From the NCBI RefSeq assembly GCF_025200925.1, contig NZ_CP104174.1, positions 2,914,001 through 2,978,000 of the forward strand: a stretch of 64,000 nt of DNA, written 5' to 3'. Below are positions 1-64,000 of the stretch, one piece after another. The notes beneath the pieces are model-generated. The model made no database searches and was not told where the DNA came from. It saw only the letters and a program-made list of their open reading frames with translations. Source of the stretch: Bradyrhizobium sp. CB1015. Its GTDB lineage: Bacteria > Pseudomonadota > Alphaproteobacteria > Rhizobiales > Xanthobacteraceae. The first letter of the stretch is position 1. Every line of letters starts with the position of its first letter. The position numbers and the translations under genes are program-made.

Positions 1-685
1 TGCCCGACAGTTGCTGCTGATGGCCGGCCACCGACCAATCGGCGATCTGGCCCGACAGAAACGCCAGCGTCGCCTCCAGCATGGAGACGTCGATCAGCTG
101 CCCCTTGCCGGTGCGGTCGCGCTGGTAGAGTGCGCTCGAGACACCAAAAGCAGCGGTGGCGCCCGAAAGCACGTCGCACACGGCAAAGCCCGCGCGCGTC
201 GGCCCCGTCTCGGGGTGGCCGGTGATCGCCATGATGCCCGACAGCGCCTGCATCTTGCCGTCATAGCCGGGCCGCAGGCGGTCCGGGCCGGTCTGGCCGA
301 AACCCGACACCGCGCAATAGATCAGCTTCGGATTGATGGCCGACAGCGCCTCATAGCCGATGCCGAGCTTGTCCATCACGCCGGGGCGGAAATTCTCCAT
401 GACCACGTCGACCTGCGCGGCGAGCTGCTTCACGATCGCGATCGCCTCCGGCTTCTGCAGATCGAGCGTCAGGCTGCGCTTGTTGCCGTTGATCGCCTGG
501 AATGCCGGCGCCAGACCGCGCTCGGCCCATTCGCGGCTGAGCGGCGTGCGGCGCATGTCCTCGCCCTCGCGCCGCTCGACCTTGATGACGTCGGCGCCGA
601 GCAGCGCGAGCTGGTAGCTCGCATAGGGGCCGGCCAGCACTTGCGTGAAGTCCAGGATCTTCACGCCCTCGAACGGTCGCGTCAC
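1..685 (-). CDS. CaiB/BaiF family CoA-transferase (partial, C-terminus outside window)
   Basis: Class III CoA-transferase; the family moves CoA between an acyl-CoA and a free organic acid in the cytoplasm. The translation opens MTRPFEGVKILDFTQVLAGP and continues with GADVIKVERREGED and ENFRPGVMDKLGIGYE, which contain the family's typical N-terminal Rossmann core and the catalytic-Asp region. It runs off the left edge, so about 228 of roughly 390-400 expected residues are visible. The start is a GTG at 685 with GGGGAG just upstream; no better ATG exists. It lies 35 bp downstream of the glycine-reductase-B-like gene and is probably co-transcribed with it. The substrate cannot be told from sequence. 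Confidence 0.92.
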   Translation of the reverse strand, partial: MTRPFEGVKILDFTQVLAGPYASYQLALLGADVIKVERREGEDMRRTPLSREWAERGLAPAFQAINGNKRSLTLDLQKPEAIAIVKQLAAQVDVVMENFRPGVMDKLGIGYEALSAINPKLIYCAVSGFGQTGPDRLRPGYDGKMQALSGIMAITGHPETGPTRAGFAVCDVLSGATAAFGVSSALYQRDRTGKGQLIDVSMLEATLAFLSGQIADWSVAGHQQQLSG

Positions 686-720
686 GTCGTTCTCCCCTTG
701 ATTGTTGTTATTGGAGGACG

Positions 721-1650
721 TCAGGCGGCGCGGTTGCCGCGCGCGATCTCCTTCTGCTTGTCGAACTCGGCGCGGCGGCGCGCCAGCTCTTCGGGCGAGA
801 GCTGCGCGACGTTGTTGTAGTCGAGCTTCCAGGAGGCGTCCTCGCTCCAGCGCAGCGGCGACTGCATCGTGGTCTGCGGACCGCTCGCGGTCTCCAGCAG
901 CCGGAGCGCGAGCTCGAGCGTCTGCGCCTGCGAGGCGATGTCGTGCGGCTTGCCGGCGGAATTGCCGAGCGGGAAGTCAGAGAACAGGAAGCGCGGCACG
1001 GCGGCGTGCTCGACGATGTCCTTGGCGCAGCCCATGATCACGGTGGCAATGCCGTTGCGCTCCAGGTGCCGCGCCACCAGCGCGGTGGTCTGGTGGCAGA
1101 CCGGGCAGTTCGGCACCAGCACCGCGACATCGACCTTGTCCGCGAGGCAGCGTGCCAGGATCTCCGGCGCGTCGGTGTCGAGCGTGACCCGATGGCTGCG
1201 GTTGGTCGGTGCACCGAAGAAGCGCGGCGCCACTTCGCCGATCCGGCCGGCGGCCGATGCCTTCAACAGCTGTGGCAGCGGAAACCAGGTGCCGCTGTCG
1301 GTGGCCGATGTGTGCTTTCGGTCGTAGCCGATGTGCGAGATGCGCAGGTCGTGCTGCTTGGAGGTGTCGCCGTCATAGACCTGATAAAACTTCGCACTGC
1401 CATTATACGCCGCGCCCGGCCCCTGGTCGCCCTTGGCCGGATCGTAGGGCGCAGCGGTGGTGATGATGGTGACGCGGGATTGCGAAAGCGGCTTCTTCAG
1501 CGGCTGGAACGGCGCCTCGGTGTAATGCGCCCAGCGGTACGGCGTGGTGTAGCCGATCGCCGCGTAATAGTCGCGGGTGCGCTGCATGTAGGGGACGGGG
1601 GAATCGTGGTCGGGCGCAAAGCCAAATTCGTCGTCGCGCGGAGCGGACAT
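721..1650 (-). CDS. Glycine/sarcosine/betaine reductase selenoprotein B-like protein
   Basis: A 309-residue protein resembling the substrate-binding B subunit of the glycine/betaine/proline reductases (GrdB/PrdB group). The recognisable block is VLVPNCPVCHQTTALVARHL (about residues 178-197), followed by IMGCAKDIVEHAAVPRFLFS and the SDFPLGNSAGKPHD segment. No in-frame TGA that could encode selenocysteine was seen; Cys pairs occupy the redox position. No other reductase subunit (GrdA, GrdC, GrdD) lies nearby, so a Stickland-type role is unlikely; it is more likely a thiol-dependent accessory of the CoA-transferase route downstream (inference). AGGAGA precedes the ATG. Family assignment is good; function unknown. 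Confidence 0.75.
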   Translation of the reverse strand: MSAPRDDEFGFAPDHDSPVPYMQRTRDYYAAIGYTTPYRWAHYTEAPFQPLKKPLSQSRVTIITTAAPYDPAKGDQGPGAAYNGSAKFYQVYDGDTSKQHDLRISHIGYDRKHTSATDSGTWFPLPQLLKASAAGRIGEVAPRFFGAPTNRSHRVTLDTDAPEILARCLADKVDVAVLVPNCPVCHQTTALVARHLERNGIATVIMGCAKDIVEHAAVPRFLFSDFPLGNSAGKPHDIASQAQTLELALRLLETASGPQTTMQSPLRWSEDASWKLDYNNVAQLSPEELARRRAEFDKQKEIARGNRAA

Positions 1651-1772
1651 GGGCGCGTCTCCTGGTTCTTGGTTGGGGCCAGACTAGAGATAGTTTTGGC
1701 GTTGCTCAACGGGGGAGGCGGAGGCGCAGGACAGGATTGCAGACGAAGGATGGAGCAGCGCGGCGGTGTCCC

Positions 1773-2156
1773 TTACCCACCCCTGGAGGGGCAGGGCTAT
1801 CGCATATGACTTGTGGCGGCGGCCTGCGCGCACGCCTCGTCCTTCGAGACGGCGCTTACGCGCCTCCTCAGGATGAGGCTAATCAGCGTCAGTGCTCGTT
1901 GAAACTGCAGCCGCGCACTCCGCCCTCATCCTGAGGAGCCCGCCCAAAGCGGGCGTCTCGAAGGATGGCTGCAGGGAAAAGCTCTCAAATGCGATAGCCC
2001 CACCTTGTGGGGGAGGGTCGCTGCGCATAGAGCGAAGCGGAATGCGCAGCGGGGTGGGGTGAAGGTGTCTCCGCGGAGAAAACTGCCCGAGTGGAGAGAT
2101 CACCCCACCCCGCTCGCGCTGCGCGCGATCGACCCTCCCCCTCCAGGGGAGGGTGA
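1773..2156. repeat. Nested palindromic repeat mosaic filling the 1651-2166 intergenic gap
   Basis: The gene-free interval holds layered inverted repeats and no credible gene. An outer 11-bp arm GGCTATCGCAT (1795-1805) pairs with ATGCGATAGCC (1989-1999). Inside it, 1833-1970 is a second palindromic unit: CCTTCGAGAC near 1841 mirrors GTCTCGAAGG near 1955, and CCTCAGGATGAGG mirrors CCTCATCCTGAGG. From about 2000 to 2156 a third unit has GGGGGAGGGTCG at one end and CGACCCTCCCCC at the other. The final 58 bp (2097-2154) recur in inverse orientation at 59415-59472 without a difference. Such units are common between Bradyrhizobium genes; they look like one repeat inserted within another. Confidence 0.85.
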
Positions 2157-2166
2157 AGAGCATCAC

Positions 2167-2748
2167 CTACTTAAACACGTGCAGCGCCGCGTATTGCAGC
2201 AGCATGATCGCCTTGGCGTCGATGATGCGGCCGTCGGCGATCATAGCCAGAGCCTCATCGATGGAAAGCTCCAGCACCTCGATGTCCTCGCCCTCGTGCT
2301 CGAGGCCGCCGCCGTCGCTCACCCGCATCTCGGGCTCGTATTCGGCCACGAAGAAATGCAGCTTCTCGGTGATGGCGCCGGGACTCATGAAGGCCTCGAA
2401 CACCTTGTGGACGTGGTGCAGGCGATAGCCCGTCTCTTCCTCCGCCTCGGCGCGGATGCGCTTTTCGGGCTCGGCGTTGTCGAGCACGCCGGCGGCGGCC
2501 TCGATCAACAGGTCGTCGTAACCGCGGATGAAGGCCGGGAGGCGGAACTGGCGCACCAGGATCACGGTCCGCCGCGCGAGATTATACGGCAGCACGGCGG
2601 CGGCGTTGTCGCGCTCATAGGTCTCGCGATGCTGGGTCTGCCACTCGCCATTGGCGCGCCGGTACTCGAACGTCGTGGTCTTCAGCGTGGTCCAGCCGTC
2701 CGAGAGCACGCGGACGTCCTTGATGCGGACGCGGTCGGAAATGGTCAT
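2167..2748 (-). CDS. Nudix hydrolase, NudK-like (GDP-mannose pyrophosphatase type)
   Basis: A 193-residue Nudix enzyme, cytoplasmic. The Nudix box is GVLDNAEPEKRIRAEAEEET; the spacing G-x5-E-x7 followed by EAEEETGY is the same variant seen in NudK, which hydrolyses GDP-mannose and related sugar nucleotides in a Mg2+-dependent reaction. The upstream EAAAG and the segment VRQFRLPAFIRGYDDLLIEA also fit the NudK/ADP-ribose pyrophosphatase branch. The ATG at 2748 is followed downstream by the repeat block; the GNAT gene ends 10 bp upstream of its start, so it is probably the last gene of the Sua5 operon. ADP-ribose hydrolysis is an alternative specificity. Confidence 0.88.
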   Translation of the reverse strand: MTISDRVRIKDVRVLSDGWTTLKTTTFEYRRANGEWQTQHRETYERDNAAAVLPYNLARRTVILVRQFRLPAFIRGYDDLLIEAAAGVLDNAEPEKRIRAEAEEETGYRLHHVHKVFEAFMSPGAITEKLHFFVAEYEPEMRVSDGGGLEHEGEDIEVLELSIDEALAMIADGRIIDAKAIMLLQYAALHVFK

Positions 2749-2757
2749 GGCTGGATC

Positions 2758-3219
2758 TCAGTTGCTTGGCGTAGTCGCACGGCCGTCGAGCCACTTCTGG
2801 AACATCACGGAGGTCGAGAGCTCGAAGCCGAGCGAGCCGTAGAACGCGTTGGCCTGCGCGTTCTCGCGGCGGACCAGGAGCTGCAGCTTCGAAATGCCGG
2901 CGCTTCGCAGCCAGTCCTCGGCCGCCGCCATGACGATGCGGCCATAGCCGCGCTTCTGACAGTCGGGATCGACGGCGACGTAATAGACCCAGCCGCGATG
3001 GCCGTCATGGCCGACCATCACGGTGGCGACGATCGCGCCATTGTCGCGGCCGACCAGCACGGTGGAATTGTCGCGCCGCCGCGCCAGCGCGATGTCGGCA
3101 TGCGGATCGTTCCAGGGCCGCGTCAGGCCGCAGCGCTGCCACAGCGCGACGACCTTCTCGACATCGGCGTCGGTGATCGCATCGATCGCAAGCGGAGCAG
3201 GCGAGACTGGCGCGCTCAC
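2758..3219 (-). CDS. GNAT acetyltransferase, YpeA-like
   Basis: A 153-residue N-acetyltransferase. Sequence hallmarks of the YpeA group are VVALWQRCGLTRPWNDP near the N-terminus and GHDGHRGWVYYVAVDPDCQ followed by KRGYG, the acetyl-CoA pyrophosphate loop (Q/RxxGxG/A pattern). C-terminal ANAFYGSLGFE is the usual GNAT motif B. The substrate of YpeA-like enzymes is not established. Its start overlaps the stop of the upstream FAD-dehydrogenase gene by 4 bp (3216-3219), indicating translational coupling. Confidence 0.88.
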   Translation of the reverse strand: MSAPVSPAPLAIDAITDADVEKVVALWQRCGLTRPWNDPHADIALARRRDNSTVLVGRDNGAIVATVMVGHDGHRGWVYYVAVDPDCQKRGYGRIVMAAAEDWLRSAGISKLQLLVRRENAQANAFYGSLGFELSTSVMFQKWLDGRATTPSN

Positions 3220-4643
3220 AGCACCTTCCCCGGATTCATGATGCCGAGCGGATCGAGCATCGCCTTGACCTGTCGCATCAGCTCGATGGCGGTCTTGTCC
3301 TTCACTTCGGGCAGCTCGTCGCGCTTGAGCACGCCGATGCCGTGTTCGGCCGAGATCGAGCCGCCCATGCGCAGCACGATCTCGAACACCACCGCGTTCA
3401 CATCATGCCAGCGTGCGAGGAAATCGGCGGTGTTGGCGCCGATCGGCTGGCTGACATTGTAGTGCAGATTGCCGTCGCCGAGATGGCCGAACGGCACCGG
3501 CCGGGCGCCGGGGATCAGCTTCACCACGGCCGCATCGGCTTCCGCGATGAATTCAGGCACGGCCGCAACGGGCACGGAGATGTCGTGCTTGATCGAGCCG
3601 CCCTCCGGCTTTTGCGCCGCCGACATCTCGTCGCGCAGCTTCCAGAACGCACCGCGCTGGGCGAGGCTCGCCGCGATCACGGCGTCGTCGACGATCTCCT
3701 CCTCCATGGCGCGGGCGAGGATCGTCTCCAGCGGCGTGCGGGCGTCGTCGCCGGCTGTGGACAATTCCATCAGCACGTACCAGGGATGCTTCGCCTCGAG
3801 CGGATCGCGCACGTCGATGCCGTGGCGGATCGAGAAGTCGACCGCCATCTCCGACAGCAGCTCGAAGCTCGTCAGCGCATTGGCGGCTTCGCCTTGCGCG
3901 ATGGTCAGCAGCTTGAGCGCCGCCGCCGGCGATTTCAGCCCGACGAAGGCGGTCTCGATCGCCCGCGGCTTCGGAAACAGTTTCAGCGTCGCCGCGGTGA
4001 TGATGCCGAGCGTCCCTTCGGCGCCGATGAAGAGGTTGTGCAGATTGTAGCCGGTGTTGTCCTTCTTCAGCTTCGACAGCGAATTAAGCACGCGCCCGTC
4101 GGCGAGCACCACTTCCAGGCCCAGTGCCATCTCGCGCGCGACGCCATAGGCGAGCGCCGCGGTGCCGCCGGCGTTGGTGGAGAGGTTACCGCCGATGGTG
4201 CAGCTGCCTTCCGCGCCCAGCGACAGCGGAAATAGCCGGTCGACCTCGGAGGCCTTGGCTTGCGCGATCTGCAGCACCACGCCGGCTTCGCAGGTCATGG
4301 TGTTGGAGGCGGTGTCGACCTCGCGGATCTTGTCGAGCCGGCGCAGCGACACCACCACCTCGCCATTGTGCGGCGTCTGGCCGCCGACGAGCCCGGTGTT
4401 GCCGCCCTGCGGCACCAGCGCGATGTTGTGTGCGGAGGCGAGCTTGCAGATCGCGGAGACCTCCGCCGTCGAGCCCGGACGCAGCACCAGCGGCGAGCGG
4501 CCGTGGAACAAATTGCGTTCCTCGGTGACGTAAGGCTCGATATCGGTCGGGTCGGTGATCGCGTGACGGTCGCCGACGATCTTGCGGAATTGCTCGATCA
4601 ATTCGGGCGCAAGCGGCGGGGTGGCAGGCTTGTTGATGTTCAT
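3216..4643 (-). CDS. FAD-linked 2-hydroxyacid dehydrogenase (GlcD / D-2-hydroxyglutarate dehydrogenase family)
   Basis: A 475-residue flavoprotein with an N-terminal PCMH-type FAD-binding domain (RPGSTAEVSAICKLA, then VPQGGNTGLVGG, SLGAEGSCTIGGNLSTNAGG) and a C-terminal FAD-oxidase domain ending with PFGHLGDGNLHYN, SISAEHGIG and DPLGIMNPGKVL, the motif set of D-2-hydroxyglutarate / D-lactate / glycolate dehydrogenases. It would oxidise a D-2-hydroxyacid and pass electrons to a quinone or flavoprotein acceptor. The start at 4643 was chosen over the longer reading frame because the extra 24 residues are low-complexity and overlap the upstream gene. It lies 16 bp after Sua5 and overlaps the GNAT gene by 4 bp. 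Confidence 0.9.
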   Translation of the reverse strand: MNINKPATPPLAPELIEQFRKIVGDRHAITDPTDIEPYVTEERNLFHGRSPLVLRPGSTAEVSAICKLASAHNIALVPQGGNTGLVGGQTPHNGEVVVSLRRLDKIREVDTASNTMTCEAGVVLQIAQAKASEVDRLFPLSLGAEGSCTIGGNLSTNAGGTAALAYGVAREMALGLEVVLADGRVLNSLSKLKKDNTGYNLHNLFIGAEGTLGIITAATLKLFPKPRAIETAFVGLKSPAAALKLLTIAQGEAANALTSFELLSEMAVDFSIRHGIDVRDPLEAKHPWYVLMELSTAGDDARTPLETILARAMEEEIVDDAVIAASLAQRGAFWKLRDEMSAAQKPEGGSIKHDISVPVAAVPEFIAEADAAVVKLIPGARPVPFGHLGDGNLHYNVSQPIGANTADFLARWHDVNAVVFEIVLRMGGSISAEHGIGVLKRDELPEVKDKTAIELMRQVKAMLDPLGIMNPGKVL

Positions 4644-4659
4644 GTCCTCGTCTCTTGCT

Positions 4660-5667
4660 TCACCGCGCCACCGCGGCGCGACGCAGCCGGTCGTTGATCG
4701 CCTCGCCCAGACCATCTTCGGGGATCGGCATCACCGCAATCGCCCGCGGCCCTTTCGCATCGAGGCCGCGAAGATAGCCGAACAGATTGGCCGCGGCTTC
4801 ATCGAGATCACCGGTGGGCGACAAATTCATGACGGCCGATGCGGCGTCAAGGCCGGGCAGGCGCTCCGGCCCAAACGCCAGCAGCGCCTCGCCCGGCATG
4901 ACCTCGCGCGCATCGAGCCGCACATGGGCGCGCGGCGCGTAGTGCGAGGCCAGCATGCCCGGCGCCAGCGGCTGGCTGTCGTCGCTGCCAGCCTCTACCT
5001 TTGGCCGCGCCAGCGGCGCGCCCAGCACCGCCTCGATCCGCTCGCGTGACAGCCCGCCGGGACGAAGCAGCATCGGCGCGTCGAGGCAGCCGACAATCGT
5101 CGATTCGACGCCGACCGTAACGGGCCCGCCGTCGATGATCAGGTCGATCCGCCCGGCAAGGTCGCTCTCGACATGGGCAGCCAGCGTCGGCGAGACGTGC
5201 CCGGAGATGTTGGCCGACGGCGCCACCACGGCGCCGCCGAAGGCGCGCAGGATCGCCTGCGCGACGGGGTGGGCGGGGATACGGATCGCCACCGTGTCGA
5301 GGCCGGCGGTGGCGAGATCCGCCACCGGGCAGTCCTCGGTCTTCGGCACCACCAGCGTCAGCGGCCCCGGCCAGAACGCCTCCGCGAGCGCCAGCGCGCG
5401 CGCATCGAACCGCCCGATCCGCCGCGCGGCTTTGAGGTCCGCGACATGCGCGATCAGCGGATTGAAGGCCGGCCGGCCCTTGGCAGCGTAGAGATGGGTG
5501 ATCGCGGCGGCATTGGCAGCATCCGCCCCGAGCCCGTAGACCGTCTCGGTCGGGAACGCGACCAGCCCGCCGGCCGCAAGCCGCCGGGCGGCGGCGTCCG
5601 CGCCGGCCCCGCCGGCCAGTAAAATCAGCGTCTCGACACCCGCTTTCACAGGGATAAAATTCCTCAT
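4660..5667 (-). CDS. tsaC: L-threonylcarbamoyladenylate synthase, long Sua5 form
   Basis: A 335-residue YrdC/Sua5 protein that makes threonylcarbamoyl-AMP from threonine, bicarbonate and ATP for t6A37 tRNA modification. The YrdC domain shows LVAFPTETVYGLGADA, AKGRPAFNPL, FWPGPLTLV and VAPSANISGHVSPT; the C-terminal Sua5 domain shows LAPGMLASHYAPRAHV. The ATG at 5667 (MRNFIPVK) is weakly supported by a ribosome-binding site, and a GTG seven codons downstream is possible. It lies next to a tRNA gene on the opposite strand and heads the four-gene operon Sua5, FAD dehydrogenase, GNAT, Nudix. Confidence 0.93.
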   Translation of the reverse strand: MRNFIPVKAGVETLILLAGGAGADAAARRLAAGGLVAFPTETVYGLGADAANAAAITHLYAAKGRPAFNPLIAHVADLKAARRIGRFDARALALAEAFWPGPLTLVVPKTEDCPVADLATAGLDTVAIRIPAHPVAQAILRAFGGAVVAPSANISGHVSPTLAAHVESDLAGRIDLIIDGGPVTVGVESTIVGCLDAPMLLRPGGLSRERIEAVLGAPLARPKVEAGSDDSQPLAPGMLASHYAPRAHVRLDAREVMPGEALLAFGPERLPGLDAASAVMNLSPTGDLDEAAANLFGYLRGLDAKGPRAIAVMPIPEDGLGEAINDRLRRAAVAR

Positions 5668-5717
5668 CTCGGCCGCTTGCAGTGCGTCAAACCCGACGCT
5701 ATAAGCCGCCTTCTTGT

Positions 5718-5794
5718 CGGAGTGTGGCTCAGCCCGGTAGAGCACTGCGTTCGGGACGCAGGGGTCGCAGGTTCGAATCCTGCCACTCCGACCA
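5718..5794 (+). tRNA. tRNA-Pro (anticodon CGG)
   Basis: A 77-nt cloverleaf. The acceptor arm CGGAGTG (5718-5724) pairs with CACTCCG (5784-5790); discriminator A and an encoded CCA follow (5791-5794). The anticodon stem CTGCG/CGCAG encloses the loop TTCGGGA, giving anticodon CGG at 5752-5754. The T-loop GTTCGAATC is standard. It decodes CCG, the commonest proline codon in a GC-rich genome. No integrase or duplicated tRNA tail is seen downstream. Confidence 0.97.
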
Positions 5795-6017
5795 TTCTTC
5801 CAAAAATCGACGTTTTCCAGAGGCTTGGCAGACCGACCGCCGGCGCCTCGGGACCTCTTTTGCAACGATTTCGGGACCGGGTCCACGCCCGATTTGACGG
5901 GGCAGGGCCGCTTGTCGCGGCGGCATGGCTGGCGGATAGCTGACGGCGGCGGCTGATGACCTTCTTGGATCGTGCCGCGTCTAACTCCCTCACTCCGTTC
6001 GCTGCCCCTCAAACGCA

Positions 6018-6047
6018 AACGGCGCGGCCGTGATCGGCCGCGCCGTT
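6018..6047. terminator. Hairpin terminator, perfect 13-bp stem
   Basis: AACGGCGCGGCCG (6018-6030) and CGGCCGCGCCGTT (6035-6047) pair perfectly around a TGAT loop. It lies 23 bp beyond the stop of the minus-strand gene at 6071-6367 and can also stop transcription from the tRNA side. The T run is weak. The remaining bases between the tRNA and this hairpin hold no gene. Confidence 0.7.
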
Positions 6048-6070
6048 GTGATCTTGCGATGTGAAGGGCC

Positions 6071-6367
6071 CTAGTCCTCGTAGGGTGCGTAGGCTGATGT
6101 GCCCCAGCGGGGCTCGTCATAGCCGTAGCCCGGGCTCCAATAACCGTAGGTGTTGGTGGGGTGCCAACCGCCGATGCGCTGGCATTGGCCGACGCCTGCC
6201 ATCAACTGGCCGCCGCTCATAGCCGGGCCGGTAGCGCCGACGGCTTCTCCACTGGGGGCCGTGCACCAGCCGGGACCGCGTCCCGCAGCGAGGCTGGGGC
6301 TTGCAGCTGCGAGCGGCAAAATCGCGGCCAGAGTTGCGGCGACGCTCGCGAGTTTCGTACGTGTCAT
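6071..6367 (-). CDS. Small secreted Gly/Tyr-rich protein, unknown function
   Basis: 98 residues. Residues 1-28 form a signal peptide (MTRTKLASVAATLAAILPLA, AxA cleavage near SLAAG). The mature part has two Cys (GPGWCTAP and GVGQCQRI) and a Tyr/Gly/Pro-rich tail (TNTYGYWSPGYGYDEPRWG), resembling many short exported proteins of this genus. The ATG at 6367 has GGAGA five bases upstream; an in-frame ATG at 6379 lies ahead of that ribosome-binding site. No domain recognised. Confidence 0.75.
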   Translation of the reverse strand: MTRTKLASVAATLAAILPLAAASPSLAAGRGPGWCTAPSGEAVGATGPAMSGGQLMAGVGQCQRIGGWHPTNTYGYWSPGYGYDEPRWGTSAYAPYED

Positions 6368-6526
6368 GGTTGTCTCCATGTTCGGGTTCAACGGGGGACC
6401 AATCCCTCCTGCTTCGAGACGTTCCGCGCGGAACGGTCGCGATTTCGCGAGCAAAAAGGGTTTCTTCGGGTTTCCCGGAAAGCGGTGATTCCATTCACGC
6501 GAGCGCGTCATCGCGAGCGCGCATCA

Positions 6527-6853
6527 TCATCTGCGAGCGACCAGCACACCCACCAGAAAGGCCACAATCAGCGACGGCAGCGGGGCGTCGCGCACCATGC
6601 CGCGGACGATGTCTTGCCAGTGCTGCTCAGGCACCAGTTTCGGCGATCGCACGTTTGGGGCGGGCTCGATGGCCCAGCTTGATGCGAGCTCGGCGATCTC
6701 GCTTTGCGCGAGGCGCACGCCGTCGCGGACGCGAAAGATTGCGGCCTCGGATCGCTCGCGCGGCGCGAGCAGCATCAAGGTCTCGACGGCGGTGCGCAGC
6801 GTCATCTCGCCGTAGCCTTGCAGCCTTACCTGCTCCTCGGGATCGGACGTCAT
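6527..6853 (-). CDS. Hypothetical protein with C-terminal membrane anchor
   Basis: 108 residues, not recognised. The N-terminal about 85 residues are soluble and charged (EEQVRLQGYGEMTLRTAVET, MLLAPRERSEA), followed by a single hydrophobic segment LPSLIVAFLVGVLVARR at the very C-terminus, a tail-anchor arrangement facing the cytoplasm. The ATG lies in an ATGA that is also the stop of a possible short upstream frame (see the finding at 6851-6952). Confidence 0.55.
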   Translation of the reverse strand: MTSDPEEQVRLQGYGEMTLRTAVETLMLLAPRERSEAAIFRVRDGVRLAQSEIAELASSWAIEPAPNVRSPKLVPEQHWQDIVRGMVRDAPLPSLIVAFLVGVLVARR

Positions 6854-7066
6854 GCGAAATCCCTCACAGCGCTAATTCTTAACGCGAAGTGGCGCGCGAT
6901 GGTGAAGGCCGCCGCTGCGCACAGGACCAGCGTGGATACCGCGCGGGCCAAGCCGCGCGAGATCGGCGCGCGTCAGGCGCCTGCTCATGGTCTTGCTCCA
7001 TGCTATGCATGGAAATGGCCGCCGCCGGTCTTGGTTCCCTGGGCGCGGCGCGAATCGGCAGCCCGA

Positions 7067-7291
7067 CTATTTCCGCAGCAGCTCGCTCAAGGCCGCCGTC
7101 GCCTCGGCGCAGCGGATATCGTCGATCTCGCGCGACAGGCTGAGCGCGCTCGATCTCAGCTCTTCGAGCTTCCAGCTGTCCGGATGCTGGTTTTCGAGCT
7201 GACCGAGACGCTTGTTCAGATCGTCCAGTCTCGATTGAAGCTGCCCGATGCTGGCGGCCCCATTCACTTTCCAAACGCGTTGTGCACGCAT
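7067..7291 (-). CDS. Small coiled-coil hypothetical protein
   Basis: 74 residues, not recognised. Most of it (IGQLQSRLDDLNKRLGQLEN, then LEELRSSALSLSREIDDIRC) has the heptad pattern of a short helical hairpin. The ATG at 7291 has AGGGGA eight bases upstream, which decides against the longer frame. It stands alone, divergent from the carbamoylase gene. Confidence 0.6.
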   Translation of the reverse strand: MRAQRVWKVNGAASIGQLQSRLDDLNKRLGQLENQHPDSWKLEELRSSALSLSREIDDIRCAEATAALSELLRK

Positions 7292-7545
7292 CGTCGTTCC
7301 CCTGATAGTCTCACGGTCTTGTGAGAGCGGTTCATGGCCGGAATGGGAGTTTGTTTTGTCCGGCTTCAGACGGTGGGGAACCGTTGCAGATCGGCAACGA
7401 AATTCCCGCGCGCTCCCCGAGTGCTGCACGATGATACCCGCAGGCACGGAATTTGATTGTGCCCTTCGTACGGGGGGCCGAGGCGGCCTGTGTGCGCGGT
7501 GATAGGCTCAGGCCCGGCGCACTCGAAAAAGATGAGGAATGACGC

Positions 7546-8505
7546 GTGACGAGAATTGTGACCATCGCAGCCGGCCAGCTCGGCCCGATCGCGAGAAACG
7601 AGACCAGGACCGCGGTGGTGGCGCGGCTGATGGCGTTGATGCGCGAGGCGCGGGCTTGCGGCTGTGACCTGATCGTCTATCCCGAACTGGCGCTGACCAC
7701 GTTCTTTCCGCGCTGGTACTTCGAGAACCAAGCCGAGATCGACAGCTTCTTCGAACGCGAGATGCCGGGCCCCGAAACGCAGGCGCTGTTCGATCTCGCG
7801 CGCGAGCTTGGCATCGGCTTCTGCCTCGGCTATGCCGAGCTGACCGTCGAGGCCGGGATGGTCCGGCGCTACAACACGTCCATCCTCGTCGACAAGAGCG
7901 GCGCGATCGTCCTGAAATATCGCAAGGTCCATCTGCCCGGCCATGCCGAGCACGAGCCCTGGCGCGAATTCCAGCATCTTGAGAAGCGCTATTTCGAGCC
8001 CGGCAGCGGCTTCGGCGTGGCCGATGCCTTCGGCGGCGTGATGGGCATGGCCATCTGCAACGACCGCCGCTGGAGCGAGACCTATCGCGTGATGGGCCTG
8101 CAGGGCGTCGAGATGGTGCTGATCGGCTACAACACGCCCGTGCACAATCCGCCCGCGCCGGAGCATGACGATCTCTCGCTGTTCCACAATCATCTGGTGA
8201 TGCAGGCCGGCGCCTATCAGAACGGCACTTTCGTGGTCGGCGTTGCCAAGGCCGGCATCGAGGAAGGCGTCGATCACATCGGCGGCAGCTGCATCATCGC
8301 GCCCTCGGGCGAGATCGTCGCGGCCTGCACCACCAAGGGCGACGAGATCGCGCTGGCGCGCTGCGATCTCGATCTTTGCAACTCCTACAAGCGCACCACC
8401 TTCAATTTCGACGTCCACCGCCAGCCGCGGGCCTACGGGATGATCGTCGAGCGGAAGGGCGTGACGATCATGGCGGATGGCACGCCGGTGCCGCGGAAGG
8501 GATGA
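7546..8505 (+). CDS. N-carbamoyl-D-amino-acid hydrolase (nitrilase superfamily)
   Basis: A 319-residue carbon-nitrogen hydrolase that closely follows known D-carbamoylases, which turn N-carbamoyl-D-amino acids into D-amino acids, CO2 and NH3. Visible motifs are YPELALTTFFPRW (Glu47), ILVDKSGAIVLKYRKVHLPG (Lys127) and AICNDRRWSET (Cys171), giving the Glu-Lys-Cys triad; FQHLEKRYFEPG, GYNTPVHNPP and the C-terminal FNFDVHRQPRAYG also match. The start is a GTG at 7546 with GATGAGGA upstream. No hydantoinase or racemase gene is next to it, so its physiological substrate (possibly pyrimidine-like ureido compounds) is open. Confidence 0.9.
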   Translation: MTRIVTIAAGQLGPIARNETRTAVVARLMALMREARACGCDLIVYPELALTTFFPRWYFENQAEIDSFFEREMPGPETQALFDLARELGIGFCLGYAELTVEAGMVRRYNTSILVDKSGAIVLKYRKVHLPGHAEHEPWREFQHLEKRYFEPGSGFGVADAFGGVMGMAICNDRRWSETYRVMGLQGVEMVLIGYNTPVHNPPAPEHDDLSLFHNHLVMQAGAYQNGTFVVGVAKAGIEEGVDHIGGSCIIAPSGEIVAACTTKGDEIALARCDLDLCNSYKRTTFNFDVHRQPRAYGMIVERKGVTIMADGTPVPRKG

Positions 8506-8509
8506 TGCT

Positions 8510-8601
8510 GCCGTAGCCCGGATGGAGCGACAGCGTAATCCGGGGTCCCGCGCGTCAACCGCACCGTCTCGGATTGCGCTGCGCTCCATCCGGGCTACGG
8601 C
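8510..8601. repeat. Palindromic repeat with perfect 20-bp arms
   Basis: GCCGTAGCCCGGATGGAGCG (8510-8529) is exactly the inverse complement of 8582-8601, enclosing a 52-bp centre that itself contains GTAATCCGG. It starts five bases after the carbamoylase stop and can act as its terminator. The form matches the dispersed REP-like units of Bradyrhizobium. Confidence 0.85.
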
Positions 8602-8689
8602 ATCGTGCCTGTTTCGGTTCTCTGTCAATCCATTCACGCGAAAATATTCCGCTCTACCGAAATTCGGAAATATCGTATGTGTCGCCCAT

Positions 8690-8941
8690 CCCGCGGTCAT
8701 CGCCCGGCTTGACCGGGCGATCCAGTACTCCGAGACGGCAATAATTGAAACGAGAGGCTGCGGCGTACTGGATTCCCCGCTCCAGTACGCGATCGCGCAC
8801 AAGGCGGGGAATGACAGCGTCACTCGGGGAACGCGCCATCGCCCCATACGCCGTCATCGCGAGCGCATCAGACCTCTCGTGCCCCGGACGCTGCGCAGCG
8901 TCGCTTCGACGATGCGCTGCAGAGCCGGGACACAGGAATGA
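8690..8941. repeat. Mosaic of short palindromes upstream of the TetR gene
   Basis: Together with 8510-8601 this accounts for the gene-free stretch 8506-9011. It contains GCCCGGCTTGACCGGGC, the hairpin GTACTGGA-TTCCCCGC-TCCAGTAC (8765-8788) and partial copies of GGGGAATGAC-type and GCTGCGCAGC-type repeat ends. Reading frames here are short and inconsistent between repeats, so none is called. Confidence 0.65.
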
Positions 8942-8979
8942 GGTCACCATCATGTCCCCAATCACAACCACGTGTCTTT

Positions 8980-9003
8980 ATTCGGAAACGTTCATTCCCT
9001 ATT
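8980..9003. promoter_or_regulatory. Putative second TetR operator (one conserved half-site)
   Basis: TCATTCCCTATT at 8992-9003 equals the right half of the perfect palindrome found upstream of the MFS gene; the left half (8980-8991) matches at only 7 of 12 positions. It lies 8 bp before the tetR start, where binding would block the gene's own transcription. Confidence 0.55.
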
Positions 9004-9011
9004 ATCCCGCA

Positions 9012-9632
9012 ATGCAAAAGACCGCCCGCCGCTCCCGGCCTGCCGCACGTCCGCCCGGCCGCCCCCGGGAGTTCGACATGGATACCGCGCTCGACCGTGC
9101 CGCGCGCGTGTTTCGCGAGCGCGGCTATCATGCCACGTCGATCGGCGAACTCGCCGCGGCGATGCGGCTCGCCACGGGAAGCATCTACAAGGCGTTTCGC
9201 GACAAGCATGCGGTGTTCCTCGCCGCCTTCGAGCGCTACGCGGCGCTGGGCCAGGAGCAGATCCGCCACGTGGCGGCGCGCGGTGCGAACGGCCGCGAGC
9301 GCATCCGTCACGTGCTGCTATTCTATGTCGAACATTCCCAGGGCAGCGAGGGGCGGCGCGGCTGCCTCGTTGTCGGCAGCGCGGTCGAGCTGGCCGCGGT
9401 CGATCCGGTCGTTGGAGGCCGCGTCAATGCGCAGCTCAAGAGCAACGAAAGCTTCATCGCCGGCCTCATTCGCGAGGGCCAGGCCGACGGCTCGATTCCT
9501 CGTCATGTCGCGGCCGACGACACCGCGCGGCTGATGATCTGCATCACGCAAGGCCTGCGCGTCGTCGGCAAGGCCCGCGTGCCGCTCGAGGGCGAGCGCC
9601 TCGTCGGCGTCGCGATGAAGCTGCTCGCCTGA
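9012..9632 (+). CDS. TetR/AcrR family transcriptional regulator
   Basis: 206 residues. The N-terminal HTH covers about residues 20-66: GRPREFDMDTALDRAARVFR, GYHATSIGELAAAMRLATGS and IYKAFRDKHAVF. The rest is a helical ligand-binding domain with EGRRGCLVVGSAVELAA, common in one-component TetR repressors of efflux pumps. The ATG at 9012 has no clear ribosome-binding site; an in-frame ATG at 8952 has GAGGT upstream but would put the operator half-site within the coding region. It is followed by an operator and an MFS transporter, so it probably represses both itself and the transporter. Confidence 0.88.
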   Translation: MQKTARRSRPAARPPGRPREFDMDTALDRAARVFRERGYHATSIGELAAAMRLATGSIYKAFRDKHAVFLAAFERYAALGQEQIRHVAARGANGRERIRHVLLFYVEHSQGSEGRRGCLVVGSAVELAAVDPVVGGRVNAQLKSNESFIAGLIREGQADGSIPRHVAADDTARLMICITQGLRVVGKARVPLEGERLVGVAMKLLA

Positions 9633-9644
9633 ATTTTTCGTCAC

Positions 9645-9668
9645 AATAGGGAATGATCATTCCCTATT
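9645..9668. promoter_or_regulatory. TetR operator, perfect 24-bp palindrome
   Basis: The half-site AATAGGGAATGA (9645-9656) is followed directly by its exact inverse complement (9657-9668). It fills most of the 48-bp gap between tetR and the MFS gene, overlapping where the transporter promoter must lie. Length and symmetry are typical for TetR-family operators. Confidence 0.75.
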
Positions 9669-9680
9669 CATACGGAGTCG

Positions 9681-10880
9681 ATGCGAATGACCATGAATGC
9701 CACGATCGAGACCGCGCCCGGGCCGGATGCGGTGTCGCAGCGCCTGACCTTCGTGCTGGCCGCGGCTTGTGGCATGGTCGCCGCCAACATCTATTATGCG
9801 CAGCCGCTGATCGCTCCGATCAGCGCCGCGCTTGGCCTGTCGCATCCAGCTAGCGGGCTGATCGTCACCATGACGCAGATCGGCTACGGCACCGGGCTGC
9901 TGCTGATCGTGCCGCTCGGCGATCTCGTCGAGAACCGCGCGTTGATCTGCTCGGTGATCATGCTCGGCGCCGCGGCGCTGCTCGCCGCGGCGTTCGCAAC
10001 CCATGCGCTGCCGTTCCTGCTCGCCGCACTGTTCATCGGTCTCGGCTCGGTCGCGGTGCAGATCATCATCCCCTATGCGGCGCATCTGGCGCCTGAAGCC
10101 ATCCGCGGCCGCGTCGTCGGCAATGTCTCGACCGGCCTGATGCTCGGCATCATGCTGGCGCGTCCGGTGTCGAGCTTCGTTACCGCCTTGCTGTCGTGGC
10201 ACGCGGTGTTCTTCGCCTCCGCCGCGCTGATGATCGTGCTCGCGGCCGTGCTCTGGATGACGCTGCCGAAGCGCAAGCCGGTCACGCGGATGCATTACGG
10301 CCAATTGCTGCTGTCGATGCCGCAACTGGCGCGGGCCACGCCGCTGCTGCGGCGCCGCGCGCTCTACCAGGCGAGCCTGTTCGGCGCCTTCACCCTGTTC
10401 TGGACGGTGGCGCCGCTCCAGCTCGCCGGCGCGTTCGGCTTCTCCCAGCGCGGCATCGCGCTGTTCGCGCTGGCCGGCGTCGCCGGCGTGTTCGCCGCAC
10501 CGATCGCCGGACGCCTCGCCGACCGCGGCCATAGCCGCATTGCGACGCTGATCGCGATGCTGCTCACGGCCGCCGGCTTCCTCGTGACCTCCATCGGCGC
10601 GCCCGGCTCGATGCTGAACCTCGCCTGTCTGGTGGTGGCCGCGATCGCGATCGATATCGGTGTCCAGGGCAACGTGGTGCTGGGTTTCCGCGCCATCTTC
10701 GCGCTCGGCCATGAGCACCGCAGCCGCCTCAATGGCCTCTACATGGCGACGTTCTTCGCCGCCGGCGCAGCCGGCTCGGCGGTCGGAGCCTGGGCGTTCG
10801 CACATGGCGGCTGGCCGCTCGCATCGGCCATTGGCCTTGCTTTGCCCGTCGCGGGATTGCTCTACGCGGTGACCGAGTAG
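9681..10880 (+). CDS. MFS transporter, drug/metabolite efflux type
   Basis: 399 residues with about 12 hydrophobic segments. The first helix region NIYYAQPLIAPISAALGLS is typical of the YnfM-like / arabinose-efflux-permease branch of MFS; the A-motif position reads GDLVENRALI, and the second half has GRLADRGHSRIATL. The start is taken at 9681 because GGAG lies six bases upstream; ATGs at 9687 and 9693 are alternatives. Control by the adjacent TetR through the 24-bp palindrome is likely. Substrate unknown. Confidence 0.85.
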   Translation: MRMTMNATIETAPGPDAVSQRLTFVLAAACGMVAANIYYAQPLIAPISAALGLSHPASGLIVTMTQIGYGTGLLLIVPLGDLVENRALICSVIMLGAAALLAAAFATHALPFLLAALFIGLGSVAVQIIIPYAAHLAPEAIRGRVVGNVSTGLMLGIMLARPVSSFVTALLSWHAVFFASAALMIVLAAVLWMTLPKRKPVTRMHYGQLLLSMPQLARATPLLRRRALYQASLFGAFTLFWTVAPLQLAGAFGFSQRGIALFALAGVAGVFAAPIAGRLADRGHSRIATLIAMLLTAAGFLVTSIGAPGSMLNLACLVVAAIAIDIGVQGNVVLGFRAIFALGHEHRSRLNGLYMATFFAAGAAGSAVGAWAFAHGGWPLASAIGLALPVAGLLYAVTE

Positions 10881-11008
10881 CGGCCGGTCGCCGGAACGGT
10901 GCGATGCGACCTACCTCGCGATGACGCAATTTCCATCTCGCGGATCGGTTGCGGTTGTAGTACTTTCGTCGCAAACGCACCTGGTTAACGGGCGGCAGGG
11001 GGAGGCTG

Positions 11009-11428
11009 ATGAAACGTGCGGGGCTGTTTGGCGTACCGCGGGTACGGCCATGGTCGTGGCAGGCGTTTCTGCTCGGATGGGCCGTCGTCGCGGTGTCGGC
11101 CGTGCTTCAGGGCATCTGCATCCTGCTCGGCGCAAAGCTCTATTTCGCAGCGTTCCTGCCCGGCCTGTTCGTGCTTGCGCTCATGACCGGCGCACCGGCG
11201 GCGGCGTTCGCCGCGCTGCTCACCGTGCCGCTGGTGTGGTGGGCGTTCATCCCGCCCTTCTTCGAGTTCAGCGCGCTGACCAGTGCGAATGCCGATTCCA
11301 TCAACCTGTTCTGTCTTCTCGCCGTCCTCCTGATCGGCCTTGCCGATCTCTGCCGCGCGACAATGACGATCGTCAGAAGCGGCGGGCTGAAGCCTTCCGG
11401 CGAGAGTGCGGCAACGAATCCGCAATAG
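11009..11428 (+). CDS. Small integral membrane protein, DUF4118-like
   Basis: 139 residues with about four hydrophobic helices (FLLGWAVVAVSAVLQGICIL, LYFAAFLPGLFVLALMTG, AAAFAALLTVPLVWWAFIPP, INLFCLLAVLLIGLADLC). The pattern resembles the DUF4118 membrane sensor domain found at the N-terminus of KdpD and some HWE kinases, but no kinase domain follows. GGGGAGG precedes the ATG. It could be a stand-alone sensor module; similarity is by eye only. Confidence 0.6.
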   Translation: MKRAGLFGVPRVRPWSWQAFLLGWAVVAVSAVLQGICILLGAKLYFAAFLPGLFVLALMTGAPAAAFAALLTVPLVWWAFIPPFFEFSALTSANADSINLFCLLAVLLIGLADLCRATMTIVRSGGLKPSGESAATNPQ

Positions 11429-11557
11429 ATCGCGCCGCGCGCGTTGCGCCAGCGCAACAGTCCGGCAACCATCCGCGAACTTGCCGCGCGCCGCTAACTT
11501 TTCGAAAAAGATTTGGCCGCAGTTTCTCCCGCGGGAATGACGAGGGAGTTTTCGGAC

Positions 11558-11755
11558 ATGAACGGTCACGCCATCTTGGAGAACGTGCGCCGCTACCGCG
11601 GCATCGCATCGCTCTATCGCCAGACCGCAGCCTTCCGCCCGGGCCAGAGCTGGTCGCTGCTGGAGCAGGCGAGGGAGTGGGAAGCGCGGGCACTGTCGGA
11701 GCTGGAAGCCTATTTCGCCTCGCGCACGGACCACGCCGCCCCGCTCGCGGCCTGA
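11558..11755 (+). CDS. Small conserved protein, paralogue of 22052-22264
   Basis: 65 residues. The core ENVRRYRGIASLYRQTAAFR followed by PGQSWSLLEQAREWEARALS aligns along its length with the small protein at 22052-22264. The family is predicted helical and soluble with no known function. The start at 11558 is not certain: GAGGGAG lies 10-16 bases upstream, and a TTG at the position of the paralogue's ATG is also possible. It stands on the far side of cbbR from the Calvin operon. Confidence 0.65.
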   Translation: MNGHAILENVRRYRGIASLYRQTAAFRPGQSWSLLEQAREWEARALSELEAYFASRTDHAAPLAA

Positions 11756-11893
11756 TCGTTAACGGCCTGCGCGGCCGTGAACCGGCCCGCCGCAGGCAAG
11801 ATCACCCACGGGGCGATTACGGAGTTGTCTCCGCGCCCTTCTGTGCTAGCAACGGGCCGATCGAGACATTCTTCACGTCGGCCGGGGCACGCG

Positions 11894-11986
11894 ATGACCA
11901 CCTTCAACCGCATCTTCACGACCGAGCGCCTGCTCCAGATCATCGTGGTGCTGGCGGCGACCGTCGCCATGAAGCTGTTGAGCTGA
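11894..11986 (+). CDS. Possible 30-residue membrane microprotein
   Basis: The frame encodes a short charged start (MTTFNRIFTTERLL) and one hydrophobic segment (QIIVVLAATVAMKLLS) ending at a TGA 11 bp before the convergent cbbR stop. GGGGC lies upstream of the ATG. Short single-helix proteins of this layout occur in many bacteria, but there is no homology evidence here. Confidence 0.3.
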   Translation: MTTFNRIFTTERLLQIIVVLAATVAMKLLS

Positions 11987-11997
11987 GCGACGGCCGG

Positions 11998-12975
11998 CTA
12001 TCGCCCGCCGAGTTCGGGCACGTCGGGCAGATAATTCGAACCTTCCGAGCCGAGAAAATCGAACATCGCCTGCGCCGGCGGCAGCAGCACCTTGTCGCTG
12101 CGGCGGATCACGTACCATTGCCGCACGATCGGCAGGCCCGCGACGTCGAGCACGACGAGCCGGCCCTCGGCGAGCTCATGCGCCACGGTGTGGGCCGAGA
12201 TGAAGGCGATGCCGAGCCCGGCGATGACCGCCTGCTTGATGGTCTCGTTGCTGCTCATCTCCATGCCGATGATCGGCTCGAGGTCCGATTTCTGGAACAA
12301 GCCCTCCATCAGCGTTCGCGTGCCCGAGCCGGGCTCGCGGGTGAGGAAGGTCTCGTGCACGAGGTCGGTCAGGTTGAGGCCGGAATCCTTCTCCAGCCAG
12401 TGCCCCTTGCGCGCGACGATGATGTGCGGATTGCGTCCGAGCTGGCGGACGTCGACGGTGACGTCGGCCGGTGGCCGACCCATCACCGCGAAGTCGAGGT
12501 CGTAGCCGTGCATGGCCTCGCGGATCTCCTCGCGATTGCCGATGGTCAGCTTGATCTCGATCTTGGGATAGCGCTTGGAGAAGGCCGCGATCGCATGCGG
12601 CACGAAGTATTTCGCGGTCGAGACCGCGCCAAGCTGCACCGTGCCGCCGGTTCGCCCCGCCAACAGGTCGAGTGCGCCCTGGCAATCCATGATCGCGGCC
12701 TCGACTCGTTCGGCCAGCGCCAGCACCTCCTTGCCGGCTTCGGTCAGCAGCATGCCGTCGCCGGTCCGCTGCACCAGCGGCAGGCCGGCGAGGTCCTGAA
12801 GCTGCCGCAGCTGCTGGGTCACGGCCGGCTGGGTCAGCCCGAGATGGCTGGACGCCGCCGTTACGCTGCCCTTGGCCGACAACGCCGCGAGCGAGCGCAG
12901 CTGCCGGATCGTCAGATGTCGGAGCTGGGCTGCCGCATGGCCGGGACCATTATAAGAAAATTCTTTGAGGCTCAT
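11998..12975 (-). CDS. cbbR: LysR-type regulator CbbR
   Basis: 325 residues. The N-terminal winged HTH (LTIRQLRSLAALSAKGSVTA, then LGLTQPAVTQQLRQLQD) and the C-terminal effector domain (GTVQLGAVSTAKYFVPHAIA, REPGSGTRTLMEG, GLGIAFISAHTV) are those of CbbR, the activator of Calvin-cycle operons that senses metabolites such as RuBP or PEP. It is transcribed divergently from cbbF with 120 bp between starts, the standard arrangement. The start at 12975 precedes an unusual extension of about 16 residues before the HTH. Confidence 0.95.
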   Translation of the reverse strand: MSLKEFSYNGPGHAAAQLRHLTIRQLRSLAALSAKGSVTAASSHLGLTQPAVTQQLRQLQDLAGLPLVQRTGDGMLLTEAGKEVLALAERVEAAIMDCQGALDLLAGRTGGTVQLGAVSTAKYFVPHAIAAFSKRYPKIEIKLTIGNREEIREAMHGYDLDFAVMGRPPADVTVDVRQLGRNPHIIVARKGHWLEKDSGLNLTDLVHETFLTREPGSGTRTLMEGLFQKSDLEPIIGMEMSSNETIKQAVIAGLGIAFISAHTVAHELAEGRLVVLDVAGLPIVRQWYVIRRSDKVLLPPAQAMFDFLGSEGSNYLPDVPELGGR

Positions 12976-12997
12976 TATGATTAGAAATTTTCCTTAT
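12952..12997. promoter_or_regulatory. Candidate CbbR-binding region between cbbR and cbbF
   Basis: An AT-rich island in GC-rich surroundings. ATAAGAAAATT (12952-12962) and AATTTTCCTTAT (12986-12997) form an inverted repeat with a one-base bulge, spanning the cbbR start codon. LysR-type regulators bind such interrupted dyads in the divergent region; CbbR sites contain TNA-N7-TNA elements, and TTA triplets recur here. The exact site cannot be fixed by eye. Confidence 0.45.
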
Positions 12998-13095
12998 TAA
13001 GCCGTCCCTGTCAATCTCCTGACGCCGGACTGACCGCACCGACCTCCAGCGTGGAGGGCAATGGATGCGGCGCCGGCAAAAGGGGATGGACGCAG

Positions 13096-14133
13096 ATGAC
13101 CGGGCAACTCAGGCTGGACGACCACCTTCAGCGGTATTCCGAGACCGCACCTCACGCCCTGGCGGTGGCGGCCGCTGTCGATGCCATCGCGGCGGCGGCG
13201 ATCGAGATTGCCGACCTCATCGCCAGTGGTGATCTCGCCGACGCCTCGGGCCTGACCACCGGGCGCAACAGCGACGGCGATCTCCAGCGCGACCTCGACG
13301 TCCAGGCGGACGCCATCCTGCGCCGCTGCCTCGGCCGGCTGCCGATTGCCGTGCTGGCGTCGGAGGAAATGCGCGAGGCCCAGATCGTCGATCGTCGGGG
13401 GCGCATCTGCGTTGCGATCGATCCGCTCGACGGCTCCTCCAACATCGACATCAACATGACCGTCGGCACGATCTTCTCGATCCTGCCGGCACCTGACGAT
13501 CTCTCACTCGCCTTCCATCAGCGCGGCTCGGCGCAGCTCGCGGCCGGCTTCGTCACCTACGGCCCGCAGACCTCGCTGGTGCTGACGCTCGGCGATGGCG
13601 TCGACATCTTCACGCTCGACCGCAAGGCGGGCTGCTTCCGCCTCGCGCGCAGCGCCGTGCAGATCGTCGAAGCCTGCGAGGAGTTCGCGATCAACGCCTC
13701 GAACCGCCGGCACTGGGATCCGCCGGTGCGCGCCTTCATCGACGAATGCCTCGCCGGCGTCGACGGGCCCGCCAACCACGATTTCAACATGCGCTGGATC
13801 GGCTCGCTGGTCGCCGAGGCCTATCGCATCCTCACCCGCGGCGGCGTGTTCCTCTATCCCTCCGATGCGCGTCCCGGCTACGGCGACGGCCGCCTGCGCC
13901 TGACCTACGAGGCGCATCCGATCGCCATGATCATCGAGCAGGCCGGCGGCTCGGCCTCGACCGGGCGCGAGCGCATCCTCGAGCTGTCAGCGCATAGCCT
14001 GCACCAGCGCGTGCCGCTGATCATGGGCTCGAGCAACGAGGTGCGGCGCGTCGAGGAGCTGCATTGCGATCCGTTGCTGGTCGCCAGCGTTTCGGCGCCG
14101 CTGTTCGCGCGGCGCGGATTCTTCCGGCTCTGA
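13096..14133 (+). CDS. cbbF: Fructose-1,6-bisphosphatase class I
   Basis: 345 residues; dephosphorylates fructose-1,6-bisphosphate (and in some bacteria sedoheptulose-1,7-bisphosphate) in the regenerative part of the Calvin cycle. Metal- and substrate-binding motifs are seen: [31 protein letters not shown] (Asp-Pro-Leu-Asp-Gly-Ser) and the C-terminal [18 protein letters not shown]. The ATG at 13096 has AGGGG ten bases upstream; the longer frame from 13051 lacks a ribosome-binding site. First gene of the operon, 12 bp before cbbP. Confidence 0.95.
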
Positions 14134-14145
14134 GCGAGGTCACGC

Positions 14146-15021
14146 ATGTCCAGGAAGCATCCGATCATCTCCATCACCGGCTCCTCCGGCGCCGGCACCA
14201 CCTCGGTCAAGAAGACGTTCGAGCAGATTTTTTTCCGCGAAAAGGTCAACGCCGCCTACATCGAGGGCGACGCCTTCCATCGCTACGATCGCGCCGAGAT
14301 GCGTGCGCAGATGGCGAGGGAGGCCGAGCGCGGCAACAAGCACTTCAGTCATTTCAGCCCCGAGACCAATTTGTTCGAGGAGCTGGAGCGCGCCTTCCGC
14401 GACTACGGCGAGACCGGCACCGCAGTAACGCGGCACTACGTCCACGACGCCGAGGAATCGGCGCTGCATGGCGCGGCACCAGGCACCTTCACGGACTGGA
14501 AGCAGCTGCCGGAGAACTCCGACCTGCTGTTCTACGAGGGCCTGCACGGCGCGGTGGTCACGGATAAGGTGAATGTCGCGCGCTATGCCGACCTCAAGAT
14601 CGGCGTCGTGCCCGTCATCAATCTCGAATGGATCCAGAAGCTGCACCGCGACCGCAGCGCGCGCGGCTATTCCACCGAGGCCGTCACCGACACGATCCTG
14701 CGGCGGATGCCCGACTACATCCACTACATCTGCCCGCAATTCACCGAGACCGACATCAACTTCCAGCGCGTGCCGACGGTCGATACCTCCAATCCGTTCA
14801 TCGCGCGCTGGATCCCGACGCCGGACGAGTCGATGGTGGTGATCCGCTTCAAGAACCCGCGCGGCATCGACTTCCCCTATCTGCTCTCGATGCTGCCGCA
14901 GAGCTGGATGTCCCGCGCCAATTCGATCGTGTGTCCCGGCGCGAAGCTCGATCTGGCGATGCAGCTGATCCTGACGCCGCTGATCATGCAGCTGATCGAG
15001 CGCAAGCGCAGCCTGAAGTGA
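14146..15021 (+). CDS. cbbP: Phosphoribulokinase
   Basis: 291 residues; phosphorylates ribulose-5-phosphate to RuBP with ATP, one of the two reactions unique to the Calvin cycle. The P-loop is [18 protein letters not shown] (residues 10-27), followed by [14 protein letters not shown] and the class I (bacterial octameric) features [10 protein letters not shown] and [11 protein letters not shown]. Length equals that of bacterial CbbP. GAGCGAGG lies just upstream of the ATG. Confidence 0.96.
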
Positions 15022-15037
15022 ACAGGGAGAGACTCCG

Positions 15038-17056
15038 ATGAACATCTCCGTCCATGCCGAAGCTGACCTCAATGCGGTCACGCACAACGATCTCGCCAAT
15101 GCCGTCCGGTTCCTCGCGGTCGACGCCATCGAGGCAGCGCAGTCGGGTCATCCCGGCCTGCCCATGGGCATGGCCGATGTCGCGACCGTGCTGTTCTCGC
15201 GCTTCCTGAAGTTCGACTCGGCGCATCCGAACTGGCCGGACCGCGACCGTTTTGTCCTCTCAGCCGGCCATGGCTCGATGCTGCTCTATGCGCTGCTGCA
15301 CCTCACCGGCGGCGATGTCAGCCTCGACGACATCAAGGCCTTTCGCCAGTGGGGCTCGAAGACGCCGGGCCATCCCGAATATGGCCACACGCCGGGTGTC
15401 GAGACCACGACGGGACCCCTGGGCCAGGGCATTGCGACCGCGGTCGGCATGGCGCTCGCCGAGCGCATGGCGAATGCGCGGCATGGCGACGGGCTCGTCG
15501 ATCACTTCACCTATGTCATCGCGGGCGATGGCTGCCTGATGGAGGGCATCAGCCAGGAGGCGATCTCGCTTGCCGGCCACTTCGGGCTCGGCCGGCTGAT
15601 CGTGCTGTTCGACGACAACGGCATCTCCATCGATGGTCCGACCTCGCTGGCGACGTCCGACGACCAGCTCGCACGTTTCGCTGCCTCCGGCTGGTCGGTC
15701 CGCCGCGTCGATGGGCATGATCCCGAAGCGGTGGCGCGGGCGATAGCGGGGGAGCGGGAGACCGCAAAGCCATCGCTGATCGCCTGTCGCACCATCATCG
15801 GCTATGGTGCGCCGGACAGGCAGGGCACCGAGAAGGCGCATGGCGCGCCGCTTGGCACCGAGCAGACGGCGGCGGCGCGCCGAATGCTGGGTTGGGACTA
15901 TCAGCCCTTCGTGGTGCCGATCCCGGTGCTCAAGGCGTGGCGGATGATCGGGCAGCGCGGGCAGGTCGACCGGCTCGCCTGGCTCGATCGGTACGAAAGC
16001 GCGACGCCCGAGCAGCGCGATTTGTTCGTCGAGGGCAAGGCCGTCGCTCTGCCGGCGGCGTATGCGCTGACCGCAGCGAAATTGCGCGAGCGCTTCGCAT
16101 CCGAGCGGCCGAAGCTCGCGACGCGACAGGCCTCGCAACAGGTGCTCGACGGCATTGCCGGAACGATTCCCGGCCTGGTCGGCGGCTCCGCGGATCTCAC
16201 TCATTCGAACCTGACGCATGTCAAGGCGCAGGCTCCGGTCAAGAGCGGTGCATTCGCCGGCGACTACATTCACTATGGCATTCGCGAGCACGGCATGGCC
16301 GCGGCGATGAATGGCCTCGCGCTGCATGGCGGCTTCATCCCCTATGGCGGCACGTTCCTGGCGTTCTCCGACTATAGTCGGCCCGCCATCCGCCTTGCGG
16401 CCCTGATGCGGCTGCGCGTCATCCATGTGATGACCCACGACTCCATCGGTCTCGGCGAGGATGGCCCGACGCATCAGCCGGTCGAGCATCTCGCCGCGCT
16501 GCGCGTCATTCCCAACCTGCTCGTGTTCCGCCCCGCCGATGCCGTGGAGACGCTGGAAGCTTGGGACTGCGCGCTCGCGGCTGAGCACCGTCCGTCCGTG
16601 CTGTGCCTGTCGCGGCAGGCGTTGCCGACCTTCCGCAGCGATGCGCGTGGCAGAAACCGCGTCGCGAACGGTGCGTATCTCGTCGTCTCGCCGGATGGCG
16701 GCCGCGACGTGACGCTCATCGCAACGGGCTCGGAAGTGTCGATCGCGCTGGAAGCCGCGCGCCTGCTCGCGACCGAGCACGTTCGCGCCGCCGTGGTCTC
16801 AGCACCGTGCTTCGCGCTGTTCGAGGAGCAGCCGGATGATTACCGCGTCGCCGTGCTCGGCACCGCGCCGCGCGTCGGCATCGAGGCCGCTGTCGCCGGC
16901 GATTGGCATCGCTGGATCGGCGCTGACGGTGAGTTCGTCGGCATGCGCGGCTTCGGCGCCTCGGCGCCGGCGCCGGTGCTGTACCGCGAATTCGGCATCA
17001 CGCCGCAAAGCATTGCGGCAGCCGCCCGCCGGGCGATCGCCCGCAAGCGCCAATAA
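15038..17056 (+). CDS. cbbT: Transketolase
   Basis: 672 residues; ThDP-dependent transfer of two-carbon ketol units in Calvin-cycle regeneration. N-terminal [20 protein letters not shown], the ThDP motif [20 protein letters not shown] ending at [10 protein letters not shown], and the pyrimidine-domain block [20 protein letters not shown] are visible. Length is normal. The first about 15 residues are extra compared with housekeeping transketolases. It lies 16 bp after cbbP and 12 bp before cbbA. Confidence 0.96.
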
Positions 17057-17068
17057 GGAGGACGACCC

Positions 17069-19653
<2,585 letters not shown>

Positions 19654-19664
19654 GGAGATTTGAG

Positions 19665-20072
19665 ATGAAGATCACCCAGGGCTGCTTCTCGTTCCTGCCC
19701 GATCTGACCGACGAGCAGATCACCAGCCAAGTGCAGTATTGCCTCAGCAACGGTTGGGCGGTGAACATCGAGTTCACCGACGATCCGCATCCCCGCAGCA
19801 CCTATTGGGAGATGTGGGGCCTGCCGATGTTCGACCTGCAGGACGCCGCCGGCGTGATGATGGAGCTCGCCGAGTGCCGCAGGGTCTATGGTAACAGCTA
19901 CATCCGCATCAGCGGCTTCGATTCCAGCCACGGCTGGGAATCGGTGCGGATCTCCTTTCTCGTCAACCGGCCGAAGCAGGAGGCGGAGTTCGAGCTGGTG
20001 CGGCAGGAGGTCGGCGGTCGCGCGATCCGCTACACCACGGTTCGAAAGCCGGCCGTGCGCGCGCCAGCTTAG
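19665..20072 (+). CDS. cbbS: Rubisco small subunit, form IC
   Basis: 135 residues. [20 protein letters not shown] at the start, the [18 protein letters not shown] motif and a C-terminal extension (about 30 residues after ISFLVNRP) that forms the beta-hairpin closing the central channel in red-type Rubisco. GAGGAGA precedes the ATG. Followed by a terminator-like hairpin before cbbX. Confidence 0.97.
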
Positions 20073-20124
20073 GTCATCCGCTTCCGCGCGGAGCTCTCCC
20101 TGCTCCGCATCCTGGCGGACCACT

Positions 20125-20160
20125 GCTTCGCCGCCTCGCTCGCGGCGAAGCTCTTTTCTT
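20125..20160 (+). terminator. Intercistronic terminator-like hairpin between cbbS and cbbX
   Basis: GCTTCGCCGC (20125-20134) and GCGGCGAAGC (20142-20151) form a perfect 10-bp stem with a 7-nt loop, followed by TCTTTTCTT. This is intrinsic-terminator form on the operon's coding strand, 52 bp after the cbbS stop and 10 bp before the cbbX start. It may give partial termination or 3' end protection so that cbbLS mRNA exceeds cbbX mRNA. Confidence 0.7.
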
Positions 20161-20170
20161 CGAGGTAGCC

Positions 20171-21103
20171 ATGCTCGATGTCCCCCACGCAGCCATGACC
20201 GAACATAGCGAGACCCGTTTCGATCTCCGCAAGGAGGCCGAAAGCGCCGGAATCACCGAGACGCTGCAACAGCTCGATCAGGAGCTGATCGGGCTCAAGC
20301 CGGTGAAGAATCGCGTGCGCCAGATCGCCTCGCTGCTGCTGATCGAACGCATCCGGCAGCGTGCGGGGCTGGCATCGGCGCCGCCCACGCTGCACATGTC
20401 GTTCACCGGCAATCCCGGCACCGGCAAGACCACCGTGGCGCTGCGCATGGCCAGGATCCTGCACGGGCTCGGCTTCGTGCGGCGCGGACAGGTGATCTCG
20501 GTGACGCGCGACGATCTCGTCGGCCAGTATATCGGCCACACCGCGCCGAAGACCAAGGAGATCCTGAAGAAGGCGATGGGGGGCGTGCTGTTCATCGACG
20601 AAGCCTACTATCTGCATCGTCCCGACAACGAGCGCGACTACGGCCAGGAATCGATCGAGATCCTGCTCCAGGTGATGGAGAACCAGCGCGAGGACCTGGT
20701 CGTGATCCTCGCCGGCTACGGCGAGCGGATGACGAGCTTCTTCGCCTCCAATCCCGGCTTCCGCTCGCGCATCGCCCACCACATCGAATTTCCCGACTAT
20801 GCAGAGGCCGAGCTGCTCGTCATTGCCGAGTTGATGCTGAAGGAGCGCGGCTATCGCTTCTCGGCCGCAGCGCGCGAGGCGTTCGAGACATACATCGCGC
20901 TGCGCCGGACCCAGCCGTTCTTCTCCAATGCACGTTCGATCCGCAACGCCGTCGACCGCATCCGCCTGCGGCAGGCCGATCGGCTGGTATCCGATCTCGA
21001 TCGCATGCTCGATGTCGCAGAGCTCGAAACCATCGATGCCATGGACGTGCTCGCGAGCCGCGTGTTCAGCGGCGGTGCGGATGCGCGGAGTGCAGTGCCA
21101 TGA
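20171..21103 (+). CDS. cbbX: Red-type Rubisco activase CbbX (AAA+)
   Basis: 310 residues; a hexameric AAA+ motor that pulls on the CbbL C-terminus to release inhibitory sugar phosphates, with RuBP as allosteric ligand. Walker [12 protein letters not shown] (residues 80-87), the pore loop [13 protein letters not shown] with Tyr120, Walker [12 protein letters not shown] (139-146) and sensor/Arg-finger region [12 protein letters not shown] are intact. GAGG lies upstream of the ATG. Its stop overlaps the start of cbbE (ATGA, 21100-21103). Confidence 0.97.
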
Positions 21104-21837
21104 CGAAGGAGATCATGATCGCTCCCTCGATCCTCGCCGCGGATTTCGCGCGCCTCGGCGACGAGGTCGCCGCGATCGACGCCGCTGGGGCCGACTGGAT
21201 CCATTGCGACGTCATGGACGGACACTTCGTGCCGAACATCAGCTTCGGTGCCGATGTCATCAAGGCGATCCGCCCCTATACGAAGAAGCCGTTCGACGTG
21301 CATTTGATGATCGCGCCGACCGATCCCTATCTCGAGGCGTTCGCAAAGGCCGGAGCGGACATCGTCACGGTGCACGCCGAAGCGGGTGCGCATCTCGACC
21401 GCTCGCTCCAGGCGATCCGCTCGCTCGGCAGCAAGGCTGGCGTCAGCCTTTGTCCGTCGACGCCGGAGACGGTGATCGAAAATGTGCTCGATCGTATCGA
21501 TCTCGTGCTGGTGATGACGGTCAATCCAGGCTTTGGCGGCCAATCCTTCATCGCATCGCAGATCGACAAGATCAGGCGGATCAGGACCATGATCGGCGAG
21601 CGGCCGATCCGGCTCGAGGTGGATGGCGGTGTCACGCGCGACAATGCCGCGGCTGTGGCTGCAGCAGGCGCCGACACGCTGGTCGCAGGCTCCGCCGTGT
21701 TTCGCGGCAAGAGCGCTGCCGAATACGCCGCCAATATCGCGGCTCTTCGCATCGCCGCGGAGACGGGCCGGGTTCCGAGGCCGCAAGATGGTTCCGCGCC
21801 CGCGAAGCGGACCGGAGAGAGTGCGCTCATCCGGTAG
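21100..21837 (+). CDS. cbbE: Ribulose-phosphate 3-epimerase
   Basis: 245 residues; interconverts xylulose-5-P and ribulose-5-P, supplying the phosphoribulokinase substrate. TIM-barrel motifs are [54 protein letters not shown] and [12 protein letters not shown] with the metal-binding His and Asp residues. About 20 residues at the C-terminus are extra. Last gene of the operon, translationally coupled to cbbX. Confidence 0.96.
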
Positions 21838-22003
21838 ACGACCATTGGATCAACCGGCCGTGGAGCGCCGCCTCTACGCCTAGCCTTGGGCACACAGTTC
21901 CATGCGGACGCTTGGAACTAAAATCCCTATCGGCGCTTCTCGAAAATTAACTTGGCTCAGGCGCGTTGTGCGCGCAGCAAATGTTTTGCATAAACGCCAT
22001 TGG

Positions 22004-22019
22004 CCTGACGCAAATCAGG
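22004..22019. promoter_or_regulatory. Palindrome CCTGA-N6-TCAGG, FNR/FixK-like
   Basis: CCTGACGCAAATCAGG is a perfect 5-bp dyad with a 6-bp centre, 32 bp before the small gene at 22052. It differs from the FixK/FNR core TTGA-N6-TCAA by one base in each half. It could be an operator of a CRP/FNR-type factor; not decisive. Confidence 0.35.
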
Positions 22020-22051
22020 GCAATAAGCCTGTGAACGCGAGGGAGGGTCTC

Positions 22052-22264
22052 ATGGAGAACGTACGTCGCTACCGGGCGCTGGCGTCCCTCTGCCGGCAGC
22101 AGGCGGCCTACCGGCCGCTCCAGAACTGGGAACTCCTCGGCCAAGCCGAACATTTCGAACATCTCGCAGAAGTAGAGCTCAAGGCGCATTTCGACGCGTG
22201 CAATGTGCATCGCGACAAGGACGCCGCCGCGCCGGCGACCTGGGAAGCGCCCGTCGCGGCGTGA
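22052..22264 (+). CDS. Small conserved protein, paralogue of 11558-11755
   Basis: 70 residues: MENVRRYRALASLCRQQAAY then RPLQNWELLGQAEHFEHLAE and VELKAHFDA. It matches the small protein at 11558-11755 over about 48 residues with the same order of Arg, Trp and Glu positions. Predicted helical, soluble, function unknown. GAGGGAGGG lies upstream of the ATG. It lies 214 bp downstream of cbbE. Confidence 0.75.
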   Translation: MENVRRYRALASLCRQQAAYRPLQNWELLGQAEHFEHLAEVELKAHFDACNVHRDKDAAAPATWEAPVAA

Positions 22265-22285
22265 CGGCGCCAAGCCGGACTCGCC

Positions 22286-23122
22286 TCAATGGGACATCAG
22301 CGTCGGGACCGTCATGGCTTCCAGCATGGCGCGGGTGACGCCCCCGAGAACGCGCTCTTGCAACCGCGAATGGCCGTAGCCGCCCATCACCAGGAGATCG
22401 AGACTCTCGTCGGCCGCCAGCGACAGAATGATCGGCTGAATGTCGGCGCGGGTTGCCGTCAGGCCGACCGTGCGGGTCGACAGTCCGCGCCGGCCGAGAT
22501 GTCTGGCCAGACCGCCTGCTGAAGCTTCGCCGGCGACGGCATCGGTCTCGTTGACGCTGATGATCACGATCTCTTCGGCGCGGGCCAGGAATGGGGCTGC
22601 GTCACGCATGGCGCGGGCGGCAACGCGACTGCCGTCCCAGCAGATGCCGATCCGGTTCGCCTTGAAGGCTCCACGGAAGGTATAGGGAAGGAACAGCACT
22701 GGGCCGCCCGCCTGGAATAGGATCTCGCTCGGCACGTCATTGTCGAACCCGCCTTGCGCCGGATCGGGCTGGAGCACGATGCTGAGGTCGTGCAGCCGCG
22801 CCATCTCGCCGAGCGAGCCGGCTGCATCCACCGGGATCGCGCCGAGTGCGTGGCAGGTATGGGAGATGCCGGCGTTCGCCGCCTCGCTCTTGAATACCGC
22901 AAGCGCAGCCTCGGCCCGCTCCACGGCGCGCTCGCGCTCCAGCTCGAACACGGCCGCAACGGCCGCGCCGCCTTCCATGACGTACGCCGCACTGGTGGCG
23001 ACATAGCCGACCGCGACCGCGTCGAGATGCGCGTTGAGCTTCGCGGCGAGCGAGATCGAGCCCTCGATCGCAGGACGCATGGGACGTTCGGTGGGAATGT
23101 GGACGAGAATGTCTTTGTACAT
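22286..23122 (-). CDS. Universal stress protein with two Usp domains
   Basis: 278 residues. The N-terminal domain begins MYKDILVHIPTERPMRPAIE; the C-terminal domain begins NRIGICWDGSRVAARAMRDA and ends with the ATP-binding pattern VMGGYGHSRLQERVLGGVTR (G-x2-G-x9-G). Tandem Usp proteins are cytosolic stress and low-oxygen survival factors. The start is set at 23122 by GGAGG nine bases upstream. A FixK/FNR-type box lies 61 bp upstream, so expression under low oxygen is likely. Confidence 0.9.
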   Translation of the reverse strand: MYKDILVHIPTERPMRPAIEGSISLAAKLNAHLDAVAVGYVATSAAYVMEGGAAVAAVFELERERAVERAEAALAVFKSEAANAGISHTCHALGAIPVDAAGSLGEMARLHDLSIVLQPDPAQGGFDNDVPSEILFQAGGPVLFLPYTFRGAFKANRIGICWDGSRVAARAMRDAAPFLARAEEIVIISVNETDAVAGEASAGGLARHLGRRGLSTRTVGLTATRADIQPIILSLAADESLDLLVMGGYGHSRLQERVLGGVTRAMLEAMTVPTLMSH

Positions 23123-23183
23123 GGCGCGCCTCCGGTGGACATCATCCGATGGTTGTAGTTTTTCACCGCGCGAGGGCGGCGCG

Positions 23184-23197
23184 TTGAGCTGCATCAA
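23184..23197 (-). promoter_or_regulatory. FixK/FNR-type box upstream of the Usp gene
   Basis: TTGAGCTGCATCAA has the TTGA-N6-TCAA core bound by FixK/FnrN regulators. It ends 61 bp before the Usp start codon, the distance expected when the box is near -40. The divergent htrA start is 131 bp away on the other side. Confidence 0.6.
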
Positions 23198-23327
23198 ACG
23201 TCCAGATGGCCTGCTGCGTCCGCTCATCCATCCTTTGCCGAGATTTAATCGGACGGACGGGACGCCGTAAGGTGGCAGCGACCATGTTGAGGGCAAGGCG
23301 ACACCTGCTCAACATGGACATTTCGAC

Positions 23328-24860
23328 ATGAACGATCGCGTCAATTCCGACACCACGTCTCGCAAGATCTTGCGGCCGCGCCGGCTCGCGCTGCTCGGCA
23401 CCGTGGCCGCGCTGGGCGTGGCCGCCCTCGCCATTGCGCCAGGCGCTTCGCCGTTCGGCATCAACTCCTTGATTGCGCCGGCCCAGGCGGCCGAAGCCGC
23501 CGCGACGCCGCCCGGCTTCGGCGATCTCGTCAGCAAGGTCAAACCCGCAGTGATCTCGGTGCGGGTCAAAATCGACCAGGACAACGACAAGAGCGCGATG
23601 CTGCAGCAGAACCGGGTGGATTCGGACGAGGACACGCCGTTCGACCAGTTCTCGCGACAGTTCGGCTTCCGCTTCCCGGGCGGCGCGAACGGCATGCCGC
23701 GCCAGCGCCACCAGATGATCACGGGCGAAGGCTCCGGCTTCTTCATCTCCGCCGACGGCTATGCCGTGACCAACAATCACGTCGTCGATCACGCCGAGTC
23801 CGTGCAGGTGACGATGGACGACGGCACGACCTACACCGCGAAGGTCGTCGGCACCGATCCGAAGACCGATCTCGCGCTGATCAAGGTCGACGGCAACAAG
23901 GACTTTCCGTTCGTCAAATTTTCCGACCAGAAGCCGCGCATCGGCGACTGGGTGGTCGCCGTCGGCAATCCCTTCGGTCTTGGCGGCACCGTGACCGCCG
24001 GCATTGTCTCGGCCAGCGGCCGGGATATCGGCAATGGTCCCTACGACGACTTCATCCAGATCGACGCGCCGATCAACAAGGGCAATTCCGGCGGCCCGGC
24101 CTTCGACATGAACGGCAACGTGATCGGCGTGAACACCGCGATCTTCTCGCCCTCGGGCGGCTCGGTCGGCATCGGCTTCGATATCCCGGCTGCGACCGCC
24201 AAGCTCGTCGTCGCGCAATTGAAGGACAAGGGCGCGGTCACCCGGGGCTGGCTCGGCGTGCAGGTGCAGCCCGTGACATCGGATATTGCCGACAGCCTCG
24301 GCCTCAAGGAGGCGCGCGGCGCGATCGTCGACAATCCCCAAGATGGCAGCCCGGCGGCGAAGGCCGGCATCGAGGCGGGGGACGTCATCACCGCCGTCAA
24401 CGGCACCGCGATCAAGGATTCTCGCGACCTCGCCCGTACCATCGCCGGCTTGGCGCCGGGCACGTCCGTGAAGCTCGATGTCTTCCGCAAGGGTGATAGC
24501 AAGACGGTGACCCTGGCGCTCGGCGAACTGCCGAACGAGCGGCAAGCCAAGGGCAACGAGGGCAGGGAGCAGCCGGGTGCCGGCACGCCGCGCCTCGGCC
24601 TCAGCCTGGCGCCGGCACGTGACGTTCAGGGCGCAGGCCAGAACGGCGTCGTCGTTACCGAGGTTGACCCGCAAGGCCCCGCCGCGCAACGCGGCATCCG
24701 CACCGGCGACGTCATCCTCAATATCGGCGGCAAGGCTGTCAGCAATGTCGGCGAGGTGCGCTCCGAGCTGGCGCAGGCCAAATCGTCGGGCAAGCGCAGC
24801 GTGCTGTTGCAGGTCAGAAGCGCGGAGGCGACCCGCTTCGTCGCGGTGCCACTCGCCTAA
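23328..24860 (+). CDS. degP: Do-family periplasmic serine protease HtrA/DegP
   Basis: 510 residues. A signal sequence (hydrophobic 19-40, likely cleavage after PAQA near 54), trypsin-like domain with catalytic His151 (TNNHVVDH), Asp181 (KTDLALIKV) and Ser254 (INKGNSGGPAFD), and two PDZ domains starting about residues 295 (GWLGVQVQP) and 415 (RLGLSLAPA). It degrades or refolds damaged envelope proteins. A probable terminator follows at 24889-24911. Confidence 0.95.
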   Translation: MNDRVNSDTTSRKILRPRRLALLGTVAALGVAALAIAPGASPFGINSLIAPAQAAEAAATPPGFGDLVSKVKPAVISVRVKIDQDNDKSAMLQQNRVDSDEDTPFDQFSRQFGFRFPGGANGMPRQRHQMITGEGSGFFISADGYAVTNNHVVDHAESVQVTMDDGTTYTAKVVGTDPKTDLALIKVDGNKDFPFVKFSDQKPRIGDWVVAVGNPFGLGGTVTAGIVSASGRDIGNGPYDDFIQIDAPINKGNSGGPAFDMNGNVIGVNTAIFSPSGGSVGIGFDIPAATAKLVVAQLKDKGAVTRGWLGVQVQPVTSDIADSLGLKEARGAIVDNPQDGSPAAKAGIEAGDVITAVNGTAIKDSRDLARTIAGLAPGTSVKLDVFRKGDSKTVTLALGELPNERQAKGNEGREQPGAGTPRLGLSLAPARDVQGAGQNGVVVTEVDPQGPAAQRGIRTGDVILNIGGKAVSNVGEVRSELAQAKSSGKRSVLLQVRSAEATRFVAVPLA

Positions 24861-24888
24861 CGCGAACCCCGACCGCTATAACTTCCGG

Positions 24889-24911
24889 AAAGGAGGCCTC
24901 GGGCCGCCTTT
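24889..24911 (+). terminator. Terminator of the htrA gene
   Basis: AAAGGAGGCC (24889-24898) pairs with GGCCGCCTTT (24902-24911) with one mismatch and a TCG loop, 28 bp after the htrA stop. Confidence 0.6.
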
Positions 24912-25125
24912 CGCAGGCAAGCTGGCCAAGGTCGATAACATTCTCGTTAACGGCAGGGATGGTGACCCGGTGCGTCCGAAAAAGCCGTGTTCGCTGATCA
25001 CACTCGCAAGGGTGCCTCGGTGCTCTGCGGCAATGTCGCCGCTGAGAGAGGTTGCAAGCGTGGAACTTCGAACCTCCCGGCGCTTTGTGGAACTCGCCGG
25101 TGGTTCAAATGAGATCGGTGCCGAC

Positions 25126-25488
25126 ATGGATCGATTGAAGCTCTCGCTGAGGAGCGCGCTGCTGGTGGCGCCATTGGTGCTCTCAGGCGGAAACGCGCTC
25201 GGGCGCGACGACGGCCGCTACGCGGATTCCCCTCTGAAGCCATGGTTCGACAGTCTGCGCAGCCATCTCGGTCCGTGCTGCTCGGATGCGGACGGTTTCG
25301 CCGTCGCCGATCCCGACTGGGAGTCGCACAACGGGCGTTACCGTGTGCGGCTCGACGGGCAGTGGATCGATGTGCCGGATGAAGCCGTCATCACCGAGCC
25401 GAACCGGGCCGGCCGCACCATGGTGTGGCCGGTCAAGACTGCGTTCGGGATTTCGATCCGCTGCTTCATGCCGGGGAGCATGATCTGA
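25126..25488 (+). CDS. Small exported protein, unknown function
   Basis: 120 residues. A signal peptide (MDRLKLSLRSALLVAPLVLS, cleavage near NALG) is followed by a compact domain with GPCCSDADGFAVADPDWESH, YRVRLDGQWIDVPDEAVI and a C-terminal ISIRCFMPGSMI. The Cys-Cys pair and terminal Cys-Phe-x-Pro recur in short exported proteins of Bradyrhizobium and relatives. No catalytic motif recognised. Ends 6 bp before the convergent Lys-rich gene. Confidence 0.75.
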   Translation: MDRLKLSLRSALLVAPLVLSGGNALGRDDGRYADSPLKPWFDSLRSHLGPCCSDADGFAVADPDWESHNGRYRVRLDGQWIDVPDEAVITEPNRAGRTMVWPVKTAFGISIRCFMPGSMI

Positions 25489-25494
25489 TACCGG

Positions 25495-25791
25495 TCAGCG
25501 CGACCGTTTGGATGATTTGCGCTTCGATGATTTCTTGTTCGATGATTTCTTGGACGACGTGCTGGACGTCTTCTTGGCGCTCTTGCGCTTCGAAGCCTTC
25601 TTCGGGACCTTCTTGCCCTTCTTGCGTGCCTTCGACAATCCGATTGCGATCGCCTGCTTGCGGCTCTTGACGCGGCCGCCGCGCCCGCCACGGCCGCTCT
25701 TCGCGGTGCCCTTCTTGTAGCGCCGCATCTCGCTGGCGACATCGCTGCCCGAGCTGCGTGAGTAGCGGCGTTTCTTTGCCTTGCGTGCCAT
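25495..25791 (-). CDS. Lys/Arg-rich small protein, DUF6496-like
   Basis: 98 residues, extremely basic. The conserved part is SSGSDVASEMRRYKKGTAKS followed by GRVKSRKQAIAIGLSKARKK; the tail is Ser/Lys repeats similar to histone-H1-like bacterial proteins. It probably binds nucleic acid (inference). The start at 25791 has GGGAGAA upstream and lies 23 bp after an EcfG-type promoter, which rules out the longer frame. Confidence 0.8.
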   Translation of the reverse strand: MARKAKKRRYSRSSGSDVASEMRRYKKGTAKSGRGGRGGRVKSRKQAIAIGLSKARKKGKKVPKKASKRKSAKKTSSTSSKKSSNKKSSKRKSSKRSR

Positions 25792-25814
25792 GCATGTTCT
25801 CCCTCGGCGAGGAG

Positions 25815-25839
25815 AACCATTCGGCAAAGCCATGGTTCC
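25815..25839 (-). promoter_or_regulatory. EcfG-type (general stress sigma) promoter
   Basis: On the minus strand: GGAAC (25839-25835), 16 bp, GGTT (25818-25815), 23 bp before the Lys-rich gene. Matches the alphaproteobacterial sigma-EcfG pattern GGAAC-N16/17-NGTT. Confidence 0.65.
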
Positions 25840-25880
25840 GGCAGCGCGGGCGGCGCAGGCCTAAAGCGCGATGCGATGCT

Positions 25881-26075
25881 CTAGAAGGAATTTGCCAGCT
25901 CGATCTCAGCTTCCAGCACCTGGATGCGCCGGGCGGCCTCGCTGAAGGACAGATCCCGCGCATATTGGCCGGGCTGATAGGCCTCTTCGCTCAGCCGCTT
26001 CAGCTTCAGGCACTGCGCCCGCGTCATCTGCTCGCCCAGGAAAAATCTGGCATCGTATTTACCTTGAACCTGCAT
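25881..26075 (-). CDS. Small protein, DUF3072 family
   Basis: 64 residues. MTRAQCLKLKRLSEEAYQPG and LSFSEAARRIQVLEAEIELA follow the DUF3072 pattern, a short helical domain often found with plant-microbe or stress-associated genes. Function unknown. It is divergent from the 91-residue gene at 26137, and the shared 61-bp gap holds an SOS box. Confidence 0.7.
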   Translation of the reverse strand: MQVQGKYDARFFLGEQMTRAQCLKLKRLSEEAYQPGQYARDLSFSEAARRIQVLEAEIELANSF

Positions 26076-26112
26076 CTGGCTTCTCCGTCCTGAAATCGTG
26101 ACTTGACTATAT

Positions 26113-26127
26113 GTTCTTATTTTGTTC
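26113..26127. promoter_or_regulatory. LexA (SOS) box, alphaproteobacterial type
   Basis: GTTCTTATTTTGTTC is an exact GTTC-N7-GTTC, the direct-repeat LexA site of alphaproteobacteria. It overlaps TTGACT (26103-26108), a possible -35, in the 61-bp gap between divergent genes. It ends 9 bp before the start at 26137. Confidence 0.65.
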
Positions 26128-26136
26128 TAACAAGCC

Positions 26137-26412
26137 ATGGACAACAGAATTAATGAAATTCGACGTAAAATCAGAGCCTTGAGGCTTGAGATGGCCGACG
26201 TCGAGGCGTCGGTGCGCGACCTCGTCGAGCGCGATCGCGACTGCAACGAAAGGGCCCTGGCGCAGATGGACCTGCGCCGGAAAATCAACCTTTTGATTGC
26301 CGAATGGAAGGCGGCCGGCGGCAGCGACGTTCTGCCTGACGTCCGCGACCGGGTACGACTTCGTCCCGTGAAGACAGGCGGCAATCCCGCGCGCGCAACC
26401 GGGCGCCGCTGA
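26137..26412 (+). CDS. Small coiled-coil protein, candidate SOS gene
   Basis: 91 residues, not recognised. The first 60 are strongly helical with heptads (NEIRRKIRALRLEMADVEAS, RDLVERDRDCNE); the tail is Arg-rich (RDRVRLRPVKTGG). The reverse-strand frame over the same bases has no composition of a real protein. A LexA-type box at the promoter suggests DNA-damage induction. Confidence 0.6.
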   Translation: MDNRINEIRRKIRALRLEMADVEASVRDLVERDRDCNERALAQMDLRRKINLLIAEWKAAGGSDVLPDVRDRVRLRPVKTGGNPARATGRR

Positions 26413-26565
26413 GATCGTCTGGAGCGTGGCGGAGAAATCCGCACCCGCGCCGGATCTCGAAACTGCGCGCCACGCAGTGCTCCCCGTTCGACGTCCGCAA
26501 CGCGAAGGGCCCGAGCGCATGGACGCCGGATGCTGAAGGCCAGGTCGAATCCAACGACAACAGAC

Positions 26566-26592
26566 AAAGGGCCCCGCAATGGCGGAGCCCTT
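26566..26592. terminator. Hairpin terminator in the gene-free stretch 26413-26760
   Basis: AAGGGCCCCGC (26567-26577) pairs with GCGGAGCCCTT (26582-26592) with one mismatch around AATG. The rest of the 348-bp interval holds no frame with a ribosome-binding site; a minus-strand 11-codon frame (MTDKGGMTNTK) was seen and not called. Confidence 0.55.
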
Positions 26593-26760
26593 CATGATTC
26601 CAGGAGCACCTATTTGGTGTTGGTCATGCCGCCCTTGTCCGTCATGGTGCCGCCTTGGTCGTCTTGATGCGGGAACTCCCTGAGTTAAATTGACGCAGGC
26701 GGCAAATCAGCGTCGCGGCAGGAGTTCCCGGCAAAGCACCTCCCGCGCGTCACGCATGCT

Positions 26761-27018
26761 TCAAGTTTGCTTGTCCTCGGCCAGGATGAACACGGCGCCG
26801 GTGAGCGTTGCGCCGATCGCGAAGGTCGTCACCAAGGTGAGGGCGAAGACCATCGCGGCCTGGCTTCCGCCGTTGTTCAGCAGGTTGGCCACGGCTGGAT
26901 TGGACAGGACGAGCGCGAGGTTGAAGGTGAGGCCGAGCGCTGCGCCCATCATTGCATGCGTCATCAGCTTGATAAGGCCGCTGACAGAGATCAGCTCGGA
27001 CGACTTCTTGGTGCGCAT
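26761..27018 (-). CDS. Small membrane protein, EcfG-promoted
   Basis: 85 residues with two or three hydrophobic stretches: LIKLMTHAMMGAALGLTFNL, NPAVANLLNNGGSQAAMVFA and TLVTTFAIGATLTGAVFILA. No named domain. Its ATG is 26 bp after a consensus EcfG promoter, so it is probably a general-stress membrane protein. Confidence 0.7.
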   Translation of the reverse strand: MRTKKSSELISVSGLIKLMTHAMMGAALGLTFNLALVLSNPAVANLLNNGGSQAAMVFALTLVTTFAIGATLTGAVFILAEDKQT

Positions 27019-27044
27019 GGGACGGGATCCCGAACTGCCACGCC

Positions 27045-27069
27045 AACGCGCACGTGATTCCCTGGTTCC
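27045..27069 (-). promoter_or_regulatory. EcfG-type promoter, full consensus
   Basis: Minus strand GGAAC (27069-27065), 16 bp, CGTT (27048-27045), 26 bp before the start at 27018. Confidence 0.75.
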
Positions 27070-27141
27070 GTTCCGCTGAAGGAATTGTCGTCGCCCGCTT
27101 CATCCGGCGTTCATGCCGGGCTTGCCAAGATGAGCGCCAGC

Positions 27142-27175
27142 AAAACGGGAACATCGAGAAAACGGGAACATCGAT
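27142..27175 (+). repeat. Two tandem 17-bp repeats directly before a start codon
   Basis: AAAACGGGAACATCGAG (27142-27158) and AAAACGGGAACATCGAT (27159-27175) differ only in the last base and run straight into the ATG at 27176. They replace a normal ribosome-binding site. Confidence 0.8.
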
Positions 27176-27397
27176 ATGGGTAAGGTCGTCTTTCTTTACC
27201 GCTCGCTGGCCTATCGCAACGCAGCCGCGGACATCCTGCGCAAGGCGCGCAAGCTCCCGCGTGGCGCGGAACGGAGCGCGGCTCGCCGCTACGCCAAGGC
27301 GCTGCGCGATCTCGCGCGAACGGAAGCCTGGCTCGAGGGGCGCGTCGCACGCGAACCGCGGACCGCTCAGCGCATGACGAGCGCAGCGTCCGGTTAG
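27176..27397 (+). CDS. Small basic hypothetical protein
   Basis: 73 residues, Arg/Ala-rich: MGKVVFLYRSLAYRNAAADI, LRKARKLPRGAERSAARRYA, KALRDLARTEAWLEGRVARE. Predicted helical; possibly nucleic-acid binding. No ribosome-binding site, but a 17-codon frame (27130-27183) overlaps the start. The stop overlaps the stop of the convergent HWE kinase by 4 bp. Confidence 0.5.
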   Translation: MGKVVFLYRSLAYRNAAADILRKARKLPRGAERSAARRYAKALRDLARTEAWLEGRVAREPRTAQRMTSAASG

Positions 27398-28881
27398 CCG
27401 GATGCGCGCTGCAATTCGGCAGCGCCCGCGGTGTCGAACTTGCCGGGTCCCGTCGTCGCGGTCTTTCGTGTCAACGGCACCTCCAGACGGCACAACAGGC
27501 CCTCGGCGCGCCAATCGAACCGCGCCTGTCCGCCAAGCTGGGACTCGATGCTCGCAAGCAGGCTTCGCGTGCCGAAGCCGCGCGATTTCGGGGTCTTGAC
27601 CAGGGGACCGCCGGATTCCTCCCAGCTCAGCGTGAGCAGCTCGGCGTCGACCTGCCAGTCGATCGCGAGCCGCCCCGATCGGGTCGAGAGCGCGCCGTAC
27701 TTTGCCGAGTTGGTGAAGAGCTCGTGCAGCGCGAGCGCCAGCGTCTGGGCCGTCGCCGGCAGCAACTGAACTTCGGGCCCTGCCAATTTGATCTGGTCGC
27801 CGAGCGAATACGGCGCAAGCTCCTCGTCGATCAACCTGGAGAGTTCGGCTCCCTGCCAGCTCGACAGCGACAGGATGGTGTGCACGCGCGCCAGCGCATT
27901 GATGCGCCCCTCGACGGCGTTGACATAGGCCTTGACCTCGTCGGCCCGGGTGAGGCGCACGATCGACTGCGCCAGCGCCAGCGCGTTCTTCGCGCGATGA
28001 TCGACTTCCCGCGCCAGCAGGTTCTGCCGCTCCTCGGCCCGCTTGCGCTCGGTGATGTCGACGGTAACGCCACTGACGCGCACCACGCGCCCGCTCTCGT
28101 CCGTGGTCGCGGCCGCCGTGCCGACGCACCAGCGCACCTCGCCGTCGGGCCGCACGATGCGGAACTCCGTCTCATAGGCGCGCGTGCCCTTGTTGAATTC
28201 GGCGATCGCCTTGCGCAACTGATCGACGTCGTCGGGGTGCAACAGGGCCTGAACGTTGGCCGGAGTGACCTCGAAATCCTCGGGGCTGACGCCGAAGATG
28301 CGGTATTGCCCCTCGTCCCACATCCAATCGCCGCTGATCCAGTCCCAGTCCCAGGACCCCATCTTGCCGGCCGCGATCGCCATGCTGCGCCGCTGCTCGC
28401 TCTCGCGCAGCTTCGCGGTGGAACGCTCCAGTTCCGCGGTGCGTGCGCGGACGCGGTCCTCGAGCTCGTGGTTCAGCCGCTCGAGCTCGCGCGTCTTGCG
28501 GTAGAGCTCGGCAAACACCTTGATCTTGGCGCGAAGCACCTCCGGCACGACCGGCACCGGCACGTAGTCGACCGCGCCCATCTCATAGCCGCGCAGCCGG
28601 TCGATGTCGCTGACCTGGATGGCCGAGATGAAGATCATCGCGGTCTTCTGGAATCGGGGGTGCTCGCGGATCATCGCGGCGAGCTCGAAGCCGTCGAGCT
28701 CGGGCATGCAGACGTCGACCAGGATCACCGCGATCTCGGTCTTGAGCAGCACCTCCAGCGCCTCGCGGCCCGAGGAGGCGATCACGAGGTTTTCGCCGAG
28801 ATCCTTCAGAATCACCTCATAGGCGAGCAGCTTGGCGGGCTGGTCGTCGACGAGGAGGATATTGACCTGGTCGTGGTCCAT
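27394..28881 (-). CDS. REC-PAS-HWE histidine kinase
   Basis: 495 residues. REC receiver at 1-120 (VNILLVDDQPAKLLAYEVIL; phospho-Asp in VILVDVCMPELDG), a coiled coil at about 130-170 (LERLNHELEDRVRARTAELE), a PAS domain at about 175-290 (SWDWDWISGDWMWDEGQYRI), then an HWE kinase core with phospho-acceptor His in REVDHRAKNALALAQSIVRL, the N-box His in LALALHELFTNSAKYGALS and the WEESGGP motif. No membrane segment. HWE kinases typically phosphorylate PhyR-type or single-domain regulators. It follows the giant hybrid kinase by 13 bp and is probably in the same mRNA. Confidence 0.92.
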   Translation of the reverse strand: MDHDQVNILLVDDQPAKLLAYEVILKDLGENLVIASSGREALEVLLKTEIAVILVDVCMPELDGFELAAMIREHPRFQKTAMIFISAIQVSDIDRLRGYEMGAVDYVPVPVVPEVLRAKIKVFAELYRKTRELERLNHELEDRVRARTAELERSTAKLRESEQRRSMAIAAGKMGSWDWDWISGDWMWDEGQYRIFGVSPEDFEVTPANVQALLHPDDVDQLRKAIAEFNKGTRAYETEFRIVRPDGEVRWCVGTAAATTDESGRVVRVSGVTVDITERKRAEERQNLLAREVDHRAKNALALAQSIVRLTRADEVKAYVNAVEGRINALARVHTILSLSSWQGAELSRLIDEELAPYSLGDQIKLAGPEVQLLPATAQTLALALHELFTNSAKYGALSTRSGRLAIDWQVDAELLTLSWEESGGPLVKTPKSRGFGTRSLLASIESQLGGQARFDWRAEGLLCRLEVPLTRKTATTGPGKFDTAGAAELQRASG

Positions 28882-28894
28882 TCGCGGATCCCAC

Positions 28895-31800
28895 TCAGCG
28901 GTGCAGCCACATGCGGATCGCAAGCAGCAATTGGTCGGTGTTGACGGGCTTGGCGAGGTAATCGGACGCGCCGGCTTCGAGGCACTTCTCCCGGTCGCCC
29001 TTCATCGCCTTGGCGGTCAACGCGATGATCGGAAGACGGGCGAAGTCCGGGTTCTCGCGGATCACGCCGATGGTCTGATAGCCATCCATCTGCGGCATCA
29101 TGATGTCCATCAGCACGATCGCGATCTCCGGATTGGATTCGACCAGTGCCACCGCCTCGCTGCCGGTCGTCGCCGTCAGCACTTTCATGCCGCGTCGTTC
29201 CAGCACGCTCGACAGCGCGAAGATGTTGCGGGCGTCGTCGTCGACGAGCAGGGCAGTCTTGCCGATCAGGTCCTCGTCGGAACTGTTCAGCTTCTCCAGC
29301 ATGCGCTGCTTCTCTGCCGGCAGCTCCGTGATCACGCGGTGCAGGAACAACGCGGTCTCGTCGAGCAGGCGCTCGGGCGATTCCACGCCCTTGACCACGA
29401 TGCTGCGCGCCATGGTGTGAAGCTCGGCATCCTCCTCGGCGGAAAGCTCGCGGCCGGTGAATACCACGACGGGGATGTTCGACAGCGCCTCGTCGTTGCG
29501 GATCTGATCGAGCACCTCGAAGCCGGTCATGTCGGGCAGCCTGAGGTCGAGCACCACGCAATCGCAGGGCTGCTCGCGTAGCGTCGTGAGCGCGCCGGCC
29601 CCGGTATCCGTGGCCAGGATCTCGATATCGTCGTGGTGCAGCAGCTCGCGGATCGAGAGCTGCTCGGCCTCGTTGTCCTCGACGATCAAGAGCCGCTTGC
29701 GCCGCGGCCGCGCATATTCCTTGATCTGCGTCAGCGCGGCCGAGACGCCCTCGGTCGTCGTCGGCTTGCTGACGAAGGAGAAGGCGCCGCGCGCCAGCGC
29801 ATGCTGGCGGTCCTCGTCGAGCGTGATGATCTGGACCGGGATATGGCGGGTGAGCGGATTGTGCTTGAGCTGGCTCAGCACGGTCCAGCCGAGCATGTCC
29901 GGCAGGAACACGTCGAGGGAGACCGCCGTCGGCTGGTATTGCTTGGCGAGCTCGAGGGCCTCGGCGCCGCGCGCGGCGACCAGGACCTTGAAGCCCTTGT
30001 CGCGGGCCAGATCGACCAGCACGCGGGCGTAATGCGGGTCGTCCTCGACGATCAGGAGGATGGTGTCGCCGGGCTCGAGGTTGAGGCGGTCGTCGGGCAG
30101 TTGCTCGATGACGCGCTGCTGGTCAGGCGCGGCCGGCTGCAGCGCAGGCGTCTGGCTGTATTGCTGTGACGCCGGCGCCCGCGGCGCGAGAGTCGGGCCT
30201 GAATATTTCAAGGGCAGATAGAGCGTGAAGGTCGAGCCCTTGCCAGGCGCGCTGCGCAGGTGGATCTCGCCGCCGAGCAGGCTGGCAAGCTCGCGGCTGA
30301 TCGCAAGGCCGAGGCCGGTGCCGCCATATTTGCGGCTGGTGCCGGCGTCGGCCTGCTGGAACGCCTCGAAGATCAGCTTCTGCTTCTCCAGGGGAATGCC
30401 GATGCCGGTGTCGGACACTTCGAATGCGATCACGGCCGGCGCGGAGTTCAGCACCGGATGATCCGTCCCCCAGCCGCCGACTGCGCCGGTGACCTTCAGG
30501 CGCACCTCGCCCTCGGCGGTGAACTTGAAGGCGTTGGAAAGCAGATTCTTCAGAACCTGTTGCAGCCGCTTGGAGTCGGTCACGATGCTGCGCGGCAGGT
30601 TCGGATCGACGTCGATCTTGAACGACAGGTTGCGGTTATCCGCCTCGTGCCGGAACGGCCGGCCGACGGTCTCGAGCAGGTTCGCGGTCAGGATTTCCTC
30701 GGCGTCGACCGTCACGGTGCCGGACTCGATCTTGGAGAGATCGAGAATGTCGCTGATGAGGTTGAGCAGGTCGGTGCCGGCGCCGTGAATGGTGCGTGCG
30801 AATTCGACCTGCTTGGCCGAGAGGTTGCCATCGGGGTTGTCGCTGAGCTGCTGCCCGAGGATCAGGATCGAGTTCAGCGGCGTGCGCAGCTCGTGGCTCA
30901 TATTGGCGAGGAATTCGGACTTGTACTTCGACGTCAGCGCGAGCTCGGTCGCCTTCTCCTCGAGCGCGCGGCGGGCCTGCTCGATCTCCTGGTTCTTGCG
31001 TTCCACCTCGACGTTGCGCTCGGCGAGCTGCTGCGCCTTCTGCTCGAGCTGGTCGTTGGTCTGCTGCAATTCGCGCTGCTGGGTCTGCAACTCGCCGGCG
31101 AGCTGCTGCGACTGCTTGAGCAGGCCTTCGGTCTGCATCGTGGCCTCGATCGAATTGAGCACGATGCCGATGGAATCGGTGAGCTGCTCCAGGAACGTCA
31201 TCTGCGACGTCGTGAAGGAGATGAGCGAGGCGAGCTCGATCACGGCCTTGACCTGTCCCTCGAACAGCACCGGCAGCACGACGAGGTTTTTCGGCGCAAC
31301 GCGGAACAGCGCCGAGTTGATCGGCACCACGTCCGACGGAATGTCGGAGACGACGCGCGGCCGCTTGTCGAAGGCGCATTGGCCGATCAGGCCTTCGCCG
31401 AATTGCAGCACCGGCTGATAGGGGTAGACGCCGTCGCTGGCGTAGGAGGCGAGCAGCAGGAGCTGCGGATCGTTCTCGTTCTCGACCTGGTAGATCACGC
31501 CGGTGTGGGCGTTCACCAGCGGCGACAATTCGGTGAGCAGCAGCCGGCCGACGGTGGTGAGGTCGCGCTGGCCCTGGAGCATGTTGGTGAACTTGGCAAG
31601 GTTGGTCTTGAGCCAGTCCTGCTCGGTGTTCAGCTCCGTCGTGAGACGGAGGTTGGTGATCATCGTGTTGATGTTGTCTTTCAGCTCCGCCACTTCGCCG
31701 CGGGCGTCGACCTGGATCGACCGTGTCAGGTCGCCCTTGGTCACCGCGGTTGCGACTTCCGCGATCGCGCGCACCTGCGAGGTCAGGTTGGCCGCGAGCA

Positions 31801-34800
31801 GGTTGACGTTGCCGGTGAGATCCTTCCAGGTGCCGGCAGCGCCGGGCACGTTGGCCTGACCGCCGAGCCGGCCTTCGACGCCGACCTCGCGCGCCACCGA
31901 GGTCACCTGATCGGCGAAGGTCGCGAGCGTCTCGGTCATGTTGTTGATGGTGTCGGCGAGCGCCGCGACCTCGCCCTTCGATTTCACCGTGAGGTTCTGC
32001 TTCAGATCGCCATTGGCGACCGCGGTCACCACCTTGACGATGCCGCGCACCTGCTCGGTCAGGTTCGCCGCCATGAAGTTGACGGTGTCGGTGAGATCCT
32101 TCCAGGTGCCGGCGACGCCGGGCACCTGGGCCTGGCCGCCGAGCTTGCCCTCGGTGCCGACCTCGCGCGCCACGCGCGTCACTTCGCCGGCGAAGGCGTT
32201 GAGCTGGTCCACCATGGTGTTGATGGTGTTCTTCAGCTCCAGGATTTCGCCCTTCACGTCCACGGTGATCTTGCGCGAGAGGTCACCGCGCGCGACGGCC
32301 GTGGTGACTTCGGCGATGTTGCGGACCTGGGTGGTCAGGTTCGCAGCCAAGAGGTTGACGTTGTCGGTGAGGTCCTTCCAGGTGCCGCCGACGCCGGGCA
32401 CGACGGCCTGACCGCCGAGCCGGCCCTCGGTGCCGACCTCGCGCGCCACGCGCGTGACTTCGGCGGCGAAGGAGCGGAGCTGCTCGACCATGGTGTTCAG
32501 CGTGTCCTTCAGGAGAAGGATCTCGCCGCGTACGTCCACCGTGATCTTCTTCGACAGGTCGCCGCCGGCGATCGCGGTTGCGACCTCGGCGATGTTGCGG
32601 ACCTGCGCCGTCAGGTTGGAGGCCATGAAGTTGACGTTGTCGGTGAGGTCCTTCCAGGTGCCGGCGACGCCGGGCACCTCGGCCTGGCCGCCGAGCTTGC
32701 CTTCGGTGCCGACCTCGCGCGCCACGCGCGTGACTTCGCCGGCAAAGCCGTTGAGCTGGTCCACCATGGTGTTGATGGTGTTCTTCAGCTCCAGGATTTC
32801 GCCCTTCACGTCCACGGTGATCTTGCGCGAGAGGTCACCGCGCGCGACCGCCGTGGTGACTTCGGCGATGTTGCGGACCTGGGCGGTCAGGTTGCCCGCC
32901 ATCGAGTTGACGCTGTCGGTGAGATCCTTCCACGTGCCGGCGACGCCGGGCACGTTGGCCTGGCCGCCGAGGCGGCCTTCGGTGCCGACCTCGCGCGCCA
33001 CGCGCGTCACCTCGCCCGCGAAGCGGTTGAGCTGGTCGACCATCGTGTTCAGCGTGTCCTTGAGCTGAAGGATCTCGCCGCGCACGTCCACGGTGATCTT
33101 GCGCGACAGGTCGCCGCCGGCGATCGCGGTCGCGACCTCGGCGATGTTGCGGACCTGGGCGGTGAGGTTGCCCGCCATCGAGTTCACCGAGTCGGTCAGG
33201 TCTTTCCACGTGCCGGCAACGCCGGGCACGTCGGCCTGGCCGCCGAGCTTGCCGTCGGTGCCGACCTCGCGGGCGACGCGCGTGACTTCGCCGGCGAAGG
33301 CGTTGAGCTGGTCGACCATGGTGTTGAGCGTCTCCTTCAGCTGAAGGATTTCGCCCGAGACGTTCACCGTGATCTTCTTGGACAAGTCGCCCTTCGCCAC
33401 CGCGGTTGCGACCTCGGCGATGTTGCGAACCTGGCCGGTGAGGTTCGAGGCCATCGAGTTGACGCTGTCGGTGAGATCCTTCCACGTGCCGCCGACGCCG
33501 CGCACCACTGCCTGACCGCCGAGCTTGCCTTCGGTGCCGACCTCGCGCGCCACGCGCGTGACTTCGCCGGCGAAGGCGTTGAGCTGGTCCACCATCGTGT
33601 TGATGGTATCTTTCAGCTCCAGGATCTCGCCGCGCACGTCCACGGTGATCTTCTTCGAGAGGTCGCCGCCGGCGACTGCGGTGGTCACCTCGGCGATGTT
33701 GCGGACCTGCGCGGTCAGGTTCGAGGCCATCGAGTTGACGCTCTCGGTCAGGTCCTTCCACGTGCCGGCGACGCCGAGCACGTTGGCTTGGCCGCCGAGC
33801 CGGCCCTCGGTGCCGACCTCGCGGGCGACGCGCGTGACTTCGCCGGCGAAGGCGTTGAGCTGGTCGACCATGGTGTTGAGCGTCTCCTTCAGCTGAAGGA
33901 TCTCGCCCGAGACGTTCACCGTGATCTTCTTCGACAAATCGCCGCTCGCGATGGCAGTCGCGACGTCGGCGATGTTGCGGACCTGCGCGGTCAGGTTCGA
34001 GGCCATGAAGTTGACGTTGTCGGTGAGGTCCTTCCAGGTGCCGGCCACGCCGGGCACCTGGGCCTGACCGCCGAGCTTGCCCTCGGTGCCGACCTCGCGC
34101 GCCACGCGCGTCACTTCCGAGGCGAACGAGTTTAGCTGGTCCACCATGGTGTTGATGGTGTCCTTCAGCTCCAGGATTTCGCCGCGCACGTCCACCGTGA
34201 TCTTGCGCGAGAGGTCGCCGCGCGCCACGGCGGTGGTGACGTTGGCGATGTTGCGCACCTGTGCGGTGAGGTTGCCGCACATCGCGTTGACCGAGTCCGT
34301 CAAGTCCTTCCAGGTGCCGGCGACGCCCGGCACGATGGCCTGGCCGCCGAGCTTGCCGTCGGTGCCGACCTCGCGTGCCACGCGCGTCACTTCGGAGGCG
34401 AACGAGCGCAGCTGGTCCACCATCGTATTGATGGCTTCCTTGAGCTGGAGGATCTCGCCGCGGACGTCGACCGTGATCTTCTTGGAGAGATCACCGTTGG
34501 CGACCGCGATCGTCACCTCGGCGATGTTGCGAACCTGGTTGGTCAGGTTGTTCGCCATCGAGTTGACGCTCTCGGTGAGGTCCTTCCAGACGCCGGTCAC
34601 CTCGGGCACCTGGGCCTGACCGCCGAGCTTGCCCTCGGTGCCGACCTCGCGCGCCACGCGCGTCACCTCGGAGGTGAAAACGCTGAGCTGCTTGATCATG
34701 GTGTTGACGATGGTCGCCGACTGCAAGAACTCGCCGCCGAGCGGACGGCCGTCGACGTCGAGCTTGACGGTCTGCAGCAGGTCGCCTTGTGCCACGGCGG

Positions 34801-35188
34801 CGACGGCGCGCGTCACCTCGCGCGTCGGCCACAACAGGTCGTCGATCAGCGTGTTGACCGAACCTTCCATGTCGGCCCAGGAGCCCGAGGCGAGGCCGAA
34901 CTTCACGCGCTGGCGGGTCTTGCCTTCGCGCCCCACCACCTGGCCGACCAGCTCGAGCTGCTGCGCCATGCGCTGGTTGGCTGCGATGATTTCGTTAAGA
35001 GTGTCGGCAATTTTGCCGTCAATGCCGAGATAGTCGCCGCTCATGCGTACCGAGAAGTCACCGCTGCGCATCGCCTGCAAGGCGAGCAGCAGTTCCGCGC
35101 GGGAATCCGGCTCGGACGTACCGTTGATCTTTGGCTTTGGGACGCGACGACCGGAGCGTGATGCAGTTCCGGGATCGAGGTCGCTCAT
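28895..35188 (-). CDS. Giant soluble poly-HAMP hybrid histidine kinase with three receivers
   Basis: 2097 residues. Residues about 30-170 are one or two divergent HAMP-like units ([20 protein letters not shown]). About 170-1185 contain eleven tandem 92-residue HAMP units, each starting [16 protein letters not shown] and ending with ILxLKxTxNTMVDQL. A GAF domain covers about 1188-1353, a Gln/Glu-rich coiled coil 1353-1420, HisKA with His1432 ([13 protein letters not shown]), HATPase to about 1660, then receivers at about 1705-1825, 1830-1945 and 1975-2090. No signal peptide or membrane helix. The architecture recalls fungal group III (Nik1/Os-1) kinases, osmotic and stress sensors. The start at 35188 ([10 protein letters not shown]) has GGGGGA upstream. 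Confidence 0.93.
31640..34690. repeat. Eleven in-frame 276-bp tandem repeats encoding HAMP units
   Basis: The block GGTGCCGACCTCGCG recurs with a 276-bp period (for example 34085 and 34361) through the kinase gene. Units differ by scattered, mostly synonymous changes, pointing to past duplication plus purifying selection. Such arrays can recombine and change unit number. Confidence 0.9.
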
Positions 35189-35324
35189 ACTGATTCCCCC
35201 GCAGGCGTCGGCCGAATCCGCGGCAAGACGCATTGGTCGAAATAGAGCGTCAGCCAAATTCGAAATCAAGCGCCAAGGTACGGCGCCGGGAAATGGAACC
35301 CGCTTTGCTCAGCCCGACCAAGCT

Positions 35325-35349
35325 AACGACGATCCTCCGATTTGGTTCC
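35325..35349 (-). promoter_or_regulatory. EcfG-type promoter, full consensus, before the giant kinase
   Basis: Minus strand GGAAC (35349-35345), 16 bp, CGTT (35328-35325). It is 136 bp before the kinase start, so the mRNA would have a long leader. Confidence 0.65.
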
Positions 35350-35413
35350 ACGCCACCCGGAAAGAAAAGCCTTTGGAGTCCGGTCACTCGTCCGTCGTCG
35401 GCGTCCATCCTTC

Positions 35414-35439
35414 GGAACGGAGCGCCGAGCCTGACGGTT
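35414..35439 (+). promoter_or_regulatory. EcfG-type promoter
   Basis: GGAAC (35414-35418), 17 bp, GGTT (35436-35439), 26 bp before the small exported protein gene at 35466. Divergent from the kinase promoter 64 bp away. Confidence 0.65.
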
Positions 35440-35465
35440 AGCCAGCGCAGACAGGGAGAACGGAT

Positions 35466-35756
35466 ATGAAAGCAGCACTTGCCGCCATCGCTATTGTCGT
35501 GCTTGCCGCGGGAGCGGCTCTGGCGCAGGGCGGTGCGCCAAGCGGGCGCGGGTCCGTGACGGGCGACCCCGCCGCAAGCTCCGCCAACCCGCAGGCAGAC
35601 ACGACCACCGGAGCGGCCACGCGCTCGAATCCAAGCGGAAGCGGCACGTCGTCTTCCGGCGGCAAGGACGACAACGGCGATGCGGGTCGCGACAAGATGC
35701 CGGAGAGCGACCGCACCGTGCGGCCGCAAAGCCAGCAACATCCGAGCGACAAGTAG
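35466..35756 (+). CDS. Small exported disordered protein
   Basis: 96 residues. A signal peptide (MKAALAAIAIVVLAAGAALA, cleavage before QGG) is followed by a low-complexity Ser/Gly/Asp/Pro/Gln tail without Cys (GTSSSGGKDDNGDAGRDKMP). Likely periplasmic and unfolded. GGGAGAA precedes the ATG. EcfG promoter upstream. Confidence 0.75.
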   Translation: MKAALAAIAIVVLAAGAALAQGGAPSGRGSVTGDPAASSANPQADTTTGAATRSNPSGSGTSSSGGKDDNGDAGRDKMPESDRTVRPQSQQHPSDK

Positions 35757-35759
35757 AGG

Positions 35760-36278
35760 TTATTTGTCCGCCATGGTGCGCTCGGCGTCCTTGACCTGCG
35801 CCCGCAGCAGCGGCAGCTGTTCGCGCGCGAACGCTGCAAGCGCCGCATTGTCGGGCGCCGCCAGATAGCGCTCGAGCAGGCCGATGATCGATTCATATTC
35901 GGGAATCTGCGCGGCGTAGAAGCTCCTGACGTAGGCCGGGCCGTCCGACATTTCGGGCTCGACGAGGCTCGCGCTTGGAGAGGTGGGTGCGGCCTTGCCG
36001 ACGTGCAGTTCCGCGCCGATGGCCTCCTGGACCTCTTTCAGCCTCTTGTCGCGCTTGACCGCTTCCTCGACGCGCAGGGCGGCGAGATTCTTGACCTCCG
36101 CGTTGCCCTTGAGGTCGGTGTTCTCCAGAAGCCCCTGTTGAAACCGGCTGAAATTGTAGACGCCGCTGATCACCTCGATGGCGGAGGGCGGCCGTTCGCC
36201 GGGCTTTCGTTCGGCAACGCTGTCGGCAAGCACCGAGGTGCTGATCAATGCCAGCATGATTGCGGCGATAACTCGCAT
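35760..36278 (-). CDS. Exported DUF4142-like protein
   Basis: 172 residues. Signal peptide (MRVIAAIMLALISTSVLADS), then a helical domain: YNFSRFQQGLLENTDLKGNA, VEEAVKRDKRLKEVQEAIGA, AAQIPEYESIIGLLERYLAA and a C-terminal LLRAQVKDAERTMADK. The pattern and length suggest a divergent DUF4142 protein, paralogous to 39489-40040. Its stop lies 3 bp from the convergent gene's stop. No EcfG site was seen in front of it. Confidence 0.65.
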   Translation of the reverse strand: MRVIAAIMLALISTSVLADSVAERKPGERPPSAIEVISGVYNFSRFQQGLLENTDLKGNAEVKNLAALRVEEAVKRDKRLKEVQEAIGAELHVGKAAPTSPSASLVEPEMSDGPAYVRSFYAAQIPEYESIIGLLERYLAAPDNAALAAFAREQLPLLRAQVKDAERTMADK

Positions 36279-36373
36279 CGATCTTCAATGACCAACGGCG
36301 TTCGAAAGTTCCCCGACCATTACGATCCGGTAAGCGGGTTGCGACGCAAGAGTTCCGTCCCCACGTCCTTTGA

Positions 36374-36568
36374 ATGAAACAGTCTGACATCTTCAGAGAC
36401 AACGCCGACAATTGTCTTCAGCTTGCCGAGCGTGCCCACGGACAGCCCGCCCATAAGCGCTATTCGCGCATGGCCGACGCGTGGACCGCGCTCGCCAACG
36501 AGCAGGATTGGCTCGATGGCGAAATTTCGCCCGTTCCGGTCCATGCAGCTCCAAAGCGGAACGGGTGA
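36374..36568 (+). CDS. Small conserved helical protein
   Basis: 64 residues: MKQSDIFRDNADNCLQLAER, then YSRMADAWTALANEQDWLDG. Short proteins with this NAxxCxxLAE and AWxxLAxEQDWLDG pattern are frequent in Bradyrhizobium, often in several copies. Function unknown. No Shine-Dalgarno of note. Confidence 0.65.
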   Translation: MKQSDIFRDNADNCLQLAERAHGQPAHKRYSRMADAWTALANEQDWLDGEISPVPVHAAPKRNG

Positions 36569-36681
36569 ACTCGCTCTCGCGAATCTGCATGTGAGACCGC
36601 TCACGGAAGGCACGCAACTGATTTGGGATCGTCCGGAAACGCCGATCGCGGCGATTTCCAGTTGCAGAAGGAGGTTTGGCG

Positions 36682-36810
36682 ATGGCTCCACGTCTGGCTC
36701 TTCTTTCCCTCATTCTCGCCTTTGGTATCTCCGTTGCATTCGCGACGGTGACGACGGTGCGACAGGTGCATATCGAGAACGCATCTGCCGTTCACGCCGC
36801 GCGCAGCTGA
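36682..36810 (+). CDS. 42-residue single-helix membrane microprotein
   Basis: The frame has AGGAGG ten bases before the ATG, the strongest ribosome-binding site in this region. It encodes MAPRLALLSLILAFGISVAF with a polar tail (RQVHIENASAVHAARS), so a signal anchor or secreted short peptide. It stands between two same-strand small genes. Unknown function. Confidence 0.6.
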   Translation: MAPRLALLSLILAFGISVAFATVTTVRQVHIENASAVHAARS

Positions 36811-36822
36811 TTGCAGCAGCGG

Positions 36823-36847
36823 GGAACATTCGACGCCGCAATGCGTA
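36823..36847 (+). promoter_or_regulatory. EcfG-like promoter, -10 CGTA
   Basis: GGAAC (36823-36827), 16 bp, CGTA (36844-36847), 36 bp before the gene at 36884. One base off the -10 consensus. Confidence 0.45.
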
Positions 36848-36883
36848 AGCGCTCCGACACATCAGGAGAAGCGAGAGCGTATC

Positions 36884-37087
36884 ATGGCCCATTCCGACCA
36901 AGGCATCGTCAAGGACAAGCGTGGGGAGGAGCAGCCGCGCGACAAGGAACGTGCGCAATCCGTGCACAAGACCGATCCGAAAGGCTCGCCCTCGCGTGAA
37001 GCGACGCGCGATCCCAAGCTGAACGACCACAGCAAGACGCCAGGTTCCGGCGCCATGCCGGACGGCTCGAGCGACGCCACAGGCTAG
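36884..37087 (+). CDS. Small hydrophilic, disordered protein
   Basis: 67 residues, almost all polar (MAHSDQGIVKDKRGEEQPRD, KERAQSVHKTDPKGSPSREA); no hydrophobic core, so hydrophilin-like. AGGAGA lies some 16 bases upstream and GAGAG nearer. It is behind an EcfG-like site, consistent with a desiccation or osmotic role (inference). Confidence 0.6.
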   Translation: MAHSDQGIVKDKRGEEQPRDKERAQSVHKTDPKGSPSREATRDPKLNDHSKTPGSGAMPDGSSDATG

Positions 37088-37232
37088 CTCTCACGAGGAA
37101 CGAATTCGCGCGGGAAGAGTCGACGGATTGCTTCCGGTAGTCATGCCCCCGGTGCGCCGGAAGCAATCTCCAAGGACGGCCCTGGCACCCACCGTGCCGG
37201 GGTCGTTTGCGTGTGGAGGGAGCTTCCGGGCG

Positions 37233-37478
37233 TCAGCCGCCGCCGCTCTCCGGATCCCCCTGAGTATGTCCGTCAGGCCCGCGGCCGAACAGGCCGAAGT
37301 TGCTTGACTTCACGCCAGCAGCGGCATCGACGCCCAGAGCGGCCAGTCCGAACTTGAGGAGTTCGCGGACTGCTGCCGCGCGAGTCGGCATGCGGTGTTT
37401 GAACCGGAAATCGTCGATGGCGGCCAACTCTTCCGGCGAGAGCATGACCTGAAGGCGCTCGGCGCGAAGGTCGTTCAT
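37233..37478 (-). CDS. Ribbon-helix-helix-like small regulator
   Basis: 81 residues from the ATG (84 from a GTG at 37487). LQVMLSPEELAAIDDFRFKH followed by RMPTRAAAVRELLKFGLAAL has the beta-strand plus two-helix layout of CopG/Arc-type DNA-binding proteins. The tail is Gly-rich. It sits behind an EcfG promoter whose -10 is covered by a 19-bp inverted repeat, so autoregulation is likely. No toxin partner was identified nearby. Confidence 0.65.
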   Translation of the reverse strand: MNDLRAERLQVMLSPEELAAIDDFRFKHRMPTRAAAVRELLKFGLAALGVDAAAGVKSSNFGLFGRGPDGHTQGDPESGGG

Positions 37479-37500
37479 GGCGATCACGCAAATTGAGTAG

Positions 37501-37519
37501 GTTGAGTAGTTTACTCAAC
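37501..37519. promoter_or_regulatory. Probable operator of the RHH-like gene
   Basis: GTTGAGTA (37501-37508) and TACTCAAC (37512-37519) form a perfect inverted repeat around GTT; another TTGAGTAG lies directly before it (37493-37500). Short repeated boxes of this kind are the usual targets of ribbon-helix-helix dimers. It overlaps the EcfG -10. Confidence 0.6.
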
Positions 37520-37541
37520 GAACCAACTTGGTGAGAGTTCC
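37517..37541 (-). promoter_or_regulatory. EcfG-type promoter, full consensus
   Basis: Minus strand GGAAC (37541-37537), 16 bp, CGTT (37520-37517), 38 bp before the ATG at 37478. Confidence 0.7.
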
Positions 37542-37646
37542 GCGAAAGCCGACAGAGCCTCCAAATGAGTAGGAAGTCCAATAAAATCAATAATTTATTG
37601 AAACGGGTGCTGCGGTGGGGCATTGTTCCCGGAAGGGAGAGAGGCT

Positions 37647-37814
37647 ATGACGGACGAAGTCAGGTTACCTCGCAAGCTTTCCGAAGAACCGGCAGCGCCC
37701 GACCCGGTGCGGCCAAGCCAGCAGAAGATCATCGATGAGGTCGAGCGCTGGGCCAACAGCCCGGGCCTCCAGCCGCCGCAATCGCAGCCTTCGACGGAGG
37801 CGAAAGCGAGCTAG
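37647..37814 (+). CDS. Small hydrophilic protein
   Basis: 55 residues (MTDEVRLPRKLSEEPAAPDP, VRPSQQKIIDEVERWANSPG), rich in Pro, Gln and Glu. GGGAGAGAGG precedes the ATG. No domain. Its TAG is followed after one base by the 102-bp double-hairpin repeat. Confidence 0.6.
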   Translation: MTDEVRLPRKLSEEPAAPDPVRPSQQKIIDEVERWANSPGLQPPQSQPSTEAKAS

Positions 37815-37815
37815 G

Positions 37816-37917
37816 GCATGATCCGGAAAAGTGTGCAGCGGTTTTCCGAAAGGATCATGCTCAAACAATAACCCAAAGCGCGATGACGATTCATCCTAAT
37901 CGCATCGCGCTTTAGGG
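37816..37917. repeat. 102-bp double-hairpin element, copy 1, between convergent genes
   Basis: First hairpin: GCATGATCCGGAAAA against TTTTCCGAAAGGATCATGC; second: AAAGCGCGATG against CGCATCGCGCTTT. It differs from copy 2 (47381-47482) at 4 positions. It begins just after the TAG at 37814 and its last bases TTAGGG read CCC TAA on the other strand, providing the Pro and stop codon of the convergent membrane gene. It probably terminates both. Confidence 0.9.
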
Positions 37918-38397
37918 CTTCACGAAGCGAGAGCCTGCCGACGGCGAATGGCCTGATCGGCGCGATTTGTGCGAGACAATGCGAAGCTTGCGCCTGAGCC
38001 ACCAGGCCGACACGGAAACGATGGCCCAGACCGTCAGCGCGGCGATGAAAGCGAATGCGGCGCTTGCCCCGACGATGACATGGAAGATGGCGGCGAACGC
38101 GGCGAGTCCTATGCTGCCGAGTGCGGCGCCTGCGGCATCGAGCGCCGCCGCCTTCTGTCCGCGCCGCCGCCCGCTCAGGCCGGCCTTCTCCTTGGCGTGA
38201 CGCTCGTGGCTTTCGATCAGCGTCGCGCTGGCGCAGAAGATGGCCGGAAGAGCAAGAAAGAGCCCGCCGACGGCGACGCCGAACTTCGAGCCGATAACGC
38301 CCGCGAGCACGGTCGCACCGCCGCCGAGCACGAAGCGAACGGCGTACTCGTACCACCGCGTCTGTTCCAGCGCCGATGTCGATAGCTTCACCAGCAT
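37912..38397 (-). CDS. DUF3147-like membrane protein, second copy
   Basis: 161 residues from MLVKLSTSAL. Four hydrophobic stretches (VRFVLGGGATVLAGVIGSKF, VGGLFLALPAIFCASATLIE, IGLAAFAAIFHVIVGASAAF, IAALTVWAIVSVSAWWL) with a basic loop (GLSGRRRGQK). Its start overlaps the upstream DUF3147 stop (TGATG). The end of the protein, Lys-Pro-stop, is encoded by the repeat element. Confidence 0.75.
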   Translation of the reverse strand: MLVKLSTSALEQTRWYEYAVRFVLGGGATVLAGVIGSKFGVAVGGLFLALPAIFCASATLIESHERHAKEKAGLSGRRRGQKAAALDAAGAALGSIGLAAFAAIFHVIVGASAAFAFIAALTVWAIVSVSAWWLRRKLRIVSHKSRRSGHSPSAGSRFVKP

Positions 38398-38744
38398 CAG
38401 GCCGCACCTCCCAAGCTGGCGAGCAGGCCGAAGGCGACCACGAGCCATGCGGCAAAGGCGAGGATCGTTGCTGGAAGCGCGCCGAGACGGAACCTCATCA
38501 GGAGGTGGCAGACCACGACGCTGTAGCAGGCGAGCGCGACGGCGCCATAGATCATCGTCCAGCTCTGGGCCGCAGCATATTGCGGGCCGTGCTGGACCAC
38601 GGCGATGCCGAGAGTAGCCAGTGCCACCGACGGCGCTGCACCGAGCAGCCCGGCAAAGCTCTTTGGCCGCAGCATGTCACCGAAGATCGCGAAGACGGAT
38701 ACGATCAGGCCGCCGGCGACGAAGCGCACGAGATATTCGGTCAT
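38397..38744 (-). CDS. DUF3147-like membrane protein, first copy
   Basis: 115 residues with four hydrophobic helices (LVRFVAGGLIVSVFAIFGDM, GLLGAAPSVALATLGIAVVQ, TMIYGAVALACYSVVVCHLL, ATILAFAAWLVVAFGLLAS). Shares the DUF3147 pattern EYxVRFVxGG with the next gene; the pair may form a heterodimer. Overlaps the PAP2 stop by 4 bp and the next gene by one base. Confidence 0.75.
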   Translation of the reverse strand: MTEYLVRFVAGGLIVSVFAIFGDMLRPKSFAGLLGAAPSVALATLGIAVVQHGPQYAAAQSWTMIYGAVALACYSVVVCHLLMRFRLGALPATILAFAAWLVVAFGLLASLGGAA

Positions 38745-39328
38745 GGCTGTCCCTCCGAGCCCTCGCGCCGCCGCTGCCGTGACGTCGCCAGCGTGAAGGG
38801 CCTGAGCAATCGCTCGACGACGATGCCGAGTGTGAAGCCTGCCACGACGTCGCTGGCCCAGTGCGCGAGCAGCGCGACGCGCGTCAGGGACAGCACCACG
38901 GCAAGCGAGCGCGCCAGGCCGCGCCGGTCAGACGGCAACAGGCCTGCGGCCGAGGCAAGGGCACCCATATGCACAGCGTGACCCGAGGGAAATGCGTCGC
39001 GGGCCCGCCCCGAAAAGGGAACACCGCGCCAGTGGCCGCTCACCGTCAGCCGGTCGGGCCTCGTCTGATCGAACACGGATTTCAAGACGTGCGGCAACAC
39101 GGCCGTCACCAGCGACACGATCAGGACGTGATCGGCAACGGGACGCTGCTGCGGATGCCTGAGGCGGGTGTAGAGCCATCCCGCTGCTGCGAGTGCGACC
39201 AGGACATGCTCGTCGGCGCCCCAGGTCATGGCCTGGGCGGCATGCTCGAGCCCCGAGTTGGTATTGTGCGCGATCTCGTTGGCGATCGCCGTATCGATCC
39301 GGGTGGGTTTGACTGTTACTAAGGCCAT
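38741..39328 (-). CDS. PAP2-family phosphatase
   Basis: 195 residues. The three phosphatase motifs are KSVFDQTRPDR, FPSGHAVHMG and SLTRVALLAHWASDVVAG; several membrane helices surround them. Substrates of the family include undecaprenyl-PP and lipid phosphates. First gene of a three-gene membrane operon. The ATG at 39328 has no near ribosome-binding site; GGAGGA lies upstream of a 9-codon frame overlapping it, and a TTG at 39367 is an alternative start. Confidence 0.88.
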   Translation of the reverse strand: MALVTVKPTRIDTAIANEIAHNTNSGLEHAAQAMTWGADEHVLVALAAAGWLYTRLRHPQQRPVADHVLIVSLVTAVLPHVLKSVFDQTRPDRLTVSGHWRGVPFSGRARDAFPSGHAVHMGALASAAGLLPSDRRGLARSLAVVLSLTRVALLAHWASDVVAGFTLGIVVERLLRPFTLATSRQRRREGSEGQP

Positions 39329-39488
39329 CGGTCCGTCGGCGACATTTCCTCCATGACAGTTTTGCAAAGCCTGGAAACAAGGAAGGTTCCTGGACGCGAG
39401 CGGCGGGCACCGCCCAGCGGCAGCGCGATGACGCTCTCATCGCGCGCCGGGAAGGACGCCGGGACGGCCGGCGTCCTGCGGCAATGCG

Positions 39489-40040
39489 TTACTTGGATTG
39501 GCCGACGCTCGGCGCCCTGCCGAGGTTCTTGGCCATGTCGAGGTGGTGCTTCAACGCCGGGAGCGTCTTGCCGGCCCAATCCTTGAGTGCGGCATTGTCG
39601 CCGCCCTTGGCGTAACGCTCGAACAGCGACACGGCATCTTCATGCGCGCTGACTTGATAGGAATTGTAGTCCGAGCTGAAATCCTTGCCGCTCGCATTCT
39701 TGAGCTTGTCGATCTTGCTCTGATGCGAGCTGTCGAGCGCGGTCGGCAGCGTGGCCTGCACCTTGCCATTGCCGACCAGTCCCTTGAGCTCGCTGCTCGT
39801 CTTGGTGTGATCGGTGATCATCTGCTGCGCGAAGGTTTTCTCCTCCGCGTTGCCCTTCTGCTGGGCGAGCTTGCCTGATTCGATCTCGAACATGTCGCTG
39901 ACCGCGACCTGGGTCACGAAGTCGGCTGTCGCAGGCGCAACGCCGAGCGCCGAATTCACGCCGGTCTTTTCGCCGAGCGACTGGGCGAGGGCGGGGCCTG
40001 CGAGAACCATGCAGGCAAGAGCGATGATTGTGCGTTTCAT
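39489..40040 (-). CDS. Exported DUF4142 protein
   Basis: 183 residues. Signal peptide (MKRTIIALACMVLAGPALAQ), then the DUF4142 (ferritin-like helical bundle) pattern: FVTQVAVSDMFEIESGKLAQ, AEEKTFAQQMITDHTKTSSE, SAHEDAVSLFERYAKGGDNA and LPALKHHLDMAKNL. These proteins are common in stress regulons of rhizobia. GGAAGGA precedes the ATG. An EcfG-like promoter lies 54 bp upstream. Confidence 0.92.
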   Translation of the reverse strand: MKRTIIALACMVLAGPALAQSLGEKTGVNSALGVAPATADFVTQVAVSDMFEIESGKLAQQKGNAEEKTFAQQMITDHTKTSSELKGLVGNGKVQATLPTALDSSHQSKIDKLKNASGKDFSSDYNSYQVSAHEDAVSLFERYAKGGDNAALKDWAGKTLPALKHHLDMAKNLGRAPSVGQSK

Positions 40041-40094
40041 GGTCAAATCCTTCCGAAAGGTCGCGCGGCCGCTTGCCGGCGACGTGCGCCGACC

Positions 40095-40119
40095 AACACG
40101 CCGCCGGGGCCGAGGTTCC
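40095..40119 (-). promoter_or_regulatory. EcfG-like promoter, -10 TGTT
   Basis: Minus strand GGAAC (40119-40115), 16 bp, TGTT (40098-40095), 54 bp before the DUF4142 gene. Confidence 0.55.
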
Positions 40120-40125
40120 TAACGG

Positions 40126-40353
40126 CTAATCCGCGGGATTTCGTCCGGTGCGCGGATTGATCGGATCTGTCGGCTTGCGTCGAAGCCGCTCGGGCAGGAA
40201 CGGTTCGGCCGGCGCGGCGGTAGCGTCGGCCCGTACGTCAGCATGGCGCTGCGCCCGCTCGTGCGGCGTCCGGTTGTCGTTGATGTTGTACTTCACGTCG
40301 ACGCCATCGACGGGGTCGTTGACGCCGTGCCGGATATCGCGGAAGTCGCTCAT
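40126..40353 (-). CDS. Small hydrophilic protein behind the ThDP enzyme
   Basis: 75 residues (MSDFRDIRHGVNDPVDGVDV, KYNINDNRTPHERAQRHADV), no hydrophobic core. It begins 8 bp after the stop of the ThDP-dependent enzyme and is surely in its mRNA. Unknown; may be a stress hydrophilin. Confidence 0.65.
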   Translation of the reverse strand: MSDFRDIRHGVNDPVDGVDVKYNINDNRTPHERAQRHADVRADATAAPAEPFLPERLRRKPTDPINPRTGRNPAD

Positions 40354-40361
40354 GGCTCACC

Positions 40362-42149
40362 TCATTGCTTTCCGGGCAGGATCGATTCCAGCACCTGCCG
40401 CGCTGCTCCCTTGATCATCCCGCTCTCATTCGGGTCGCCCTTCATCAGGGCGAGCGAAAAGTTCTTCGCCTGCTGCAAGGTGATGTGCGGAGGCAGCGGC
40501 GGCACCTCGGGATCGGTTTTCACTTCCAGCACGACGGGCATCTCGCTTCCCAGCGCCTGCTCCCAGGCCGAGCCGAGCAGCTGTGGGCTGTCGACGAAGA
40601 TGCCGCGCAGGCCGATCAGCTCGGCGAAGCGCGAATAGGAGACATCGGGAATGCGCTGCGACGCCTCGAACTTGGGATCACCGTTGATGATGCGCTGCTC
40701 CCAGGTGACCTGATTGAGATCCTCGTTGTTGAAGACGCAGACGATGAAACGCGGGTCCTTCCAGTCGCGCCAATACTTCGCAGCGGTGATCAGCTCGGCC
40801 ATGTTGTTCATCTGCATGGCACCGTCCCCGACGAGTGCAATCACGGGGCGGTCCGAATGGGCGTATTTGGCCGCGAGCGCGTAAGGCACCGCAGCGCCCA
40901 TCGAGGCGAGGCCGCCGGAGAGCGAGGCCGTCATGCCGCGCCGCATCTTGAGGTCCCGCGCGAACCAATTGGCGCAGGAGCCCGAGTCACTGGTGATGAT
41001 GGCGCGGTCGGGCAGGCGCGGAGACAATTCCCAGGCGACGAGCTGCGGATTGACCGGCGCGGCGGGTTGATGCGCGCGGTCATCCAACGTCTTCCACCAT
41101 GTCGCGACGTCCTCCTGGATGCTTTGGCGCCAGGCGCCGTCGCTCTTGGGTTTCAGCCGCGGCAACAATGCCCGCAGCGTTTCGGCGGCGTCGCCGACGA
41201 GGCCGACCTCCATGGGAAAGCGGATCGACATCATGCCGGCGTCGATGTCGATCTGCACGCCGCGCGCGCTGTCTTCCTGCGGCAGGAATTCGGCGTAGGG
41301 AAAGGCCGAGCCCACCATCAGCAGCGTGTCGCATTCCATCATCATGTTGTAGCTGGGCTCGGTGCCGAGCAGGCCGATCGAGCCGGTGACCCATGGCAGG
41401 TCGTCGGGCAGCGCGGCCTTGCCGAGCAATGCCTTGGCGCAGCCCGCCGACAGCCGGTCGGCGACCGCGATGACTTCGTCGGTGGCGCGAAGCGCACCGG
41501 CGCCGACGAGCATCGCGACCTTCTTGCCGGCATTGAGGATATCAGCGGCGCGGTCGAGCTCGGCATCACGAGGGATGACTTTAGGCGGGCTGTAACCGAC
41601 ACCGGAGTGCAGCGTGCCGTGGACGCGGGGCGGGTCCTCGTAAGGCTCCTCCTGCAAGTCGTTGGGCAAGATGATGACGGTGGGAGTCCGCCGCGCCAGT
41701 GCGATCCGCACCGACCGGTCAATCAGATGCCGCACCTGCGCGGGCGAGGAGGCCTGCATGACATAGGCGCCGGCGACGTCCTTGAACATCGAGAGCAGGT
41801 CGAGTTCCTGCTGGTAGTGACCGCCGAGCGCGTTGCGCGACTGCTGGCCGACGATCGCCAGCACCGGCTGGTGATCGAGCAGCGCATCGTACAGCCCGGT
41901 GACGAGATGCGAGGCGCCGGGACCAGAGGTCGCAACGCAGACGCCGAGCTCGCCCGAGAACTTTGCGTAAGCGGTGGCCATGAATGCGGCCATCTCCTCG
42001 TGCCGCGCCTGCACGAAGCCGATCTTGCCGCCCGCCCGGTTCATCGCACCGAACACGCCGTTGATGCCGTCGCCGGGATAGCCAAAGATGTGGCGCACGC
42101 CCCATTGGTGCAGGCGCTGAATGATGAAGTCGGAGACGGTCTGGGACAT
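40362..42149 (-). CDS. ThDP-dependent enzyme, pyruvate oxidase / acetolactate-synthase-like
   Basis: 595 residues. N-terminal PYR domain with IFGYPGDGINGVFGAM and the catalytic Glu in VQARHEEMAAFMA; central FAD/DHAP-type domain (AMLVGAGALRATDEVIAV); C-terminal PP domain with the ThDP motif VGDGAMQMNNMAELITAAKY ending in NNED. Closest in pattern to PoxB-like 'thiamine pyrophosphate-requiring' proteins, which act on pyruvate at the membrane. It begins 41 bp after an EcfG-type promoter and is divergent from the PRC-barrel gene. A stress or stationary-phase role is likely. Confidence 0.88.
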   Translation of the reverse strand: MSQTVSDFIIQRLHQWGVRHIFGYPGDGINGVFGAMNRAGGKIGFVQARHEEMAAFMATAYAKFSGELGVCVATSGPGASHLVTGLYDALLDHQPVLAIVGQQSRNALGGHYQQELDLLSMFKDVAGAYVMQASSPAQVRHLIDRSVRIALARRTPTVIILPNDLQEEPYEDPPRVHGTLHSGVGYSPPKVIPRDAELDRAADILNAGKKVAMLVGAGALRATDEVIAVADRLSAGCAKALLGKAALPDDLPWVTGSIGLLGTEPSYNMMMECDTLLMVGSAFPYAEFLPQEDSARGVQIDIDAGMMSIRFPMEVGLVGDAAETLRALLPRLKPKSDGAWRQSIQEDVATWWKTLDDRAHQPAAPVNPQLVAWELSPRLPDRAIITSDSGSCANWFARDLKMRRGMTASLSGGLASMGAAVPYALAAKYAHSDRPVIALVGDGAMQMNNMAELITAAKYWRDWKDPRFIVCVFNNEDLNQVTWEQRIINGDPKFEASQRIPDVSYSRFAELIGLRGIFVDSPQLLGSAWEQALGSEMPVVLEVKTDPEVPPLPPHITLQQAKNFSLALMKGDPNESGMIKGAARQVLESILPGKQ

Positions 42150-42190
42150 TGCGGGCGGCTCTTTCTGTTGCGGCCTCGGTAGCCTCAGAG

Positions 42191-42215
42191 AACCGGTTCT
42201 TTGTGCTGATGTTCC
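42191..42215 (-). promoter_or_regulatory. EcfG-type promoter of the ThDP enzyme
   Basis: Minus strand GGAAC (42215-42211), 16 bp, GGTT (42194-42191), 41 bp before the start at 42149. Confidence 0.65.
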
Positions 42216-42238
42216 CAGGCATTTGCGGAACACGCGCC

Positions 42239-42264
42239 GGAACGATCACTCACCCCTTTCGGTT
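42239..42264 (+). promoter_or_regulatory. EcfG-type promoter of the PRC-barrel gene
   Basis: GGAAC (42239-42243), 17 bp, GGTT (42261-42264), 30 bp before the start at 42295. Back to back with the previous promoter. Confidence 0.65.
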
Positions 42265-42294
42265 GATTCACAAATGGCTGAGTGGAGAATGACG

Positions 42295-42669
42295 ATGCTC
42301 AATCAGGCTGAACTGGACCGTAACGAGATGGGCCGGCTGATCGGAAGCGACAAGGTCGAGGGAACCGCGGTCTATGGTGCCGATCGCAACAAGATCGGTT
42401 CAATCGAACGGGTCATGATCGACAAGATCAGCGGCAAGGTCTCCTATGCGGTGCTTGGTTTCGGAGGCTTTCTCGGCCTCGGCAATGATCGCTATCCGTT
42501 GCCCTGGCAGTCGCTGAAGTACGACACCGAGCTCGGCGGTTACGTGACTGCGATCACCGCGAAGGATCTGGAAGGCGCGCCGAAATACGGTGAGAAGACG
42601 GACTGGAACTGGAGTGATGACGCCGCCGTCCGTGGCATCAACTCCTATTACGGCGTCCCCTTCGCTTGA
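42295..42669 (+). CDS. PRC-barrel domain protein
   Basis: 124 residues. GRLIGSDKVEGTAVYGADRN, KIGSIERVMIDKISGKVSYA, VLGFGGFLGLGNDRYPLPWQ and LKYDTELGGYVTAITAKDLE follow the PRC-barrel fold, a small beta-barrel also found in the RimM C-terminus and photosynthetic reaction centre H. Often stress-induced in rhizobia. The second ATG (42295) was chosen because GGAGA lies eight bases upstream of it. Confidence 0.88.
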   Translation: MLNQAELDRNEMGRLIGSDKVEGTAVYGADRNKIGSIERVMIDKISGKVSYAVLGFGGFLGLGNDRYPLPWQSLKYDTELGGYVTAITAKDLEGAPKYGEKTDWNWSDDAAVRGINSYYGVPFA

Positions 42670-42730
42670 GCTTCGCAATTTTATCGCGAGCTCCTCGCAA
42701 GGGCGGTGTCGAGAGGCGCGCCGCCCTCGC

Positions 42731-43195
42731 TCAACCCGCCGCTTCTCTCCGCCCCGGGCCTGCATGCACATGCACCTGCTTGGCATGCAGCACCTCGCCG
42801 CATTCCGAGCACACCATGACGGGGTCGAACAGCTTGCCGCAGCTCTTGTGCTCGTGCAGCAGCGGGCGGCCGCGCTCGTCGCCCATATGGGTGTCGCCCC
42901 AATGCACCATCGCCATGATGATCGGGTAGAGGTCGAGCCCCTTCTGGGTGAGGATGTATTCGTAGCGCTTCGGCGCCTCGGAATAGGGGACGCGGCGCAG
43001 GATGCCGAAGCGGACCAGCTTCTTCAGCCGCTCCGAGAGCAGGTGCCGCGTGATCTGGAGCGCGGACTGAAACGCCTCGAACCGCCGTACCCGCAAGAAG
43101 CACTCGCGCAGGATCAGCAGCGTCCAGCGGTCGCCGATCACGGCGACGGTGCGGGCGAGGGAGCAGGGCTCTTCCTCAAGGGTGTCCCATTTCAT
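42731..43195 (-). CDS. HxlR-family transcriptional regulator
   Basis: 154 residues. The winged-helix HxlR domain shows CSLARTVAVIGDRWTLLILR, FEAFQSALQITRHLLSERLK and LVRFGILRRVPYSEAPKRYE; after about residue 105 a Cys-rich tail (CGKLFDPVMVCSECGE) may bind metal. It is divergent from the SDR gene, whose promoter carries a palindrome, so it probably controls both. Confidence 0.9.
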   Translation of the reverse strand: MKWDTLEEEPCSLARTVAVIGDRWTLLILRECFLRVRRFEAFQSALQITRHLLSERLKKLVRFGILRRVPYSEAPKRYEYILTQKGLDLYPIIMAMVHWGDTHMGDERGRPLLHEHKSCGKLFDPVMVCSECGEVLHAKQVHVHAGPGRREAAG

Positions 43196-43287
43196 GATGC
43201 GGTTCCTGCAAGTAGTCAGTCTGAAAAAGGAACTAAGTTGATCGGTCAGAGATATTTTCGCAGAAGAGTAGCATTCAGCTGCTCAGT

Positions 43288-43314
43288 TTGACAGTTCTAT
43301 TTTTGAACTATAGC
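43288..43314 (+). promoter_or_regulatory. Promoter of the SDR gene with overlapping palindrome
   Basis: TTGACA (43288-43293), 15 bp, TATAGC (43309-43314). Inside it AGTTC (43293-43297) and GAACT (43305-43309) form an inverted repeat with a 7-bp centre, a good candidate HxlR operator. The spacing is shorter than the usual 17 bp, which fits an activated or repressed promoter. Confidence 0.5.
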
Positions 43315-43369
43315 CTCCGGCCCATGAAACGCCGCACGGTCGCAATGCGGCTCACCGGAGGAGGCGATC

Positions 43370-44107
43370 TTGTCCAAGCGAAACGCCACTGCGGCCGTCA
43401 TCGGGGCCGGCGATTTCATCGGCGCCGAGATCGCCAAGAAGTTTGCCGCCGAAGGGTTCTCGATTTTCGCCGGTCGGCGCAATGGAGACAAGCTCGCGCC
43501 GTTGGTGCAGGATATCGAAGCCGCCGGTGGCGAGATCCATGCCCGCTCGCTCGACGCGCGGAAGGAAGATGAGGTCATCTCCTTCCTGAACGACGCAGAT
43601 AAGCATGCACCGCTCGAAGTCTGCATCTTCAACGTCGGCGCCAACGTCAATTTCCCGATCCTCGACACCACCGAGCGCGTGTTTCGCAAGGTCTGGGAGA
43701 TGGCCTGCTATTCCGGCTTCCTCGCCGGGCGCGAGGCGGCGCGGCTGATGCTGCCGCGCGGCGGCGGCAACATCTTCTTCACTGGTGCGACCGCAAGCTT
43801 GCGCGGCGGCAGCGGCTTTGCCGCCTTTGCCAGCGCCAAGTTCGGCCTGCGCGCGGTCGCGCAGGCGATGGCGCGCGAGCTCGGGCCGAAGAACATCCAC
43901 GTCGCCCATCTCATCATCGATTCCGGCGTGGATACCGAATGGGTGCGCCAGCGCCGGCTCGAGGCGCTCGGCCCCAATGCGCTTGACAACCCCGACCTCC
44001 TGATGCCGCCGTCCTCGGTCGCGAACGCCTATTGGCAGCTTTACCAGCAGCCGAAGAGCGCCTGGACCTTCGAGATGGAGATCCGTCCGTTCGGAGAGAA
44101 ATGGTGA
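43370..44107 (+). CDS. SDR-family protein lacking the catalytic Tyr
   Basis: 245 residues with an SDR Rossmann fold: AVIGAGDFIGAEIAKKFAAE (nucleotide-binding loop), NVGANVNFPI, and FAAFASAKFGLRAVAQAMAR. The Lys157 of the YxxxK motif is present but the residue four before it is Phe153, and no Ser stands at the usual place (FFTGATAS). Classical reductase activity is therefore doubtful; it may bind NAD(P) or catalyse differently. Start is a TTG with GGAGGAGG upstream. Divergent from HxlR. Confidence 0.85.
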   Translation: MSKRNATAAVIGAGDFIGAEIAKKFAAEGFSIFAGRRNGDKLAPLVQDIEAAGGEIHARSLDARKEDEVISFLNDADKHAPLEVCIFNVGANVNFPILDTTERVFRKVWEMACYSGFLAGREAARLMLPRGGGNIFFTGATASLRGGSGFAAFASAKFGLRAVAQAMARELGPKNIHVAHLIIDSGVDTEWVRQRRLEALGPNALDNPDLLMPPSSVANAYWQLYQQPKSAWTFEMEIRPFGEKW

Positions 44108-44169
44108 CCGCGGTGCGAAAGGCCGGCTAGACTGATCTCAACATCAAGCAAATTCCGGGAGGATTTTCA

Positions 44170-45171
44170 GTGAAGACCGCGATCACCGAACTGTTCGGCA
44201 TCGAGCACCCGATCATCCAGGGCGGCATGCATTTCGTCGGCTTCGCCGAGCTGGCGGCTGCCGTCTCGAATGCCGGCGGGCTCGGCATCATCACCGGTCT
44301 CACGCAGAAGACGCCCGAGCTGCTGGCCAAGGAGATCGCGCGCTGCCGCGACATGACGGACAAGCCTTTCGGCGTCAATCTCACTTTCCTGCCAGCCTTC
44401 TCGGCGCCGCCTTATCCCGAATATATCGCGGCCATCGTCGAGGGCGGCATCAAGGCGGTGGAGACCGCAGGCCGCAGCCCGGAAGCCTACATGCCGGCGC
44501 TGAAGGCCGCCGGCATCAAGGTCATCCACAAATGCACCTCGGTGCGCCACTCGCTGAAGGCCGAGCGCATCGGCTGCGACGCCGTCAGCGTCGACGGCTT
44601 CGAGTGCGGCGGCCATCCCGGCGAGGACGACATTCCCAACATGATCCTGCTGCCGCGCGCGGCGGAGGAGTTGAAGATCCCGTTCGTCGCCTCCGGCGGC
44701 ATGGCCGATGGGCGCAGCCTGGTCGCGGCGCTCTCGCTCGGCGCGGCGGGCATGAACATGGGCACGCGCTTCATCGCCACCAAGGAAGCGCCGGTGCACC
44801 AGAACGTCAAGAACGCGCTGGTCGCGGCCACCGAGCTCGACACCCGCCTGATCATGCGGGCCTTGCGCAATACCGAGCGCGTCCTGAAGAACGCCAATGT
44901 CGACCGCCTGCTCGAGATCGAGCGCGAGAAGGGCGCCAAGCTCACGATCGACGATATCCACGACCAGGTCGCGGGCGTCTATCCCAAGATCATGCTGGAC
45001 GGCCAGATGGACGCCGGCGCCTGGAGCTGCGGCATGGTCGCAGGCCTGATCCACGACATCCCGTCCTGCAAGGAGCTGATCGATCGCATCATGATTGAAG
45101 CGGAAACCATCATCCGCGGCCGCCTGATGGGGTTGCTGGACGGGACAGGGGCGACGCGAAAGGTCGCCTGA
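44170..45171 (+). CDS. Nitronate monooxygenase (2-nitropropane dioxygenase family)
   Basis: 333 residues; an FMN-dependent TIM barrel. GIEHPIIQGGMHFVGFAELA, NAGGLGIITGLTQ, FGVNLTFLP, VDGFECGGHPGEDDIPNMIL and VASGGMADGRSLVAALSLGA are the family's FMN and substrate motifs; GGHPGED carries the catalytic His region. It oxidises alkyl nitronates or related enolates. Start is a GTG with GGGAGGA upstream. It may share a transcript with the SDR gene 62 bp upstream. Confidence 0.9.
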   Translation: MKTAITELFGIEHPIIQGGMHFVGFAELAAAVSNAGGLGIITGLTQKTPELLAKEIARCRDMTDKPFGVNLTFLPAFSAPPYPEYIAAIVEGGIKAVETAGRSPEAYMPALKAAGIKVIHKCTSVRHSLKAERIGCDAVSVDGFECGGHPGEDDIPNMILLPRAAEELKIPFVASGGMADGRSLVAALSLGAAGMNMGTRFIATKEAPVHQNVKNALVAATELDTRLIMRALRNTERVLKNANVDRLLEIEREKGAKLTIDDIHDQVAGVYPKIMLDGQMDAGAWSCGMVAGLIHDIPSCKELIDRIMIEAETIIRGRLMGLLDGTGATRKVA

Positions 45172-45280
45172 CACCGGCAAACTTCTTAACCACGGCGGCA
45201 TTTGACCGCTGGAATTGCGCGCGGCGCCTACTAGATAGGGGTAAATTGCCCCTTTCATATATCGATTTCAGGAGGCGTCC

Positions 45281-45700
45281 GTGGTCCTGAAAAGCGTTCC
45301 CTTCGCAATTGCCTTTGCCCTCGTGGTCGCAGGGGCCGGTATTGCGCGCGCCGACGACTACAAGCCCGACGAATATCTCGGCCTCGATCTCTCCAAGGCC
45401 GTGCTGTCGCCGAAACGTCTTGGGCCGGAGACGCACTTTGCGCCGGTCGCGCTCGAAGCGCGTGGCGGCAACGAGGCGCAGGCGCGCGCTGAGCCAGTCG
45501 ACGTGCCGAAGAAGGTTGCCGCCGAACGCGTTCGTGTGGCCGAGCCGAAGGCCGCGCATGCGGCGAGCAGCCAGCCGCGTGGCGCGGCCCGCGCCAAGCT
45601 TGCACACCGCCGCGGCAATCCGCTCGACGCGCAGGCGATGGACACCCGCATCCAGACCTGGCCTTGCCGCTCCGGCGGCATCTGCAACTGGAAGCGGTGA
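45281..45700 (+). CDS. Small exported protein, unknown
   Basis: 139 residues. Signal peptide (MVLKSVPFAIAFALVVAGAG, cleavage at ARA-DD), then YKPDEYLGLDLSKAVLSPKR, an Ala/Arg-rich middle and a Cys-containing C-terminus (RIQTWPCRSGGICNWKR). The start is a GTG with AGGAGG upstream. No domain recognised; the two Cys may form a disulfide in the periplasm. Confidence 0.7.
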   Translation: MVLKSVPFAIAFALVVAGAGIARADDYKPDEYLGLDLSKAVLSPKRLGPETHFAPVALEARGGNEAQARAEPVDVPKKVAAERVRVAEPKAAHAASSQPRGAARAKLAHRRGNPLDAQAMDTRIQTWPCRSGGICNWKR

Positions 45701-45726
45701 TCATAGGGCGTCATCCCCGCGTCGCA

Positions 45727-45770
45727 AAACCGTAGGCGCGGAGTCAAGAAACCGTAAGCTGGGAGTCAAG
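45727..45770 (+). promoter_or_regulatory. 22-bp tandem repeats, Pho-box-like, before phoD
   Basis: Two adjacent 22-bp copies (45727-45748 and 45749-45770) match at 19 positions; each has ACCGTA followed 11 bp later by GAGTCAAG. The four 11-bp steps recall PhoB sites (CTGTCAT-like half-sites every 11 bp), though the halves are degenerate. They end 43 bp before phoD. Confidence 0.4.
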
Positions 45771-45813
45771 GAGCGCAGGCACCTTCCGTCGCGATTCGAC
45801 GAAGGTCTCCTGA

Positions 45814-47379
45814 ATGGCAACGCTCCGCGCCTCGCGCGCATGGACCCGGCGGCAGTTCCTGGTCCGCTCCGCCTCCAGTCTCGCCATCGCCTCGCTCGCG
45901 AAGCCTCATTTGAGCCGCGCCGCCGATCGGCCGCAGATCGCCGGCGGCATCCAGTCCGGCGATGTCTCCGGCCGCTCCGCCGTGATCTGGGCGCGCGCCG
46001 ACCGGCCCGCGCGGATGCAGGTGGAATGCTCCACCGTCGAGAGCTTCAAGACCGTCATCGCCTCGGCCTCCGGCGATGCGCTGCCCGAGGTCGATCTCAC
46101 TTCGAAGCTTCTGCTGGCGGATCTGCCGCCCGGGCAGGACATCTTCTACCGCGTCCGCTTCGACGACATCGCCACCGGTCTCCTCAGTGAAAGCCGCGTC
46201 GGCCACTTCCGCACCGCGCCGGCAGCGCGCCAGTCGATCTCGTTCCTATGGTCCGGCGACACCGCGGGGCAGGGCTGGGGCATCGACGTCTCCCGCGGAG
46301 GCTATCGCAGCTATCGCACCATGCTCGACAACAATCCGGATTTCTTCATCCACTCCGGCGATCACATCTACGCCGATTGCACGATCCCTTCCGAACAGAA
46401 GCTGCCGAACGGCGAGACCTGGCGCAACATCGTCACCGAAGAGAAATCCGAGGTTGCGCACACCCTGGCGCAGTTCCGCGGCAACTACAAATACAACCAT
46501 CTCGACGAACATTTCCGCGCCTTCCATGCGCAGGTGCCGATGTTTGCGCAATGGGACGATCACGAGGTGACCAACGATTGGTCGCCGATCGGGACCTATG
46601 ACGAGGCCGGTTACGAGGACGACGGCACCCCGCGCCTGGTCGCGCGGGCCCGCCGGGCCTTCTTCGACTTCATGCCGATCCGCGACATCGGCGCGCGACA
46701 CGGCCGCATCTATCGCAAGATCGCCTACGGCCCGCTGCTGGACGTCTTCATGATCGACATGCGCAGCTACCGTGACGAGAGCTGGAACAAGGGCGATGAT
46801 CACCGCGGCTGGATCCTGGGCGCCGAGCAGCTCGCCTGGCTGAAGCGCGAGCTCGCCGCCTCGCGCGCGACCTGGAAGGTGATCGCGGCCGATTTGCCGA
46901 TCGGCCTGATCAGCCTGGATGCCGTCGCGCTCGGCGATGGGCCGCCCGACCGGCGCGAGCACGAGATCGCCGATCTGCTCGCCTCGATCAAGCGTACCGG
47001 CATCCGAAACATCGTCTGGCTCACGGCCGATATGCACTACACGGCCGCGCACTATTATGATCCGAACAAGGCGCAATTCCAGGATTTCGAGCCGTTCTGG
47101 GAGTTCGTCTCCGGCCCGCTGCATGCCGGCAGCTGGGGCCCGGGCGAGCTCGACGACACCTTCGGGCCGGTCGTGATGTACCAGAACGGCTGCAGCGCAG
47201 CGCAGGGCGACAATCTCGCTCCCTGCTTCGGCCTGCAATTCTTCGGCAAGGTCGATATCGATGGCCTGACCGGCGTGATGACCGTGACCCTGAAGGACGT
47301 CGACAACCGCGACCTCTGGTCGGTCGACATCGAGCCGCGGCCGCAGGAGCGCCCGGCGGTGGTGGCGCAGCACTCCTAG
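45814..47379 (+). CDS. phoD: Alkaline phosphatase D (PhoD), Tat-exported
   Basis: 521 residues. A twin-arginine signal (WTRRQFLVRSASSLAIASLA) is followed by a Fn3-like domain (SGRSAVIWARADRPARMQVE) and the PhoD metallophosphatase: LWSGDTAGQGWG, IHSGDHIYADCT, QWDDHEVTNDW and WLTADMHYTAAHYYDP. It hydrolyses phosphate mono- or diesters in the periplasm using Ca/Fe. Probably induced by phosphate starvation. Its TAG adjoins copy 2 of the double-hairpin element. Confidence 0.95.
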   Translation: MATLRASRAWTRRQFLVRSASSLAIASLAKPHLSRAADRPQIAGGIQSGDVSGRSAVIWARADRPARMQVECSTVESFKTVIASASGDALPEVDLTSKLLLADLPPGQDIFYRVRFDDIATGLLSESRVGHFRTAPAARQSISFLWSGDTAGQGWGIDVSRGGYRSYRTMLDNNPDFFIHSGDHIYADCTIPSEQKLPNGETWRNIVTEEKSEVAHTLAQFRGNYKYNHLDEHFRAFHAQVPMFAQWDDHEVTNDWSPIGTYDEAGYEDDGTPRLVARARRAFFDFMPIRDIGARHGRIYRKIAYGPLLDVFMIDMRSYRDESWNKGDDHRGWILGAEQLAWLKRELAASRATWKVIAADLPIGLISLDAVALGDGPPDRREHEIADLLASIKRTGIRNIVWLTADMHYTAAHYYDPNKAQFQDFEPFWEFVSGPLHAGSWGPGELDDTFGPVVMYQNGCSAAQGDNLAPCFGLQFFGKVDIDGLTGVMTVTLKDVDNRDLWSVDIEPRPQERPAVVAQHS

Positions 47380-47380
47380 A

Positions 47381-47482
47381 GCATGATCCGGAAAAGTGTG
47401 TAGCGGTTTTCCGAAAAGATCATGCTCAAACAATAATCTAAAGCGCGATGACGATTCATCCTAATCGCATCGCGCTTTAGGG
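47381..47482. repeat. 102-bp double-hairpin element, copy 2, between convergent genes
   Basis: Same orientation and layout as copy 1, with only four substitutions. It starts two bases after the phoD stop and its last six bases TTAGGG give the CCC TAA (Pro-stop) end of the minus-strand gene at 47477-47698. Probably a bidirectional terminator. Confidence 0.9.
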
Positions 47483-47698
47483 CATGCGCAGGCCGATGCC
47501 TCCGCGCACGGGCTGGGTCGCGGGCCGCGCGGCTTCCGCACGAGCGTTCATCCACGAGGGCACTTTCGGCACGGTTCGTTGCCGGACAAAGAATTCGCCC
47601 TGCTTGGGGGAGCCCATATAGGCAAAACCGTCGGCATGAGCCGAAGCGGCACTGCCAAGAGCTGCCGCCACGATCGCCATCGTCAAGAGTGTCTTCAT
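47477..47698 (-). CDS. Small exported protein
   Basis: 73 residues. Signal peptide (MKTLLTMAIVAAALGSAASA, cleavage before HADGF), then FAYMGSPKQGEFFVRQRTVP and a C-terminus GGIGLRMP. GGAGGAAA precedes the ATG at 47698, which decides against the 111-residue frame. Its last codon and stop lie in the repeat element. Confidence 0.7.
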   Translation of the reverse strand: MKTLLTMAIVAAALGSAASAHADGFAYMGSPKQGEFFVRQRTVPKVPSWMNARAEAARPATQPVRGGIGLRMP

Positions 47699-47957
47699 AA
47701 TATTTCCTCCATCTCGCATGCGGCGCGAATGACCGCGATGGCGGAGATGCTGGCAGATGAGCGAGATGATCTGAAATGCCGTTTGGCTGTTGTGGCGATG
47801 CCTGCAAGGCATCTTGCTAAACTGATCTTGATTTGGTCCAGTTCCGGCGGGGAGCTACAATGTGCATTCCCGCCACTTCTTTTCCATCACCGAAAAGTCT
47901 GCTCACGCGGCACCGCCGCGCGCATCCGGTGGGCTGAATATCTCGGGAGCCTGTTTC

Positions 47958-48776
47958 ATGGACAATCTGAAGACCCAGGGCATCAGCATGCCCAAGCTCG
48001 GCCTCGGCACCTTCCGCATGCAGGGCGATGCCTGCCGTGCGGCGGTCGAGAGCGCGCTTTCCATCGGCTATCGCCACATCGACACGGCCGAGATGTACGC
48101 CAACGAGGAGGCGATCGGCGCGGCCATCGCCGCGTCCGGCGTCCCGCGCGGCGAGCTGCACGTCACGACGAAAGTCTGGCACGAGAACCTCGGCCCCGAT
48201 GCGATACGCCGCGCTTTCGACGCCAGCCTCAAGAAGCTCCGGCTCGACCATGTCGACCTCTATCTCGTGCACTGGCCGTCGAAGGCCGCGAACTGGGGCG
48301 TGGTGTTCGAGACCCTGATGGAGCTCAAGGAGGAGGGGCGCACGCGCGCCATCGGCGTTGCCAATTTCACCACCGCGCTGCTCAAGGTCGCGGTCGAGGA
48401 GATCAAGGCGCCGATCGCCTGCAACCAGGTCGAATATCACGCCATGCTCGATCAATCGAATGTCCTGGCCTATCTCCAGGCGAGGTCGATCCCGCTGGTT
48501 GCCTATTGTCCGCTGGCGCAGGGGCGTTTCGCAACCGATCCGGTGCTGGCCGACATCGGCGCCAGGCACAACGCCACCGTCGCGCAGGTCGCGTTGAAAT
48601 GGCTGCTCGACCAGGACGGCGTCGCCGCAATCCCGAAGGCCTCGCGTCGCGAGAGCCAGCAGGCCAATCTCGACGCGCTGAAGATCACGCTCGACGACGC
48701 CGACCGCAAAAAAATCGCCGCGCTGGCGAAGGACAGACGCTGCGTCAATCCAGGCTTCGCGCCGGCGTGGGACTAG
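47958..48776 (+). CDS. Aldo/keto reductase (2,5-diketo-gluconate reductase-like)
   Basis: 272 residues; NADPH-dependent TIM barrel. The catalytic tetrad is seen in GYRHIDTAEMYANE (Asp, Tyr), LHVTTKVWHENLG (Lys) and DLYLVHWP (His); IGVANFTTALL and IPKASRRESQQANL are the coenzyme-binding motifs. The start at 47958 follows GGGAGCC; the longer frame has a different composition. Substrate likely a short-chain aldehyde or methylglyoxal. Confidence 0.9.
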   Translation: MDNLKTQGISMPKLGLGTFRMQGDACRAAVESALSIGYRHIDTAEMYANEEAIGAAIAASGVPRGELHVTTKVWHENLGPDAIRRAFDASLKKLRLDHVDLYLVHWPSKAANWGVVFETLMELKEEGRTRAIGVANFTTALLKVAVEEIKAPIACNQVEYHAMLDQSNVLAYLQARSIPLVAYCPLAQGRFATDPVLADIGARHNATVAQVALKWLLDQDGVAAIPKASRRESQQANLDALKITLDDADRKKIAALAKDRRCVNPGFAPAWD

Positions 48777-48782
48777 GCGCTC

Positions 48783-48937
48783 TTCACCCTCTCCCCTTGT
48801 GGGAGAGGGTGGCTCGCCGCGAAGCGGCGAGACGGGTGAGGGGTCTCTCTCCGCGCATGAGTCTTCCACTTTCGGACTCGCTGACGCAACCCCTCATCCG
48901 GCGCTTCGCGCCACCTTCTCCCACAAGGGGAGAAGGA
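48783..48937. repeat. Palindromic repeat unit after the aldo/keto reductase
   Basis: CTCTCCCCTTGTGGGAGAGG near the left end mirrors CCTTCTCCCACAAGGGGAGA at the right, with GCCGCGAAGCGGCG-type inner hairpins. Comparable architecture to the repeats at 2000-2156 and 59415-59580 but different sequence. Confidence 0.75.
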
Positions 48938-48950
48938 AAAGAACACAATA

Positions 48951-48976
48951 GAAATGGCCCCGTGAGGGGCCATTTC
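48951..48976. terminator. Hairpin terminator, perfect 11-bp stem
   Basis: GAAATGGCCCC (48951-48961) and GGGGCCATTTC (48966-48976) pair around GTGA, 16 bp beyond the stop of the minus-strand His-rich gene. Confidence 0.75.
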
Positions 48977-48992
48977 CATGTCGCGTTGCGCG

Positions 48993-49226
48993 TCAGTCCC
49001 AGTGATGATGGCGATGGCTGCGCTTGATCACGACGACCCTGTCGCCGCGATGGTGCCAGCCGCGATGCCAGCCGTGGTCATGGTGCATGCGGTATTCGGC
49101 GCGGGCGCCGTACGGGCCGTGATGATGATGGCCGCGCTTGATCACCACCGTCTCTGCGCTGGCCAGCGTCGGCGCCGCCATCACGAGCGCACCGAGAGCC
49201 GCAACCACATAACCAAGCTTCTTCAT
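48993..49226 (-). CDS. Small exported His-rich protein
   Basis: 77 residues. Signal peptide (MKKLGYVVAALGALVMAAPT, cleavage near ASA-ET). The mature part has about 14 His (VVIKRGHHHHGPYG, RMHHDHGWHRGWHHRGD) and two VVIKR segments; probable metal binding in the periplasm. GGAGGA precedes the ATG. An EcfG promoter lies 29 bp upstream. Confidence 0.75.
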   Translation of the reverse strand: MKKLGYVVAALGALVMAAPTLASAETVVIKRGHHHHGPYGARAEYRMHHDHGWHRGWHHRGDRVVVIKRSHRHHHWD

Positions 49227-49255
49227 GCTGTCCTCCTCCAACGAATGCACATCTA

Positions 49256-49280
49256 AACCGCAGATTTGCGCGAACGTTCC
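49256..49280 (-). promoter_or_regulatory. EcfG-type promoter of the His-rich gene
   Basis: Minus strand GGAAC (49280-49276), 16 bp, GGTT (49259-49256), 29 bp before the start at 49226. Confidence 0.65.
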
Positions 49281-49327
49281 GGAGGAACGGCAAGAGAATT
49301 CTGAACGAATGTTCAGGCGAAGGCGTG

Positions 49328-49780
49328 CTAATCGCAGCGTTGCCGCGCGGGCGTCGGTGCACCGGTTGCGACGTACTTGCCGTCCCTGATCGTGTACTCG
49401 CCGCGCTCGCTGCGATTGTAGATCGCGCGCAGGCTGCCGTCCTTCTGCAACAGCAACCCGAATTCACGCGCCTGACGCAGCGAGGGGAAGTACACCATCA
49501 CATTGAGCAGGCCCTCGGCATTGACGGTGGCGGACACCACCTCGTTCTCGTCCCTGGCCTCGCCGAAATTGCGCCGGTACATCACCCGGCCGTCTTTCCG
49601 GATTTCGTAAGTCAAGAGCGCACCCTGGTCGCGGTCGGGCCGGGTCGCGCAATCGACCGCCCAAGAGCCGAGCAGGCCCCATTGCTCCACGGTCACGGCC
49701 AGCGTCTCGGCACCGGCCGTGGAGGTGAACGCGACCCACAGCACCGCAGCCGCGATCCAGCGGCACGAACAACGCATCAT
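49328..49780 (-). CDS. Exported protein of unknown function
   Basis: 150 residues from the double ATG (MMRCSCRW). Signal peptide to about 30 (AVLWVAFTSTAGAETLAV); the mature domain has VEQWGLLGSWAVDCATRPDR, GRVMYRRNFGEARDENEVVS and YTIRDGKYVATGAPTPARQR with two Cys (the DCAT site and a penultimate Cys). The layout resembles lipocalin-like stress proteins but no firm match. A FixK-type box lies 86 bp upstream. Confidence 0.7.
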   Translation of the reverse strand: MMRCSCRWIAAAVLWVAFTSTAGAETLAVTVEQWGLLGSWAVDCATRPDRDQGALLTYEIRKDGRVMYRRNFGEARDENEVVSATVNAEGLLNVMVYFPSLRQAREFGLLLQKDGSLRAIYNRSERGEYTIRDGKYVATGAPTPARQRCD

Positions 49781-49866
49781 GTCCTGAGAAACCCCGCCTC
49801 GACGAATTCCGAAGTCTAGCATCCCGCGCGCGGACCCGCCACGGCAGCCGCCGATCGCTCGCGAAT

Positions 49867-49880
49867 TTGATCCGCGTCAA
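49867..49880. promoter_or_regulatory. FixK/FNR-type box
   Basis: TTGATCCGCGTCAA matches the FixK/FnrN anaerobox TTGAT-N4-RTCAA. It lies between divergent genes, 59 bp before the HTH gene at 49940 and 86 bp before the gene at 49780. The spacing to 49940 fits activation of the HTH-hpaD pair under low oxygen. Confidence 0.65.
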
Positions 49881-49939
49881 TGAGGCAGGACGTTTCGAAG
49901 GTAAGATGGCGTTTCCCGAAGGCGAACGTGGGTAGAGCA

Positions 49940-50212
49940 ATGCTGAATCAAGTCATGGATTTTGCGGGCGAGGTGCTGCCGGGGAGCTGTGCCGTACCGC
50001 CTTATTCCGAGGCCGCGTTTCTGACCGAGCTGGGCGATCGCTTGCGATCCTCCCGCATGCGCTGCGACTTGTCGCGACGGGAGCTCGCCCGCCGTTCCGG
50101 GATTTCCGAGCGCTATATCGCGCAGATCGAGGCCGGCAAGGGCAACGTCTCCATCGTCCTGTTGCTGCGGCTGGCTTCCGCGATCCACGGCAGTCAGCCA
50201 CAGGCGGCCTGA
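49940..50212 (+). CDS. XRE-type HTH protein, BoxR/BzdR-like N-terminal domain only
   Basis: 90 residues. FLTELGDRLRSSRMRCDLSR followed by RELARRSGISERYIAQIEAG and KGNVSIVLLLRLASAI is the HTH of the BoxR/BzdR repressors of aromatic acid degradation. Those proteins carry a shikimate-kinase-like ligand domain of about 180 residues that is absent here; the frame ends 18 bp before hpaD. It may still bind DNA as a dimer. Start has GTAGAG upstream. Confidence 0.75.
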   Translation: MLNQVMDFAGEVLPGSCAVPPYSEAAFLTELGDRLRSSRMRCDLSRRELARRSGISERYIAQIEAGKGNVSIVLLLRLASAIHGSQPQAA

Positions 50213-50230
50213 CGCTTCGAGGTGACCGCC

Positions 50231-51085
50231 ATGGGGCAGCTCGTACTCGCGGCCAAGGTCACCCATGTTCCATCGTTGATGCTGTCGGAGATGCCCGGCA
50301 GCCCGCTGCGGGCCGCCCGTGAGCCGGCGGTCAGCTCCTTGCGCGAGCTCGGCCGGCGGGCGAAGGAGCGCGGCGCCACCTGCTTCGTGGTGTTCGACAC
50401 CCACTGGCTCTCCAATTTCGGCTACCACATCAACGCCAATGCGCGGCATCGCGGTTCGTTCACCAGCCACGAGGCGCCGCAGATGATCCAGGATCTGCGC
50501 TACGATCTCCCGGGCGATACGAATCTGGCCGACGCCATCGCTGCCAGGGCCGGAGACGCGGGCCTCAACGTCATCGCCCATCGGGTGGCCAGCCTCGGGC
50601 TCGAATACGGCACCATCGTCCCGATGCACTACATGAACCCGGACGGCTTTGCGAAGGTGGTCTCGATCGCCTCGCCGCTGTTCACCTCGTTCGAGGAGAG
50701 CCGGATCCTCGGTGAAGCCACCCGCCGGGCGATCGACGAATCCGGTGAACGGGTCGCGGTCCTCGCCAGCGGTTCGCTTTCGCATCGGCTCTGGCCCAAC
50801 AAGAAGCTGGGCCCCGAGGCGTGGACATCGGTTGCCAGCGAGTTCAACCGCCAGGTCGATCTGCGCGTGCTCGAGCTGTGGCAGAGCCGCCGCTACCGCG
50901 AATTCCTCGACATGCTTCCGGACTATGCCACCAAGTGCAACGGCGAAGGTGGCATGGCGGACACCATCATGCTGTTTGCAGCCCTCGGCTGGTACGACTA
51001 TCGCGGCACGGCCGAGCAGCTTTGCGACTATTTCCCATCCTCGGGCAGCGGCCAGGTCAACGTGGAATTCCACGTCGACGGGTGA
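50231..51085 (+). CDS. hpaD: 3,4-dihydroxyphenylacetate 2,3-dioxygenase (class III extradiol)
   Basis: 284 residues of the LigB fold. LVLAAKVTHVPSLMLSEMPG (Fe-ligand His), VVFDTHWLSNFGYHINAN, LEYGTIVPMHYMN and ASGSLSHRLWPNK match HpaD, which ring-opens homoprotocatechuate in 4-hydroxyphenylacetate degradation. GAGGTGA precedes the ATG. No other hpa gene is present, so the true substrate may differ. Co-transcribed with the HTH gene. Confidence 0.88.
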   Translation: MGQLVLAAKVTHVPSLMLSEMPGSPLRAAREPAVSSLRELGRRAKERGATCFVVFDTHWLSNFGYHINANARHRGSFTSHEAPQMIQDLRYDLPGDTNLADAIAARAGDAGLNVIAHRVASLGLEYGTIVPMHYMNPDGFAKVVSIASPLFTSFEESRILGEATRRAIDESGERVAVLASGSLSHRLWPNKKLGPEAWTSVASEFNRQVDLRVLELWQSRRYREFLDMLPDYATKCNGEGGMADTIMLFAALGWYDYRGTAEQLCDYFPSSGSGQVNVEFHVDG

Positions 51086-51090
51086 GGACC

Positions 51091-52323
51091 TCAGGCTCGC
51101 TTCTCCACATTGGCGCTGCGGGCGGGCACGCCGAACTCCTTGCGGCACACTTCGGCCAGCACGGCGACGCCGTCGCGAATCTGCTGGTGCGTGGGGCTGG
51201 CAAAGCACAGCCGCAGCCGCGAGGCGGAGTGGCCCTTGTTGGTCGACCATTCCGGCCCCGGATTGATCGAGACGCCGGCAGCGAGCGCGGCCTGATACAG
51301 CTTCAGCGTATCGACCTGGTCGGGCAGCTTCACCCAGAGGAAGATGCCGCCCTTGGGCTCCTCGAATTCGGCGGCCGTGCCGAACTGCTCGTTCAGGGCT
51401 TCCATCAGCGTGTCGAGCTTGCTGCGCAGTGCCTTGGTCAGGGCCGGCACGTGGGTTGAAAAATGCGGCTTGCAATAGGTGGCGAGCACCATCTGCTCCA
51501 GTGCACCGGAGCCCGCATCCGTCTTCAGCGCCAGCATCCGCGACATCACCTCCCAGGGCGCCACGACGAAGCCGACGCGCAGCGCCGGCGCGATCGATTT
51601 CGAGAACGAGCCGATATGAATCACGTCGTCGTTCGGGCTCATCGCGTAGAGCGCGGGCGGCCGCTGCCCCGACCAGATGAGGTCGGCATAGCAATCGTCC
51701 TCGAAGATGGGCACGCCATATTCGGTCGCGAGCCGCACCAGCTCGGTGCGGCGGCTCTCGGGCATGATGCTGCCGGTCGGATTCTGCACCGTCGGAATGG
51801 TGTAGATGTATTTCGGCCGGATGCCGCGGCGCTTCAGGTCGGCCAGCGTGGAGGCCAGCAGGTCCATGCGCATGCCATCCTTGTCGAGGGGAATGCCGAC
51901 GACGTTGACGCCGAGCCGCGCCAGGCGTGTCAGCGAGCCCTGATAGCTCTCCTGCTCGAAAATCACGGTGTCGCCGCGCGTCAGCAGGGTGGCGTTGACG
52001 AGGTCGAGCGCCTGCAGCGAGCCGGAGACGATCAGGAGGTCGTCGACCGTGCAGCTGATGCCGGCATCGCGCTTGAGTTTCGTCACCAGGAATTCGCGCA
52101 AGGGGAGGTAGCCCTGCGGCCCATGCGCCAGCCCGTAAGTGGCGAGCGAGCGGCCCTCGCGCCGCAGCACCGTGTTGGTCGCTTCGATCAGCTCGTCGAG
52201 CGGCACCTGTTCGGAATCGTTGTTGCCGCCGACGAAGCTGTATTTGGCAAGGCCCGTCCAGCGCGCAGACGGGGCCGGCAGCCCTGCTGGAAACAGGGGC
52301 GCGAAATCGAAGCTGGGCGTCAT
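51091..52323 (-). CDS. PLP-dependent aminotransferase class I/II (2-aminoadipate transaminase-like)
   Basis: 410 residues. YGLAHGPQGYLPLREFLVTK, VSGSLQALDLVNATLLTRGD, PTVQNPTGSIMPESRRTELV, FEDDCYADLIWSG and the PLP-Lys in GSFSKSIAPALRVGFVVAPW are complete. It resembles MocR-type catalytic domains without the GntR HTH, as in LysN-like transaminases of aromatic or branched amino acids. Start at 52323 with GAGGAA upstream. It ends 5 bp from the convergent hpaD. Confidence 0.9.
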   Translation of the reverse strand: MTPSFDFAPLFPAGLPAPSARWTGLAKYSFVGGNNDSEQVPLDELIEATNTVLRREGRSLATYGLAHGPQGYLPLREFLVTKLKRDAGISCTVDDLLIVSGSLQALDLVNATLLTRGDTVIFEQESYQGSLTRLARLGVNVVGIPLDKDGMRMDLLASTLADLKRRGIRPKYIYTIPTVQNPTGSIMPESRRTELVRLATEYGVPIFEDDCYADLIWSGQRPPALYAMSPNDDVIHIGSFSKSIAPALRVGFVVAPWEVMSRMLALKTDAGSGALEQMVLATYCKPHFSTHVPALTKALRSKLDTLMEALNEQFGTAAEFEEPKGGIFLWVKLPDQVDTLKLYQAALAAGVSINPGPEWSTNKGHSASRLRLCFASPTHQQIRDGVAVLAEVCRKEFGVPARSANVEKRA

Positions 52324-52375
52324 GGGAGCGTTCCTCGTTTTGTTCTTGTTGAGCGTCGGCTTTGCACCGGCCGCC

Positions 52376-52441
52376 TTACTTCTTGCCGGCCGTCCTGGTC
52401 GGACGGCCTTAGTTCTTTTTGGCCGTCCTTGTCGGACGGCC
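52376..52441. repeat. Tandem 33-bp duplication including a stop codon and hairpin
   Basis: Minus strand: 52441-52409 encodes GRPTRTAKKN-stop and 52408-52376 would encode GRPTRTAGKK-stop. Each copy has a hairpin GGCCGTCC/GGACGGCC (52421-52441 and 52388-52408). The second copy lies beyond the stop and may serve as terminator. Confidence 0.85.
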
Positions 52442-52936
52442 TTGGCTGATGAAAGCGTAATGCGCGTTGGCGATGCCGCCAACCATCAAGGCTTCGACAA
52501 CCGGCTCGGCGATCTCGCCCGTGGCGGCCCAGTCGACCAGAAAATTGGCGCCGGTCCCGCCGCGCACGTCGTCGGTCGGAATGAAGATCGAGACGGTGGC
52601 GAGCGGCCTCAACGCCACCGGCGTCTTCAGGTAGCTCTCGACCTGCTTGCCTGCGGTGTCGAAATAGGCGATGCGTTTGATGACCAGCGGCTGGGTCTCG
52701 GAGGCGTTGTGAATGCTGAGCGTCACCGAGAAGTCGACACGCAGCTTGCCCTGGCTCATCGCGACGCTGGAATAGGCGGGCACGTAGAAACCGCCGGAGA
52801 CGGCGAGGTCTTCCTTCGGCAGCGGGGTGAGCGATTCGGCAAAGTTTTGTTCGATATTGACCTTGGATTGCGCGGCGGCGGGCACGGCAAAGGCGAGGGG
52901 ACCTAGCAGCATGACTGCGATGAGCCCATTCCGCAT
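52409..52936 (-). CDS. Exported DUF3124 protein
   Basis: 175 residues. Signal peptide (MRNGLIAVMLLGPLAFAVPA, cleavage near AAAQ), then LAVSGGFYVPAYSSVAMSQG, FSVTLSIHNASETQPLVIKR, YFDTAGKQVESYLKTPVALR, GGTGANFLVDWAATGEIAEP and VVEALMVGGIANAHYAFISQ, the DUF3124 pattern. Function unknown. The C-terminal GRPTRTAKKN is encoded by the first unit of a tandem duplication and is not a family feature. Confidence 0.88.
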   Translation of the reverse strand: MRNGLIAVMLLGPLAFAVPAAAQSKVNIEQNFAESLTPLPKEDLAVSGGFYVPAYSSVAMSQGKLRVDFSVTLSIHNASETQPLVIKRIAYFDTAGKQVESYLKTPVALRPLATVSIFIPTDDVRGGTGANFLVDWAATGEIAEPVVEALMVGGIANAHYAFISQGRPTRTAKKN

Positions 52937-53003
52937 GTGACGAATTGCTCGCTTGCCGCACCGCAACCCGTCTTTAGGGTGCGGCAAAACGGACCCATTT
53001 GGC

Positions 53004-54734
53004 ATGCACGAGCTCATTCGCGACATCACTCTCTCTATCCTGTTTGCCTGGATGCTGGGCCTGCTCGCCCATTTCTCCCGGCAACCGCTGATCCTGGCCT
53101 ACCTTATCGCCGGCTTCTGCATAGGTCCATTCGGCGCCGGCTGGGTCCATTCGCAGGAATCGATCAGCGTCATCTCCGAGCTTGGCCTGATCTTCATGCT
53201 GTTCATGATCGGGCTCGAGATCGACCTGAAGAAGATCGTGCGGGCAGGGCGGGTGATCCTGTTCGCGGCGGGCAGCCAGCTGCTCGGCGGCTGCCTGCTC
53301 GGGGTTGTGTTCTTCGTCGGCATCGGCCTGTCGCTCGGCGGCGGCCATTTCGATGCGGTCTATCTCTGCGTCGCCTGCGCGCTGTCGAGCACCGTCATCA
53401 TCGTCAAGGTGCTCTACGAGAAACGCGAGCTCGATACGCTGCCGGGCCGCATCACGCTCGGCGTGCTGGTGCTCCAGGACATCTTCGCCATCCTGTTCCT
53501 GGCGGTGCAGCCGAGTCTCGCCAATCTGCAGGTCAGCGTCATCCTGCTCTCGATCGGCCGCGTCGCGGTGCTGGTCGCCGCCGCGCTCTTGGTCAGCCGC
53601 TATGTGCTGCCGCGCCTGTTCCACCAGATCGCCCGGCGGCCCGAGCTGATTCTGCTCGGCGCGCTGGCCTGGTGCTTTCTCGTCGCCGAGACGGCCGAGC
53701 GGCTGTCGCTGTCGCGCGAGATGGGCGCGCTGATCGCCGGCGTCTCGCTCTCGACCTTCCCTTACGCGCTCGACGTGACCGCCAAGGTCACCACGCTGCG
53801 GGACTTCTTCATCACGCTGTTCTTCGTCGCGCTCGGCATGACCATTCCCGTGCCCGGCCTCTCGGTGATCGGCCTTGCCTTGATGATCGCGGCGTTCACG
53901 GTGGTGAGCCGCCTCGTCACGACCTTCACGCCGCTCTACCTGATGAAGCAGGGCCTGCGCGCCAGCCTGCTGCCGGCGCTCAACCTCGCGCAGATCTCCG
54001 AATTCTCGCTGGTGGTGATCCAGACCGGGGTCACCGACCACCACATCGCAGCCGAGACGGCGAATGCCGCCTCCTTCGCCTTCGTGGTGCTGGCGGTGCT
54101 CTCGACCTTCGTGATGACCCGCAGCGACGAGATCACCCGCTGGGCGATCGGCCCGTTGAAGCGGATCGGCCTGCGCGATCTCGACCACGGCAACGGCCAC
54201 GCCGAGGAGGACCACGAGGGCGGCCATGGCGAGGCCCGCCGCATCGTCATCCTCGGCTTTTTCCGTGCGGCGAGCGCGCTTCTAGCCGAGATCGAACGGC
54301 AGACGCCGGTGCTGCTCGAGCAGATCACCGTGGTCGATTTCAACCCCAATGTGTACAAGACCCTGCTTTCGCGCGGCTTGCACGTGATCTATGGCGACAT
54401 CAGCAATGTCGACACTCTGATCCACGCCGGCATCGGCAAGTCCGAGATGATCATCCTCAGCGTGCCGGATTCGCTGCTGAAGGGCGCCACCAACGAGAAG
54501 CTGGTCCGTCACGTCCGCGCGCTCAATCCGACCGCTCTGATCGTCGCCACGGCCGACCTGTTGGCCGACGTCGGCGCGCTCTACGAGGCCGGCGCCAGCT
54601 ACGTCACCGTGACCCGGCTCAGCGATGCACATGAGCTGTTTACCGTGATCGAAGCCGCCCAGGCCGGCCTGCTCGCGGACAAGCGCGCCGAGCTCGATCA
54701 GCGCCTCGGCGAGCGCCGAGAAGTGCTGCCCTGA
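53004..54734 (+). CDS. Monovalent cation:proton antiporter-2 (CPA2/KefB-type) with NAD-binding domain
   Basis: 576 residues. About 11-12 membrane helices carry CPA2 features (LILAYLIAGFCIGPFGAGWV, ISELGLIFMLFMIGLEIDLK, ALSSTVIIVKVLYEKRELDT, GVLVLQDIFAILFLA). A His/Glu-rich linker (GNGHAEEDHEGGHGEA) precedes a TrkA-N Rossmann domain from about residue 412 (RRIVILGFFRAASALLAEIE, VVDFNPNV, VIYGDISNVDTLI). K+ or Na+ efflux coupled to H+. Divergent from the DUF3124 gene with only 67 bp between starts. Confidence 0.92.
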   Translation: MHELIRDITLSILFAWMLGLLAHFSRQPLILAYLIAGFCIGPFGAGWVHSQESISVISELGLIFMLFMIGLEIDLKKIVRAGRVILFAAGSQLLGGCLLGVVFFVGIGLSLGGGHFDAVYLCVACALSSTVIIVKVLYEKRELDTLPGRITLGVLVLQDIFAILFLAVQPSLANLQVSVILLSIGRVAVLVAAALLVSRYVLPRLFHQIARRPELILLGALAWCFLVAETAERLSLSREMGALIAGVSLSTFPYALDVTAKVTTLRDFFITLFFVALGMTIPVPGLSVIGLALMIAAFTVVSRLVTTFTPLYLMKQGLRASLLPALNLAQISEFSLVVIQTGVTDHHIAAETANAASFAFVVLAVLSTFVMTRSDEITRWAIGPLKRIGLRDLDHGNGHAEEDHEGGHGEARRIVILGFFRAASALLAEIERQTPVLLEQITVVDFNPNVYKTLLSRGLHVIYGDISNVDTLIHAGIGKSEMIILSVPDSLLKGATNEKLVRHVRALNPTALIVATADLLADVGALYEAGASYVTVTRLSDAHELFTVIEAAQAGLLADKRAELDQRLGERREVLP

Positions 54735-54787
54735 CGGCGTCGGGCCGCCTTCCTTGCGGGCAATCTGCGCCTATATCGCTGGTATGC

Positions 54788-54880
54788 CCGGTGCAAGCCT
54801 GAAACCCACCGGCAGGCCCGCCCTCAGGCATATGTGGTTGCGCTGGGGAGACTAGCGCCCCGACCCAAGTCCGGCTAAGC
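54788..54880 (+). promoter_or_regulatory. Possible FMN-riboswitch-like leader of ribB
   Basis: The leader before ribB contains TGAAACCCACCGGCAGGCCC followed by GGGGAGACTAGCGCCCCGAC and AAGTCCGGCTAAG. These recall the RFN conserved boxes GAAAxxCCxxACCGGCxG, the GCCGAC segment and AGUCCGGAUG, in the correct order. Several consensus bases and the P1 stem are missing, and a plain hairpin CCGGTG/CACCGG is an alternative. Confidence 0.35.
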
Positions 54881-54910
54881 CTCCCGGCCATAACCGATAG
54901 AGATTGGGAA

Positions 54911-55987
54911 ATGCCCGATAGCATTCAGGAAGTCTTGCAGGCCTTTGCCCGGGGTGAGCTCGTGGTCGTCACCGACGACGAGGACCGCGAGGGCGAGGGC
55001 GATCTGATCGTCGCCGCCTCGCTCTGCACCGCCGAGAAGATGGCTTTCATCATCCGCCATACCTCCGGCATCGTCTGCGCGCCCGTGACGACCGAGGACG
55101 CGCGCCGGCTGCGGCTCGATCCGATGGTCGCCCACAACGATTCCGCGCACACCACCGCCTTCACGGTCTCGATCGACTACAAGCCCGACGGCGGCACCGG
55201 CATCTCCGCCGAGGAGCGCGCCTCGTGCTGCCGCGCGCTCGCCAATCCCAATGTCGGCGCCCACGACTTCGCCCGGCCCGGCCACATCTTCCCGCTGATC
55301 GCCAAGGACGGTGGCGTGCTGCTGCGCTCCGGCCATACCGAGGCCGCCGTCGACCTCTGCAAGCTTTCCGGCCTGCCGCCGGTCGGCGTCATCAGCGAGC
55401 TCATGAACGACGACGGCAGCGTGATGAAGGGCGAGCAGGTCGCGCAGTTCGCGGCCAGGCACAAGCTCAAGCATGTCACCATCGCGGACATGATCGCCTA
55501 CCGCCAGGCGCGCGAGAAGCTGATCGAGCGGGTCTCGACCTTCGTCACCGACAGCCCGATCGGTCCCTTGCAGGGCTACGCCTACCGCTCGCCGTTCGAT
55601 TCCATCGCCCACGTCGCCTTCGTCTACAACGGCGTCGGCGACGGCAAGAACGTGCTGACGCGCTTCCATAAGCCGAACATCGTCAAGGACACCTTCACCG
55701 GCCACAAGCGCATGGCCGCCGTGCTCGAGCATTTCAAGAAGGCCGGCCGTGGCGTGCTGGTTTACTTGCGCGACGGCGCGGCCGGCGTGCCGGTTTCGCC
55801 GCTGCCGGACGAGACATCGACGGAGGCCGACCGCAACCGTCAGTGGCGCGAGGTCGGCGTCGGTGCGCAGATCCTGCGCGACCTCGGCGTCACCTCGATC
55901 CGGCATCTCACCTCGTCGGTGCACGACTACAAGGGTCTGTCGGGCTTCGGTATCGAGATCGTCGCCAACGAGCAGCTCGAGAGCTGA
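54911..55987 (+). CDS. ribB: 3,4-dihydroxy-2-butanone-4-phosphate synthase with degenerate GTP cyclohydrolase II domain
   Basis: 358 residues; makes the four-carbon riboflavin precursor from ribulose-5-phosphate. The DHBP synthase half (1-205) is intact: VTDDEDREGEGDLIVAASLC, RHTSGIVCAPVT, FARPGHIFPLIAKDGGVLLR and GHTEAAVDLCKLSG. The second half keeps the GCHII length and GAQILRDLGVTSIRHLT, but no CxxxxxxxCxC zinc site is present (KDTFTGHKRMAAVLEHF stands there), so GTP cyclohydrolase activity is not expected. GATTGGGAA precedes the ATG. Confidence 0.93.
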   Translation: MPDSIQEVLQAFARGELVVVTDDEDREGEGDLIVAASLCTAEKMAFIIRHTSGIVCAPVTTEDARRLRLDPMVAHNDSAHTTAFTVSIDYKPDGGTGISAEERASCCRALANPNVGAHDFARPGHIFPLIAKDGGVLLRSGHTEAAVDLCKLSGLPPVGVISELMNDDGSVMKGEQVAQFAARHKLKHVTIADMIAYRQAREKLIERVSTFVTDSPIGPLQGYAYRSPFDSIAHVAFVYNGVGDGKNVLTRFHKPNIVKDTFTGHKRMAAVLEHFKKAGRGVLVYLRDGAAGVPVSPLPDETSTEADRNRQWREVGVGAQILRDLGVTSIRHLTSSVHDYKGLSGFGIEIVANEQLES

Positions 55988-56115
55988 CCAAGTCGTTTCC
56001 GGCGCACCGTTGTGCGAGCCGGAACGACCGAAATCAGGATGCAATTGAACTTGTTGCCGCGGCGCTTTAATTTGTCGGGCAATTATCGACGGAACCAGAC
56101 GCGAAAGGACGTTTC

Positions 56116-57330
56116 ATGAGCGTGCGCCCTCAGGCCAAGGACAAGCCGGCTGCGGCTTCTTTCCAGTGGGACGATCCGTTCCTGCTCGACGAGCAGCTCA
56201 CCGAAGACGAGCGCATGGTGCGCGACACTGCCCGTGCCTATGCCCAGGACAAGCTGCTGCCCCGCGTCTCCAAGGCCTATCTCGAGGAGAAGACCGATCG
56301 CGAGATCTTCAACGAAATGGGCGAGCTTGGCCTGATCGGCATCACGCTGCCCGAGGAATATGGCTGCGCCAATGCGAGCTACGTCGCCTATGGCCTCGTC
56401 GCGCGCGAGATCGAGCGGGTCGATTCCGGCTATCGCTCGATGAACTCGGTGCAGTCCTCGCTGGTGATGTACCCGATCTACGCCTATGGCGACGAGAACC
56501 AGCGCAAGAAGTACCTGCCCAAGCTCGCCAGCGGCGAGTGGGTCGGCTGCTTCGGCCTGACCGAGCCCGATGCCGGCTCCGATCCGGCCGGCATGAAGAC
56601 CCGCGCCGAGAAGGTGTCGGACGGCTATCGCCTCACCGGCAGCAAGATGTGGATCTCGAACGCGCCGATCGCCGACGTCTTCGTGGTCTGGGCCAAGTCG
56701 GCCGCCCATGACAACCAGATCCGCGGCTTCGTGCTGGAGAAGGGCATGAAGGGCCTGTCGGCCCCGAAGATCGGCGGCAAGCTCTCGCTTCGCGCCTCCA
56801 TCACCGGTGAGGTGGTGATGGACGGCGTCGTGATCCCGGAGGACGCCCTGCTGCCCAACGTCTCCGGGCTCAAAGGTCCGTTCGGCTGCCTCAACCGCGC
56901 CCGCTACGGCATCTCCTGGGGCGCGCTGGGCGCTGCCGAGGACTGCATGCATCGGGCCCGTCAATACACGCTCGATCGCAAGCAGTTCGGCAAGCCGCTC
57001 GCCGCGACCCAGCTGGTGCAGAAGAAGCTGGCGGACATGGAGACCGAGATCGCGCTGGGGCTTCAGGGCTCGCTCCGCGTCGGCCGCCTGATGGATGAGG
57101 GCAAGTTCGCGCCCGAGATGATCTCGATCATGAAGCGCAATAATTGCGGCAAGGCCCTCGACATCGCCCGCACCGCCCGCGACATGCACGGCGGCAACGG
57201 CATCTCGATCGAGTATCACGTGATGCGCCATGTCCATAACCTCGAGACGGTCAACACCTATGAGGGCACCCACGACGTCCACGCCCTGATCCTGGGCCGC
57301 GCGATCACGGGCATTCAGGCGTTTTTCTGA
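56116..57330 (+). CDS. gcdH: Glutaryl-CoA dehydrogenase (acyl-CoA dehydrogenase family)
   Basis: 404 residues. FAD-dependent oxidation and decarboxylation of glutaryl-CoA to crotonyl-CoA in lysine/tryptophan and aromatic degradation. [55 protein letters not shown] and the catalytic Glu383 in [20 protein letters not shown] agree with GcdH rather than other acyl-CoA dehydrogenases. AAAGGA lies upstream of the ATG. Confidence 0.93.
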
Positions 57331-57340
57331 TTGGGTTCTC

Positions 57341-57441
57341 CGTCATTCCGGGGCGCCCGAAGGGCGAACTATGGTGCGCACTTGCGCACCAGAGAATCTC
57401 GAGATTCCGGGTGCGACGCTTCGCATCGCCCCGGAATGACG
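57341..57441. repeat. Palindromic repeat with CGTCATTCCGGGGCG ends
   Basis: CGTCATTCCGGGGCG (57341-57355) is exactly inverted at 57427-57441, with inner palindromes such as GGTGCGCACTTGCGCACC. It fills the gap between gcdH and the MBL gene and can end transcription of gcdH. Confidence 0.85.
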
Positions 57442-57462
57442 TCAAAGAACAAAGAAGAAGCC

Positions 57463-58380
57463 ATGTCCGACAACGACGACGTCCCGTTCAACCGCAACTT
57501 TCCGTTGAAGCCCGGCATCGTCGAGGAGGTCCGCCCCGGCGTGCGGCGCGTGCTCTGCAACAATCCGAGCCCGTTCACCTTCACGGGCACGGTCAGCTAC
57601 ATCGTCGGCAAGGGCAATGTCGCGATCATCGATCCCGGTCCGGATAATGCGGCGCATGCGGCGGCGCTGCTCGATGCGGTGCGCGGCGAGACGGTGACGC
57701 ACATCTTCGTCACCCACACTCATCGCGATCATTCGCCGAACACCGCGCGCATCAAGCAGGCGACAGCTGCGCCGGTCTATGCCGAAGGTCCGCACCGCGC
57801 CTCGCGCCCGCGGTTCGAGAGCGAGAAGCACAATCCGGAATCCGGCGCCGACCGCGATTTTGCCCCGGACGTCAGCCTCGCGCACGGCGACGTGGTGGAA
57901 GGCGACGGCTGGCGGCTCGAGGCCGTGGCGACGCCCGGCCACACCGCCAATCATCTGGCATTCGCCTGGCCCGAGCGGAAGTTCAATTTCGTCGGCGACC
58001 ACGTGATGGGCTGGTCGACCTCGATCGTGGCGCCGCCCGACGGCTCGATGATCGACTACATGGACTCGCTCGACCGGCTCGCGGCCCGCGAGGAGGACCT
58101 CTATTTCTCGGGCCACGGCCCCGAGATTCCCGAGGGCCAGCGCTTCGTGCGCTTCCTGATCCGTCACCGCAAGGCGCGCGAGGCCTCGATCCTGCACCGC
58201 CTCGCCAAGGGTGAGACCGATATCCCGACCATGGTCCGAGCGATCTATATCGGCATCGATCCGCGCCTGACGACGGCGGCCGGCTATTCCGTTCTGGCGC
58301 ATCTCGAAGACCTGGTCGCGCGCGGCGTGGTGGCGACGGATGGCGATCCCGTGATCGGCGGGACCTATCGGATGGCTTGA
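57463..58380 (+). CDS. MBL-fold metallo-hydrolase, LACTB2-like
   Basis: 305 residues. FVTHTHRDHSPNT is the Zn-binding HxHxDH motif; VATPGHTANHLAF and FVGDHVMGWSTSIVAPP give the other ligands, and FSGHGPEI follows. A C-terminal winged-helix (YSVLAHLEDLVARGVVATDG) is typical of the LACTB2 / beta-lactamase-like 2 group, some of which are ribonucleases. The start at 57463 is preceded by AGAAGAAG; an ATG at 57436 is in frame but inside the repeat. Confidence 0.9.
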   Translation: MSDNDDVPFNRNFPLKPGIVEEVRPGVRRVLCNNPSPFTFTGTVSYIVGKGNVAIIDPGPDNAAHAAALLDAVRGETVTHIFVTHTHRDHSPNTARIKQATAAPVYAEGPHRASRPRFESEKHNPESGADRDFAPDVSLAHGDVVEGDGWRLEAVATPGHTANHLAFAWPERKFNFVGDHVMGWSTSIVAPPDGSMIDYMDSLDRLAAREEDLYFSGHGPEIPEGQRFVRFLIRHRKAREASILHRLAKGETDIPTMVRAIYIGIDPRLTTAAGYSVLAHLEDLVARGVVATDGDPVIGGTYRMA

Positions 58381-58384
58381 GGTC

Positions 58385-58440
58385 GAGTGGTGAATAGCAA
58401 GTATCGAGTAATCTGTCCTTCCACTCGCTATTCGCTACTC
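58385..58440. repeat. Short inverted repeat between convergent genes
   Basis: GAGTGGTGAATAGCAAG (58385-58401) and CTCGCTATTCGCTACTC (58424-58440) pair with three mismatches, between the MBL gene and the convergent DUF1499 gene; a likely terminator. Confidence 0.65.
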
Positions 58441-58453
58441 CCTATCGGCCACC

Positions 58454-59308
58454 TCACTTCTTCACCGTCTTCGCCGGCGCCTTGGGCGGTGCGACCGGGG
58501 TCTTCTTCACCGGCTTGAGCGCGTCGGCATCGGCGGCGGTGTTGAGGTCGTCGATGAATTTCTTGACGCGTGCGGCGTTGCTGCCGAGGTCACGGTCGAA
58601 ATTGCGCGACGCAGAGCGGATGTCGACGCGGGAATCATCGCCATCCGGCACGACCCTGATCGAAACGTCCTCGCGGAAACCCATGATCGGCGTGCGTGCG
58701 ACCGCCTCGATGCGGCCGATGCGGCGCGGCGGCTGCGGTGTGCGCTCGTCGATCACGATCCATTTGCGTTTGTGGACGAGCTGAAGCGCGATCGCATAGG
58801 CGCGGTCCGCCGAGATCTCGAGCTCGACGGGCTCGATGTCGGGATAGAAATGGCGCTGCTGCTCCGCCGAATACAGACCGGCATAGACCGCGCTGTTGGT
58901 GCCCTCGCCGGTGCGCAGGCGCGCCAGCGCGTCGAAACGCGGCGGATCGATCGGGTCGGTGGTGATGTCGTAGATCGCCGGCAGCTTGCGATATTGAAGG
59001 GTCAGATAAGCGGGGTAGGCGAGGATCGCCCCGTCGATCAGGAAGGCGAGCAGAATGCGGGCCATGCCGCGCGAGCCGTTCTGCCAGATCGCGGCAAAGC
59101 CGGCGAGCCCGAACAGGATCGAGAGGCCTGATATCGCGAGCCCGCCGATGAACGTCGCAAGTGCCGGCTTCGGCTCCAGGAAGTCGAAACGGACGACGAT
59201 GATCGACACCAAAACCGCCACCACCGCGAACACGGCCAGATTGCGCGCCCAGCTCGCGAGGCTGGACATGGGCTCCGACTGGTAGGGAGCGGAAAACCTG
59301 CGGGCCAT
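58454..59308 (-). CDS. DUF1499 protein with N-terminal membrane helices
   Basis: 284 residues. Three hydrophobic helices (ARNLAVFAVVAVLVSIIVVR, LATFIGGLAISGLSILFGLA, AFLIDGAILAYPAYLTLQY) precede the DUF1499 domain (IYDITTDPIDPPRFDALARL, WIVIDERTPQPPRRIGRIEA, FREDVSIRVVPDGDDSRVDI, DLGSNAARVKKFIDDL). The tail is Lys/Pro/Ala-rich. An in-frame ATG at residue 14 (MSSLASWARN) is another start. Function of DUF1499 is unknown. Confidence 0.88.
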   Translation of the reverse strand: MARRFSAPYQSEPMSSLASWARNLAVFAVVAVLVSIIVVRFDFLEPKPALATFIGGLAISGLSILFGLAGFAAIWQNGSRGMARILLAFLIDGAILAYPAYLTLQYRKLPAIYDITTDPIDPPRFDALARLRTGEGTNSAVYAGLYSAEQQRHFYPDIEPVELEISADRAYAIALQLVHKRKWIVIDERTPQPPRRIGRIEAVARTPIMGFREDVSIRVVPDGDDSRVDIRSASRNFDRDLGSNAARVKKFIDDLNTAADADALKPVKKTPVAPPKAPAKTVKK

Positions 59309-59414
59309 CGGGTGAAGCTCTGCCGGATGTTGAGCGCGGTGCCGGCCGATTGGCGCGACGATGGGCCGTTGAGACCACGGCGCGGGGGCAAATTCAAGGG
59401 TCGATCACCCTCTT

Positions 59415-59580
59415 ACCCTCCCCTGGAGGGGGAGGGTCGATCGCGCGCAGCGCGAGCGGGGTGGGGTGATCTTTCCACACGGCAGTGTTGGTTGCGGGGA
59501 GACCTTCACCCCACCCCGTCTCACATTTCGCTGCGCTCCAATGTGAGCCGACCCTCCCCCTCCAGGGGAGGGTGGGCACC
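59415..59580. repeat. Palindromic repeat, inverse copy of 2097-2154 at its left end
   Basis: 59415-59472 is the exact inverse complement of 2097-2154 (58 bp without a difference). The unit ends with GACCCTCCCCCTCCAGGGGA near 59555, closing a long inverted repeat. It lies just after the acyl-CoA ligase stop. Confidence 0.85.
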
Positions 59581-59587
59581 AACGTCC

Positions 59588-61216
59588 CTACGCCGCCGCG
59601 TTCGGGAAGCGATAATCCTTGAACTGGTCGCGCAGCGCCGTCTTCAGGATCTTGCCGGTGGCCGTATGCGGAATGCCGTCGACGAAAGCGACGTCGTCGG
59701 GCATCCACCATTTGGCGATCTTGCCCTCCATGAACTTCAGGATGTCCTCGCGCGTGGCCTGCTGGCCCTGCTTGAGCTGCACGACCAGAAGCGGCCGCTC
59801 GTCCCATTTGGGGTGGAACACGCCGATCACGGCGGCTTCCGCCACGGCGGGGTGGCCGACCGCGAGGTTTTCGAGGTCGATCGAGGAGATCCACTCGCCG
59901 CCGGACTTGATCACGTCCTTGGAGCGGTCGGTGATCCGCATATAGCCGTCCTCGTCGATGGTCGAGACGTCGCCGGTGTCGAAGTAGCCGTCCGCGTCGA
60001 GGATGTTGGCGTCGAGGCGGTAATAGGCCTTGGCGACGGCGGGGCCGGAGACCTTGAGGCGGCCGAACGTCTTGCCGTCCCAGGGCAGCTCCTTGCCGGC
60101 ATCGTCGGTGATCTTCATCTGCACGCCGAACGGCGCATAGCCCTGCATCTGCAGCACGTCGAGCCTGGCATCGCCGGTCGCATTCTGGAACGGCGGCTTC
60201 AGCGCCGCGACGCTGCCGATCGGGCTCATCTCGGTCATGCCCCAGGCGTGGCGGACGTTCGAGCCCATGTCGAGGAAGGCCTTGATCATCGAGCGCGGCA
60301 TCGCCGAGCCGCCGCAGATCACCATCTTCAGATCCGGCAGCTTCAGATTGTTCGCGGCCATGTGCTGAAGCAGCATCAGCCACACCGTCGGCACGCCGGC
60401 GGTGTGCGTCACCTTCTCGGTCGAGAGCAGCTCGTAGACCGAGGCGCCGTCGAGCTTGGCGCCCGGCATCACCAGCTTGGTGCCCTGCGAGGGGGCGGAG
60501 AAGGCGATGCCCCAGCTGTTGGCATGGAACAGCGGAACGACCGGCAGCATTGTCTCGGACGCACTGGTGCCGAGCGCGTCGACGTTGTTGGCCATCAGCG
60601 CGTGCAGCACGTTGGAACGATGCGAATACAGCACACCCTTGGGGTCGCCCGTGGTGCCCGACGTGTAGCACATCGCGGCCGCCGTGTTCTCGTCAAAGTC
60701 CTTCCATTTGAACTTGCCGTCGGCCTGCGCAATCCAGTCCTCGTAGGCCACCGCATTCTTCAGAGTGGTCTCGGGCATGTGGGCCTTGTCGGTGAGCACG
60801 ACGTAGCGCTCCACGCTTGTCAGCTTGTCGGCGATCTTCTCCAGGACCGGAACGAAGGTGATGTCGGTCATCACGATGCGGTCCTGCGCATGGTTGATGA
60901 TCCAGGCGATCTGCTCGGGGAAAAGGCGGGGATTGACGGTATGGCAGATGGCGCCGATCCCCATGATGCCGTACCAAGCCTCGAGATGGCGCCAGGTGTT
61001 CCAGGCGATCGTTGCGACACGGTCGCCGAGCTTGATGCCGTCGTGTTCCAGCATCTGCGAGACCTTGAGCGCGCGCTTGTGGATCTCGGCGTAGGTGGTG
61101 CGATGGATCGGTCCCTCGACCGAGCGTGTAACCACCTCCTGCTTGCCATGAATCCTGGCGGCGTGTTCGATGATCCGGTGGCAGAGCAGGGGCCAATCTT
61201 GCATCAAACCAAGCAT
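59588..61216 (-). CDS. Acyl-CoA ligase (AlkK-like medium/long-chain fatty-acid-CoA ligase)
   Basis: 542 residues of the AMP-forming superfamily. The P-loop-like motif is [19 protein letters not shown], then [50 protein letters not shown] (A5-A7) and a C-terminal [16 protein letters not shown] with the catalytic Lys. It activates fatty acids to acyl-CoA for beta-oxidation. The start at 61216 has GGAGGAA upstream. The repeat at 59415-59580 lies behind it. Confidence 0.93.
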
Positions 61217-61281
61217 TCCGACGTTCCTCCGAGAAGTCGCTGGGCGCATTGTCGCTCTCAGCGTTGGGCCAAAGAATTGAC

Positions 61282-62364
61282 ATGAGTTTTAGCCTGCCGG
61301 ACTTTCGCCGCAAATGGTCTTGTCGCGGCTATATGTCCGCTGGCGCGGCAATGGTTACCGTCGCGCTGGGGCTGGTGCTTGTGCCTGCGGAGAGGGCGGA
61401 GGCGCGGAAACATCCTGCGCCCCTCGATATCTTCGGCCTTGGTACACCACGGCCGCGCGCGGCCGCTCGTGCCGCCCGGATTCCACTGCCGAGACCGCGG
61501 CCCGCAGAGGCCCCCAAAGCGACCGATGAGGCTCCGCCCGAAGCGGAGGGTAAGCCGTCTGCCGACCAGCCGGCCGCCGACAAGCCTGGCGAGGCTGCGC
61601 CACCCCAGAAACAGGCCTCCGCCTGCCGCCTCGCGCTGACCGAGGACATTGCAATCGCGCCCTCGATCCCGGATATCCGCGGCCCCGGCGCCTGTGGCGG
61701 CGAGGATCTGGTGCGGCTGGAGGCCATCGTGCTGCCGGACAAGCGCAAGGTGACGGTCAAGCCGGCGGCGATCCTCCGCTGCACCATGGCGTCCGCGCTC
61801 GCCGATTGGCTGCGCAGGGACATCGTGCCCCTGGCCGCCAGCCTCGGCTCGCCCATCAGCGACCTCGATAATTTCGATTCCTTCGAGTGCCGCGGCCGCA
61901 ACCGCGTCGCTGGGGCGATGCTGTCCGAGCACGGCAAGGCCAATGCCATCGACATCCGCGCCATCAAGCTCGCCAATGGGCAGTCGATCGGCCTCACCGA
62001 CCGCACCACCTCGCGCGAGGTGCGCGAGCGCGTGCTGCATTCGGTCTGCGCACGCTTTTCCACCGTGCTTGGCCCGGGCTCGGACTGGTACCACGAGGAC
62101 CACATCCATCTCGATCTCGCCCAGCGGCGCAACGACTACCGGATCTGCCAGTGGAACGTCTGGGATCCGCTGCCTCAGGTTGCTCCGCTGCTGCCGGCGG
62201 AACGTCCGCAGGAGGCACCGCCGCGCGAGGTCGCGGCCAAACCCGAGGCAAAGGAGGGCGCCGACGACGGAGGGGCGGAGACACCTCCTGCGCCTGCGGA
62301 CAAGCCGGCGGCGGATGGCAGCAAAACCCGGTCGCACCAATCGGCAACAAAAAAGCGCCGGTGA
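61282..62364 (+). CDS. Extensin-family (D,D-peptidase-like) exported protein
   Basis: 360 residues. N-terminal membrane/signal region (SAGAAMVTVALGLVLVPAER), a Pro/Ala-rich linker to about 120, then the extensin-like C domain: IRGPGACGGEDLVRLEAIVL, AAILRCTMASALADWLRRDI, GAMLSEHGKANAIDIRAIKL and WYHEDHIHLDLAQRRNDYRI, with the metal-binding His/Asp pattern of M15-like peptidases acting on peptidoglycan. Its stop lies in the stem of the terminator. Confidence 0.9.
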   Translation: MSFSLPDFRRKWSCRGYMSAGAAMVTVALGLVLVPAERAEARKHPAPLDIFGLGTPRPRAAARAARIPLPRPRPAEAPKATDEAPPEAEGKPSADQPAADKPGEAAPPQKQASACRLALTEDIAIAPSIPDIRGPGACGGEDLVRLEAIVLPDKRKVTVKPAAILRCTMASALADWLRRDIVPLAASLGSPISDLDNFDSFECRGRNRVAGAMLSEHGKANAIDIRAIKLANGQSIGLTDRTTSREVRERVLHSVCARFSTVLGPGSDWYHEDHIHLDLAQRRNDYRICQWNVWDPLPQVAPLLPAERPQEAPPREVAAKPEAKEGADDGGAETPPAPADKPAADGSKTRSHQSATKKRR

Positions 62365-62377
62365 AACCGGCGCTTTT
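62351..62377. terminator. Bidirectional terminator, perfect 12-bp stem
   Basis: AAAAGCGCCGGT (62351-62362) and ACCGGCGCTTTT (62366-62377) pair around GAA with A and T runs on each side. It overlaps the stop of the extensin-like gene and is 23 bp from the convergent L,D-transpeptidase stop. Confidence 0.9.
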
Positions 62378-62400
62378 GAAAGCCCTCAGGCAATGCCTGC

Positions 62401-63081
62401 TCAGTAGGATGAATAGGCCCCGCCGCCCTGGAGCGCGAGGCGCGAATTGTAAGGCGAATCGCCATGTTTGGGCTCGAGCACCACGACGATGGTGCCGACT
62501 TTGACGCGATCATAGAGATCGATGGCGTCCTCGTTGGTGAGGCGGATGCAGCCCGACGAGATCGAGGCGCCGATATATTCCGGCTGGTTGGTGCCGTGGA
62601 TTCGGAACAGCGTGTCCTTGCCGCCCGAATAAAGGTATATCGCTCGGGATCCCATCGGATTGTCCGGACCCGGCGCAACATAGGTCGGCACGCCGAGGCG
62701 CGAAATCTCGCCGGGGGTGGGGTGCCAGGCCGGCCACTCCGTCTTGCTGCCGACCTTGGCGATGCCCGACCAGGCCATGGCCTCTTCGCCGACGGTGATG
62801 CCGTAGCGGATCGCCTTGCCGCCCTCCAGCACGTAGTAGAGGTAGTGGTTGTCGGAATCGACAACGATTGAGCCCGGCGATTCCTTGCGGTGGTATTCGA
62901 CGATGGCGCGGCGGAACGGCTCGGCGACCGGGGTGTTCTCGTACCGGACCTTGGCCAGGAGTTCCTTGTCCTTCGGCTTGAAGGCCTTGGTGTCGGTCGC
63001 CTCAAAATGAGTGGCCTGCATGCAGCCCGACAGCATCAGGCCAGTGGCCAAAATCCCAAACTTAACTTTCAGCGACGACAT
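62401..63081 (-). CDS. L,D-transpeptidase (YkuD), lipoprotein
   Basis: 226 residues. A lipoprotein signal with lipobox LSGC (Cys20; MSSLKVKFGILATGLMLSGC) anchors it at the membrane. The YkuD domain has VDSDNHYLYYVLEGGKAIRY, GVPTYVAPGPDNPMGSRAIY and the catalytic HGTNQPEYIGASISSGCIRL with the Cys nucleophile. It makes 3-3 peptidoglycan cross-links or attaches proteins to peptidoglycan. Confidence 0.94.
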   Translation of the reverse strand: MSSLKVKFGILATGLMLSGCMQATHFEATDTKAFKPKDKELLAKVRYENTPVAEPFRRAIVEYHRKESPGSIVVDSDNHYLYYVLEGGKAIRYGITVGEEAMAWSGIAKVGSKTEWPAWHPTPGEISRLGVPTYVAPGPDNPMGSRAIYLYSGGKDTLFRIHGTNQPEYIGASISSGCIRLTNEDAIDLYDRVKVGTIVVVLEPKHGDSPYNSRLALQGGGAYSSY

Positions 63082-63420
63082 GGTTTGGTTCCAATCAAAA
63101 CAATACCGTGCGGAAGGGGCCTGAGCTTAGCGCCCAAGTTCCTCGACTCCGTTAATCCCATTATCGTTGAAATCTGCCACAATTCCAGCGCTGAAGCCGT
63201 TTTCCCAGGCTGCAAGACCCCAGCTGTGGCTTTTCTGCCGCAAATTTGGGGACGCTGTGAGGGTTTTTGAGGTGAGACGCACCAGACTGTTCCTTCCGCG
63301 CCACAGTTGAGCCCCGACAGCGCCACAAATGCAAACGCTCCGTTAATGTTGTTGTCATCGTGAACGTGTCAGAATCGCGCTAAGGGCTGTCATTCTGTCG
63401 CAGGATCTCTGGAGCTTTTG
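63082..63420. other. Gene-free stretch between divergent L,D-transpeptidase and CorA genes
   Basis: 339 bp with lower GC than the neighbours. It must contain the two divergent promoters, but no clear consensus site, hairpin or repeat stands out. The reading frames across it have no ribosome-binding site and were not called. Confidence 0.6.
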
Positions 63421-64000
63421 ATGTTTTCGGTGTTCGTTCCCTCCGAGACCTCCCTCAAGAAGGCGGTTATCGAGGATCTCACGGCGCTGCCGGAGAACGC
63501 GGTCTGGATCGACCTCGTCAACCCCTCGGCCGCCGAGGACAAGGCCGTGGAGCGGCTCGCGGGTATCGCCATCCCGACCCGGGAAGACATGCAGGAGATC
63601 GAGATCTCCAGCCGGCTCTATATGGAGAACGGCGCGCGCTACATGACCGCGACGCTGATGTGCCACTCCGATACCGACATGCCCCGGACCACGGCGGTGA
63701 CCTTCATCCTCGGCGACCACCGCCTGGTGACGGTGCGCTACGACCTGCCCAAGCCCTTCGCCCTGGTCGAGGCCAAGCTCGCCCGCTCCTGCACCCCGTC
63801 GATCACCGGCGAGATGGTGCTGATGGAACTCCTGGACGCGGTGATCGACCGCTGCGCCGACATTCTGGAGCGCTGCGGCGCCGAGATCGACCAGGTCTCC
63901 CACGAGATCTTCGAGCCGGAGAGCGAGCGCCACGGCCACGCCAAGCGATATTCCCAGATCCTGATCTCGATCGGCCGCAAGGGCGATTTGACCTCGAAGG
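63421..64000 (+). CDS. corA: CorA-family Mg2+/Co2+ transporter (partial, C-terminus outside window)
   Basis: The translation from 63421 reads MFSVFVPSETSLKKAVIEDL, then WIDLVNPSAAEDKAVERLAG and PTREDMQEIEISSRLYMENG, which is the cytoplasmic funnel domain of CorA. It continues with RLVTVRYDLPKPFALVEAKL and a helical willow region up to the window end; the two C-terminal membrane helices and the GMN motif are not included. GGAG lies nine bases upstream of the ATG. Confidence 0.92.
   Translation, partial: MFSVFVPSETSLKKAVIEDLTALPENAVWIDLVNPSAAEDKAVERLAGIAIPTREDMQEIEISSRLYMENGARYMTATLMCHSDTDMPRTTAVTFILGDHRLVTVRYDLPKPFALVEAKLARSCTPSITGEMVLMELLDAVIDRCADILERCGAEIDQVSHEIFEPESERHGHAKRYSQILISIGRKGDLTSK

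Follow-up and report, generated by a model that had tools for sequence, protein, structure and literature searches.

The window analysed here, a stretch of 64,000 nucleotides from Bradyrhizobium sp. CB1015, a member of a genus of legume symbionts, encodes two histidine kinases of different families in tandem on its minus strand. The first is a giant with a long array of HAMP domains, and the second begins with a receiver. What does the giant kinase sense, how does it reach its neighbor, and to which target is the signal passed on?

The giant kinase (28895..35188, minus strand; ATG at 35188, stop at 28895) is a hybrid histidine kinase of 2097 aa in which Pfam profiles matched 11 HAMP and 11 HAMP_2 stretches, GAF_2, HisKA, HATPase_c, and three Response_reg domains. 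The HAMP array (31634..34669, minus strand; residues 174-1185) is built from 11 units of exactly 92 aa, and the unit starts keep this spacing in 10 of 10 intervals. Because every unit combines two HAMP-type domains, one HAMP and one HAMP_2, the rod amounts to ~22 HAMPs rather than 11. It is followed, on the same strand, by a GAF_2 domain (31157..31567), by HisKA with its phosphorylatable His1432 and HATPase_c (30206..30922), and by three receivers (28916..30058; limits of the first two assigned by us), each of which has its aspartate and lysine intact (Asp1759/Lys1808, Asp1881/Lys1933, and Asp2028/Lys2080). A hydropathy scan of the giant kinase found no membrane helix, the 19-residue maximum of 1.62 lying within the GAF domain. 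The profiles, the unit spacing, and this hydropathy maximum agree with the original prediction of a membrane-free protein with eleven 92-residue HAMP units, GAF, HisKA/HATPase, and three receivers. Pfam also reported SpoIIID (46.6 bits summed) and HTH_6 (under its cut-off) on the giant kinase. We rejected both as DNA-binding domains and read them as repeat artefacts, because both fall on the HAMP repeats and not one stretch clears its threshold. SpoIIID-like and HTH_6 matches overlap the HAMPs in the Ask system as well, and AskB of Myxococcus xanthus is described as binding DNA in vitro (PMC7643160).

The partner kinase (27394..28881, minus strand; 495 aa) starts 13 bp past the stop of the giant gene, an arrangement of the AskB-AskC type in which a membrane-free kinase with many tandem HAMPs, a histidine kinase core, and several receivers is followed immediately by a gene for a receiver-bearing kinase. 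Its receiver, PAS_3, and HWE_HK domains all score above Pfam cut-offs, HWE_HK with 80.7 bits against 22.8. HWE kinases are marked by a histidine in the DHp, an N box, and a WxE motif; the partner has His295 and W420-E-E in its HWE_HK and ATP-binding parts (27457..28008, minus strand; ATP-binding end assigned by us). Phosphorylation sites and ATP-binding motifs were sought, and found, in both kinases. Profiles and coordinates thus agree on a REC-PAS-HWE kinase, as had been predicted. The DHp further carries HRAKN at 295-299, which matches the HRxxN motif of the PhyR-activating (Pak) kinases of the HWE/HisKA_2 family (PMC5898713).

We then asked how consistently the two genes travel together. 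Among 60 relatives, the pair is complete in 36, counting one genome whose array was recognized by a weak match (G033) and one whose partner was recognized by its receiver part (G058). Of the 36 Bradyrhizobium genomes, CB1015 included, 35 have the partner, and these 35 also carry the HAMP array (in G033, a fragmented assembly, by the weak match); the sole Bradyrhizobium without the pair (G026) is missing both genes. In the Bradyrhizobium loci inspected, the partner starts directly behind the stop of the giant gene. A relative lies at most 208 bp downstream in 13 of 15 further loci of the class; L092 and L105 make up the remainder, and both end within the kinase gene. Eleven HAMP units were counted in 30 of 34 Bradyrhizobium loci (CB1015 included); in the other four the array is cut where the contig ends or, in L083, where the frame is broken. 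Across an even sample of the class, a close HAMP array occurs in 16 of 289 genomes, CB1015 counted. The two-kinase operon architecture that had been proposed is supported.

When named genomes were searched with the GAF-kinase segment, at least 588 stretches proved to encode relatives, and the best 80 loci were kept. These best 80 of at least 588 come from Cyanobacteria, Myxococcota, Verrucomicrobiota, Bacteroidota, Acidobacteriota, Chloroflexota, Bacillota, Gemmatimonadota, and Pseudomonadota, among others. Seventy-five of the 80 have two or more HAMP units, which speaks against the earlier view of soluble bacterial poly-HAMP kinases as little described. A receiver-first kinase lies within 6 kb downstream in 61 of the 80; the remaining 19 include five with no DNA downstream. 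By sequence, the giant kinase and its partner are one version of a cassette that recurs in several phyla. This recurrence, together with the simultaneous absence of both genes from G026, makes it very improbable that the two kinases are mere neighbors with separate functions.

Other genes accompany the cassette. A CheR gene stands between the poly-HAMP kinase and the receiver-first kinase in 11 of these 61 loci (from the best 80 of at least 588), and likewise before the receiver-first kinase in two Deinococcus plasmids; loci with CheR directly behind the poly-HAMP kinase are L108, L116, L118, L131, L134, L135, L136, L140, L143, L144, L149, and others. This neighbor hints at a methylation-based adaptation of the soluble poly-HAMP kinase. 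Trehalose or glycogen genes lie near the poly-HAMP kinase in Rhizobium etli p42f (malQ-treZ; L107) and Streptomyces fungicidicus p1 (maltokinase-glgB; L109). Downstream of its kinase, L109 (8779-18619) further encodes an ANTAR-GAF-PAS-SpoIIE phosphatase together with STAS and anti-sigma proteins. An actinobacterial coupling of the poly-HAMP kinase to a SpoIIE/RsbW sigma switch, which L109 suggested, is not claimed, since at a second Streptomyces kinase (L198) the SpoIIE-like frame is on the opposite strand.

To see which parts of the pair are held constant, we classified the kinase type of 84 partners (61 among the best 80 of at least 588 loci and 23 others), a set that contains near-copies from Bradyrhizobium (six) and Rhizobium (four or five). 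HisKA accounts for 63, HWE for 17, and HisKA_3-like for 4; the HisKA_3-like assignments (L132, L133, L170, and L172) and the HisKA call for L104, which is cut by a contig end, are our own readings made without a profile. An HWE output kinase, previously put forward as a hallmark of the system, is hence found in only 17 of the 84. Of these HWE partners, 16 are from Alphaproteobacteria. The seventeenth (L180) comes from a metagenome-assembled genome labelled Gammaproteobacteria and falls inside the Bradyrhizobium clade, perhaps through mis-binning. In the receiver tree, where the closest relative of the CB1015 receiver is that of Bradyrhizobium nitroreducens (98% identity), a supported clade (100/98) of 32 receivers that includes the CB1015 gene unites HWE (17), HisKA (13), and HisKA_3-like (2) kinases. 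The kinase behind the receiver must have changed at least twice within this clade; without the HisKA_3-like reading, the tree calls for one change. On this evidence, the constant part of the partner is its N-terminal receiver, and the output kinase behind it has been swapped.

The partner receiver (28522..28860, minus strand) retains Asp56 and departs from a canonical receiver at the switch lysine before the conserved proline, which is Val109 (VDYVPVP). All 23 partner receivers that were aligned (23 of 23) retain the Asp pair as well as the acceptor Asp. Valine occupies the lysine position in all 32 rows of the supported clade, and the lysine is absent from 54 of the 84 partners (again 61 from the best 80 of at least 588 loci plus 23 others); our pattern for the receiver found none in five loci (L068, L088, L092, L098, and L105). 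A single-sequence model of the receiver (165 aa; pLDDT 80 for the best model and 49 to 61 for the four remaining ones) has a helix at 113-164, and agrees with a receiver leading into a long helix. Loss of the switch lysine should weaken phospho-driven switching, and it counts against a plain phosphorelay into this receiver. Such a classical two-tier relay, in the manner of KipF-PakF or LvrA-LvrB, would have the giant kinase phosphorylate Asp56 of the partner and thereby switch the HWE kinase. It is in keeping with the invariant aspartates and with the phosphorylation of LvrB at Asp56 by LvrA in Leptospira (PMC5863495); given the valine and the many partners without lysine, we consider it unlikely. 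We suggest that the partner would instead be recruited via its N-terminal receiver, probably by receiver-receiver docking; a plain phospho-switch is less likely for a receiver in which the acceptor Asp is still present and the switch lysine is gone. This proposal is modeled on the binding data for the Ask kinases of M. xanthus: AskA, AskB, and AskC bind one another, and in a two-hybrid assay Rec3 of AskA contacts the receiver of AskC (PMC7643160).

On the side of the giant kinase, we compared the array with the catalytic core. In end-to-end alignments with 26 other giant kinases, hand-picked from the loci collected, conservation of the HAMP array exceeds that of the HisKA/HATPase core in every case (26 of 26). 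Identity to the CB1015 protein in other phyla (rows from Deinococcus, Streptomyces, Verrucomicrobia, Myxococcota, Fibrobacteres, and Bacteroidota) is 73-84% for the array, 57-69% for the core, and 44-55% for the GAF domain, and the acidobacterial L172 is higher throughout (90%, 79%, and 59%, respectively). All 1012 residues of the array could be aligned in the 11-unit kinases L121, L131, L134, L172, and L182 and in the 13-unit L118. A linker whose conservation surpasses that of the catalytic core is more readily understood as a functional element, and the HAMP array probably serves as the sensor or as the place where a partner docks.

What switches the pair on? An EcfG-type promoter, GGAAC-N16-CGTT, lies upstream (35325..35349, minus strand), its start 161 bp ahead of the giant's ATG. 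It conforms to GGAAC-N16-17-CGTT, the upstream motif by which EcfG regulon members are recognized, and equals the motif published for EcfG1 of R. etli (PMC3892343). A single match of this kind proves nothing, because the exact motif occurs 167 times (86+81) in the genome (8.41 Mb, one contig) and the backward pattern 178 times (89+89); we discarded the genome-wide count as promoter proof, real and control counts being alike. What makes the promoter credible is its conservation across orthologs. The GGAAC box is found at -185..-140 in 31 of 31 Bradyrhizobium upstream regions, compared with at most 4 of 31 for any of the 29 other orderings of its letters. In the alignment of these regions, the GGAAC columns are 100% conserved and the two final T columns of the -10 box reach 100% and 97%, around a spacer of 34% mean pairwise identity. 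The exact motif is present in 12 of 31 and its N-GTT form in 19 of 31, against 0 and 2 of 31 for the backward controls. The promoter that had been predicted is thus present, with a box whose position is conserved throughout the orthologs.

Outside the genus, exact motifs precede 3 of 24 other alphaproteobacterial loci (complement control 1 of 24), and exact or relaxed motifs 0 of 30 non-alphaproteobacterial loci, the one relaxed match belonging to the alphaproteobacterial L092, in a cross-class count that omits 49 loci with no anchor, a contig edge, or repeats. Backward controls for Bradyrhizobium (36), other Alphaproteobacteria (24), and the rest (32, including the two alphaproteobacterial contigs L092 and L105) gave 0, 0, and 0 exact and 2, 1, and 1 relaxed matches; the complement control gave 2, 1, and 0, exact and relaxed alike. 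For the R. etli pair, which has a HisKA partner, the motif was not found in the 400 bp upstream. On the opposite strand, the Bradyrhizobium upstream regions hold exact motifs in 5 of 31 and relaxed ones in 17 of 31, which fits a divergent promoter for the neighboring gene, and part of the promoter signal may belong to that neighbor and not to the kinase operon. In CB1015, a weaker divergent EcfG-like box, GGAAC-N17-GGTT (35414..35439, plus strand), stands 26 bp ahead of an ATG at 35466, whose frame encodes, by our reading, a small, secreted-looking protein. Taken together, the predicted EcfG control of the kinase pair is well supported, and the pair is probably switched on by the general stress system of its host. 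EcfG-driven kinases have a precedent in Sphingomonas melonis, where EcfG controls an orphan hybrid kinase (PMC6599016).

Further exact EcfG motifs start at 27069 and 37541 (minus strand), the former ending 27 bp before an 85-aa frame without a Pfam match. The neighborhood (22286-42669) looks like a stress-response district, with genes for Usp, a DegP-like protease, two DUF4142 proteins, PAP2, a TPP enzyme, and a PRC-barrel protein.

As for the target, the HRxxN motif in the DHp and the EcfG-type promoter make PhyR the likeliest output of the partner, and a plausible candidate for it. HWE kinases often feed PhyR. The CB1015 genome encodes NepR (profile match), and ecfG and phyR adjoin it by our own reading of translations, in a cluster that lies, less favorably for this output, ~1.79 Mb from the kinase pair. 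Matches to HWE_HK or HisKA_2 fall at eight places in the genome (7 and 7, overlapping), so the PhyR kinase cannot be chosen by family. Alternatively, the pair would be controlled by EcfG while its HWE kinase serves another receiver, for instance in envelope, motility, or attachment functions, as an effector arm that does not feed back. The HRxxN motif argues against this, and so, weakly, does the concentration of HWE partners in the class that has PhyR, since HWE kinases are mostly alphaproteobacterial anyway. The exchange of kinase types on the same receiver, by contrast, suggests a lineage-specific output, and exact EcfG boxes also precede HisKA-type pairs (L095 and L115). Moreover, an HWE kinase apparently outside the general stress response exists: two studies concluded that PhyK of Brucella does not feed PhyR, though the data of PMC12354254 itself leave such a role possible (PMC12354254). 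An output through PhyR is accordingly not certain, and we regard a different target as a serious possibility, if somewhat short of probable.

The reading we prefer, and hold with about even confidence, is that an AskB-AskC-type pair has been built into the alphaproteobacterial general stress response, its HWE kinase signaling most likely to PhyR. EcfG would transcribe both genes, as promoter conservation and gene spacing suggest. The giant kinase would sense an intracellular condition through its HAMP rod, its GAF domain, or both, and set its own kinase and three receivers. Once docked, the HWE kinase would signal to a target that depends on the lineage, PhyR being the likeliest, and so act back on EcfG. 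The positive loop of the original prediction is possible, given the conserved promoter and the operon architecture.

More speculatively, the cassette may be a cross-phylum stress sensor in which a near-invariant cytoplasmic HAMP rod is the sensor and, through a docking receiver that lacks its switch lysine in many lineages, recruits whatever kinase the lineage provides, an HWE kinase and an EcfG promoter tying it in Alphaproteobacteria to the PhyR-NepR-EcfG switch; we hold this broader proposal only tentatively. The pair would offer a model, in a bacterium open to genetics, of the HAMP rod targeted by antifungals in fungi, along with a candidate input to the Bradyrhizobium general stress response. 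It would also allow the study of a receiver acting by docking in place of the usual phospho-switch. Soluble bacterial poly-HAMP kinases are better described than the prediction allowed, AskA, AskB, and Amb07 of myxobacteria being known (PMC7643160). Also known are the kinds of domain, the gene order (askB-askC), and the action of one kinase on a receiver-bearing kinase that drives PhyR (KipF-PakF). Apparently undescribed, as far as we searched, are the variant with an HWE partner, the conservation of its EcfG-type promoter, the receiver without a switch lysine, and the swapping of kinase families behind that receiver. The higher conservation of the HAMP array relative to the catalytic core is likewise a new result; in open-licence PubMed Central, judged from its listings, we found no paper joining poly-HAMP kinases to HWE partners or EcfG.

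How does the pair compare with known systems? Fungal group III kinases have fewer HAMPs, one receiver, and no known GAF domain, and deliver their output to the HOG relay. The giant kinase resembles Nik1, TcsC, and Bos1 in being membrane-free, with tandem HAMPs, HisKA/HATPase, and a receiver, a likeness drawn in part from PMC7643160. Its gene lies on a bacterial chromosome, not in a fungus with a HOG pathway, and the comparison is with how such proteins work, by description. Like LvrA-LvrB, the pair combines a hybrid kinase with a receiver-first kinase in one operon, both cytosolic; phosphotransfer is known for LvrA-LvrB, whose description in PMC5863495, as far as it extends, mentions neither poly-HAMP nor HWE.

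As in KipF-PakF of S. melonis, one kinase would act on a second, which activates PhyR in S. melonis and for which PhyR is only a candidate output here. PakF is reportedly a receiver-first kinase. That order is implied in PMC5863495, through which the phosphorylation of PakF by KipF is also reported, and PakF phosphorylates PhyR when NepR is present (PMC5898713). The poly-HAMP front end sets the CB1015 pair apart from KipF-PakF; the lysine-less receiver is a feature of the CB1015 partner, and the likeness between the systems is drawn from descriptions.

The Ask system differs in output, which is MrpC/FruA and development, without EcfG in the account given in PMC7643160, whereas the CB1015 pair has an EcfG-type promoter. 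AskC is named a hybrid kinase there, and the CB1015 partner is likened to it by description only. Six myxobacterial relatives divide over the receiver lysine, which is kept in L131, L158, L187, and L197 and absent from L121 and L125. In layout the two systems agree: askC lies immediately downstream of askB in M. xanthus, and the CB1015 giant, like AskA and AskB, is a membrane-free poly-HAMP hybrid kinase with a receiver-bearing kinase encoded by the next gene (PMC7643160).
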